DNA from: a virus
Virus record (IMG/VR): IMGVR_UViG_3300014903_000160
Location: 1-33,218 of that record
Strand: one strand, 5' to 3'
DNA length: 33,218 nucleotides
Shown here: positions 1 through 33,218 of the stretch, piece after piece
Position numbering within the stretch: the first letter of the stretch is position 1
Layout: each line of letters begins with the position of its first letter
Notes under the pieces: generated by a model
What the model saw: only the letters and a program-made list of their open reading frames with translations
What the model was told of the DNA's origin: nothing
The model's database searches: none
Made by a program: the position numbers and the translations under genes

Positions 1-1279
1 AAGAGATTTTCCCCGGTGCATTACGACCCGCATTATAAAATCTCTCAAAGATAAGATTGAATGGGATAGGATCTACCTGAGTAATTCCCAAAAGATTAGA
101 CACCATACACCCAGCAGCGGAACCACGCCCCGGCCCAGTAATGTATCCTCTGGACCTAACAAAGCGGAGAATATCATCGACAATAAGAAAATAGCTAGAA
201 AGGCCAATCGAGGTAAAAACTTCCAATTCATTATTCACCCTTTCACCGTATTTAGCAAATTCATCGCTGTTCTTGTCAACGTGACCCATTTTCCTTTGCC
301 ATCCATCACGGTTCAGTTTCCTGAGATACTCTTCTGGAGTCATACCGTTTGGGCATTTAAATTCTGGTGGCTCTGGGGATTTAAGGATATTATAATCTTC
401 GCACATATCCAAAATCAAGTTGGTGTTCGCAAGCTCCTCATCAGTATGAAACTGCTTCATATCTTCATAAGAAGGAATATGATAATTGTTTGACTGAAAG
501 AATGTAATCAAAGACCTGTTAGCAACACCCTGTTTAAGCTCTCTCTGGATCTGTGAGATGTTCTTTTTAAAGTATGTGCATAGAAGCACTCTCTGATCTT
601 CTGCGTCCTCTCTCTCACAATAGTGAGCGTCTGGAGTCGCAACACATGGAGCACCAACTACTTTAGCAATTTGCCTAAGAGCATTTCCTACCATTCCAGC
701 AAACTTATTAATCTTAGAATCAATTAGCTGAATTTCAACAAAGAAGTTTTCTTTTCCAAACATAGTTTGAAGATTCTTTGCCATATGAACACCCTTCTTC
801 ATCCAGTCTGGATCAAGACGTTCTCCATCTGTGATAGCGTCAGCAAGTACAGAACCAAGATGTCCGCTAAAGCAAATTAGATTTCCTCTGTCGGCAGCTT
901 GAGCCAACATATCCATATCAATTCTTGGCTTGTGGTAAAAGTTTTCTTTCTTATTAGATAAAGAAATTACCCTTAGTAGGTCTTTCCACCCATTAAGATT
1001 CTTTGCGATGATTGGCTGATGAACTAATCTTTTGTTCTCTTTTTTCCTTACTGTCGCATCATCATCTGGGCAAATGTAAAGTTCGCTACCAAGAAGAGGT
1101 CTTAGTCCAGCAGATTTCATCTCTCTTGAGAAATCAACAGCACCGCTAACCGACCCATGATCTGTCAATGCACATGCAGATGCACCAATTTTCTGGATAC
1201 GCTCTGCAATATCATCACATTTGCTTAGACCGTCTAGTAGACTATATTCTGAGTGAACGTGTAACGGCGTGTATTTCAT
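1..1279 (-). CDS. dnaE: DNA polymerase III alpha subunit (DnaE type), 3' part cut by window edge
   Basis: About 426 N-terminal residues are visible before the frame leaves the window. They begin MKYTPLHVHSEYSLLDG, the PHP-domain signature of bacterial replicative C-family polymerases, followed by ALTDHGSV, CFSGHLGS and TPDAHY. The PHP metal ligands (HxH, TDH and the later His/Asp) look intact, unlike E. coli DnaE, so PHP-linked exonuclease activity is possible (inference). Near residues 365-420 the polymerase core starts, with GLSSYFLIVDDIL, GPGRGSAAG and FERFYN, which match E. coli GYFLIV, GPGRGSGAG and FERFLN. The catalytic PDxDxD motif would lie just outside the window. The ATG at 1279 overlaps the TAA of the nuclease gene upstream (TAATG), which implies coupled translation. 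Its role is chain elongation in phage DNA replication together with the DnaB-like helicase and primase of the same operon. Confidence 0.95.
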   Translation of the reverse strand, partial: MKYTPLHVHSEYSLLDGLSKCDDIAERIQKIGASACALTDHGSVSGAVDFSREMKSAGLRPLLGSELYICPDDDATVRKKENKRLVHQPIIAKNLNGWKDLLRVISLSNKKENFYHKPRIDMDMLAQAADRGNLICFSGHLGSVLADAITDGERLDPDWMKKGVHMAKNLQTMFGKENFFVEIQLIDSKINKFAGMVGNALRQIAKVVGAPCVATPDAHYCEREDAEDQRVLLCTYFKKNISQIQRELKQGVANRSLITFFQSNNYHIPSYEDMKQFHTDEELANTNLILDMCEDYNILKSPEPPEFKCPNGMTPEEYLRKLNRDGWQRKMGHVDKNSDEFAKYGERVNNELEVFTSIGLSSYFLIVDDILRFVRSRGYITGPGRGSAAGCMVSNLLGITQVDPIPFNLIFERFYNAGRNAPGKIS

Positions 1280-2367
1280 TAATCTTGAACCTTTCCTCCT
1301 CCAGAACCATACTTGCCTACAGTATATCCGGGAGCCATGTAGTGTTTAGTAACCCAGTCAATTCCTTTGAGCTTAATCATGTATCTGACTTGCTCACACT
1401 TACTCATTGTTTCACCATACTTCGTTCTCTGTCCGGGTCTATGTTCCTTTAGAGGTTCAATGTTAGTCCCTTCAAAAGTTGTCTTTCCAGCATGGCACAT
1501 CGTTCGACACTTCCAGCAATCCTTTGGTCTGATTCTTGGAAGTATCTGTGGCTCATCCGTATCCCTGATTTCCTCAAATCTTTTTCTCAGAATTTCTTCT
1601 GTTTGTTTCATGTCGGAATCTTGATAGTGGACAGTAAATGGACCACCAGTGTTGATGAAGTAGATTGTCATTAGGAATGTGTGAGCTTCTGGATATAGCC
1701 TTTTACAAGCATAGTGGTACATTCGCAACTGCGGATTATTGAATAAATTATTCTGATTATATTCTTTACCAGATGCCCAGTCTTTTCTCATTCCTGTTTT
1801 CCAGTCTACAACCTCATAGACACCATCACCGAGATCACTAACTAAGTCAATAGTCCCTTTTAGTGCTAAGTGTCCAGATAAATTATACTCTGGATATTCG
1901 TACTTTGCCCAATCTTCTTCGATCTCAAAGTCAAAATGAGGTTCCGCATCAACAACATCTCGCTGTCTCGGATCATACATGCCATCCTTATACTTTAGAG
2001 CTTTCCATGCCCAGCTTAGACAATCCTCAAAGTCTCTATCCCTCCAAGCGTTTTTGCCGGTATGGTAGTTGAAGAGTTGGGTGTAATGCTCGTATACCCT
2101 AGCACCGATTGAGTTTAGATATTCCGGCTCATAATTATCAGTAAAAACTTCTCCAATATCTTCGTCATCAATTACAGCTTTGCCTTCTTGTGCTGCCTTT
2201 TTGCATAGTGCTGTAATTTCTAGAATTTTATGAGTAATAGTGCCCTTGTCAGCTTTTTTACCACCAAGTCCACGCAAACCAAGCGTATATTCGGTATAGA
2301 ACTGCATGGGACAAGTCCTATGAGTATTAAAGGAACTACTTCTGAAATATACGATTGGGATACCCAT
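1279..2367 (-). CDS. Cas4/RecB-like PD-(D/E)XK nuclease with probable Fe-S cluster
   Basis: The 362-residue protein has the RecB-nuclease layout. A motif GTITHKILE (residues 42-50) supplies the early His. The catalytic core is GTIDLV (D174) followed by VVDWKTG (D188, K190), and then a QLRMYHYA helix like the QxxxY motif. C19 and the cluster C284, C287, C291 are spaced like the four cysteines that hold a 4Fe-4S cluster in Cas4 and AddB nucleases. Residues 300-362 form an extra tail ending in a Gly-rich segment. It probably processes DNA ends during replication or recombination, since it sits between the dNMP kinase and DnaE genes with a 1-nt gap and a 1-nt overlap. There is no CRISPR array nearby, so a role in spacer acquisition is not suggested. 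The family call is secure; the precise substrate is not. Confidence 0.88.
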   Translation of the reverse strand: MGIPIVYFRSSSFNTHRTCPMQFYTEYTLGLRGLGGKKADKGTITHKILEITALCKKAAQEGKAVIDDEDIGEVFTDNYEPEYLNSIGARVYEHYTQLFNYHTGKNAWRDRDFEDCLSWAWKALKYKDGMYDPRQRDVVDAEPHFDFEIEEDWAKYEYPEYNLSGHLALKGTIDLVSDLGDGVYEVVDWKTGMRKDWASGKEYNQNNLFNNPQLRMYHYACKRLYPEAHTFLMTIYFINTGGPFTVHYQDSDMKQTEEILRKRFEEIRDTDEPQILPRIRPKDCWKCRTMCHAGKTTFEGTNIEPLKEHRPGQRTKYGETMSKCEQVRYMIKLKGIDWVTKHYMAPGYTVGKYGSGGGKVQD

Positions 2368-2368
2368 A

Positions 2369-3118
2369 TTAAACTCCTAAATCTGTAAGGTTCTGACATT
2401 CCAGATCTTTCAATGCAAAGTAAACCTTTTTATTTAGTTCTGGAATCTGAAGGTTTTGATTATTGATAACAGTGTGGCACAATGACAAATTGACCTTTTC
2501 ACTAGCATGTGTATCTTTTGATTTAAAGATGTCACGCTTCAAGCCAAGGATCAGTGCCCCTTTTTCTTTCAATAAATTAATTTCATTCTCAAACCTAACA
2601 TCGCAGACAAGTGCAATCTTAGGATTATCTTTATTAATTCTTCTAACAAGCGTATCAACCCAGATATTCTCATACATATTCCTGAATACTTCCGTACCCA
2701 TATATTGTAGAAACTCTCTAATGGTCATAAAGCCTGTTTTTCCGGGAACCTTCTTTGGCATATCTTTCCACTTCAGGTGCGTAGACTCATTCTTATCATC
2801 ATCCGTTCCATATACCTTATTCTCAGGTATTCCAAAAACGTCAATCGCCATACGCTTCAATGGATCTGCCAACGCATACAGCTTTACGGAGTCCATTTGC
2901 TCCATAACAGCCTTTACATTTACGAAAGGTTCCTTGAATGGAAAATAGTCGTCATCAGTTGTTTCTCCAAAAACATCTGACACTTCTATGTTGCCATGCT
3001 TATCAAGTCTAGCTTTCTTGCAAACACCATCCTCAATTAACTTGAGCATAATGATGAAATTGCAGCATGTGTTTTTGCCGCTTTGCTTTTTACCGGCAAA
3101 TCCAATAATCTGTGTCAT
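2369..3118 (-). CDS. Deoxynucleoside monophosphate kinase-like protein
   Basis: The 249-residue protein opens with IIGFAGKKQSGKNT, a P-loop of the type in phage deoxynucleotide monophosphate kinases (T4 gp1 family). Further on come FLQYMGTEVFR, ENIWVD and ALVCDVRFENEI, which are landmarks of the same family. The middle carries a dNMP-kinase-like lid region rich in Lys and Asp. It would phosphorylate dNMPs to dNDPs in the cytoplasm with ATP, linking dTMP made by ThyA and dCMP/dUMP metabolism to the dNTP pool. The ATG at 3118 directly follows the TAA of the upstream gene, and the stop lies 1 nt before the nuclease start. Nucleotide specificity cannot be read from the sequence. Confidence 0.85.
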   Translation of the reverse strand: MTQIIGFAGKKQSGKNTCCNFIIMLKLIEDGVCKKARLDKHGNIEVSDVFGETTDDDYFPFKEPFVNVKAVMEQMDSVKLYALADPLKRMAIDVFGIPENKVYGTDDDKNESTHLKWKDMPKKVPGKTGFMTIREFLQYMGTEVFRNMYENIWVDTLVRRINKDNPKIALVCDVRFENEINLLKEKGALILGLKRDIFKSKDTHASEKVNLSLCHTVINNQNLQIPELNKKVYFALKDLECQNLTDLGV

Positions 3119-3346
3119 TTACTGATCTCCATATTTTTCTTCGAGCAATTCTAGCATTTCTAGCCTGTCTGTTGCGTCAACTAATTTGTTCAATGCTTCG
3201 TCTAGGTTGTCCAGATAGTCTTGTGTCGAATGTTCTCCGACACCAGCAGAACTATGAAACAGTAGCTCGAACGACATCAAGGCAGCTTGATAGTCTGATT
3301 CAGCTTTGTTATACAAGTAGTCGATTGCATGTCTTTTAACGCTCAT
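3119..3346 (-). CDS. Small helical protein of unknown function
   Basis: This 75-residue protein is not recognised. It is predicted by eye to be almost all helix: an N-terminal basic segment (MSVKRHAIDYLYNK) and an acidic C-terminal helix (EMLELLEEKYGDQ). It has no Cys and no membrane segment. The start ATG at 3346 overlaps the stop of the primase gene in an ATGA junction, and its own TAA abuts the dNMP-kinase ATG. It is therefore embedded in the replication operon and is likely translated as part of it. A small accessory or regulatory subunit for primase or polymerase is conceivable, but nothing in the sequence shows it. Confidence 0.75.
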   Translation of the reverse strand: MSVKRHAIDYLYNKAESDYQAALMSFELLFHSSAGVGEHSTQDYLDNLDEALNKLVDATDRLEMLELLEEKYGDQ

Positions 3347-4488
3347 TGATATACCTCTTTTGCTTGATTGATTAATGGTAAAATATCTTCTGTAACCTCG
3401 TTGGTGCTCATTTCACCAACATCGCTTTTATTAATATCAACTATATAAACCCTATAGGTTCTTTCAAGTTGATCTTTAATTTTCTCAGCAGCCTCTTGTC
3501 CGGCATTGTTTTCATCATTATCCATTATAATAACAACTGTTAATGCACCCGATTCATCTATAAGATGTCTCTGAGGTGGGTTTAGCGATGTACCGAACAG
3601 GGCTACAGAGTTATGAATACCTGATTCCTCAAGTCTCCATACGTTTCCGGGGGATTCTACAAGTATTATCACTCCGCTAGAGACAATATGTTCTTTGGCC
3701 TTATGATAATTATACAATGCTTTTTCCTTCTCAAACCCTTTTGTGTGCCTCCATTTCGGAAAATAAAAGCAATCTTTTTGAGGATCGTGATAAGAGCCGC
3801 ATTTTTCACATGCATCGAATATACTTCTTCCAGTAAACCCGATGATAGTTTCTCCGAGGTCATCATAAACTGGAACAACTGCTCGATTAAACATTGGCTT
3901 ACCATAGGTCTTGCAAGTACCAACGTCATAATCATCAAGGACTTCTATTCCGTATCCACGTTTGAGATAATATTGAGATGGAATCTCTACTCTGTCTCTA
4001 TAAAAGTCTCTTGTTATTGTTCCACGAGCTTTGCTGCCAGACAAGCCAGAAACCATTCGGTTAAATTCATGGTTGCCAGAATCAATTGATTGACCCTTTA
4101 GACCATTAAAGTTTAATTTATATCTGTCCAGCAAGAACTCGATAGTCTGATCGAAAGATACTGTTTTATCCCCCGGAACATTCCAACCATATTTGATTCG
4201 TGAAAGTCCTCCACGAATCATACTTAACAATGAAGTCCCAAAATGAGCTTCACATCCATGAGTCCTACATTTGTAATGAACTCTATAGTCTGCATCATAG
4301 TAAAGATTCAAAGCTGTCTTGTTATCACCGCCGTGAATAAAACATTCTGAGAAATAAACTTTCTGACCTCGATGGTGTTCAACATCAAAGTAGTCATAAA
4401 TATCTTCAAGATTATCTAGGACGACTTCTGTTAGCTCATTTATCTTTGATTGATCTTTATATTTAGAAAGCCACGTCTTCTTCGTCAT
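3343..4488 (-). CDS. DnaG-like DNA primase with CHCC zinc finger and TOPRIM domain
   Basis: The 381-residue protein has an N-terminal zinc-binding region (C49, H52, C74, C79), the CHCC arrangement of DnaG-type primases. A second Cys/His group lies at C227, C230, H234 and C240, inside the polymerase core. The TOPRIM site is clear, with VESPGN (E278) and IIMDNDEN (D323, D325), which would bind the catalytic metals. It would make RNA primers for lagging-strand synthesis. The frame is open to a GTG at 4512, but ATG 4488 is preferred because the GTG has its possible Shine-Dalgarno sequence too close, while GGAAGAAGAAG precedes the ATG. The 5' end overlaps the helicase gene by 26 nt. It lacks an obvious DnaG C-terminal helicase-binding domain of full length. 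Confidence 0.9.
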   Translation of the reverse strand: MTKKTWLSKYKDQSKINELTEVVLDNLEDIYDYFDVEHHRGQKVYFSECFIHGGDNKTALNLYYDADYRVHYKCRTHGCEAHFGTSLLSMIRGGLSRIKYGWNVPGDKTVSFDQTIEFLLDRYKLNFNGLKGQSIDSGNHEFNRMVSGLSGSKARGTITRDFYRDRVEIPSQYYLKRGYGIEVLDDYDVGTCKTYGKPMFNRAVVPVYDDLGETIIGFTGRSIFDACEKCGSYHDPQKDCFYFPKWRHTKGFEKEKALYNYHKAKEHIVSSGVIILVESPGNVWRLEESGIHNSVALFGTSLNPPQRHLIDESGALTVVIIMDNDENNAGQEAAEKIKDQLERTYRVYIVDINKSDVGEMSTNEVTEDILPLINQAKEVYQ

Positions 4489-5917
4489 CTTCTTCTTCCG
4501 TATAAGAACCACCTTCTGCTAATTCATAAGCTGTTTGTCCTTCGGTGAGTTTTGCATATGCACCTTTCATGAGGACATTGATATAATCGCCATCGTCTAG
4601 TCCCTCGCCATGTCTAGCGATAATTGGTACTAGCTTTCGGTTGCCATTTTCAGGCCCATCTTGTGCGATCTCTTCATCTGATTTCTGCTTATAAATCGTA
4701 AAGTTTGAACATAGCCACATGATTCTATCAGAACCACTAGCCGCATCAGTTGATTCTTTATTAATACCATCCCTATTAAGCTGAATGAAAGAAAGGATTG
4801 GTACTTCGTATCGAAGTGCGAAGTTGTGTAACGCAGTCATCATGAAACCTAGAAGCTGAAATTCCTTGAGGTCGCTCTTGGCAAGCTCAGATGCTTCCAT
4901 AAGTTTCAAATAGTCATAAACAATAACGCAGTCTTTTGCTTTGCCTTGGTCATTAAGACCAACTACTTTGGCAATCCAACGCCGCATGATTGATACTTGA
5001 TCCTCGAATGGTTTGCCACCAATGTTTTTATGGTAGAACGGAATGTTCTTTTTCTTATTAGCCAACTCCATAAGGGAGTTTTTCCTAAAGTCATTCTTAG
5101 CAAATTGACCAGTTTCAATATCATTGATAGTGGCTTTACCAGCAGTTCCATATGAAAGCATGGAGCCTCCACGATTTTGCTGGTCTTTCTTTGTCATCTC
5201 GGTATCGAGATAGAGAACAGGAATATCTCGGTTAGCAATATCCGCCCCCATGTTAAGGCCAATCAAGCTCTTACCAACCTTGGTTCTAGCTCCGATAACA
5301 TTCACGGTTCCCTTTCTCAATCCACCACCGATTGCAAAGTCATACTTTGTAAATCCAGTGGCAATACCGATTTGGTCAATTTGATTCTCTGCCCTATCTT
5401 CTAGGTACTCATCCAAGTCACCGAACAAAAGTTCAGGTGCATCGTCATGGTCATTAAGAAGAGAGGTGAAGTCAAAGATTGATTCTTCTGCAAGCCCCAA
5501 GATATGAGATACAGACTCATCACCCTTTAATTGCAAATATTTCTCTTTGGTATCATCAAGCTGATCTACCATCATTCTAGCTATTTGTAGCTTCCTCGCC
5601 TTTGCAGCGAACTTTCTGACGTTCTCAAAAAGAACAGGAAACTTCATGATTGCATTTAGATGTGCGATCTCATTTTTATTGTTAAAGAAATCACTAAGAC
5701 CTATCTCTTTAGCAGATGATAAGATCGAAGGTACATCAATTTGCCTTGTATCATCTTCCTCTAATAGTCTTTTTACGCAAGCAAAAATTATAGAGTTAGA
5801 ATCAATAGTAAAAGTGTTGGTATCTACAATGTCAGCAACATCAAAATACGCCTCAGAGCCATGTCTAACAATACCTGATAGAACTGCTCTCTCTGCTGCT
5901 GGATCAGCTAAAATCAT
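4463..5917 (-). CDS. dnaB: DnaB-family replicative DNA helicase
   Basis: The 484-residue protein has a DnaB N-terminal helical domain beginning LADPAAERAVLSG (compare the PxxxExERAVLG start of bacterial DnaB), then a RecA-like ATPase core. Walker A is GARTKVGKS (residues 209-217), the catalytic Glu is in YLDTEM (E240), and Walker B is VIVYDYLKL (331-339). A later segment, FIQLNRDG, resembles the DnaB H3/H4 region. It would form a hexamer, encircle the lagging strand and unwind DNA 5' to 3' with the phage primase encoded just downstream. The C-terminus is very acidic (EEEDDEEDVAF), which may act as a protein-binding tail like that of SSB (inference). The Shine-Dalgarno region lies in the tail of the preceding zinc-finger gene, 5 nt away. 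Confidence 0.95.
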   Translation of the reverse strand: MILADPAAERAVLSGIVRHGSEAYFDVADIVDTNTFTIDSNSIIFACVKRLLEEDDTRQIDVPSILSSAKEIGLSDFFNNKNEIAHLNAIMKFPVLFENVRKFAAKARKLQIARMMVDQLDDTKEKYLQLKGDESVSHILGLAEESIFDFTSLLNDHDDAPELLFGDLDEYLEDRAENQIDQIGIATGFTKYDFAIGGGLRKGTVNVIGARTKVGKSLIGLNMGADIANRDIPVLYLDTEMTKKDQQNRGGSMLSYGTAGKATINDIETGQFAKNDFRKNSLMELANKKKNIPFYHKNIGGKPFEDQVSIMRRWIAKVVGLNDQGKAKDCVIVYDYLKLMEASELAKSDLKEFQLLGFMMTALHNFALRYEVPILSFIQLNRDGINKESTDAASGSDRIMWLCSNFTIYKQKSDEEIAQDGPENGNRKLVPIIARHGEGLDDGDYINVLMKGAYAKLTEGQTAYELAEGGSYTEEEDDEEDVAF

Positions 5918-5922
5918 TTAAA

Positions 5923-6486
5923 TCACCATCCCGCTTGAGTAGAACAAGAATTACATTTCCAACGATTAACATTTGCGACAAGTGCAGAAGAAACTTCATA
6001 TTCATCTCCACACACACAACAATCGACATCAACTAAAGATGACTGCCTTTTAGGTTTTTTAAAGCTAGTTCTTTGACTTCTAGCCTTCTCATCTTCTGCT
6101 GATGCGTTACTCAATTCTACTCGCTCATTTGCATCAAGACCAGCATTACCGATCATTTCTTCAAACTTATTTTCTCTTGGTCTATCAATATCCATAGGTA
6201 AAACTCTACAGGACTTTCCCCTAGAGCCTCTGCTTTTACCTTTTCTCTTGGATTTTCTCTTGCCAGACCTTCTGCCTGAATCCTCTTGAGCTTGAGCTTT
6301 ACTCTTAGAGTTTCCTCTGCCTTTTCTTCTTTTATTAGGTGAGCCTTCCCTTGTAGAATGAATGTGAGTGTTAAACGTCTTTTCTTCTTCTTGGGGTTGT
6401 GGCTCATTATTACCACCCAGCAACTCTACTAAATCATCCTCGCTTAATTTATCTAATAGTTTTGCTATGAGTTCTTTTTTATTCAT
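5923..6486 (-). CDS. Basic linker protein with C-terminal zinc ribbon, function unknown
   Basis: The 187-residue protein has three parts. Residues 1-25 form an acidic helical start (KKELIAKLLDKLSEDDLVELL). Residues 40-95 are a very Lys/Arg/Gly/Ser-rich low-complexity stretch that would bind nucleic acid non-specifically or be disordered. The C-terminus carries CCVCGDEYEV and later KCNSCS, a four-Cys zinc ribbon. It lies directly upstream of the helicase gene, a place where helicase loaders are often encoded, but no loader ATPase motifs are present. The start ATG follows AAAGGTGATGAA and overlaps the end of the upstream gene. A single-stranded DNA-binding or loading role is possible and unproven. 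Confidence 0.75.
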   Translation of the reverse strand: MNKKELIAKLLDKLSEDDLVELLGGNNEPQPQEEEKTFNTHIHSTREGSPNKRRKGRGNSKSKAQAQEDSGRRSGKRKSKRKGKSRGSRGKSCRVLPMDIDRPRENKFEEMIGNAGLDANERVELSNASAEDEKARSQRTSFKKPKRQSSLVDVDCCVCGDEYEVSSALVANVNRWKCNSCSTQAGW

Positions 6487-6971
6487 TTCATCACCTTTGC
6501 CCTTTGCAGGTTCACAAACAAATCTCCTATATTTTTTACAGAAGTTGCTAAATATGTTAATCTCTCTGCACGTTGCTCTGCATAATTTTTAAGACGCAAC
6601 AAGTCTTTTGTGTGGGAGTTCTCATTTACAGCTTGTATGAATTGACTATCCCATGAGCCTCTGTACTGAGCTTCCTTGCCAGAAATCAGAGACTTTATTT
6701 TATTAGCTGCCCACTTTGCTCTTGCAGATTCTCTATTGTAGCACCTTTGCAGATGAAAAGAAAAACCAGCAAGAAGAATAGCCGCTTGAGCACAATCTTC
6801 AATACTCAACCGTTCCATTTGTTCTCTGGACATAGACATATATTTCTTGACTTCGGTTTCCTGTTCATGCGTTTCAGAATAACCAGACAATCCGACCTTG
6901 GTTTCATATTCATCCAAAGCGACATCTAGTTTTCCCATCTGGTCTAACGCGATTGAATTATCTCTTTCCAT
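6483..6971 (-). CDS. Helical protein of unknown function
   Basis: The 162-residue protein is not recognised. It is mostly charged helix, with two Cys (DCAQAA and QRCYN) and a central segment, FHLQRCYNRESARAKWAAN, that may pack as a helical hairpin. There is no signal peptide or membrane span. The start ATG at 6971 has an AGGTGGAGG purine tract just upstream and overlaps the end of the VSR-like endonuclease gene by 28 nt. Position between a recombinase/endonuclease pair and the helicase suggests a role in replication or recombination, for example a mediator, but this is only context. Confidence 0.72.
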   Translation of the reverse strand: MERDNSIALDQMGKLDVALDEYETKVGLSGYSETHEQETEVKKYMSMSREQMERLSIEDCAQAAILLAGFSFHLQRCYNRESARAKWAANKIKSLISGKEAQYRGSWDSQFIQAVNENSHTKDLLRLKNYAEQRAERLTYLATSVKNIGDLFVNLQRAKVMK

Positions 6972-7351
6972 TCCTCCACCTTTTTATCATATGGTAGTTC
7001 AATGAGAGTGATGTTATTTGTTTCACACCAATCTCTTTTGTCGGTATCATTCTTTCTCTGATTTAGAAAGTCCTGTGCGGAAGCATGGTACATAGTATTA
7101 AACTTATAATGCTGTTGACCATGAACTTCCACAGCTAATTTAATATTATTAATAAAGAAGTCTAGATATTGAGTCTTACTTCTTGGTTTGATAGGAACTT
7201 CTTCAAGAATACGCATTGTCGGAAACAACTCGTAAAGAATTTTCCTAGCCTCAGTGTGGAGTTTTGATCTACGTCTAGAATCGCTTGCAGTAACAATATC
7301 TCCAGTTGGCTTCCAAGTGCTTACATTTCCATGTAAATCTCTTACTTTCAT
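6944..7351 (-). CDS. VSR/DUF559-like PD-(D/E)XK endonuclease
   Basis: The 135-residue protein has the layout of very-short-patch-repair-like nucleases. There is a basic N-terminus, HTEARKILYELFP, then LDFFINNIKLAVEVHGQQH, in which the Asp of LDF and the Glu of VEV with following His/Gln form the nuclease core. The distal part has RKNDTDKRDWC and ITLIELPY, typical of this fold, in which a helix with R..D..K is followed by a strand. It may be a resolvase-like or nicking endonuclease, or a free-standing homing-type enzyme like those common in phages. The ATG overlaps the end of the RecA-like gene in an ATGA junction, favouring a built-in recombination role over a recent insertion. The catalytic triad assignment is by eye. 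Confidence 0.8.
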   Translation of the reverse strand: MKVRDLHGNVSTWKPTGDIVTASDSRRRSKLHTEARKILYELFPTMRILEEVPIKPRSKTQYLDFFINNIKLAVEVHGQQHYKFNTMYHASAQDFLNQRKNDTDKRDWCETNNITLIELPYDKKVEEWKEIIQSR

Positions 7352-8340
7352 GCCATGCCTACCATCTCGAATACCTGTTGCCTTAATTCATCATAGTATT
7401 CTGGGTTATTCTCTAGATAAGTTGCAAAGTTAGACATACCTTGAACCTTCTCACCATTAGGTAAAGTTAGCCAAGTCTTTCCTTCTACTAATCCATAATC
7501 CTTAGCCAATTCAGCTAATTCATATTCATTCCAGATACCATGCCCATACTTAATTATACTCGTAACTTTTTGCCCCGGAGCACCGATAGCAGAGTTTTCT
7601 ACAACCCAGTTGACCTTTTGACCAATCTGAGTTTCACCTTGCATGAGAGGTTGCTTGTGAGTAGCCCACAGTTTTACATCTTGAGCGTACTTTAAAGCAC
7701 TGCCTGATTTCTCTACCTTACTCTTACCTGCACCAAACTTTTGGATGTTAGCCATCAGGTGAGTAATACCAACGAGAGTAACTCTATTGATTGGTAGCAC
7801 ATTTGCGAATCTTCTGGTAAACTTTGCTAGATATCTGTTCATGGCAGCTACCTGAACGTCCGTAATGTCACCAGAGAGTTCTGACTCTGCGGCAAGTGCA
7901 GAGAAAGAGTCAATCACACAAACGGCATGTGGTTCGTTGTGAATGATTTGGTCAAAGATAGCAAGATATTTTTCACCAGATAGGATATTGCCCTTTGTTG
8001 AACCCACAACCTTTAAGCTGTCTGGGTCAAATTGCAAGCCCTTGATTCCTTCCAAGTCTCTTTTCTTTAGTCTACCTTCAATGTTTCCGTAGTAGATCTT
8101 TCTTTTCTCGTCGTTCTCTAGCTTTGCCTTTTGTGCATTTTTACAAAATTGTAAAGCATGGACGGTTTTTCCAATCTTTTCTGGGCCTGTCATAATAAAC
8201 AGACTACCTTCTGGAACACCACCACCAAGTGCAATATCAATCTTTGGCGTAACAGGAATCACTGGTGGAGGATTATCAACGATGTATGACGCTTCCAAAA
8301 GAACGTCACCAAATTCCTTCAAAATATCTTTTTCACTCAT
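7348..8340 (-). CDS. RecA/UvsX-like recombinase
   Basis: The 330-residue protein is a RecA-fold ATPase. It has ALGGGVPEGSLFIMTGPEKIGKT (Walker A GPEKIGKT, residues 52-59) and Walker B VCVIDSFSAL (139-149), preceded by a beta strand YYGNIEGR, where the Glu parallels the RecA catalytic Glu region. After it come LVGITHLMANIQ and a loop GAGKSKVEKSG, resembling the RecA motif with the L2 DNA-binding loop. Length is close to bacterial RecA (about 350) but it lacks the long RecA C-terminal domain. It would form filaments on single-stranded DNA and promote strand exchange and recombination-dependent replication. Start and stop overlap neighbours by 4 nt on both sides. It is placed nearer RecA/UvsX than Sak4 on length, with modest certainty. 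Confidence 0.88.
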   Translation of the reverse strand: MSEKDILKEFGDVLLEASYIVDNPPPVIPVTPKIDIALGGGVPEGSLFIMTGPEKIGKTVHALQFCKNAQKAKLENDEKRKIYYGNIEGRLKKRDLEGIKGLQFDPDSLKVVGSTKGNILSGEKYLAIFDQIIHNEPHAVCVIDSFSALAAESELSGDITDVQVAAMNRYLAKFTRRFANVLPINRVTLVGITHLMANIQKFGAGKSKVEKSGSALKYAQDVKLWATHKQPLMQGETQIGQKVNWVVENSAIGAPGQKVTSIIKYGHGIWNEYELAELAKDYGLVEGKTWLTLPNGEKVQGMSNFATYLENNPEYYDELRQQVFEMVGMA

Positions 8341-8771
8341 TCTAAGTCCTTTAATCTTGATACGATAGATTTCTTCTTGTTGCTAGAGTCGAATTTCTTC
8401 TTCTCAGAAAAATCATATTCAACTGTCTTAGCTATCTTCTTAGCAATTTCTTGCTTTTCCTTATACTCTTGCAATACATTTTTTAAGAACGGACTTCTCA
8501 AAGAGTAGCACTTCCACATTCTTTTATCGTTCAATGCAGAAATAACTACATGTTCTCCGTACTCTTTTATTAGCTTGTTGGCAAGAGTAATCTGATATCT
8601 ATAGAATTTTAACCAATCTTTCAACTCCCAAAACTTGAGAGGAAGTTCTTTGTTCTCAGTTTTAGCTTTCTTTTCACAGATTAATTCTGTTACATACTGA
8701 GCGGCATGTACCCACCCGTTAGGAGAATATCGTGATGGGTACTTACTTTTTTCTGTTCTTTTATTAGCCAT
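8337..8771 (-). CDS. Unknown lysine-rich protein encoded beside the recombinase
   Basis: The 144-residue protein (from ATG 8771, MANKRTEKS) is not recognised. Its core has KFWELKDWLKFYRYQ followed by ITLANKLIKEYGEHVV, giving amphipathic aromatic-rich helices, and the tail is strongly basic (SSNKKKSIVSRLKDLE). The same frame is open further upstream to 8816, but the ATG at 8771 overlaps the stop of the HTH gene by a few bases, the arrangement used through this operon. It is coupled to the recombinase by an ATGA overlap, so a recombination accessory or DNA-binding role is plausible. No catalytic motif is visible. Confidence 0.72.
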   Translation of the reverse strand: MANKRTEKSKYPSRYSPNGWVHAAQYVTELICEKKAKTENKELPLKFWELKDWLKFYRYQITLANKLIKEYGEHVVISALNDKRMWKCYSLRSPFLKNVLQEYKEKQEIAKKIAKTVEYDFSEKKKFDSSNKKKSIVSRLKDLE

Positions 8772-9120
8772 TGTCGTCCGAGATCGTATGAATATTGTTA
8801 CGAAGTTTATTAACAACTTTACCTGTTCTTTTACTTCTAGTCATATCCGATCTTGACGATTCACTGTCTGTCATAATTGTAACACCATTATTGTTCTTTG
8901 CAGCGGAGCTACGAATAAACATTGTGGTATTGTTTCTATTGTTAGATTCATCTGTAGCTTCAGCTTCAGCTTCAACAACCTCTTCTTTGATGTCAAGATA
9001 CTTTTCAATCGTAACTGTTGATCTTTCCATCTTTTCTGAGATCTCTTCCACAGACATGCCATCGGCATACATGCCTTTCATGACAAAAACTTCTTGGTCT
9101 GATACTTTTCCTTTAGGCAT
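8764..9120 (-). CDS. Helix-turn-helix DNA-binding protein
   Basis: The 118-residue protein has an N-terminal HTH. The segment SDQEVFVMKGMYADGMSVEEI is followed by SEKMERSTVTIEKYL, matching the resolvase/sigma-region-4 style in which a short helix, a turn at ADGMS and a recognition helix follow each other (about residues 6-42). The rest is acidic and then basic low-complexity sequence without recognised motif, ending in a Lys/Arg-rich tail. It could regulate this phage operon or act as a DNA-binding adaptor. Start ATG 9120 has GGGAG spaced about 7 nt upstream. It lies 1 nt after the preceding stop. A sigma-like role was considered, but only the HTH is present. Confidence 0.72.
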   Translation of the reverse strand: MPKGKVSDQEVFVMKGMYADGMSVEEISEKMERSTVTIEKYLDIKEEVVEAEAEATDESNNRNNTTMFIRSSAAKNNNGVTIMTDSESSRSDMTRSKRTGKVVNKLRNNIHTISDDNG

Positions 9121-9121
9121 A

Positions 9122-9517
9122 TTAAATCTCCCTTTCTGCGTTATTTAGCCAAGCGGCGTTTTTAGATTTTAAGAATTGAATATAGTAAGTGAAGATCTTC
9201 TCGTTAGTTGGCTCCAGTCTCCATTCTGGTCTGCCAGCATGACGCATTTGGCTGTTCTTTCTTCCTTCCGAATACATTCCGATAGGATTAAAAAGTTTGC
9301 CATACTTACCACGTTTTACATAATAGTTTGTCTTTCGTCCTTTTACCAGTTTTACAGCATAGGCATCTGGTTCCTCAAAGACGTTATCATCATACTCTAA
9401 GTCAAGGATAGGAAACCCTTGCTTATCAAGGCGATCTTCTTCGCCCATAAAAGTGTAAACAGAAACGACTGGCGTTGCACTATCGTCCCGCTCTTGGTTA
9501 ATTTTAAAAGTAGACAT
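9122..9517 (-). CDS. Hypothetical protein in replication operon
   Basis: The 131-residue protein is not recognised. The N-terminal half is acidic (DLEYDDNVFEEPDAY), followed by a basic patch RKTNYYVKRGKYGKLFNP, with several aromatic residues that could fold as a small beta domain. The C-terminal part, KIFTYYIQFLKSKNAAWLNN, is probably helical. It has no Cys, signal peptide or membrane span. The start follows AAGGAAGAATGGATAA, and its stop and the next gene's ATG are 1 nt apart. It lies between the zinc-ribbon and HTH genes and is co-transcribed with them. No function can be assigned. Confidence 0.72.
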   Translation of the reverse strand: MSTFKINQERDDSATPVVSVYTFMGEEDRLDKQGFPILDLEYDDNVFEEPDAYAVKLVKGRKTNYYVKRGKYGKLFNPIGMYSEGRKNSQMRHAGRPEWRLEPTNEKIFTYYIQFLKSKNAAWLNNAEREI

Positions 9518-9895
9518 TTATCCATTCTTCCTTTTTAACATATCTGATTTTGAAATCCTTGCAGTATCTTCGTAGGAAGACATGCTCATACCATCTGGTA
9601 GTTTTTCTTCAAGCGTATTTCGCTTCTTGGTTTTCTGATCTTGACGCATTTGCTCAACCTTTGCTTTGCCAAGTTTCTTCACTTGCTTGTCGGCATACTC
9701 ACCGAGCGTTTGAGCTTCATGAAGACCCTTCACATAGTTAGGAACAAAATTGTCAGACAGGAAATCCCTGTAAATTTTCTTGGATTTACAAGACGGGCAT
9801 TTAGCCTTTTTCATCTTACAATCATACTCCTGCATTGACCAAAGTTCCGTAAAATTATGGTCACATTTTTCACAACTAAAGCTGTATTCCGGCAT
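9518..9895 (-). CDS. FmdB-type zinc-ribbon protein
   Basis: The 125-residue protein begins MPEYSFSCEKCDHNFTELW, followed by AKCPSCKSKKIYRDF. This is the FmdB/CxxC zinc-ribbon signature (two CxxC pairs at about residues 8-11 and 33-36). The remaining 80 residues are a basic linker and an acidic/serine-rich tail. Zinc-ribbon proteins of this family are common in phages and are thought to bind nucleic acid or act as regulators. The exact role here is unknown. Start ATG has GAGGAT upstream. The stop and the ATG of the next gene are adjacent, without a gap for a separate promoter. Confidence 0.82.
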   Translation of the reverse strand: MPEYSFSCEKCDHNFTELWSMQEYDCKMKKAKCPSCKSKKIYRDFLSDNFVPNYVKGLHEAQTLGEYADKQVKKLGKAKVEQMRQDQKTKKRNTLEEKLPDGMSMSSYEDTARISKSDMLKRKNG

Positions 9896-10117
9896 TTAAG
9901 TATCCTCATCTATAAAGTGTTTTTTAACATCCAAGCATTTCTTACAGTATACCTTAGATGTCCTGATTTCGACTGCATCATTTGAAAGTTTTAGACTAAA
10001 ACCTTTCGCATTTTTCCTATACCTTCCCTCTATCTCTACATCGGGTATGATAACCGTTACCTTTTGACCATTCTCTAGCATCCTATGACAATTATCACAC
10101 TTTCTAACTTCGTACAT
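9896..10117 (-). CDS. Small zinc-finger-like protein
   Basis: The 73-residue protein has KCDNCHRML at the N-terminus and VYCKKCLDVKKH near the C-terminus, giving a CxxC...CxxC zinc-binding pair separated by about 45 residues. The segment between is basic and could form a beta-rich finger core. The start ATG is preceded by GTGGAGGACGT, a strong Shine-Dalgarno sequence, and overlaps the end of the HNH gene by 14 nt. It may be a nucleic-acid binding or regulatory peptide of the replication operon. There is no further basis for a function. Confidence 0.75.
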   Translation of the reverse strand: MYEVRKCDNCHRMLENGQKVTVIIPDVEIEGRYRKNAKGFSLKLSNDAVEIRTSKVYCKKCLDVKKHFIDEDT

Positions 10118-10643
10118 ACGTCCTCCACTCTTCGGGGATGTCTACTGAAATAAAGGAAATAAAATTGTTTGGGCTTGGCTCTACAGGTTTTTTTAAAAGT
10201 CTCATACCTGCTTGCTCAAGTGTCTTGCTGCCCTTCTTTGTATTACATTTAGAACAAGCAATAACGACATTATCCCAAGTATGTGCATCGTCTTTATTTG
10301 AAAAAGATGACCTTGGCTTGATATGGTCTATTGTAGTTTTGTTCATAGCTAGTTTGGTATTACAGTATTGGCAAGTAGAATTATCTCTGATTGCTACATT
10401 ATACCTTTTTACGGGAACGCTTTTTCTTTTCTTAATATATCTAGGGGTTACGGCAACTGCTGGAATATAAAATTCCTGTCCGCCACCAGAAGTAACCATA
10501 TCGTCTAGATAATGTTCAATAACACGAACCCCTTCTCCGGGCATTTCGTTACCGATTATCTCCAAACATAAAGCCCGCTTCCAACTTATTATAGTCAGCG
10601 GTGTGTAATCTTGATTCAATATTAAGCAAGGTTTGTGGTTCAT
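10104..10643 (-). CDS. HNH endonuclease
   Basis: The 179-residue protein has the HNH core CQYCNTKLAMNKTTIDHIKP, with a later WDNVVIACSKCNTKKGS. Two CxxC pairs would bind the structural zinc, and the DH of TIDH plus the Asn in WDNVV form the metal site. It would cut or nick double-stranded DNA. Such genes are frequent in phages as homing enzymes or packaging nucleases, but the first position in the replication operon is unusual for packaging. The frame is open upstream to 10670, but those codons would be the arm of a terminator hairpin; ATG 10643 with AGGGGCTAAA is therefore used. The gene is the first after the terminator at 10654-10691. Confidence 0.88.
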   Translation of the reverse strand: MNHKPCLILNQDYTPLTIISWKRALCLEIIGNEMPGEGVRVIEHYLDDMVTSGGGQEFYIPAVAVTPRYIKKRKSVPVKRYNVAIRDNSTCQYCNTKLAMNKTTIDHIKPRSSFSNKDDAHTWDNVVIACSKCNTKKGSKTLEQAGMRLLKKPVEPSPNNFISFISVDIPEEWRTYVRS

Positions 10644-10653
10644 TTTAGCCCCT

Positions 10654-10691
10654 AAAAAAAAGAGCCACACAAAGATAACTTTGTATAGCTC
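10654..10691 (-). terminator. Strong rho-independent terminator with 13-bp stem
   Basis: On the minus strand GAGCTATACAAAG pairs with CTTTGTGTGGCTC across a TTAT loop (13 bp, two of them G-U), followed by eight U. It ends the membrane-protein unit (13251-10722) about 30 nt beyond the last gene. The U run reaches to 11 nt before the HNH start codon, so any promoter for the replication operon must be upstream of or within the hairpin. Confidence 0.92.
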
Positions 10692-10703
10692 TGTATTTAT
10701 TCA

Positions 10704-10709
10704 ATTGTA
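10704..10709 (-). promoter_or_regulatory. Possible -10 box (TACAAT) upstream of terminator
   Basis: The minus strand reads TACAATTG here, close to the AGTATAATTG pattern seen at several other intergenic sites. A start about 7 nt further on would place the whole terminator hairpin in the leader of the replication operon. No good -35 hexamer is visible. This is a weak call. Confidence 0.25.
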
Positions 10710-10721
10710 CCAAAACAATAC

Positions 10722-11009
10722 CTATCCATCAACTTCGTGTTTTTTATCATTTGCTTCTAGTAGAAGAGGAAATACCTCGTCTAGTTTTTTACAAGCATCA
10801 TGAAGTCCTTGTTCATGGCAACTTGTTGACAACACTTCCCATTCCGCAACTAAATCAGTTAAGGAACCATTCTTGCCAACAGGCAAACGGGGTTTTGGGA
10901 CGCTCTTAAAAATTCCACTGATTGCAGGCCAAAAAAGTAGCAAGCAACCGAGGCCAATTATGACCCATTGAAATGGATCAAGATTGCCTAGCAGTGAAGG
11001 GAAATTCAT
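10722..11009 (-). CDS. Single-span membrane protein
   Basis: The 95-residue protein has an N-terminal membrane segment, FQWVIIGLGCLLLFWPAI, followed by a basic stop (KSVPKPRLPVGK) and a soluble helical domain that contains two Cys in STSCHEQGLHDACKKLDE. That suggests a cytoplasmic regulatory domain of about 55 residues. It could belong to the lysis or envelope apparatus of the phage, as it lies with two other small membrane proteins, but no family was recognised. Start ATG 11009 is chosen over an upstream in-frame start because AGAGGTGTGAT precedes it and the earlier start would overlap the holin-like gene. The next element downstream is the terminator. Confidence 0.75.
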   Translation of the reverse strand: MNFPSLLGNLDPFQWVIIGLGCLLLFWPAISGIFKSVPKPRLPVGKNGSLTDLVAEWEVLSTSCHEQGLHDACKKLDEVFPLLLEANDKKHEVDG

Positions 11010-11019
11010 ATCACACCTC

Positions 11020-11199
11020 TTACTTGGTTTCTCTGATAGTATCACCAACGATCCAAGCTACTACGATACCTGCTACAGCTACAATTTGGTCTGTATCAAG
11101 CTCAACACCTAGAAGGTCTTGACCTACAACCGCTGCCAAACCAGCAGCAGCAGCCCAGAATCTTCTTGAGGCAAGCATAGATTTTACTTTTACGTTCAT
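11020..11199 (-). CDS. Small holin-like membrane protein (59 residues)
   Basis: A 59-codon frame with a clear ribosome site (GGAGAGCAC before ATG) begins MNVKVKSMLASRRFWAAAA and ends DTIRETK. It has two hydrophobic stretches, WAAAAGLAAVVGQDLLG and IVAVAGIVVAWIVGD, separated by a short acidic turn. This resembles the short two-span holin or envelope proteins of phages, typically with a charged N-terminus and a soluble tail. It overlaps the upstream gene in an ATGA junction (11196-11199) and is followed by the 95-residue membrane protein. The function as a holin is inferred from size and topology only. It is too short to be found by a 60-codon cutoff. Confidence 0.72.
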   Translation of the reverse strand: MNVKVKSMLASRRFWAAAAGLAAVVGQDLLGVELDTDQIVAVAGIVVAWIVGDTIRETK

Positions 11200-11567
11200 G
11201 TGCTCTCCTTTAATTTAAAAAGTTTAATACGTGCTTCTTGAGACATGCTACCTGATAAATTGGTCATAGACCTATACATGTATTTAGCCTCTTTTCTAGT
11301 TTTTGATTCCTTCCTTACCGATCTCCACAAAATCCATTTTTGGAAAGGATTTAGTTTTCCGAATCTTGCAGCAAGCTCTTCAGGATTATCTTTATTATAG
11401 TTTTCCTTGAACCATTGTACTATCTCGATGATTATCTTTATGATAGTCAAAATTGTCATCGGATCAAAGCCATATTCTTGATCTTTTTCCGCTGCTTGTT
11501 TCAAGTCATTACCAACCAAACCTGCAAGTTCGCCAGCATATTCTTCCAGTGTTATCTCGTCAGCCAT
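11196..11567 (-). CDS. Unknown protein with hydrophobic helix
   Basis: The 123-residue protein (from MADEITLEEYAG) has an acidic N-terminus, then a strongly hydrophobic helix TILTIIKIIIEIVQWF (about residues 37-52), then a basic C-terminal half with FQKWILWRSVRKESKTR. The hydrophobic helix is amphipathic with two Lys/Glu, so it might bind a membrane rather than span it. ATG 11567 is preceded by GAAGGGG about 10 nt upstream and overlaps the previous gene's end. The neighbours are small membrane proteins and a papain-like peptidase, so a lysis or envelope role is possible. No family was recognised. Confidence 0.68.
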   Translation of the reverse strand: MADEITLEEYAGELAGLVGNDLKQAAEKDQEYGFDPMTILTIIKIIIEIVQWFKENYNKDNPEELAARFGKLNPFQKWILWRSVRKESKTRKEAKYMYRSMTNLSGSMSQEARIKLFKLKEST

Positions 11568-12322
11568 CCGAATATACCCCTTCTTTTCTTGGTAGGTGTT
11601 GGACAAGTACCATCCTTACATTCTTCTTGTTTTACAGGCTCAGGTGGTGGAGTTGTTTTACCTCCGCACTTGGGATCGTGCTTACAATCCTTGCCTGCTT
11701 CTACACACGGGCATTTGGTCTTGTGACCATCGCCATGTACGACATAACCTTTACCTTCGCAAATACATTCGGTATTTTCATCTGGTTTAGGTTCTGGGTC
11801 ATTATTATTATACTCTGCTATCGCCTCATTTGCCCTTGAAATATAATCTTCATATACCTGATCTTCGCTATTATCGTATAATTTCCAAGCAAAACCGTAA
11901 AATAATTTTGACAAATTCTCAACCTCTTCTACAGTTAATGGATCAGTTTCAGTTTGTGGACCGATTGTTTCTTCGATTAATTTCGCAGCAACAGGACTAA
12001 AAGTTGGATACTTTTTTTCTCCACTTTCTGAAACCAAAGCATTTCCCATAGTTTTTTTACCAACAAAATCTAAAAAATACTGTATCTGTAAGTTAGTATT
12101 TAAATCTGTTACAAGAACACCCTCCGACATAGCAAAGAATGTTGCGGCAACCATGTTGGCATCAACGGGATCTGATATCTCTGGCAATCTATCAACCATA
12201 ACGACAATAAAATCTTCTGGTTTATTTAGTTTGTCCGGCACTACAGGATTCTTAAATCTAGGATAAAAGAACCCTATAGCAAGGAGTAATACTCCCAAAG
12301 TAATTCTTAATCTATCATTCAT
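11552..12322 (-). CDS. Membrane-anchored protein with Cys-rich C-terminal domain
   Basis: The 256-residue protein starts MNDRLRITLGVLLLAIGFF, a typical signal-anchor. The next 150 residues are acidic and mixed alpha/beta without recognised motif. The tail (about residues 185-245) is Cys-rich: CICEGKGYVVHGDGHKTKC, then CPCVEAGKDCKHDPKCGG and a Pro/Thr linker. CxCxGxGY followed by KCPC recalls the zinc-binding repeats of DnaJ. If the anchor is N-in, the Cys-rich tail would lie outside the cytoplasm. ATG 12322 is chosen because GGAGGTTGGATATA precedes it; it overlaps the TAA of the peptidase gene (TAATG). This is an attractive partner or target for the co-transcribed peptidase, but no interaction is shown. 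Confidence 0.72.
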   Translation of the reverse strand: MNDRLRITLGVLLLAIGFFYPRFKNPVVPDKLNKPEDFIVVMVDRLPEISDPVDANMVAATFFAMSEGVLVTDLNTNLQIQYFLDFVGKKTMGNALVSESGEKKYPTFSPVAAKLIEETIGPQTETDPLTVEEVENLSKLFYGFAWKLYDNSEDQVYEDYISRANEAIAEYNNNDPEPKPDENTECICEGKGYVVHGDGHKTKCPCVEAGKDCKHDPKCGGKTTPPPEPVKQEECKDGTCPTPTKKRRGIFGWLTR

Positions 12323-13251
12323 TATATCCAACCTCCAAGACCATAATCAGGAAGTTGACGGGCTGGAAAACCATCAAAATCGCTGAATACAAATGATCCT
12401 CTAGCGTTTAGAATTGCACGAGCATCTTTTTCCCTAACCCAAAAACTACCATCAGGTTGTCCATGACGCTTAGGGCCACTGTTCCAAGCACCCCAGCTAT
12501 TTTGAATAAGGAATAAAGTCTCGTCGTGAACCTCTCTAGTATCATCACAAGCGATCCATGCCATAGCATGACTCCAGCTTCCCTTTCTGTTTGCTATACC
12601 ATATTTATCTCTAGTAGACGAGAAACCAAGTCCACTACAGCAAGATAAGGCATAACCATTAGCTAAAGCATCTCTTGCTTCTTCTACAGTAGTAACAAGA
12701 GAAATGGTTTGTATTCGATGTTTGCCAGCTTCTTTCTTGTAAACGTCGAATGGAATTAAGTGATTCGCTCCGAGTCGCGAATTGTAAGTCGATAAATCAC
12801 ATCCTTCGTATTTTTTTCTTAACAGGATTCCTCCATATTCATGCACATACTTTGCAGCACCAGAACAGGTCATTCCCTGTCTCTTGTGCCCGCGAGATTG
12901 ATATATAGCTTCTGTAGCACCGCGAGCCACAAATGCTTCGGCCTGACCCTTTATATCAATTTCTACAGCCCTAGTAACATCAACTGCATTTCTTGTGGAA
13001 TGTGACACACAATCTCCAGTCGTTTGCCTCTCAGATGGCCCAAATTTAGGATCAAATTTTAGCAAAGACTTAAACGGCAGGCTCAATTTGCCCGCACCAG
13101 ATTCATCAAGATGGTACGCTGCCGCACCAAAGAGGGGTCGCTGGAGCTTCGCCAACAACTCTCTGATCTCTTCTGGATCACATTCACCGCCAATAAAGCC
13201 GTTATTATAGGCTTCTAGAAGGTCTTTTGGTGAATTGAAATCATCACTCAT
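12322..13251 (-). CDS. Papain-like (C1) cysteine peptidase
   Basis: The 309-residue protein carries the C1 peptidase landmarks in order: oxyanion Gln Q76 and nucleophile C81 in RQTTGDCVSHS, then GSWSHAMAWIA (H228) and LFLIQNSWGAWNSGP (N251). The spacing and the NSWG motif fit the papain fold. There is no signal peptide and no obvious long propeptide before C81, so maturation, if any, must be short. It may be a structural or lysis-associated peptidase, or act on a host target. The gene begins a unit of small membrane and Cys-rich proteins; stop and next ATG overlap (TAATG). The catalytic residues are intact, so activity is likely. Confidence 0.85.
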   Translation of the reverse strand: MSDDFNSPKDLLEAYNNGFIGGECDPEEIRELLAKLQRPLFGAAAYHLDESGAGKLSLPFKSLLKFDPKFGPSERQTTGDCVSHSTRNAVDVTRAVEIDIKGQAEAFVARGATEAIYQSRGHKRQGMTCSGAAKYVHEYGGILLRKKYEGCDLSTYNSRLGANHLIPFDVYKKEAGKHRIQTISLVTTVEEARDALANGYALSCCSGLGFSSTRDKYGIANRKGSWSHAMAWIACDDTREVHDETLFLIQNSWGAWNSGPKRHGQPDGSFWVREKDARAILNARGSFVFSDFDGFPARQLPDYGLGGWI

Positions 13252-13312
13252 CTAATATCACCCTACCCTTTCTCATATACGAGGAATAAATGCCCCAATA
13301 TAAATACACCGA

Positions 13313-13747
13313 TTAAGCCTTGGGTCTAACATGAAGTTCGCATTTTAGACTTTTTGTTACGTCATCAACAGTCTTAATCATTACGTCATATTTTCCATTA
13401 TCCGGGTCATAATAAGTAGTTTCGCTAAGATGCCAGCTTGTACTCCAAGGCTGATGGAAATGTATACGACAAATCTTAACTTCTTCGCCAGCATCATCAT
13501 TATAGTACAAATCCCACTTAATATCACTATCCTTGTAGCAACAGCTATTAAAAGGACATCCAGCATAAGTTACCGCACTAAGGACTTGATCCGTACCAAT
13601 AGAGGCAGGATGGTCACTTGGTGGAGTCACAACGCTTTGCGTACATTTTTTACTATACACTTTAAAATAAATTTTATCCGAAGGCACTTTTGGCTTGATG
13701 CAATCTTCGTCTACTTTACAAATCACCTGTACGGTTGCGTTACTCAT
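13313..13747 (-). CDS. Cysteine-rich protein of unknown function
   Basis: The 144-residue protein has nine Cys, including ICKVDEDC, SKKC, AGCPFNSCC, VKICRI and KCELHV. Much of it looks like beta strands (TVQVICKV, IYFKVYSKK, DLYYNDDAG). It has no signal peptide. It might be a small virion protein or zinc-binding domain. ATG 13747 overlaps the nrdB stop in an ATGA junction, so it belongs to the end of the ribonucleotide reductase operon, and it is followed by a 61-nt gap before the peptidase gene. No family was recognised. Confidence 0.68.
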   Translation of the reverse strand: MSNATVQVICKVDEDCIKPKVPSDKIYFKVYSKKCTQSVVTPPSDHPASIGTDQVLSAVTYAGCPFNSCCYKDSDIKWDLYYNDDAGEEVKICRIHFHQPWSTSWHLSETTYYDPDNGKYDVMIKTVDDVTKSLKCELHVRPKA

Positions 13748-14814
13748 AGCAAATCTCCCAAATCCATATCATCTAAATCGTTTTTACTAGCACCAATCTT
13801 ATAGCTGGTAATTTCGTGCTCTTGTGGAGCCACCTGAACGCTTTCGCTTTGCATCCAAGGCTCTGTCCATCCAGCAATAGGGTTTCTGCCTACAGTTTCA
13901 TAAGGTAGTCCAATATTTTTGCGTCTTGACATACACAGCCAGTCAATATATTGATGCAAAACTGCTTCATTTAGACCGATAATCGAACCGTCTTTGAACA
14001 AATATGATGCCCACTCTTTTTCTTCTGCTGCTGCTCTTTCAAACATTTGGATTGCATCTTCTTGACATTGTTCTGCAATCTTCTGGAACCCTTCGCTCTC
14101 TTCTCTGTGCAAGATTTTAAGGATTTCCTGAGTATTTGTTAGATGTAGAGCCTCATCACGCTTAATTAGCTTGATAATATCTGCATTTCCTACCATTTTC
14201 TTGTTTTCTGCAAAGGCAAAGCTGCAAATAAAGCTAACATAGAAGCGAACAGCCTCAAGAATGTTAATACTAATTACAGTCATATAGATTTGTTTTTTCA
14301 AATCATTTGTTTTTGTGCTATTACAACTCATGCCCATAAGATTATTGTAATCTTCAATGGCTGATTTAGCACGCTTCATTATTTCTTTATCTTCATAAAT
14401 CCCGCCAAAAACTTCATTACTGTCAGGATATACGTTTTGGATAATATAGGAATAAGATTGACTATGAATCTTCTCAAAGAACTGCCATGTCATCAAACAC
14501 GCTTCAAGCTCTGAGTTCGTTACATACTCCAATAGGGTAGGAACTCCACGACAGATAACACTATCAAGCATCGTCTGATACTTTAGATTAGATGTAAAGA
14601 TAAACTTCTCGTTATCCGACATCTCTTTAAAATCACCACGATCTTTCTTGAGTTCAATCTCTTCTGGTCGCCAGAAGTTCATCATTTGCTTGCTATCTAA
14701 GTCCTTGAAGATAGGATATTTCAAGCAATCGAATCTTTGAACACCGAGGTCTTTCCCAAGAAAGAGTGGTTGAGTTTTTGGGTCAATGTTTTTTGTATTA
14801 AAAATAGTTTTCAT
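13744..14814 (-). CDS. nrdB: Ribonucleoside-diphosphate reductase beta subunit (class I)
   Basis: The 356-residue protein has the class I NrdB iron ligands and radical Tyr: D84 in TMLDSVICRG, E114 and H117 with Y121 in FFEKIHSQSYSYI, E187 in ILEAVRFY, and E221 and H224 in DEALHLTNTQ. The arrangement matches E. coli NrdB D84, E115, H118, Y122, E204, E238 and H241. It houses the tyrosyl radical and passes it to NrdA to reduce NDPs to dNDPs. The gene follows nrdA, separated by a 33-codon zinc-ribbon gene. Length is close to the 376 residues of the E. coli protein, and no intron or intein was seen. Confidence 0.96.
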   Translation of the reverse strand: MKTIFNTKNIDPKTQPLFLGKDLGVQRFDCLKYPIFKDLDSKQMMNFWRPEEIELKKDRGDFKEMSDNEKFIFTSNLKYQTMLDSVICRGVPTLLEYVTNSELEACLMTWQFFEKIHSQSYSYIIQNVYPDSNEVFGGIYEDKEIMKRAKSAIEDYNNLMGMSCNSTKTNDLKKQIYMTVISINILEAVRFYVSFICSFAFAENKKMVGNADIIKLIKRDEALHLTNTQEILKILHREESEGFQKIAEQCQEDAIQMFERAAAEEKEWASYLFKDGSIIGLNEAVLHQYIDWLCMSRRKNIGLPYETVGRNPIAGWTEPWMQSESVQVAPQEHEITSYKIGASKNDLDDMDLGDLL

Positions 14815-14816
14815 TC

Positions 14817-14918
14817 TTATTCCTCTTTACTTCTGCATTTTGGACATATTTCTGTTTTGTGACTTTCAAACTCGTCAGTTGCTTTACCGCACTTAGGGCA
14901 ATACCACCATTTTGTCAT
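14817..14918 (-). CDS. 33-residue zinc-ribbon protein between nrdA and nrdB
   Basis: A 33-codon frame starts MTKWWYCPKCGKATDEF and ends ICPKCRSKEE. The two CPKC pairs, 15 residues apart, make a minimal rubredoxin/zinc-ribbon fold. The ATG overlaps the nrdA stop (ATGA, 14915-14918) and its TAA is 2 nt from the nrdB ATG, so it is almost surely translated with them. It might be a redox partner, a metal-binding regulator or an assembly factor of the reductase, but none of these can be read from the sequence. It is too short to be found by a 60-codon cutoff. Confidence 0.75.
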   Translation of the reverse strand: MTKWWYCPKCGKATDEFESHKTEICPKCRSKEE

Positions 14919-17143
14919 ATCGAGCAGGCTCCACCTTCACAGGTCATTTCTTTTTCAGTTTCACCATCTCCATCGGGCGTATTAGCATAGTAGAAGTTTT
15001 TCAGACCATATTTATATCCGTAAATTTGATCTTTAATCAACACACTAAGAGGAATATTGCCATCTTCGTAGTGTGCATAATTATAATACAAGTTCGTACT
15101 CATACTCATGTCTACGAATTTTTGAATTACAGCAGCAACATTCATCATGGAAATATTATCCTGCATATCCCATGCCAATGTGTAATAATTTTTACGCATA
15201 TGATAATTAGGAACAAGCTGTTTCAGGACACCATTCTTGGCCTTTTTATGAGTCAATAAACTCCTGACAGGTTCAATTCCATTGGTGCTGTTCTGGATTA
15301 CGCTAGACGACTCACATGGCATAATAGCCGATAGTGTTGAGTGTCTCAAACCATGCTTTTTGATTCTTTTTCTAAGACCTTCCCAGTCCATATTGTAATT
15401 TGGTTTGACAAGTTCATCAACTGACTTCTTGTACCAGTCAATAGGTAGTAGTCCCTCTGAATACTTTGTCTCATCAAACTTTGGACACTTTCCTTTTTCT
15501 TCTGCAAGCTCACAACTAGCACTGATTAGATTCCATTGAATTTGCTCCATAGTTTCATGTATCAACTCTAATGCTTCCGGGTCTTCATACTTCAGCTTAT
15601 TTTTAGCCAAAAACCCAGCAAGGTTTGTCACACCAACGCCAAGAGATCTTCTATTCTTTGTGAAAGTTTCTCCTGCAAGCACTGGATAGTTTTGATAGTC
15701 GATGACCGCATCAAGTGTTTTTACTGCCATTCTACAGGCTTCTTCTACATCTTTTTCGCTTGTCAACTCAAGCAGGTTAAGTGCAGACAAAATACAAATT
15801 CCAATTTCACCCTCTGGATCGTCGATTGATTGAATTGGATTAGTAGGATGGATGATTTCTTGACAAAGGTTGCTCATGTGACAAGGGACACTCCACGAAC
15901 CATGTTCATTAGCATTGTCAATATTCATGCTGTAGATACGACCAGTTTCTAATCGCTCTCTTGCAAAAATTTCTGCAAGTTTTCTTGCTGGAATCTTTTT
16001 CTTAAATTTAAATGTCTTTTTACCTTCGTATTTTAAATAAAGTTCTTCAAACTTTTCATTATCTCCAAAAGACTCATAAAGCTCCTTTGCTTCATGTGGA
16101 CTAAACAAAGTAATATCTTCGTTTTTAATCAGTCTGTCATAGAATAGTTTACAGAATTGAATTGAATAATCAAGTTTACGAACACGGTTGTCATCTGTAC
16201 CAGCATTATTTTTAAGAACTAAAATATCTTCGATCTCATAATGCCAGAAAGGAATATGAACAGTTGCAGAACCGCCTCTTAATCCATTTTGAGAAGTTGA
16301 CTTTACTGCCGACTCAAAGTTTTTTAGATAAGGTATAACACCAGTATGGATTACTTCTCCTCCTCGAATGGGAGAGTTAATTGGACGCATCCTTCCGATG
16401 TTGAGTCCGATCCCTGCTCTTCTTGCCGTGTATTTGCCCACTGCATGAATACTTGAAAATATAGCGTCAAGGTTATCATCAACATCAACCAAAACACAGC
16501 TTGCGAATTGACGGATGTTAGTACGAACACCAGCCATAATAGGAGTGGGAAGATTAATTTTGAACGTGGAGTAGCAATCATAAGCCTTTTTTACCTCATC
16601 CATAGTATCAAATAAACACATTGCAATACACATGTATGCAAACTGTGGGGTTTCGTAGATAGAACCTTTGCTTCTATTTTTCACAAGATATTTATCAATC
16701 ATTTGCTGTAAACCAGCGTATGTAAACAAATCATCTCTGGAGTGGTTGATATACTTTCCAAGAGAGTCTACTTGGCTCTCATCCCACTTATCGAGTATTG
16801 CTGGGTCATAAATTCCATTGTCTACATTTCTCTGTAAGAACAGCAAGAAATCAGTTGGTTGATCTCCATATCCCCAAACTTCCTTTCTTAATTGCATGTT
16901 AAGTAGTTTAGCTGCTACATATTGGTAGTTAGGGTTTGACTTAGAGATAAGGTCGTTAGCAGATTTGATTAAGATTTTGTGAATTTGATCGCTTGTAATG
17001 CCATCGTACAAAGAAAGGTTAGCGTTCATTTCGATATCAGAGAAGCTAACACCGTTTATTCCTTTAGTTGCCCATTCTACTACCTTATGAATCTTCTCAA
17101 CTGCAAACTCCTCTTTCTTACCGTTTCTCTTTGTTACTTGCAT
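14915..17143 (-). CDS. nrdA: Ribonucleoside-diphosphate reductase alpha subunit (class I)
   Basis: The 742-residue protein begins with an ATP-cone, MQVTKRNGKKEEFAVEKIHK, used for allosteric control by dATP and ATP. Active-site residues are visible: C216 (FASCVLVD), N425, C427 and E429 in MSNLCQEII (like E. coli N437, C439 and E441), C450 in EIGICILSALNL, and MPCESSS as in the phosphate-binding region. The C-terminus ends CEGGACSI, the CxxxxC shuttle pair for glutaredoxin or thioredoxin. It catalyses NDP to dNDP reduction with NrdB. The gene follows a terminator and a long structured leader (17205-17441), which suggests control of its transcription. The sequence is full length, with no intein or intron. 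Confidence 0.97.
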   Translation of the reverse strand: MQVTKRNGKKEEFAVEKIHKVVEWATKGINGVSFSDIEMNANLSLYDGITSDQIHKILIKSANDLISKSNPNYQYVAAKLLNMQLRKEVWGYGDQPTDFLLFLQRNVDNGIYDPAILDKWDESQVDSLGKYINHSRDDLFTYAGLQQMIDKYLVKNRSKGSIYETPQFAYMCIAMCLFDTMDEVKKAYDCYSTFKINLPTPIMAGVRTNIRQFASCVLVDVDDNLDAIFSSIHAVGKYTARRAGIGLNIGRMRPINSPIRGGEVIHTGVIPYLKNFESAVKSTSQNGLRGGSATVHIPFWHYEIEDILVLKNNAGTDDNRVRKLDYSIQFCKLFYDRLIKNEDITLFSPHEAKELYESFGDNEKFEELYLKYEGKKTFKFKKKIPARKLAEIFARERLETGRIYSMNIDNANEHGSWSVPCHMSNLCQEIIHPTNPIQSIDDPEGEIGICILSALNLLELTSEKDVEEACRMAVKTLDAVIDYQNYPVLAGETFTKNRRSLGVGVTNLAGFLAKNKLKYEDPEALELIHETMEQIQWNLISASCELAEEKGKCPKFDETKYSEGLLPIDWYKKSVDELVKPNYNMDWEGLRKRIKKHGLRHSTLSAIMPCESSSVIQNSTNGIEPVRSLLTHKKAKNGVLKQLVPNYHMRKNYYTLAWDMQDNISMMNVAAVIQKFVDMSMSTNLYYNYAHYEDGNIPLSVLIKDQIYGYKYGLKNFYYANTPDGDGETEKEMTCEGGACSI

Positions 17144-17166
17144 CTTTGTTCCTTTGCTTTGTTAAT

Positions 17167-17204
17167 AAAAAACCCGTCTTAATCTTGCTAGGAAAAAGAC
17201 GGGG
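17167..17204 (-). terminator. Rho-independent terminator just upstream of nrdA
   Basis: On the minus strand CCCGTCTT pairs with AAGACGGG around a 15-nt loop, followed by six U, ending about 24 nt before the nrdA start codon. Since it precedes a gene rather than following one, it may end the dCMP deaminase unit or act as an attenuator for nrdA controlled by the RNA structure just upstream. Confidence 0.85.
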
Positions 17205-17441
17205 CTAATTTTCATAAGCGACACTATTGAGATACCACCTTGAGCTTTTAACTAAATTTTTTGTTGTTAAAAATGTAAAGTTATCAACCAGTTTTTATTT
17301 TAAAAAGCTCGCAGATGGTTAATTATAATGCTGGAGGGCGTGTCGCTTTAACGGTGATTAATCTCTTTGAAAAAAGATCCAACGCTCTTTATGGTTCCAG
17401 CTATATAGTATACACCTAAAATTTCCGCCTAAAAGTTGCTG
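17205..17441 (-). ncRNA. Structured intergenic RNA, candidate cis-regulatory leader of nrdA
   Basis: This gap of 237 nt holds no plausible gene. On the minus strand at least four co-linear helices form one long hairpin: AAGCGACAC with GTGTCGCTT (17340-17348 and 17216-17224, 9 bp); ACCATC with GGTGGT (17314-17319 and 17234-17239, 6 bp with one G-U); GAGCTTTT with AAAAGCTC (17303-17310 and 17242-17249, 8 bp); and GTTGATAA with TTAACAAC (17281-17288 and 17263-17270, 7 of 8). The hairpin is followed by 11 nt and the terminator. The AAGGTGGTATC run resembles a T-box core, but it lies inside a helix and no T-box Stem I is seen. Near the dCMP deaminase stop there is also AAAAGTTGACAGCAACTTTT, an 8-bp hairpin. 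A TATAAT box (17322-17327) lies within the 5' arm. Confidence 0.6.
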
Positions 17442-17894
17442 TCAACTTTTAAAAAAAATATTTTTATCATATTCTACAAGAGTAACAGAAGCCTCTTCAA
17501 ACATTTGCTTTGTTATTTTAAAAGACTCTTGCCATCTTTCATTATTATTTATAATCGTCGCCACACGGGTTATACCAGCCTGTATAATCATGCCAGCACA
17601 CTCGCTACATGGCATAAAGGGATATGTGTAGAGATAGCAGTCGTCCAGTCTAGAGTTTGCAAATAATAGTGCATTTCTTTCTGCATGTACGGTAAACTTA
17701 TATTTTTTATCTCGATCTTCAAGTCGATGTATCGAATCATGCACCCCTCTTGGGAACCCGTTGTAGCCAACAGACATTATTCTTCTGTTTTTATCGGCTA
17801 TAACTGCACCAACCTGTGTACTAGGATCTTTGCTCCAAGTGGACACTAATCTTGCAAGTTCTAGAAATCTGCTGTCCCACCCAATATCATCCAT
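17442..17894 (-). CDS. dCMP deaminase
   Basis: The 150-residue protein carries the zinc deaminase motif HAERN (H70, E72) and MPCSECAGMI (C96, C99). The N-terminal half has SKDPSTQVGAVI and GYNGFPRG, typical of the dCMP/ComE deaminase group. It would convert dCMP to dUMP, the substrate of the phage ThyA, to feed dTTP synthesis. Start ATG overlaps the stop of the zinc-finger gene upstream. The stop TGA lies within a small hairpin, after which the structured leader of nrdA begins. Confidence 0.92.
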   Translation of the reverse strand: MDDIGWDSRFLELARLVSTWSKDPSTQVGAVIADKNRRIMSVGYNGFPRGVHDSIHRLEDRDKKYKFTVHAERNALLFANSRLDDCYLYTYPFMPCSECAGMIIQAGITRVATIINNNERWQESFKITKQMFEEASVTLVEYDKNIFFKS

Positions 17895-18120
17895 ATTTTT
17901 TCATAGCCTTTTCTGTGCAAGAACATCTTTCTAAGTATTCTTGTAAAGGCATATCTCTTCTAATTGTACCACCCTTTAGAACCCCACGTTGCATTTTTAG
18001 GTATCCTCTACCATAACATTGTTTGCAGTCTTCTTGTGCATACAAACTTACAACATCTGGATCTACCTGATAGGTATGTGTATCCATATTTGGTTTGTGA
18101 CCAAAGTTAAACTCTTTCAT
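17887..18120 (-). CDS. Small DnaJ-like zinc-finger protein
   Basis: The 77-residue protein has DCKQCYGRGYLKM, like the CxxCxGxG repeat of DnaJ, and RCSCTEKAMKKYG at the C-terminus, which would complete a zinc site. The N-terminus is acidic/histidine-containing with no membrane span. The start ATG at 18120 follows a terminator U run and overlaps nothing; the gene's end overlaps the dCMP deaminase start by 8 nt. It is the first gene after the hairpin at 18133-18183. It might be a metal-binding regulator or a scaffold; no family could be named. Confidence 0.72.
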   Translation of the reverse strand: MKEFNFGHKPNMDTHTYQVDPDVVSLYAQEDCKQCYGRGYLKMQRGVLKGGTIRRDMPLQEYLERCSCTEKAMKKYG

Positions 18121-18132
18121 ATATGTAACTCC

Positions 18133-18183
18133 AAAAAAAAAGACAGAGCATTGAATCCCGTTATAGGAATTATACTCTGTCTT
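18133..18183 (-). terminator. Rho-independent terminator carrying a TATAAT box
   Basis: On the minus strand AAGACAGAG pairs with CTCTGTCTT and an inner AATTCC with GGGATT, followed by nine U. It ends the large unit down to the coiled-coil membrane gene. A TATAATTCC sequence (18169-18174 for TATAAT) sits just 3' of the ascending arm, so transcripts starting from it would lack that arm. Confidence 0.9.
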
Positions 18184-18205
18184 ATTCGTTTAAGCCGAAA
18201 CTTAT

Positions 18206-18514
18206 TTACTTTTTCTTGTCAGAAAAGCTGCCAGTGAAGGCGGTCAAGATACCAGTCATCATATCAATCTTAGCGTTAAGATTGTTTTCTAACTTGTCAA
18301 TCTTTGTCTCTATTTTGTTATCGAAAGAATCAATTTTTCTTTCCATAACATCAAGCCTTCGATTAATTTCAGCATTAACCTTTTCCTCTAGCATTTCAAT
18401 TTTCTTTCCATGCAACATTACAGATCTTAGAGCATATGCTACTGCGGGCAAAAATACTAAGCCCATGATCTCTAATATTATTTTTATAGTCTCTAAGGTA
18501 TCACCGCCGAACAT
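18206..18514 (-). CDS. Membrane-anchored coiled-coil protein
   Basis: The 102-residue protein has a hydrophobic N-terminal segment, IILEIMGLVFLPAVAYALRS (about residues 12-31), and then long heptads, MLEEKVNAEINRRLDVMERK and IDKLENNLNAKIDMM, giving a parallel coiled coil of about 55 residues. The end is polar (SFSDKKK). Such proteins resemble phage spanin or holin-type accessory proteins, but they can also be membrane tethers. Start ATG follows GGAGACTGTT. It is the last gene before the 18133-18183 terminator. Function is inferred from shape only. Confidence 0.78.
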   Translation of the reverse strand: MFGGDTLETIKIILEIMGLVFLPAVAYALRSVMLHGKKIEMLEEKVNAEINRRLDVMERKIDSFDNKIETKIDKLENNLNAKIDMMTGILTAFTGSFSDKKK

Positions 18515-18560
18515 AACAGTCTCCGATTTGAGTAGGGGTTATGCACTTAAATAAAAGTTA

Positions 18561-19163
18561 TTATCCCCAGTTAGTTTTAGCTTTGTACTCGTCTTGAACT
18601 GGTGCTGGGCTACCATCACGGTAAACCAATTCACCCGGAACAGCTTGAGTTGGATTAGCTGCGTCATCAACACCCGATGCTTTAAGAACGGATGATAGAT
18701 CAACGCTATTGGCAATATCCCAACCGCCGCTATTTGCAACTGTAACAGCAGGATCAAATACGCCTGAGTATTCGTTCCATCCACCTGTACGAACAGCAGT
18801 CTTGTAGTAGAAAGTTGAAATAACAGCTTTCTGATGAATTGAGTCGCCTGCGTTTGCGGAGTTGGAAGCACCACCAATTAGGTAGTCATTTGCAACACCA
18901 GCAAGGTCGGATGTTACTCTAACGATAACTTGATCGCCAGCATTGAAAGCACCAGCAGAAAGTGGTGAATCAATGTTTGCAAGTCCAGATGGGACTGTAA
19001 TGTATGTGATACTGTTGTTGCCGAGACTAACCGAGTCGGCTACAAATCTCTCACTTGTTTCGTTACCACCGGCACGAATTGTACCAAGGTCATTTTCTAC
19101 GCCACTAGGCAAACCGTCAATATTTACTGCATCTGCACCAGCACTAATATTCCAAGCAGTCAT
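18561..19163 (-). CDS. Probable virion protein (decoration or fibre type)
   Basis: The 200-residue protein is Gly/Ala/Ser/Val-rich with alternating beta-strand-like segments (VIVRVTSDLAGVAN, AVISTFYYKTAVRTGGW) and few charged residues in the core. It lacks Cys, signal peptide and membrane span, all typical of head-decoration or tail-associated phage proteins. The C-terminus (LVYRDGSPAPVQDEYKAK) is more polar. Start ATG 19163 follows a clear GGAGATTAATT. A TATAAATTG sequence about 50 nt upstream resembles a late-type promoter box. It lies alone between the DeoC-like and coiled-coil genes, without other virion genes beside it. Family not recognised. Confidence 0.65.
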   Translation of the reverse strand: MTAWNISAGADAVNIDGLPSGVENDLGTIRAGGNETSERFVADSVSLGNNSITYITVPSGLANIDSPLSAGAFNAGDQVIVRVTSDLAGVANDYLIGGASNSANAGDSIHQKAVISTFYYKTAVRTGGWNEYSGVFDPAVTVANSGGWDIANSVDLSSVLKASGVDDAANPTQAVPGELVYRDGSPAPVQDEYKAKTNWG

Positions 19164-19243
19164 AATTAATCTCCAATTTTAGATTATGCTTGGACTTGTC
19201 CGTTTTTTCCTACAATTTATAAATCCTGTTCCTATATATTATT

Positions 19244-19864
19244 TTACACCAAAAGTTTAAGATTATAAAGTCTAACGCCGAATAGCCCGGACTCTTTTAT
19301 AAAGTCGAGTTGGTCGGGCTTCCACATGTATCCATTGAATATTACGGAGCATCCAACTTGGTCTTCTATCAGCTTAGAATTGATTATATTATCAAAAAAA
19401 TCGTCATGATGATACCCCACTGTGGGGAAAAATAAGTCAACACCGCAATCGTTTAATATTTTAGATATTGTTATAATATTGTCACTATTTCTATAGTCTA
19501 GAAATACCCTTAATGGTGCATCATGATCGTCACATATTCTAATGATCGTTTCTACTTCTTTTCTTAATTCAGTAAATTTATTTTTTAAAAAGTAGTGGTT
19601 TGGTACATAGTCCAGTGCATTAGCTCCAGAATTTAGGCTGTTTATAGCCATATGCTCACGAATCTTTGTAGGAGATAATCCGCATGGGTAATCAATGGGT
19701 GCAGAAACTAGTAGATTGTCAGGAAGATATTCTCCCATATCCCTAATCAGATGAATAGGCATTGACAAACCCTTGAGTCCATTATCAATTGCCTCGAATA
19801 TTTGTTTCTTCTCTTCCTCATAATCATGAATAACACGATTATAATTACAATATTCTGTATACAT
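19244..19864 (-). CDS. DeoC-like TIM-barrel protein, catalytic lysines apparently lost
   Basis: The 206-residue protein matches deoxyribose-phosphate aldolase in its order of motifs: APIDYPCGLSPTKIREH, GANALDYVPN, ELRKEVETII, LRVFLDYRN, then VDLFFPTVG, where DeoC has xDxxKTSTG. The Schiff-base Lys of DeoC appears to be replaced by Phe or Pro here, and the second Lys (V-K-ASGG) by SVIFNG. It is shorter than DeoC (about 220-260). A catalytic or scaffold function in phage pyrimidine/deoxyribose metabolism is possible, but classical aldolase chemistry is doubtful. The ATG overlaps the ClpP-like gene's TAA (TAATG). The assignment is from motif comparison by eye and is moderate. Confidence 0.55.
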   Translation of the reverse strand: MYTEYCNYNRVIHDYEEEKKQIFEAIDNGLKGLSMPIHLIRDMGEYLPDNLLVSAPIDYPCGLSPTKIREHMAINSLNSGANALDYVPNHYFLKNKFTELRKEVETIIRICDDHDAPLRVFLDYRNSDNIITISKILNDCGVDLFFPTVGYHHDDFFDNIINSKLIEDQVGCSVIFNGYMWKPDQLDFIKESGLFGVRLYNLKLLV

Positions 19865-20478
19865 TATTCTATAACACCATCCACAAATCCGTAATGAACA
19901 GCCTCTTCAGCCGATAGATACCAGTCCCCGTCCTTTAATTTCCTCTTGATGTACTGCTTTGTCTTTGATAGGCTATATCCTCTTTCCGAGAAAAACTCTC
20001 CTGTTTCATAGCACCTTTCAGCATATATAGATAACATTGTCTCTGCATTTTTCTTGTCTATAACTGCATAGTTTTGTGAACTAAGGTAGTCACCAGATAG
20101 GTCAGTTGAGCCAAAATGACACATGAATATTGCATTTGGGGTCATTAACCTTTTCGTTGCAGCTTGTATAATAATAGTACCCATAGAACATAACTGACCG
20201 TAAGCAATAAAAGTTGTTTTACACCCGGAGCTTCTAATAGCGTCATAAATACCCATTCCTGAATACCAACAACCACCCACAGTCTGCATATGGATGGTTA
20301 TCGGCTCTTTGCTTACATTTTTTAATATGTTGATGTTCTTAATAAAAGTTTGAAACATACGGTGTTCTACACCTGCTGATTCACCAGCATCGCCAAAATC
20401 ACCCATGTATATTTCTCTATTTTTTAGGTCTAGCCCATAGTTATGGACTTCGCCAACAATATCTCTGTTATCTCTCAT
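19864..20478 (-). CDS. ClpP-like serine protease
   Basis: The 204-residue protein has the ClpP layout: ITIHMQTVGGCWYSGMGIYD, then LCSMGTIIIQAATKRL (Ser S98 in place of ClpP S97) and IFMCHFGS (His H121, ClpP H122). The distal DGDWYLSAEEAVHYGFVD matches ClpP RDRFLSAPEAVEYGLVD, with the catalytic Asp near D183-D185. No ClpX/ClpA gene is seen in the window, so it may act alone, with a host unfoldase, or as a prohead-type protease. Start ATG has AAGGTGAT-like purines about 8 nt upstream; the upstream gene ends 8 nt earlier. The catalytic residues appear intact. Confidence 0.85.
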   Translation of the reverse strand: MRDNRDIVGEVHNYGLDLKNREIYMGDFGDAGESAGVEHRMFQTFIKNINILKNVSKEPITIHMQTVGGCWYSGMGIYDAIRSSGCKTTFIAYGQLCSMGTIIIQAATKRLMTPNAIFMCHFGSTDLSGDYLSSQNYAVIDKKNAETMLSIYAERCYETGEFFSERGYSLSKTKQYIKRKLKDGDWYLSAEEAVHYGFVDGVIE

Positions 20479-20486
20479 AAGATCAC

Positions 20487-20975
20487 CTATTTATCTTCGA
20501 CCACCTTTAGCAATGCCTTTCTAACACTGTGCATTACGTCTCTATCTCTAAAAAGTTTCCCAGCGGCTATCCTAAATCTGTATGGAGTCAATATATCTAG
20601 AGCTTCAACCCCATCACACCCTTCTATTACATTATAATGGGTTTTCATTATCTTAAAATTAGTGTGACCTATCCAAAATTTAAAATGACTGCTTGCAAGA
20701 GATGTTTCTGTCAGTGGAAGAACACCAAATGGCGTTATAATAGTCTTGATTGGCTTCTCGAACATAGAAATTGAGTCACCATAGTCAACATCAATATCTT
20801 CATCTTCTTCGTCAAACCCTTCTTCTTTTGCAATCATGTCCATTTGTCTATCGAACTCTTGTTCAAATAGCTGTTTAGCACTAGTGACTTCTTCATTGTC
20901 ATAAGCATCTATCCAAGGTTCCCAATAAACCTCATTTCCGCTCGGTATTGGGATATTATCAAATTTATTACTCAT
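20487..20975 (-). CDS. Hypothetical protein with acidic stretch
   Basis: The 162-residue protein has a long acidic run around EEGFDEEDEDIDVDYGD (about residues 52-68). Downstream comes a more ordered part with TPFGVLPLTETSLASSHFKFW and HYNVIEGCDGVEALD, ending in a basic helix, VMHSVRKALLKVV. No family is recognised. It is co-transcribed with ThyA upstream and ClpP downstream (8 nt before the next ATG). An adaptor or structural role near the protease is conceivable, but nothing in the sequence shows it. Confidence 0.72.
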   Translation of the reverse strand: MSNKFDNIPIPSGNEVYWEPWIDAYDNEEVTSAKQLFEQEFDRQMDMIAKEEGFDEEDEDIDVDYGDSISMFEKPIKTIITPFGVLPLTETSLASSHFKFWIGHTNFKIMKTHYNVIEGCDGVEALDILTPYRFRIAAGKLFRDRDVMHSVRKALLKVVEDK

Positions 20976-21005
20976 ATCAGTACCTCTAGATGAAAGAAAT
21001 TTGTT

Positions 21006-21884
21006 TTATACGGCAACACTTCCAAAATCTATCTTTGGATGTGGGTCGTATCCTACAACATCGAAGTCCTCATGTGTCCATTCATAGATATTATAAGGGT
21101 CTTTTATAGATAAAGAAGGCAGTTTTTTGTCTTTTCTTGATAATTGTTCTTTAGCCCCCTCAATATGGTTTTCATAGATGTGGCAATCCTCAAGAACGCC
21201 AACAAGTTCACCGGCTACCATCCCAACGTGCTTTGCTATTAGCTCTAAAAGTAGCCCATAGCTTGCAATATTGAAAGGTACGCCAAGCATTAGATCTGCT
21301 GATCTTTGCTTCCAACATAAATTTAATACACCATCGTGATGTACTAGGGTAAAAGCGTAGTGACATGGTGGAAGTGCCATTAAATCCATTTGAGTGGGAT
21401 TCCAAGCTGAAACTACCATTCTTCTATCATTCGGATTTGTTTCTAAGGTAGTAATAACAGCCTTTAATTGGTCTATAATCTCAAAACCACCGGACATTTT
21501 GCCATAATTAAGGTTCCAATTCCTCCATTGATAGCCATAAATCGGACCAAGATCATCTTCTGTTTTTTGAAACTCTTTTTTTAATTCTTCAGATGTATTT
21601 TCGTCGCAATAAAACTCAACAGCTTTAGGATTTGCCCACTCGTTCCAAATTTTACATTTTCTTTCTTGGAACCAAGCCTTGCTAGTTACTCCATTAATGA
21701 AACCTTCTAGCTCAACAGCTACCGTTCGATATGGCATCTTTTTTGTTGTTAATAAAGGAAAGCCATTACGCATATCATGACGAAAAATTTCACAAAATGT
21801 GCTATACGTCCCTATACCTGTCCTGTTTTCCTTGTAAATGCCATTGTTTAGTACGCTCTCTACGATTGTTTTGTATTGCTTCAT
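21006..21884 (-). CDS. thyA: Thymidylate synthase
   Basis: The 292-residue protein is a clear ThyA-type synthase. It carries the catalytic Cys C174 in MALPPCHYAF, the RRMVVSAWNP segment, GPIYGYQWRNW, and QRSADLMLGVPFNIASY, which binds dUMP and folate. It converts dUMP and methylene-tetrahydrofolate to dTMP and dihydrofolate. The length is slightly above that of E. coli ThyA (264). The ATG overlaps the TGA of the upstream gene in an ATGA junction. Together with dCMP deaminase, dNMP kinase and NrdAB it provides dTTP for phage DNA. Confidence 0.97.
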   Translation of the reverse strand: MKQYKTIVESVLNNGIYKENRTGIGTYSTFCEIFRHDMRNGFPLLTTKKMPYRTVAVELEGFINGVTSKAWFQERKCKIWNEWANPKAVEFYCDENTSEELKKEFQKTEDDLGPIYGYQWRNWNLNYGKMSGGFEIIDQLKAVITTLETNPNDRRMVVSAWNPTQMDLMALPPCHYAFTLVHHDGVLNLCWKQRSADLMLGVPFNIASYGLLLELIAKHVGMVAGELVGVLEDCHIYENHIEGAKEQLSRKDKKLPSLSIKDPYNIYEWTHEDFDVVGYDPHPKIDFGSVAV

Positions 21885-22306
21885 CGTTGACGCATTTCCT
21901 TGAAGTTGAACACAGTGGAAGCCGACACAGCCACATCATCAAACTCTGGTGGTGGTAGCCCATCCTCTTCTTTAGGAAGATCCAGAACGAGATTATCTAG
22001 TTTTTTTGATTCTAACATAGTCTTGACATTGAACTCTATCTTATCATCATCGTCCTCTGCCCAAACACGCAATGATTCAAACAAAAAAGACTCAAAATCT
22101 GGTGAAGTCATGTGCATCATTAGTAGTGCCAACATACTAGCAGACTCTTCTGATGTATCTCCTATCTCTGTAGCTACCGTAAAATCACCATTGTCCGCAT
22201 AATAGTTTACAATAAACATTCCAGAAGGTTTTCTTGTCAACTCCTCCTCGATTTGTTCCGGTTCTATCTTTTTTCTTCTTATTTCTTGTAAAAGTTTCTT
22301 AAACAT
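21881..22306 (-). CDS. Hypothetical acidic protein
   Basis: The 141-residue protein (from MFKKLLQEIRRKKIEPEQ) begins basic and helical and becomes acidic in the middle and at the end (WAEDDDDKIEFNVK, PKEEDGLPPPEFDD). Hydrophobic segments such as ASMLALLMMHM suggest a folded core. It has no recognised motif. ATG 22306 has AGAGGTAAAA upstream and overlaps the end of the acetyltransferase gene; a longer frame upstream to 22354 is open but less likely. The stop overlaps the thyA start (ATGA). Confidence 0.7.
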   Translation of the reverse strand: MFKKLLQEIRRKKIEPEQIEEELTRKPSGMFIVNYYADNGDFTVATEIGDTSEESASMLALLMMHMTSPDFESFLFESLRVWAEDDDDKIEFNVKTMLESKKLDNLVLDLPKEEDGLPPPEFDDVAVSASTVFNFKEMRQR

Positions 22307-22763
22307 TTTTACCTCTACGATAAAGTCTTGCCGTACAACCGCATTGCTTTCCACAATACTTGCAGTTAGATCTAGTTTCTGCGTAATAATCAGTTAGGTT
22401 CTCAGCTAGTTCAAACCCAAAGTTCTCTAGGTTCTTGCAAGACATACATACGCCATTTGGTCTAACCCAAGCATAAGATATTACCTCGTTACAATTACCT
22501 AAATATTTTAATCGTTCTTCTGTTAGTCTCTTACCAATCCCCATGCCACGATATTCTGGATGAACCACAATGCACCTGAGCATACACTCCGATACTGCTG
22601 CCCATCCTACTACCGTATCACCATCTAGTACGACCCAAGCACACTTGATCTCATTTAAATGATTCTTGAAATATCCAGCAGCAAACGCTTCATCTACCAA
22701 CTGTGTAGCTTGATAGATATGCCCTATGTTTACAAGCGGATTTGGTAATGCTAAGTATTTCAT
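22299..22763 (-). CDS. GNAT-family N-acetyltransferase
   Basis: The 154-residue protein has the GNAT acetyl-CoA signature VVHPEYRGMGIGKRLTEE, with the preceding AWVVLDGDTVVGWAAVS strands. It is followed by NLENFGFELAENLTDYYAE, also typical of GNAT proteins. The C-terminal 25 residues are Cys-rich (CKYCGKQCGCTARLYRR), a possible zinc-binding tail not usual in the family. Substrate unknown. The 3' end overlaps the next gene by 8 nt, and the start overlaps the guaC stop in an ATGA junction. Phage acetyltransferases can modify host proteins or small molecules, but no target is indicated here. Confidence 0.86.
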   Translation of the reverse strand: MKYLALPNPLVNIGHIYQATQLVDEAFAAGYFKNHLNEIKCAWVVLDGDTVVGWAAVSECMLRCIVVHPEYRGMGIGKRLTEERLKYLGNCNEVISYAWVRPNGVCMSCKNLENFGFELAENLTDYYAETRSNCKYCGKQCGCTARLYRRGKNV

Positions 22764-23815
22764 AAGCTCTGATCGTTATGGGTTCTGTTTACTTTTACAG
22801 CTTTAGCACATTTGGGAAGGTCTTTCAATGAAGTAGCACCAACGTATGCACAACAGCTACGAAGCCCGCCAGTAATATCTAGCATAACAGATTCAACTGA
22901 ACCTTTATATGGAATAGTTTTTACCCTACCTTCACTGGTAGCGTAATCATTCATTCCACCATTATGTTTATTTTGGGCTTTTTCTGAGGACATGCCATAG
23001 AAAATTAGACTTTTCTTTTTATCATCTTCATATTCCCACTCACCTTCACACTCATCTGTTCCTGCCAGCATACCCCCCAACATAACAAAGTCGGCATTGG
23101 CCGCAAAAGCCTTACACACATCAGAGGGCATCCTACACCCGCCATCAGCACAGATCAAACCCATCCTGCGTTCACCGCTCTTGAGTCCATGAGCAGCGTG
23201 ACTACATTCAATAATCGCAGATAGCTGCGGGTATCCAACTCCCGTCTTGAGTCTGGTTGTGCAAGCACTTCCCGGCCCAATACCAACTTTTACAATATCT
23301 ACTCCACCATGAAGAATAAGCTCTTGTACCATCTCTGGCGTACAAACATTTCCTGCCATAATAATTGATCGTGGAAAGAAACTTCTTACTTGAGCACAAA
23401 AGTCAACAAACTTTTCGGTATATCCATTTGCAATATCAATACAGATATTTGGATCGTGATGTAGTTTTTCTTTGATTCTGATTAATTTTGTTATTTCATC
23501 CTCTGACATACCAACGCTAACCCAAACATTCTGCTCAACATTGTAGTAAGAAAAATATTCTTCTAGTGTTTGTGAGTCATAATGTTTATGTAAACAGGTT
23601 ATTGATTCATGGGTATTCATAGCAGTACCCATTCTAAAAGTGCCAGTAGTATCCATATTGGCCGCAATAATAGGCAGGCCATACCACTCTTTTGATGAAT
23701 GAAAAAATTTGAAACTCCTTTTTAAATCTACTTGTTTACGGCTTGCCGCTGGTGATCTCGCAGGTACAAGAAGTATATCATCAAAATCTAGCTTAACTTC
23801 ATCAACTATTTTCAT
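22760..23815 (-). CDS. guaC: GMP reductase (IMPDH/GMPR family)
   Basis: The 351-residue protein (from [19 protein letters not shown]) has the IMPDH/GMPR signatures: [14 protein letters not shown] at the cofactor site and [15 protein letters not shown], with the catalytic Cys at C185 (E. coli GuaC C186). Later come [16 protein letters not shown] and [16 protein letters not shown]. There is no CBS domain insert, and the length matches GuaC (347) rather than IMPDH (about 490). The reaction is NADPH-dependent GMP to IMP and ammonia, which rebalances purine pools. The ATG overlaps the upstream TGA (TGATG). The start at 23815 is chosen over the open upstream codons because of this junction. A phage copy is unusual. 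Confidence 0.9.
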
Positions 23816-24420
23816 CAAACACTCCAGTCGTATTCGTTCCACCATTTGCCAAAATCGTTTTGATTTATGACAATACCCTTTTTTCCACCCATGTATGATA
23901 TGGGCTTTACTAAATTATTATCTAGGACATGCTTATAAAGCCTAATTACATTTTGACTCCATAAGATTCCCCACTTAATATCTTTACTCTTTGATTCGAT
24001 TCGTTTAAAATGACGGTCGAGATTATAGTCTTTGGGTTTTTTAAGATCAACATTATCTTTTACTGTATTGTAGATGAACAATATACTAGCTCTTTCTTGA
24101 ATGTATGCTCTTATATCGGCTATCTTCAATGTAAGTTTACCTGCTGTTGGAACCCATTTTACTTCTAAAGGCTCATTGTCAATATTCAGATTACCCTGAA
24201 AGGTATATCCGCTTATTCTGTAATCTGCACCGGCTGTATTACCATGTGCAATAAAATGACCATCATTGTCACATCCATTGTTTGAATATTCTGTGACTTT
24301 CATAATCTGAAGAGACTCGACAACATGTAGCCAATTAGTAAAAAAATACTTTTCTAACTGTGTGCCAAACATAATGTCTCTTTTAAAGGTATCCTCAGAT
24401 CTATGATCGAATCGGTTCAT
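23815..24420 (-). CDS. Candidate PD-(D/E)XK-type endonuclease
   Basis: The 201-residue protein has GADYRISGYTFQGNL followed by EPLEVKWVPTAG and later TLKIADIRAYI. The DY...(13-17 residues)...ExK order fits the PD-(D/E)XK core, with D in GADYRIS and E/K in LEVKW. The rest is mixed alpha/beta with a basic C-terminal half (YNLDRHFKRIESKSKDIK). It could be a structure-specific or host-DNA-degrading nuclease. The ATG overlaps the MazG-like gene's TAA (TAATG) and its end overlaps guaC. The assignment rests on the core motif by eye, and an alternative non-nuclease role cannot be excluded. Confidence 0.5.
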   Translation of the reverse strand: MNRFDHRSEDTFKRDIMFGTQLEKYFFTNWLHVVESLQIMKVTEYSNNGCDNDGHFIAHGNTAGADYRISGYTFQGNLNIDNEPLEVKWVPTAGKLTLKIADIRAYIQERASILFIYNTVKDNVDLKKPKDYNLDRHFKRIESKSKDIKWGILWSQNVIRLYKHVLDNNLVKPISYMGGKKGIVINQNDFGKWWNEYDWSV

Positions 24421-24830
24421 TACAGATCTGCCTCTTTTACGAAGACACCATCAATCATTTTACCTTTTCTGTCTTTAATATCATCCCATGCCTTAGCCAA
24501 GCACGAAGAAATACTAAGACCGTTTCTTTCAGCAATATTGATTAGAACAACTATCATGTCACCAATATCATCAGATACATCTTTCCCCTTGCAGATGCTA
24601 TCAGACAGTTCACCAGCTTCTTGCATGAGTTTACAGAACTGGTCTTTATCTGTTGCCCCCTCAATGAGATTACGATCATGATGCCACTGGGTGATGTTCT
24701 CAATAAGTGTTTTAGTGCCGACATTATTTTTGATTGTATTTTTTGATGCATTTTCTAACATAGCTTGTCTAGCAAGATAATCCTTGCATGGGGTTTCATC
24801 ACTTCTGTCATCATAATTAATTACATCCAT
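24420..24830 (-). CDS. MazG-like nucleotide pyrophosphohydrolase
   Basis: The 136-residue protein carries the MazG motif KLMQEAGELSDSICKGK followed by DDIGDMIVVLINIAERN, in which the Glu and Asp residues would bind magnesium and the phosphates. The order EAGEL...DDIGD matches the all-alpha NTP pyrophosphohydrolase family. It would hydrolyse (d)NTPs to NMPs and pyrophosphate, shaping nucleotide or ppGpp-related pools; specificity unknown. ATG 24830 has AGGAGATTTATT upstream and lies 10 nt after the glycosyltransferase stop; the open frame upstream is not used. The stop overlaps the next gene by 1 nt. Confidence 0.87.
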   Translation of the reverse strand: MDVINYDDRSDETPCKDYLARQAMLENASKNTIKNNVGTKTLIENITQWHHDRNLIEGATDKDQFCKLMQEAGELSDSICKGKDVSDDIGDMIVVLINIAERNGLSISSCLAKAWDDIKDRKGKMIDGVFVKEADL

Positions 24831-24840
24831 AATAAATCTC

Positions 24841-25911
24841 CTATAGTATTTCGTTAATTTTATTAGCACATTTTTCCCAAGAAAGTTCTTTGCTAGTATC
24901 AATACCAGCTTGATTTATTTTTCGGTCAGTTTTCCATTCCTCGTAAACTTGACGCAAATGTTCAACCAACTCATCATAAGCATCACCTTCAAGAGATGCC
25001 CAAACTCCATTGTCTCCAACGAACCACTTACCGTCATATGCTGGCTCTTCTTCTACTATATTAATTAGTTTTGAGTTATCATTATTACAAAACTGTGTAT
25101 GAGCAGAGTAATTTGTAATAACTACCTGTTTTCCGCAAGCCATCATCTCAAGTGCTTCTAGGTTCCAGCCCTCTGCTCTTGCTGGAAAAACACCACAGTA
25201 GGTTTGTGCCATTATTTCTGCAAGTTGGTGCTGATACTGAACCCTATCAATCATTTTAACATTGGGTCTGCCGTATAGCTTTCTCCAACTATTTGTTTCT
25301 TGATCGTTTAGAAATGGGTTCTGGGTCATCATCCACAATTCTACTTCGCCATTGTCGCCAAACGCATCTTTAAATGCTTTATGAAGTATATCATGACCTT
25401 TTCTTACTTCCCATTTGCCACAATTAAAGAATACGCACTTGTGTGCTTCTTTGTTGTTTGACTCGTTAAATATCTTCCTGTCAACTCCGCATGGTACAAC
25501 ATGAATACGAGAACTGGGAGCACCTTGATTTAACAGTACGCTTTTAGCCCATTCAGAGGTTACAATTACTTCATCAGCAGAAGCTAAATGTGTCAATCTT
25601 CTTTGATTAAACTTGCTAACTTCAAAGAATGGTAACGCTACAAACTTCCCCTTCCCAATCCTGTGAGAAAGCTGGTTCTCGTGCCATATCTTTAGGCATG
25701 TCCCGTCATGCAAATTGTCTTGCTTTGCAATATCTTCTCGAATATTATTAATTACATCTTCACCTACCTGTGCAGGAGGAGTAATTGATTGCTCATTGGG
25801 GATAGCCCACAGAGTTACATCTGCAATTTCTCTGAGTTCCTTCCAGACGTTGTATCCGACAACCCCATACCCTAGAGAATTGATCGGTACATTTAAATTA
25901 ATTTTCTTCAA
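24841..25911 (-). CDS. GT4-type glycosyltransferase
   Basis: The 356-residue protein (from a TTG at 25911, reading KKINLNVPINSLGYG) has a GT-B fold outline: DEVIVTSEWAKSVLLNQG, HVVPCGVDRKIFNE, then CGKWEVRKGHDILHKAF, and the E-x7-E type donor site ARAEGWNLEALEMMACG. Late comes VITNYSAHTQFC. It would transfer a sugar from a nucleotide-sugar donor, perhaps to phage DNA, capsid, or a host surface glycan; the acceptor is unknown. The TTG start is supported by an AGAGG site 9 nt upstream; no ATG lies near. It overlaps the small frame 25898-25972 upstream. Confidence 0.85.
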   Translation of the reverse strand: MKKINLNVPINSLGYGVVGYNVWKELREIADVTLWAIPNEQSITPPAQVGEDVINNIREDIAKQDNLHDGTCLKIWHENQLSHRIGKGKFVALPFFEVSKFNQRRLTHLASADEVIVTSEWAKSVLLNQGAPSSRIHVVPCGVDRKIFNESNNKEAHKCVFFNCGKWEVRKGHDILHKAFKDAFGDNGEVELWMMTQNPFLNDQETNSWRKLYGRPNVKMIDRVQYQHQLAEIMAQTYCGVFPARAEGWNLEALEMMACGKQVVITNYSAHTQFCNNDNSKLINIVEEEPAYDGKWFVGDNGVWASLEGDAYDELVEHLRQVYEEWKTDRKINQAGIDTSKELSWEKCANKINEIL

Positions 25912-25972
25912 TGTATTGTTCCTCTTCAATCAGATAGGAAGCAAACCAGATAGCAATTCCAAGCTCAATCAT
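25898..25972 (-). CDS. Possible 24-residue membrane leader peptide
   Basis: A short frame reads MIELGIAIWFASYLIEEEQY and ends in Glu-Glu-Asn. ATG 25972 is preceded by GGAG at about 6 nt, and the TAA at 25898 lies 14 nt past the glycosyltransferase TTG. The first half is hydrophobic enough for a membrane segment, the second very acidic. It might be a coupled leader peptide for the glycosyltransferase. An upstream in-frame ATG (25984) has no ribosome site. It is a weak call because of its size. Confidence 0.35.
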   Translation of the reverse strand: MIELGIAIWFASYLIEEEQYIEEN

Positions 25973-25984
25973 CAGACACTCCAT

Positions 25985-26021
25985 AAAAAAAGCCATAGGG
26001 ATTTGTTAATCTCTCTATGGC
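25985..26021 (-). terminator. Rho-independent terminator after cytidylyltransferase gene
   Basis: On the minus strand GCCATAG pairs with CTATGGC around a 16-nt loop, followed by seven U. It lies about 40 nt after the cytidylyltransferase stop. A TATAAT box begins 2 nt upstream of the hairpin, so a start about 7 nt on would fall inside the ascending arm and prevent the hairpin. Confidence 0.88.
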
Positions 26022-26022
26022 A

Positions 26023-26028
26023 ATTATA
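26023..26028 (-). promoter_or_regulatory. TATAAT -10 box overlapping terminator
   Basis: The minus strand reads AGAGTATAATTGCC. It is a perfect -10 hexamer next to the hairpin at 25985-26021, suited to start the glycosyltransferase unit. No convincing -35 hexamer is seen 16-18 nt upstream. The flanking AGAGTATAATT also occurs at 18169 and 29256. Confidence 0.45.
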
Positions 26029-26060
26029 CTCTATGAGATGGGTTTTAGTTTATCAAAACT

Positions 26061-26501
26061 CTAGTTGTTTGAGACATTTTTTATGAGGTCGCTGGATGAT
26101 TCTGTCTTTTCTCCTCCGACATTAAAAATCATATCTATTCCTAATTGGTCACACATACCTTGCTCTGGAATGTCACTTTTCCTGTCTCCACCGTTCATAA
26201 ATGCAATGCTGTCAATAAATGGAGCTTGGAATGAGATGCTCGTATAAACTCTTTCAAGAGTCTTACATACAGTACCATCTAAATCATCAGCAATAATTGC
26301 ATAATCTACAGCTTTCAATGCTTGAACAATTCTAAGCCTAGAGTCTTGATCCATAAATGGAGTTGAGCCTTTTACCTTTACTTGTTCGTCGCTGTTTACG
26401 ATGACCCACAACTGATCGCACTTTTTCTTTGCTGATTCGATGTAATCCAAATGTCCAGTATGAATTGGGTTAAAATAACCTGATACAATACCTATTCGCA
26501 T
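26061..26501 (-). CDS. Cytidylyltransferase-like nucleotidyltransferase
   Basis: The 146-residue protein starts MRIGIVSGYFNPIHTGHLDY, with the HxGH motif of the nucleotidyltransferase superfamily that includes TagD, RfaE C-terminal domain and NadD. Further on, VIVNSDEQVKVKGS and DQDSRLRIVQALKAVDYAII are also typical of the TagD/RfaE branch. It would activate a phosphorylated substrate (such as glycerol- or sugar-phosphate) with CTP or ATP, perhaps to supply the adjacent glycosyltransferase. The open frame extends upstream into the tRNA, but ATG 26501 with GAAGGATCAAAA is used. It is the last gene before the terminator at 25985. Confidence 0.83.
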   Translation of the reverse strand: MRIGIVSGYFNPIHTGHLDYIESAKKKCDQLWVIVNSDEQVKVKGSTPFMDQDSRLRIVQALKAVDYAIIADDLDGTVCKTLERVYTSISFQAPFIDSIAFMNGGDRKSDIPEQGMCDQLGIDMIFNVGGEKTESSSDLIKNVSNN

Positions 26502-26554
26502 TTTTGATCCTTCTTTTTTATTAAAATATCTTAAATCCATGTAAATCCTCCAAG

Positions 26555-26627
26555 AGCCACCTATGGGAATCGAACCCATAACCTGTTGATTACAAATCAA
26601 CTGCTCTGCCAATTGAGCTAAAGTGGC
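26555..26627 (-). tRNA. tRNA-Thr (anticodon UGU)
   Basis: The 73-nt cloverleaf reads with acceptor GCCACTT paired to AGGTGGC (one G-U), D arm GCTC...GAGC, anticodon stem GTTGA/TCAAC with loop TTTGTAA giving anticodon TGT, and T arm ATGGG/CCCAT with a TTCGATT loop. CCA is not encoded. It decodes ACA Thr codons. It follows the tmRNA by about 20 nt on the same strand and precedes the cytidylyltransferase. No other tRNA was seen in the window. Confidence 0.95.
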
Positions 26628-26646
26628 AAAATGGCAGTTTGATTAC

Positions 26647-26958
26647 TAGGGTACTGCCGAACCCCGTCTTATTTACCAGAATAGAGCCTTTCTACTTTTG
26701 AAACCTGAAATGTTAATACACGACAAATTCATTAGTATCACCCCCTTCGATTCGAGTGCAATGACTCGGATTTAAAGTAAAGTAAGTAAAACGCCCGTTT
26801 GGGTTATAAGGACGAGCAACTCCCCATGCAGACTAAGCTGCGAGTGCGTAATTCTCTACGTCACTTAAAAAATTTAGTCAGCTTTTAACGAGGCCAACTG
26901 ACCAACCTCGGCATGAGATATGAAACTTCATACAACCTGTCGAATCCAATTCACCCCC
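26647..26958 (-). ncRNA. ssrA: tmRNA (transfer-messenger RNA), 3' end non-canonical
   Basis: On the minus strand the 5' end GGGGGTGAATTGGATTCGAC, then CATGCCGAGG...TTGGCCTCGTTAAAAGC (pseudoknot 1 as in E. coli) and a short tag frame ending AATTACGCACTCGCAGCTTAG show tmRNA. The tag reads about SDVENYALAA then TAG, ending like the E. coli ANDENYALAA tag. It would rescue ribosomes stalled on broken mRNA. The 3' part has AGGCTCTATTCTGG and then GACGGGGTTCGG, where the T arm is expected, but the following bases (CAGTACCCTAG) do not complete a normal T stem and only partly pair with the 5' acceptor strand. The 3' end at 26647 is approximate. The RNA is about 312 nt, shorter than usual (about 350). 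It begins 4 nt after an HNH gene. Confidence 0.85.
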
Positions 26959-26961
26959 GTG

Positions 26962-27438
26962 TTAGATAAACCAACCTATCATTCTTTTAAAGAGTGGAGG
27001 TGGAGGCATCGAAGCCTCGTCCAGCTTTGCATCCGTAACATTCTTTTTACATGCTTCTTCTTTTGATAGAACGCCTGAATGAATTTCTCTATGGCAGTTT
27101 GCACATAGCATCAGGCATTTTTCAAGTTCTAAGATAATCCTTTCCTTGGAGAAACTACTCATCTTGCTAACCTCAAACTCTTTTTCACCTGTTTTGAAGT
27201 GGTGAAATTCTATAGCACCCAAGCAACGGTTATAACCACAAACAGTACACTCATACTTGCCGTAATATTCTGTGATAATATCGGTCAGTCTATCACTTGC
27301 ATGTTGGTCATAGCATTTTTTACACTTTGACTTTAGCTTTTGATTGCCGTTCTTGTCGTACCCGTTGCTATAAAAGTTTGCTTTTGTAAACTCAAATGAT
27401 TGTTTACATCCGGTACAAGATTTTAATTCCATTTCCAT
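26962..27438 (-). CDS. HNH endonuclease beside the tmRNA
   Basis: The 158-residue protein has an N-terminal CxxC finger (SCTGCKQSFEF and KSKCKKCYDQH), then ECTVCGYNRCLGAIEFHHF and LEKCLMLCANCHREIHSG. The HH...H and Cys pairs make the beta-beta-alpha-metal nuclease core of HNH enzymes. It would nick or cut double-stranded DNA, and such phage genes are often homing elements. The stop lies 4 nt before the tmRNA 5' end, so the two could be co-transcribed. ATG 27438 follows AGAAAGGAAAGC. A TATAAT box lies 29 nt further upstream. Confidence 0.87.
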   Translation of the reverse strand: MEMELKSCTGCKQSFEFTKANFYSNGYDKNGNQKLKSKCKKCYDQHASDRLTDIITEYYGKYECTVCGYNRCLGAIEFHHFKTGEKEFEVSKMSSFSKERIILELEKCLMLCANCHREIHSGVLSKEEACKKNVTDAKLDEASMPPPPLFKRMIGWFI

Positions 27439-27466
27439 GCTTTCCTTTCTAAGAACTAGTTAATCA

Positions 27467-27472
27467 ATTATA
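27467..27472 (-). promoter_or_regulatory. TATAAT -10 box upstream of HNH/tmRNA unit
   Basis: The minus strand reads CAAGTATAATTGATT, about 29 nt before the HNH start codon. A good -35 is not visible at the normal distance. It would drive the HNH, tmRNA and tRNA transcript. The AGTATAATTG core is shared with other intergenic sites in the window. Confidence 0.4.
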
Positions 27473-27491
27473 CTTGACAATTGATCTATAG

Positions 27492-27779
27492 TTACCTAAA
27501 AAGCTGAAAAAATGGAGGAGGACAGTATCTTGGCTGAGAAGGGCCAATTTGAAAATTAAATTTACCGACTCTAAGATTCAACCCTCTAAATGGCTGCACC
27601 CTATGCTTCGGGCATTGACATCTCACTGGATGACGATGAGGTGTAACTCTCGATGGATTATTGCGTTGCCATTGTCTTTGATATCTTTGTTGAACCTTCC
27701 AAGGACTTTGAGCCGATGCTCCTGTTGCACAAGCTAGAACAGCTACTACAACCAATGTTTTTAACATGTTTTTAATCAT
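27492..27779 (-). CDS. Small exported basic protein
   Basis: The 95-residue protein has a clear Sec signal peptide, MIKNMLKTLVVVAVLACATG followed by ASAQ, with likely cleavage after ASA. The mature part is very basic with Arg, Gln and His (QQRYQRQWQRNNPSRV, PHRHPVRCQCPKHRV) and has three Cys, ending FFQLFR. It has no known fold. The ATG overlaps the DUF1501 stop in an ATGA junction, so it is co-translated with it. It may act in the periplasm, on the cell wall or outer membrane. Secreted small proteins are uncommon in phage operons. Confidence 0.8.
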   Translation of the reverse strand: MIKNMLKTLVVVAVLACATGASAQSPWKVQQRYQRQWQRNNPSRVTPHRHPVRCQCPKHRVQPFRGLNLRVGKFNFQIGPSQPRYCPPPFFQLFR

Positions 27780-29008
27780 GATATCTCCTTTAAAATATTC
27801 TTCGATTCTTCCTTAACAATATAATGAGGACGACCATCCGTAGCCGTATATCTCGTTTTTTTCTTCATCCCTAAATGGTCAAAAATAGTCCAAGCTAAAT
27901 CTTCTGGGGTTGTTCTACCGTCTGGTTCGTAATCGTCAGCAGTTGCATTTGATTGACCAATGGTTCTACCCATATCATAGCTTCCACAACTAATCATTAG
28001 AGGTGCGAGCTTTCCAAAGTGATCGCGACCCTGATTTGCATTTACCTTTGGAGTTCTTCCAAACTCAGAAGTAACCACAAGCATAACTCTTTCGTACATA
28101 CCTCTTGCTTCCAATGTATCCATAATCTTAGCAAGATAAGTATCGAGGACAACCTGTTGATTACCAAGGCCATTTGCAATATTTGTGTGCATATCCCAAC
28201 CACCAAGATTTAAAGTTACAAACTTTGATCCAGCTTCTAAAAGCCTGATAGCAGTAAGTGCGTCTGAGCCAAAAGAATTTTCTTTAAAAGAATCATAGTC
28301 TTTATCATTCTCAACTCTAAATGCTTCCGATGCTTTACCGAGAATAATATCAACAGACTGCTCACGAAGAGCCGACCAATCTTTTGCTAATTGCTGATCC
28401 CTTGCACTAAACTGTTTATCAATAACATCTAATGCAAACAATCTTTTTCTAAACGCATCGCTTGATCCAAGAAGTTGCAAGTCTCTACGACCTTCTCTAG
28501 TTGCATCAAAGCCCATGTATTTACCACCAAGCCAAGCAGCATCGTCATGTGCAAATCCTCCGATTTTTACATAATGAGGTAGTCCATCATTGGTATTAGG
28601 CCCATGATATCTGCTCATCATACTTCCATGACTAGGCCACTTGGAACTTGTTCCTGCACCAAAGTTTGCTTCACCCGTTACAACCCAGTGAACAGAACTA
28701 GCATGGTTTTGATCTCTATGACCAAATGCTCTAGGGATAACGATTTTATCTGTTCGTTTAGCAAGTTCTTTAAAAAGACCTCCAAGCTCGATGCCAGCAA
28801 CATTTGTTTTTATTGCACCTGTAACTGATCTTCTATCAGCAGGAGCAAGAGGAATAGGGTTGAAAGTCTCGATGTGTGAAGCACCACCATTGAGAAAGAC
28901 AAACAACACAGCAGTATCGTCTACGTTTGCTGGATCAGCATAACTAGCCTCAACATTTCCAACTACAAAAGTACCAGCACCAATCTTTAAAAAGTCTCTT
29001 CTTTGCAT
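27776..29008 (-). CDS. DUF1501-family protein with Tat signal
   Basis: The 410-residue protein opens with a twin-arginine signal, MQRRDFLKIGAGTFVVG, then FVFLNGGASHIETFNP, a DUF1501/alkaline-phosphatase-superfamily start. Later come VLDTYLAKIMDTLEARG, VMLVVTSEFGRTPKVN and GRDHFGKLAPLMISCG, which are diagnostic of this family (DSGAxH-like and TSEFGRTP motifs). Members are exported and abundant in Planctomycetota and Verrucomicrobiota; their biochemical function is not established, though they share a sulfatase-like fold. Here the gene follows a membrane peptide gene by 1 nt and precedes a Sec-exported peptide, forming an exported cassette. A phage copy suggests host-envelope or polysaccharide interaction (inference). 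Length is near the family norm of about 430. Confidence 0.9.
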   Translation of the reverse strand: MQRRDFLKIGAGTFVVGNVEASYADPANVDDTAVLFVFLNGGASHIETFNPIPLAPADRRSVTGAIKTNVAGIELGGLFKELAKRTDKIVIPRAFGHRDQNHASSVHWVVTGEANFGAGTSSKWPSHGSMMSRYHGPNTNDGLPHYVKIGGFAHDDAAWLGGKYMGFDATREGRRDLQLLGSSDAFRKRLFALDVIDKQFSARDQQLAKDWSALREQSVDIILGKASEAFRVENDKDYDSFKENSFGSDALTAIRLLEAGSKFVTLNLGGWDMHTNIANGLGNQQVVLDTYLAKIMDTLEARGMYERVMLVVTSEFGRTPKVNANQGRDHFGKLAPLMISCGSYDMGRTIGQSNATADDYEPDGRTTPEDLAWTIFDHLGMKKKTRYTATDGRPHYIVKEESKNILKEIS

Positions 29009-29009
29009 A

Positions 29010-29192
29010 TCATGTATCCCACGTTTGAATTTCTGGATCGCCCGTAAATGGCCCCATACTTTGAGGCATCATCTTAACTGGCACTGGAACCTCTTTAATT
29101 ACAACAGGAACGTGCCTTTTATTTTCCCAAACAATATAGGCAGCTAACATCAAGGATGACGCTACGAAAAAACCTAACATGAACTCTCTCAT
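29010..29192 (-). CDS. Small single-span membrane protein upstream of DUF1501
   Basis: The 60-residue protein has an N-terminal membrane segment, LGFFVASSLMLAAYIVW, followed by a basic and proline/valine-rich tail (NKRHVPVVIKEVPVPVKMM) that ends in an acidic segment. It resembles a signal-anchor with an exposed tail. The ATG has GAGGGCGGTTCA upstream, and its stop is 1 nt before the DUF1501 ATG. It begins the exported cassette after a promoter-like TATAAT box at 29256. No family was recognised; an accessory to DUF1501 export or anchoring is possible. Confidence 0.75.
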   Translation of the reverse strand: MREFMLGFFVASSLMLAAYIVWENKRHVPVVIKEVPVPVKMMPQSMGPFTGDPEIQTWDT

Positions 29193-29255
29193 TGAACCGC
29201 CCTCGTTACGAATTTAGTTTAGTGAGTCCTGAGATGCTAGTCCTATACTATATCA

Positions 29256-29284
29256 ATTATACTCTACCATGCACGACAACTCCA
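29256..29284 (-). promoter_or_regulatory. Candidate promoter of exported cassette
   Basis: The minus strand has TATAAT (29256-29261) in AGAGTATAATTG. About 18 nt upstream TTGGAG (from 29285) could serve as a weak -35, inside the end of the 513-residue gene. It would start a transcript about 60 nt before the membrane-peptide ATG. The -10 is strong, the -35 is poor. Confidence 0.4.
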
Positions 29285-30805
29285 ATATCGTGCCTTCCAT
29301 TTTGGGCCGGGATTGTCACAATTGTGTCTGGCTCTGAAACTTTTCCTACGCTCAGGAATATTTTTCTTGATCTTCATATTTGGATCGCCAAACCTAACGA
29401 TAACAACATTGCCGCTTTCGTTCTTTGTATAAACAGCAAACTTTTTAGGGCCACTAGGAGTTCTAAATGGTTTATTTAATGTTACTTTTCTTCCCTTGTA
29501 CTCAGCAGCTTTTGTTGGTACAGTAGGAGGTGCTGTAACTTGATCTTTCTTTACAAAAGAAGTATGTTCTTCTCCGGGTTTTTTGCACTTAACAATAGGC
29601 TTGACCTCTGCTTTTACCAAGATTCGACCGCTCTTTTTATAAATTCCCGGTCTATCATAATAATACAACTCACCTGTCTTTGGGTCTTTATAGGTATAAG
29701 TTTTAGCAGATGCCTTCGAGCTTCTAGGGTGCGAACTAGGAAGAAGGTCATTGTCTTGCTTGTAATTTGGATTGCTTGGTCTACCATTTCTAAGTAGGTA
29801 CAAGTAAGCTCTGACTCTTGCCATAGCCCATCCATCGCGAGACATCTTAGGTGCATGACTTGTTGAGAAAGCACCAGCACCTCTTCTGTAAACAGCTTTG
29901 AGTTGACCAAGAGTTGCTTTTGACCCTTTGCCCTTTGCATTATGTTCTCTTACAGCTTTGCTTAATTTAGCAACAGTTTCTTTACTAAAAGTAATCTTGC
30001 CTTTATCATCTTTTGCACTATCAGGCTTGTTCTTTTTAGAACCTTTCTTTTGATCTTTCTTTGGTGCAGGAGTCTTACGAGGATCATTTGGTCCGGGCTT
30101 TCCTCTTTGTAGAGCTTCAGCGTGATCTGCATATGCTTTGCTCATTTCTTCGCGAAGTGCTTTCTCATACGCATCATGAGTTTTTCCGGGCATAAAAACT
30201 GTCTTGCCATCTTCTTTTTTGCTAGGATGATCGTGAATACCGTCAAGACCAAGCTCTTTTGCACGTTTCATGGCCTCACCCGGATTATCAAATACATCTT
30301 TCTGAACTTCTTCAGATTGTGCTCTTTTCCATGCTTCTGGATCGGGACGATCTTTGTCGCCCTTTTTAGCTGGCTTGTAATTATCGCCTTCTCTCATTTT
30401 CTTTCTGCGAATGTTCTCCCAGAGACTAGCGGCATCGACATCTTCACAGTCGCACTCATCTTCACACTCACAATCTGCTTCTACATAATCTGTCGGAACG
30501 ATGAAGTTTTCTTCTGTAAGTTCCTCTGTCCATCCGTCAATAGAGTATAGGGCAGATGACATCATTGAGCCTTCACTAAAGCTCAAGTCGCATTGGTTAT
30601 ATGCACACTCAAGAGCATATTCTATATCTCCATCTGTGAGCGGGAACTCATGCAATTTTGCCATTTCGGTAAACTTTTGTGGCCCTTCAATAGCAATTCC
30701 TTGCTTGATGGCTTTTTTCTTACCATCCGGCCCAACATAACATTTTCCCTCATCTCCCCACTTCCAGCCTGATTTATCGTTGTCAGCACACTTTTTCAAA
30801 GGCAT
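29264..30805 (-). CDS. Probable virion-associated protein of 513 residues
   Basis: The N-terminus (KSGWKWGDEGKCYVGPDGKK) and the C-terminus (VVIVRFGDPNMKIKKN, RRKSFRARHNCDNPG, ARYWSC) match motifs seen in large phage virion and prohead proteins. The middle has an acidic Cys segment (CECEDECDCED), a long Lys/Pro/Asp-rich linker and ATLGQLKAVYRRGAGAFS followed by MSRDGWAMARVRAYLYLLRN, also a recurrent phage/virus motif. The architecture therefore mixes a zinc-like N-terminus, disordered linkers and small domains. It may act in capsid assembly or packaging. The start follows GGAGAATAAAA. Family membership is judged from remembered motifs and the function is uncertain. Confidence 0.68.
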   Translation of the reverse strand: MPLKKCADNDKSGWKWGDEGKCYVGPDGKKKAIKQGIAIEGPQKFTEMAKLHEFPLTDGDIEYALECAYNQCDLSFSEGSMMSSALYSIDGWTEELTEENFIVPTDYVEADCECEDECDCEDVDAASLWENIRRKKMREGDNYKPAKKGDKDRPDPEAWKRAQSEEVQKDVFDNPGEAMKRAKELGLDGIHDHPSKKEDGKTVFMPGKTHDAYEKALREEMSKAYADHAEALQRGKPGPNDPRKTPAPKKDQKKGSKKNKPDSAKDDKGKITFSKETVAKLSKAVREHNAKGKGSKATLGQLKAVYRRGAGAFSTSHAPKMSRDGWAMARVRAYLYLLRNGRPSNPNYKQDNDLLPSSHPRSSKASAKTYTYKDPKTGELYYYDRPGIYKKSGRILVKAEVKPIVKCKKPGEEHTSFVKKDQVTAPPTVPTKAAEYKGRKVTLNKPFRTPSGPKKFAVYTKNESGNVVIVRFGDPNMKIKKNIPERRKSFRARHNCDNPGPKWKARYWSCRAW

Positions 30806-30818
30806 TTTTATTCTCCGG

Positions 30819-31106
30819 TCATTTATTAGCTAAATAAAAGCAAGTCTCTATAAGTAAAAAAACAAGAATAGAAGAAAGACAACCCATCATAAACCCCAAA
30901 AAACAACGACTGCCGTTTGAAAATTTAGCCAAAGGTAGATCTTCCACGTTTGAATAAGCTCTATTTGCGGCACTTTTTAGATCCTTCTCTGTGAACAGGT
31001 AGTCCTTCCGAGGGGACTCAGTTCTTATATGGTAGTAAAATGGGTTGGCGGAACGGTATCTATCTTTGTTTACTGTCTTGTAAATATTCGAGTATTTGTA
31101 ATCCAT
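30819..31106 (-). CDS. C-terminally anchored small membrane protein
   Basis: The 95-residue protein has a basic, tyrosine-rich N-terminal domain and a single C-terminal membrane span, FLGFMMGCLSSILVFLLIETC, ending YLANK. It is probably a tail-anchored protein with its bulk in the cytoplasm. The ATG at 31106 lies in a gap that holds a sigma70-like promoter (31119-31146), so this gene starts its own transcription unit. The stop is 13 nt before the next gene. No family was recognised. Confidence 0.72.
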   Translation of the reverse strand: MDYKYSNIYKTVNKDRYRSANPFYYHIRTESPRKDYLFTEKDLKSAANRAYSNVEDLPLAKFSNGSRCFLGFMMGCLSSILVFLLIETCFYLANK

Positions 31107-31118
31107 GTGTTAAACTTT

Positions 31119-31146
31119 CTTATAAGTTACGATAAGATTGTCTCAA
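31119..31146 (-). promoter_or_regulatory. Sigma70-like promoter
   Basis: On the minus strand TTGAGA and TATAAG are separated by 16 nt, each one base from consensus, immediately after the terminator at 31164-31207 and ahead of the 95-residue membrane gene. The -10 ends 12 nt before the ATG, so the leader would be very short. This is the best two-box promoter in the window. Confidence 0.5.
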
Positions 31147-31163
31147 TACTTCTATATACACCA

Positions 31164-31207
31164 TAAAAAAAGACCGACAGTGTTACCACCACCGGCCCTT
31201 TTTTTAG
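31164..31207. terminator. Bidirectional terminator after ssb
   Basis: On the minus strand a run of seven A precedes GGCCGG, which pairs with TCGGTC (with two G-U) around an inner GTG/CAC hairpin with a GTAA loop, followed by seven U. The A/T flanks let it work in both directions. It lies 33 nt after the ssb stop and ends the first unit. Confidence 0.85.
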
Positions 31208-31239
31208 GAAATGCTAATTGAACATCAGCATCGTATTTA

Positions 31240-31641
31240 TTAGAAAGGAACTCCATCCTCAATTTCTTCTGTCTGATTGCTGCGTGACTGTTGACTGCCA
31301 CCACCACCGCCGCTTGAGCGTGGTCCTAGATTTACTTTTTCAGCAACCACTTTGAGCTTGCTACGCTTGACACCCTCATCAGATTCCCAACTATCCAAGT
31401 TGAGTCTTCCTTCAACCATGACAAAAGTTCCCTTTGTCAAATACTGAGAAAGTGCTTCTGCTTGCTTGCCCCAAAGAGTAATATCCAAAAAGGTCGGCTC
31501 TTCTTGACGTTGACCATCTTTGCTCCACTGACGGTTTGTGCAAAGTCCAACATCGCAAACTGCGTTTCCATTTGGGGTATAGCGAAGTTCGGTATCTCTA
31601 GTAACTCTACCCGACACAATAACCTTATTAAGATCACTCAT
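31240..31641 (-). CDS. ssb: Single-stranded DNA-binding protein
   Basis: The 133-residue protein has an OB fold: MSDLNKVIVSGRVTRDTELRY, then TFLDITLWGKQAEAL, FVMVEGRL and SKLKVVAEKVNL. The C-terminal Gly/Ser/Gln linker ends EIEDGVPF, the acidic tip by which bacterial SSB binds partners (compare DDDIPF). It coats single-stranded DNA during phage replication and could contact DnaE, primase and recombinase. Start ATG follows GGAGAAATAAGAAT. The protein is shorter than E. coli SSB (178) but complete. Confidence 0.95.
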   Translation of the reverse strand: MSDLNKVIVSGRVTRDTELRYTPNGNAVCDVGLCTNRQWSKDGQRQEEPTFLDITLWGKQAEALSQYLTKGTFVMVEGRLNLDSWESDEGVKRSKLKVVAEKVNLGPRSSGGGGGSQQSRSNQTEEIEDGVPF

Positions 31642-31663
31642 ATTCTTATTTCTCCAAAATTAT

Positions 31664-31894
31664 TCAAACATTAAAACCACGATAACGCAAAGCCTTACGA
31701 GCAAGTCGCCTTGCATAAGTTGTTCCGTTGTTGCGTACTAGGCGACGAAATTCGCCAGCAAACTCGGAATGTGCCAATCTATTAGCAACTTCGCGTGTAG
31801 TTAGGGTTCCAGTTGCCCAATTAGAAAACATTACAGCGGTTTGCCGGTCAGTTTCTAGCAAAAGTCCCCAATTAACAGATTCAACAGTTTTCAT
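31664..31894 (-). CDS. Small arginine-rich protein, unknown
   Basis: The 76-residue protein has an aromatic/hydrophobic N-terminal half (NWGLLLETDRQTAVMFSNW) and an arginine-rich C-terminus (GEFRRLVRNNGTTYARRLAR), consistent with binding nucleic acid. A HTH was considered (LTTREVANRLAHSEF), but the following recognition helix is not convincing. The ATG follows GAGGACTTTTAG. It lies between the coiled-coil gene and ssb, with a TATAAT box at 31944. No family was recognised. Confidence 0.7.
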   Translation of the reverse strand: MKTVESVNWGLLLETDRQTAVMFSNWATGTLTTREVANRLAHSEFAGEFRRLVRNNGTTYARRLARKALRYRGFNV

Positions 31895-31943
31895 CTAAAA
31901 GTCCTCACTAAAAAAGTAATGTTAAACGCTTGTCCTGTAATTA

Positions 31944-31949
31944 ATTATA
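31944..31949 (-). promoter_or_regulatory. TATAAT box upstream of small basic gene and ssb
   Basis: The minus strand reads GTAGTATAATTAATT, about 50 nt before the 76-residue gene's ATG. A weak GTGACT lies 18 nt upstream. It could add transcription for the ssb gene. It resembles the other AGTATAATT boxes. Confidence 0.35.
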
Positions 31950-31958
31950 CTACGCTTT

Positions 31959-32195
31959 TTATCCCTGAGTCACACTTTGGAAAGGATTTACTGGAATAGT
32001 TTCCTTGGTAGTCGTGGACTCTGGCTCTGGAGCAGCTTCAGCGGGTGCTGAAACTTGGTCAATACACTCAGCTAGGTGAGCTTCAAGTTGAGTAACCACC
32101 GCCTGTGCTTGCTGCACCTGTGCTTGTGCTTGCTGCAACTGCCCTTTAACTGTTTCGATATAGGCTTCTGCCATATCATTCAAAGTAACTGCCAT
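31959..32195 (-). CDS. Coiled-coil small protein
   Basis: The 78-residue protein has a Gln/Ala-rich helical heptad part, VKGQLQQAQAQVQQAQAVV (about residues 16-34), ending at HLAECIDQ, followed by an Ala/Pro/Glu/Thr-rich tail (SAPAEAAPEPESTTTKE) and PVNPFQSV. It is probably a short coiled coil with a disordered tail. Proteins of this type are found in phage genomes with no known function. The ATG has AGGAGAAAATAA upstream. It follows the NTF2-like gene by 10 nt. Confidence 0.72.
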   Translation of the reverse strand: MAVTLNDMAEAYIETVKGQLQQAQAQVQQAQAVVTQLEAHLAECIDQVSAPAEAAPEPESTTTKETIPVNPFQSVTQG

Positions 32196-32205
32196 TTATT
32201 TTCTC

Positions 32206-32544
32206 CTATTTTTTAAAGGCTGTAATTGTTTTTATTTTTCCTATGTCATTAATTTCGATAATATCAACCACCGATAGATCAATCTTTTCTTTCCCAGCAA
32301 TTAATATCATGTCAAAATTTACAAAAATAGTTTTGTTATTATAAGCAACATTCTGTATGTGAATACTTATTAAATCACAATTATTAAATAGATGCTTGTT
32401 TGCTATTAGAACTTGCTCTTTACCCTTGGTTGTTGCTAACCAATCACTCAATACTACATCATCAGCATATAATTGGTCAAGTTGATCTAAGTCTTTTGCC
32501 GCAAAAGCAGCAAGATATTTCTTTGCAAAGTTTACCCAAATCAT
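32206..32544 (-). CDS. NTF2/SnoaL-like protein
   Basis: The 112-residue protein (from MIWVNFAKKYLAAFAAKDLD) has the SnoaL/NTF2 layout: helix KKYLAAFAAKDLDQLDQLYADD, VVLSDWLATTKGKEQVLI, then strands with VNFDMILIAG and KIDLSVVDIIEI and KIKTITAFKK at the end. This small conical fold binds ligands or acts as a scaffold; the catalytic residues of any enzymatic member are not evident. The ATG overlaps the upstream stop in an ATGA junction. A GTG start 12 nt earlier is open but less likely. Function in the phage is unknown. Confidence 0.72.
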   Translation of the reverse strand: MIWVNFAKKYLAAFAAKDLDQLDQLYADDVVLSDWLATTKGKEQVLIANKHLFNNCDLISIHIQNVAYNNKTIFVNFDMILIAGKEKIDLSVVDIIEINDIGKIKTITAFKK

Positions 32545-33218
32545 TTTCCACAACACCTATCAATAGTTCTGTAGTTGTCAACTCCTCTATCTGCTACATC
32601 TAAATTATACTCTGTAATTTTTGCTTCTAGTATTTTTTTATTAAAATCCATCAGAGAAGATGACCATTTTCCATCATTATTAACTATTTCCATTTGTGAA
32701 TGAAAAATATGAGGTACATAATATGAAAATGAACTCATTGTTGATACATTTTCTTTTTCATCAAAATAATAGATCCCCTTCAAGTCTTTTGTCTCTAAGG
32801 AGCACCAGAACATTGAGCCACTTGCTACTCTTGAAACAACTGTTCTCAAAGCCGAAACTTTGATTATATGAGGGCAGAGATAGAAAATATCACTACTATC
32901 TACATGCTCGGTGGACGCATTTCTTAGTTTTTGGTTTGATGAGATCCTGCGGATTCTGCAATAGTCTGCTTCTATATCCTTGCATTTATTAACAAGTTTC
33001 GCTACTGCAACATGTCTTACTTTTTCTACAAGCAAGTTTTTTGTTGGAACAAATACGATGTATTCGTCATCATCAAAATCTTCTAAATAATTTAATATCG
33101 TCTGCTGCTGATCGTTATCATCAACAACAAGTTTCAGAATATCTACTCCCTCTGCTGTCGCGTGCGAATCTATTTCGCCTTCCTGCATGGTTCTTAAATC
33201 TTCTGCACTGTCTATACA
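32541..33218 (-). CDS. Unknown protein, 5' end outside the window
   Basis: The last 225 residues are visible and the frame remains open to the window edge, so an ATG at 33188 may be internal. It reads CIDSAEDLRTMQEGEIDSH, then VDDNDQQQTILNYLEDFDDD and EYIVFVPTKNLLVEK, with a later KLVNKCKDIEADYCRIRR. The alternating D/E-rich strand and helix pattern recalls nucleotide-binding or glycosyltransferase-like domains, but no motif is decisive. The stop overlaps the NTF2-like gene (ATGA). It is probably co-transcribed with the downstream genes. Confidence 0.6.
   Translation of the reverse strand, partial: CIDSAEDLRTMQEGEIDSHATAEGVDILKLVVDDNDQQQTILNYLEDFDDDEYIVFVPTKNLLVEKVRHVAVAKLVNKCKDIEADYCRIRRISSNQKLRNASTEHVDSSDIFYLCPHIIKVSALRTVVSRVASGSMFWCSLETKDLKGIYYFDEKENVSTMSSFSYYVPHIFHSQMEIVNNDGKWSSSLMDFNKKILEAKITEYNLDVADRGVDNYRTIDRCCGK

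Follow-up and report, generated by a model that had tools for sequence, protein, structure and literature searches.

What does a phage gain from a ribosome-rescue RNA whose 3' end seems to be missing, and is that end missing at all? The locus considered here lies in a window of 33,218 bases that makes up an entire viral record of IMG/VR, itself a 33-kb fragment. The initial annotation recognized a phage-encoded tmRNA at 26647-26958, and the 5' domain (26958-26936) and pseudoknot PK1 confirm that this is what the locus encodes. Past the tag, it could not complete a T arm after GACGGGGTTCGG, found an Ala-acceptor end with a G3-U70 pair unclear, and offered a real variant, a permuted or decayed gene, or an insertion scar as possible explanations. 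Our analysis places the real feature at about 26784-27054, so that the 3' end had been looked for on the wrong flank. A fully paired acceptor end lies upstream of the coding piece, and the tmRNA, judged from its sequence, is real and apparently intact rather than decayed.

The gene content of the window is that of a marine-type T4-like phage. It includes a UvsX-like recombinase, a DnaB-like helicase, a primase, ribonucleotide reductase subunits and thymidylate synthase, a set as found in T4-like phages. Among isolated phages, the large subunit of ribonucleotide reductase is nearest to those of Pelagibacter phage Mosig (57%) and Synechococcus phages; in the set compared, the nearest ribonucleotide reductases belong to HTVC008M and Mosig, both of which have permuted tmRNAs. 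The window also holds an unusual phage gene for a DUF1501 protein (27776-29008, minus strand; Pfam 1.7e-56, without a PHROG match) and, besides the HNH endonuclease ORF discussed below, a second HNH endonuclease gene (10104-10670, minus strand). A homologue of the latter in the related phage L002 is found directly upstream of tRNA-Thr and the tmRNA (tblastx, 50.6% over 156 amino acids).

Covariance-model matches

The Rfam model of permuted tmRNAs, RF04321 (tmRNA_permuted), which merges the alpha, beta and cyano lineages (PMC11915505), detects the window tmRNA at 27054-26833 on the minus strand with 76 bits against a cut-off of 47 (E 4.6e-13). Permutation had been one option on the initial list, and this match and the swapped order of the pieces bear it out. 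An Infernal match with a clean end and a normal T arm had been named as evidence against a degenerate 3' end, and in substance this is what was obtained: model positions 1-213 align end to end and the 5-bp T stem is complete, with only the T loop one nucleotide short. The beta_tmRNA model (RF01850) aligns over its full length (1-331, ending at 26783) with 56.5 bits, below its cut-off of 84. No window match to alpha_tmRNA (RF01849) was found at the cut-off of 50, and the window T loop reads UUCGAU against GGCRGUA in the consensus of that model; the standard one-piece model (RF00023) has no match in the window either. Since the window passes the general permuted model and no lineage model, it is regarded as a member of the permuted tmRNAs and is not filed in any lineage. 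ARAGORN, the other check proposed at the outset, missed the tmRNA and reported only the neighboring tRNA-Thr(UGU).

Organization of the permuted gene

There is little doubt that the feature is a phage-encoded, circularly permuted (two-piece) tmRNA gene, presumably read as one minus-strand precursor in the order acceptor piece, spacer, coding piece. Table 1 lists its parts, and the layout of the gene, its pairings, their covariation and the tag frame are all directly observed. Along the minus strand, the acceptor piece consists of GCAUG (27054-27050), CUG-GAC, the T arm, CACCUCC and A73. CCA is not encoded after A73, where the next bases are CTC. The coding piece begins at G1 with GGGGGUGAAUUGGAUUCGACAGG, and its first seven bases form seven perfect pairs with the acceptor piece, including G3-U70, the alanine determinant of tRNA-Ala and tmRNA. 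Two short helices of P2 further join the pieces. Between them, mid-P2 pairs poorly in the window, with mismatches in both the RF04321 and beta_tmRNA alignments, and P2 was not recovered by a simple co-fold of the pieces. Scans for promoters and terminators at the tmRNA locus found none.

Table 1. Features of the permuted tmRNA locus and its neighbors (window coordinates)
Feature	Position	Strand	Basis and remarks
HNH endonuclease ORF, 158 aa	26962..27438	-	phrog_2255 2.7e-28, residues 2-128; stop TAA 26964-26962
Acceptor piece	26995..27054	-	RF04321 match and alignment with eight permuted relatives; A73 = 26995; 5' end inferred from model start
T arm GAGGC-UUCGAU-GCCUC	27003..27018	-	5-bp stem, 6-nt loop; covariation in relatives
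Acceptor stem 3' strand CACCUCC	26996..27002	-	Pairs with GGGGGUG (26958-26952); G3-U70 present
Spacer, 36 nt	26959..26994	-	Presumably removed in maturation; position as in permuted form of PMC11915505
Coding piece	26784..26958	-	GGGGGUG 5' end (G1 = 26958), D-loop region, PK1, tag, PK2, GUUUU (T-run); 3' end ~26784-26792, inferred
Proximal P2 strand CAG	26937..26939	-	Pairs with acceptor-piece CUG (27024-27022); covarying
Distal P2 strand CAUGC	26911..26915	-	Pairs with acceptor-piece GCAUG (27054-27050); covarying
Pseudoknot PK1	26877..26910	-	Stems CGAGG/CCTCG and GTCAG/CTGAC; both covary in relatives
Tag frame GAC GTA GAG AAT TAC GCA CTC GCA GCT TAG	26833..26862	-	(A)DVENYALAA; resume-site alignment with relatives
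Pseudoknot PK2, after tag	26793..26825	-	Stem GCTCG/CGGGC; covaries in relatives
tRNA-Thr(UGU) gene	26554..26627	-	ARAGORN and Rfam; neighbor, outside tmRNA

The tag had been read as SDVENYALAA followed by a stop. Its ALAA-type end and its TAG stop at 26833 stand, while its start is moved by the alignment of the resume site, in which UAAGU|GAC of the window lies over UAACU|GCU and UAAUU|GCA of relatives. Starting from GAC, the frame has exactly nine codons (DVENYALAA), so the earlier reading began one codon too early. The window thus resumes on an Asp codon, where eight of eight relatives have Ala codons (GCN).

Relatives and covariation

Searching isolated phages with the tmRNA by blastn returned only short, weak matches. 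Permuted tmRNAs were instead collected by pattern scans of viral contigs, the first and narrow pattern retrieving L002 only. This locus comes from the nearest phage relative (66% amino acid identity over 301 residues of a shared gene), and its permuted tmRNA scores 100.4 bits. The set used for covariation comprised nine loci, namely the window and L002, L041, L245, L246, L248, L249, L251 and L261. All eight relatives share the architecture of the window, with coding pieces of 167-170 nt against 171 in the window and tags of nine codons throughout. ARAGORN itself calls permuted tmRNAs in L245, L248 and L251, with the tags AEPCLALAA, AEPCFALAA and ADESLALAA, respectively. The L245 contig also bears an Rfam manA RNA motif (1452-1629, minus strand).

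Covariation was counted on hand-set helices because MAFFT misaligned the acceptor 5' ends. In seven such helices, including both that join the pieces, every cell is paired in nine of nine sequences, mostly through compensatory changes, many of them double. The proximal inter-piece helix occurs as CTG/CAG, CAG/CTG, GGA/TCC and ACG/CGT, and the distal one as GCATG/CATGC, GATTG/CAATC, ACATG/CATGT, GCATG/CATGT and GCCTG/CAGGT. The T stem is paired in 45 of 45 cells, equalled by none of 5000 shuffles, and the observed scores of the proximal and distal helices are reached by 0 and 7 of 5000 random re-pairings, respectively; since the choice of helices was made by eye on the very sequences counted, which favors high pairing, and descent alone can beat shuffles, weight is placed on the independent double changes rather than on these counts.

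The collected loci also vary in form. The permuted tmRNAs of L246 (1743-1931) and L261 (10487-10673, minus strand) have a spacer of just 5 nt (A73-CTTAC-G1), and both place an alpha-type GGCAGUA T loop on a coding body common to relatives with a UUCGAUU loop. That T loop was considered as a novelty and set aside; it is the loop of the alpha_tmRNA model and is present in the tmRNA of phage Melnitz. An apparent 1.3-kb spacer in L167 proved spurious, the second core lacking a proper D region. In two related (sister) phages, the tmRNAs are one-piece, at L208:25-294 (minus strand) and L253:5687-5954; both have the tag AKTTSFALAA and a PK1 nearly identical to that of the permuted group.

The six-nucleotide T loop

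The T loop of the window has six nucleotides (UUCGAU) closed by C53-G61, whereas the RF04321 consensus is a 5-bp stem with a 7-nt loop. Scanning with the 6-nt pattern collected 78 permuted phage loci, with a Y53-R61 closing pair and standard pairs at all five positions of the stem. When genes were sampled by their 5' core only, the short loop was present in 3 of 31 permuted genes and 0 of about 33 one-piece genes. A scan of 84,980 species genomes of bacteria and archaea found the pattern in 21, mostly from Mesorhizobium, Aliihoeflea and other alphaproteobacteria. Three genomes of the Mesorhizobium group (G011, G017 and G019) each have a single RF04321 match, and the pattern lies within it. Because dozens of phage tmRNAs share the loop, as does the sole permuted tmRNA found in each of these three genomes, it is taken as a tolerated variant and not as a sign of decay. 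On these sequences, the short loop is a natural variant that would be compatible with service as a cell's only permuted tmRNA. No paper on a 6-nt T loop was found in the literature searched, which is not proof of novelty.

An HNH reading frame across the acceptor piece

Upstream of the coding piece, the tmRNA overlaps an HNH endonuclease ORF. Residue 129 of the HNH protein starts at 27054, exactly where the tmRNA match starts, and the last 30 codons are made up of the acceptor piece and the spacer. The ORF thus reads through the entire acceptor piece and stops four bases short of G1. Back-translated peptides found no relatives of it in viral contigs, while tblastn against isolated phages matched 347 records. 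Phage tRNA genes with a free-standing HNH gene next to them are already known, and the window ORF belongs to the same HNH family. In PAK_P4, an annotated HNH gene overlaps the start of tRNA-Lys by 39 nt; in SA001, the overlap is with tRNA-Ala and amounts to 10 nt; and a tblastn match in a Vibrio phage runs into tRNA-Tyr. Other HNH homologues in cultured phages show no tRNA overlap. The window differs from PAK_P4 and SA001 in that its target is the acceptor piece of a tmRNA, all of which is covered.

Nuclease genes also occupy the spacers of related loci. An HNH ORF lies between the acceptor and coding pieces in L041 (4160-4960; spacer of 618 nt) and L249 (4778-5550, minus strand; 588 nt). One identical spacer-nuclease arrangement of 577 nt is shared by L016, L033 and L078, and the 458-nt spacer of L340 and L364 holds a nuclease of another family. 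The RF04321 match spans the insert in L249, L340 and L364. The nuclease ORF stops inside the coding piece in L041, L249, L259 and L016 and before G1 in L340 and L364. With near-identical coding pieces, L259 (minus strand, at a contig end, its spacer holding an HNH gene) and L261 (5-nt spacer) look like a filled and an empty site. In the Melnitz tmRNA (L380, Melnitz 45950-46450), a spacer of about 150 nt holds an open frame that, by eye, apparently continues into the coding piece. No description of nuclease genes in permuted-tmRNA spacers was found in open-access text. A speculative idea, which we consider rather unlikely, is that permuted phage tmRNAs double as landing sites for nuclease genes and as their regulators: maturation would sever the ORF from its stop, and the non-stop message would be policed by the co-transcribed tmRNA, in the manner of ArfA-type feedback.

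Comparison with known two-piece tmRNAs

Two-piece tmRNAs of phages are already known, and the window adds another. The publication of the Melnitz tmRNA also surveyed 53 two-piece phage tmRNAs (PMC9004378). Like the window, HTVC008M, Mosig EXVC030M and Melnitz EXVC044M are marine T4-like (Kyanoviridae) phages with the permuted order (RF04321, 90.6-113.4 bits). Theirs pass alpha_tmRNA (67.6-106.6 bits), whereas the window passes no lineage model and is set apart by its 6-nt T loop and the HNH ORF over the acceptor piece. The betaproteobacterial two-piece tmRNA (RF01850) has the same succession of acceptor piece, spacer and coding piece with PK1, tag and one pseudoknot after the tag; compared with it, the window lies below the cut-off, is without a terminal hairpin and has a shorter T loop. 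The related phage L002 (IMGVR_UViG_3300032081_000953) has a near-identical T arm with the 6-nt loop and a near-identical GGGGGTGAATTGGATTCGACAGG core, and likewise an adjoining tRNA-Thr(UGU). Unlike the window, L002 encodes CCA, passes beta_tmRNA (97.5 bits), has another PK1 sequence and the tag ANASFAMAA, and has its tRNA-Thr upstream rather than downstream.

Alternative explanations

The reading closest to the initial annotation is a one-piece tmRNA whose 3' end, near 26667-26640, is variant or degenerate, possibly a fossil left by a tandem duplication from which the permuted form arose. The stretch GACGGGGTTCG does resemble the first half of a T arm and sits about where a one-piece gene would end, and the sister phages L208 and L253 have one-piece genes with a near-identical PK1. 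Against this, no acceptor strand follows GACGGGGTTCG, and the permuted acceptor piece is complete, which by itself refutes a functional end downstream. The sequence at 26668-26657 that had been taken for the start of the T arm follows a 19-codon ORF, lies more than 100 nt beyond PK2 and is outside the tmRNA gene. Aligned locally to 148 T-arm sequences of collected tmRNAs, it scores 21 at best, a value reached by 99 of 200 dinucleotide shuffles (mean 21.0), and its fold is ordinary (z -0.51). With a likeness at chance level, and with relatives in which the gene stops after PK2 and unrelated genes come next, a downstream T arm was rejected even as a fossil, and we give this explanation practically no credence. 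The GGCAGT...ACTGCC hairpin said to span the junction is present (26658-26633); it lies after the same ORF, outside the gene. That ORF (MNLSCINISGFKSRKALFW, 26673-26732, minus strand) is placed between the tmRNA and tRNA-Thr and has a strong Shine-Dalgarno-like AAGGGGGTGAT.

An old permuted tmRNA could also have lost its function and be in the course of being overwritten by the HNH ORF. The T loop one nucleotide short, the poor mid-P2 pairing, the ORF running through the acceptor piece and a score of 76 bits against 82-137 for most relatives would all fit such a pseudogene. We nevertheless find it very unlikely, given that the acceptor, T, PK1 and PK2 stems and the joining helices are intact, with compensations specific to the window such as GCATG/CATGC, that the tag frame is open and ends in ALAA, and that the Mesorhizobium-group genomes led us to reject the short loop as a mark of decay. 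A further proposal concerns the origin of the gene and does not conflict with a permuted tmRNA: the tRNA-like domain and the coding body may come from different tmRNAs brought together by phage recombination. The tRNA-like domain of the window is nearest to that of L002, yet over 47 nt its PK1 shares 91% identity with the L208/L245 types, and near-identical coding bodies bear three T-arm types (UUCGAUU, GGCAGUA of the alpha_tmRNA loop type, and the 6-nt loop). The sequences are short and strongly constrained, and the PK1 likeness across forms was partly selected by the search pattern, so that a mosaic origin is a possibility to be entertained with some reserve. More broadly, the one-piece sisters and mixed T-arm types, in a set whose PK1 was selected by pattern, suggest either that phages have swapped parts of their tmRNAs or that the form of the gene has changed.

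Proposed maturation and implications

Established knowledge of two-piece tmRNAs suggests how the permuted tmRNA of the window would be transcribed, processed, charged and used for tagging. Host tRNA-processing enzymes would excise the spacer, with RNase P cutting before G1 and 3' trimming and CCA addition following A73. The two resulting RNAs would stay joined through the acceptor stem and P2. SmpB and alanyl-tRNA synthetase of the host, the latter through G3-U70, would then prepare the RNA for the rescue of stalled ribosomes, in which (A)DVENYALAA would be added and the peptide marked for proteolysis. A search of 11 related records revealed no gene for SmpB, which suggests that the protein of the host is used.

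A phage tmRNA that seemed broken thus turns out to be apparently intact. Since both ARAGORN and reading by eye miss permuted genes with atypical T loops, phage tmRNAs are probably under-counted. The related loci indicate that the two-piece tmRNAs of phages vary in the type of their T loop and harbor nuclease genes in the spacer, where an RNA made of two pieces can accommodate the insertion of genes. Spacer nucleases may therefore offer a testable model for the sharing of transcripts between homing nucleases and RNA genes.
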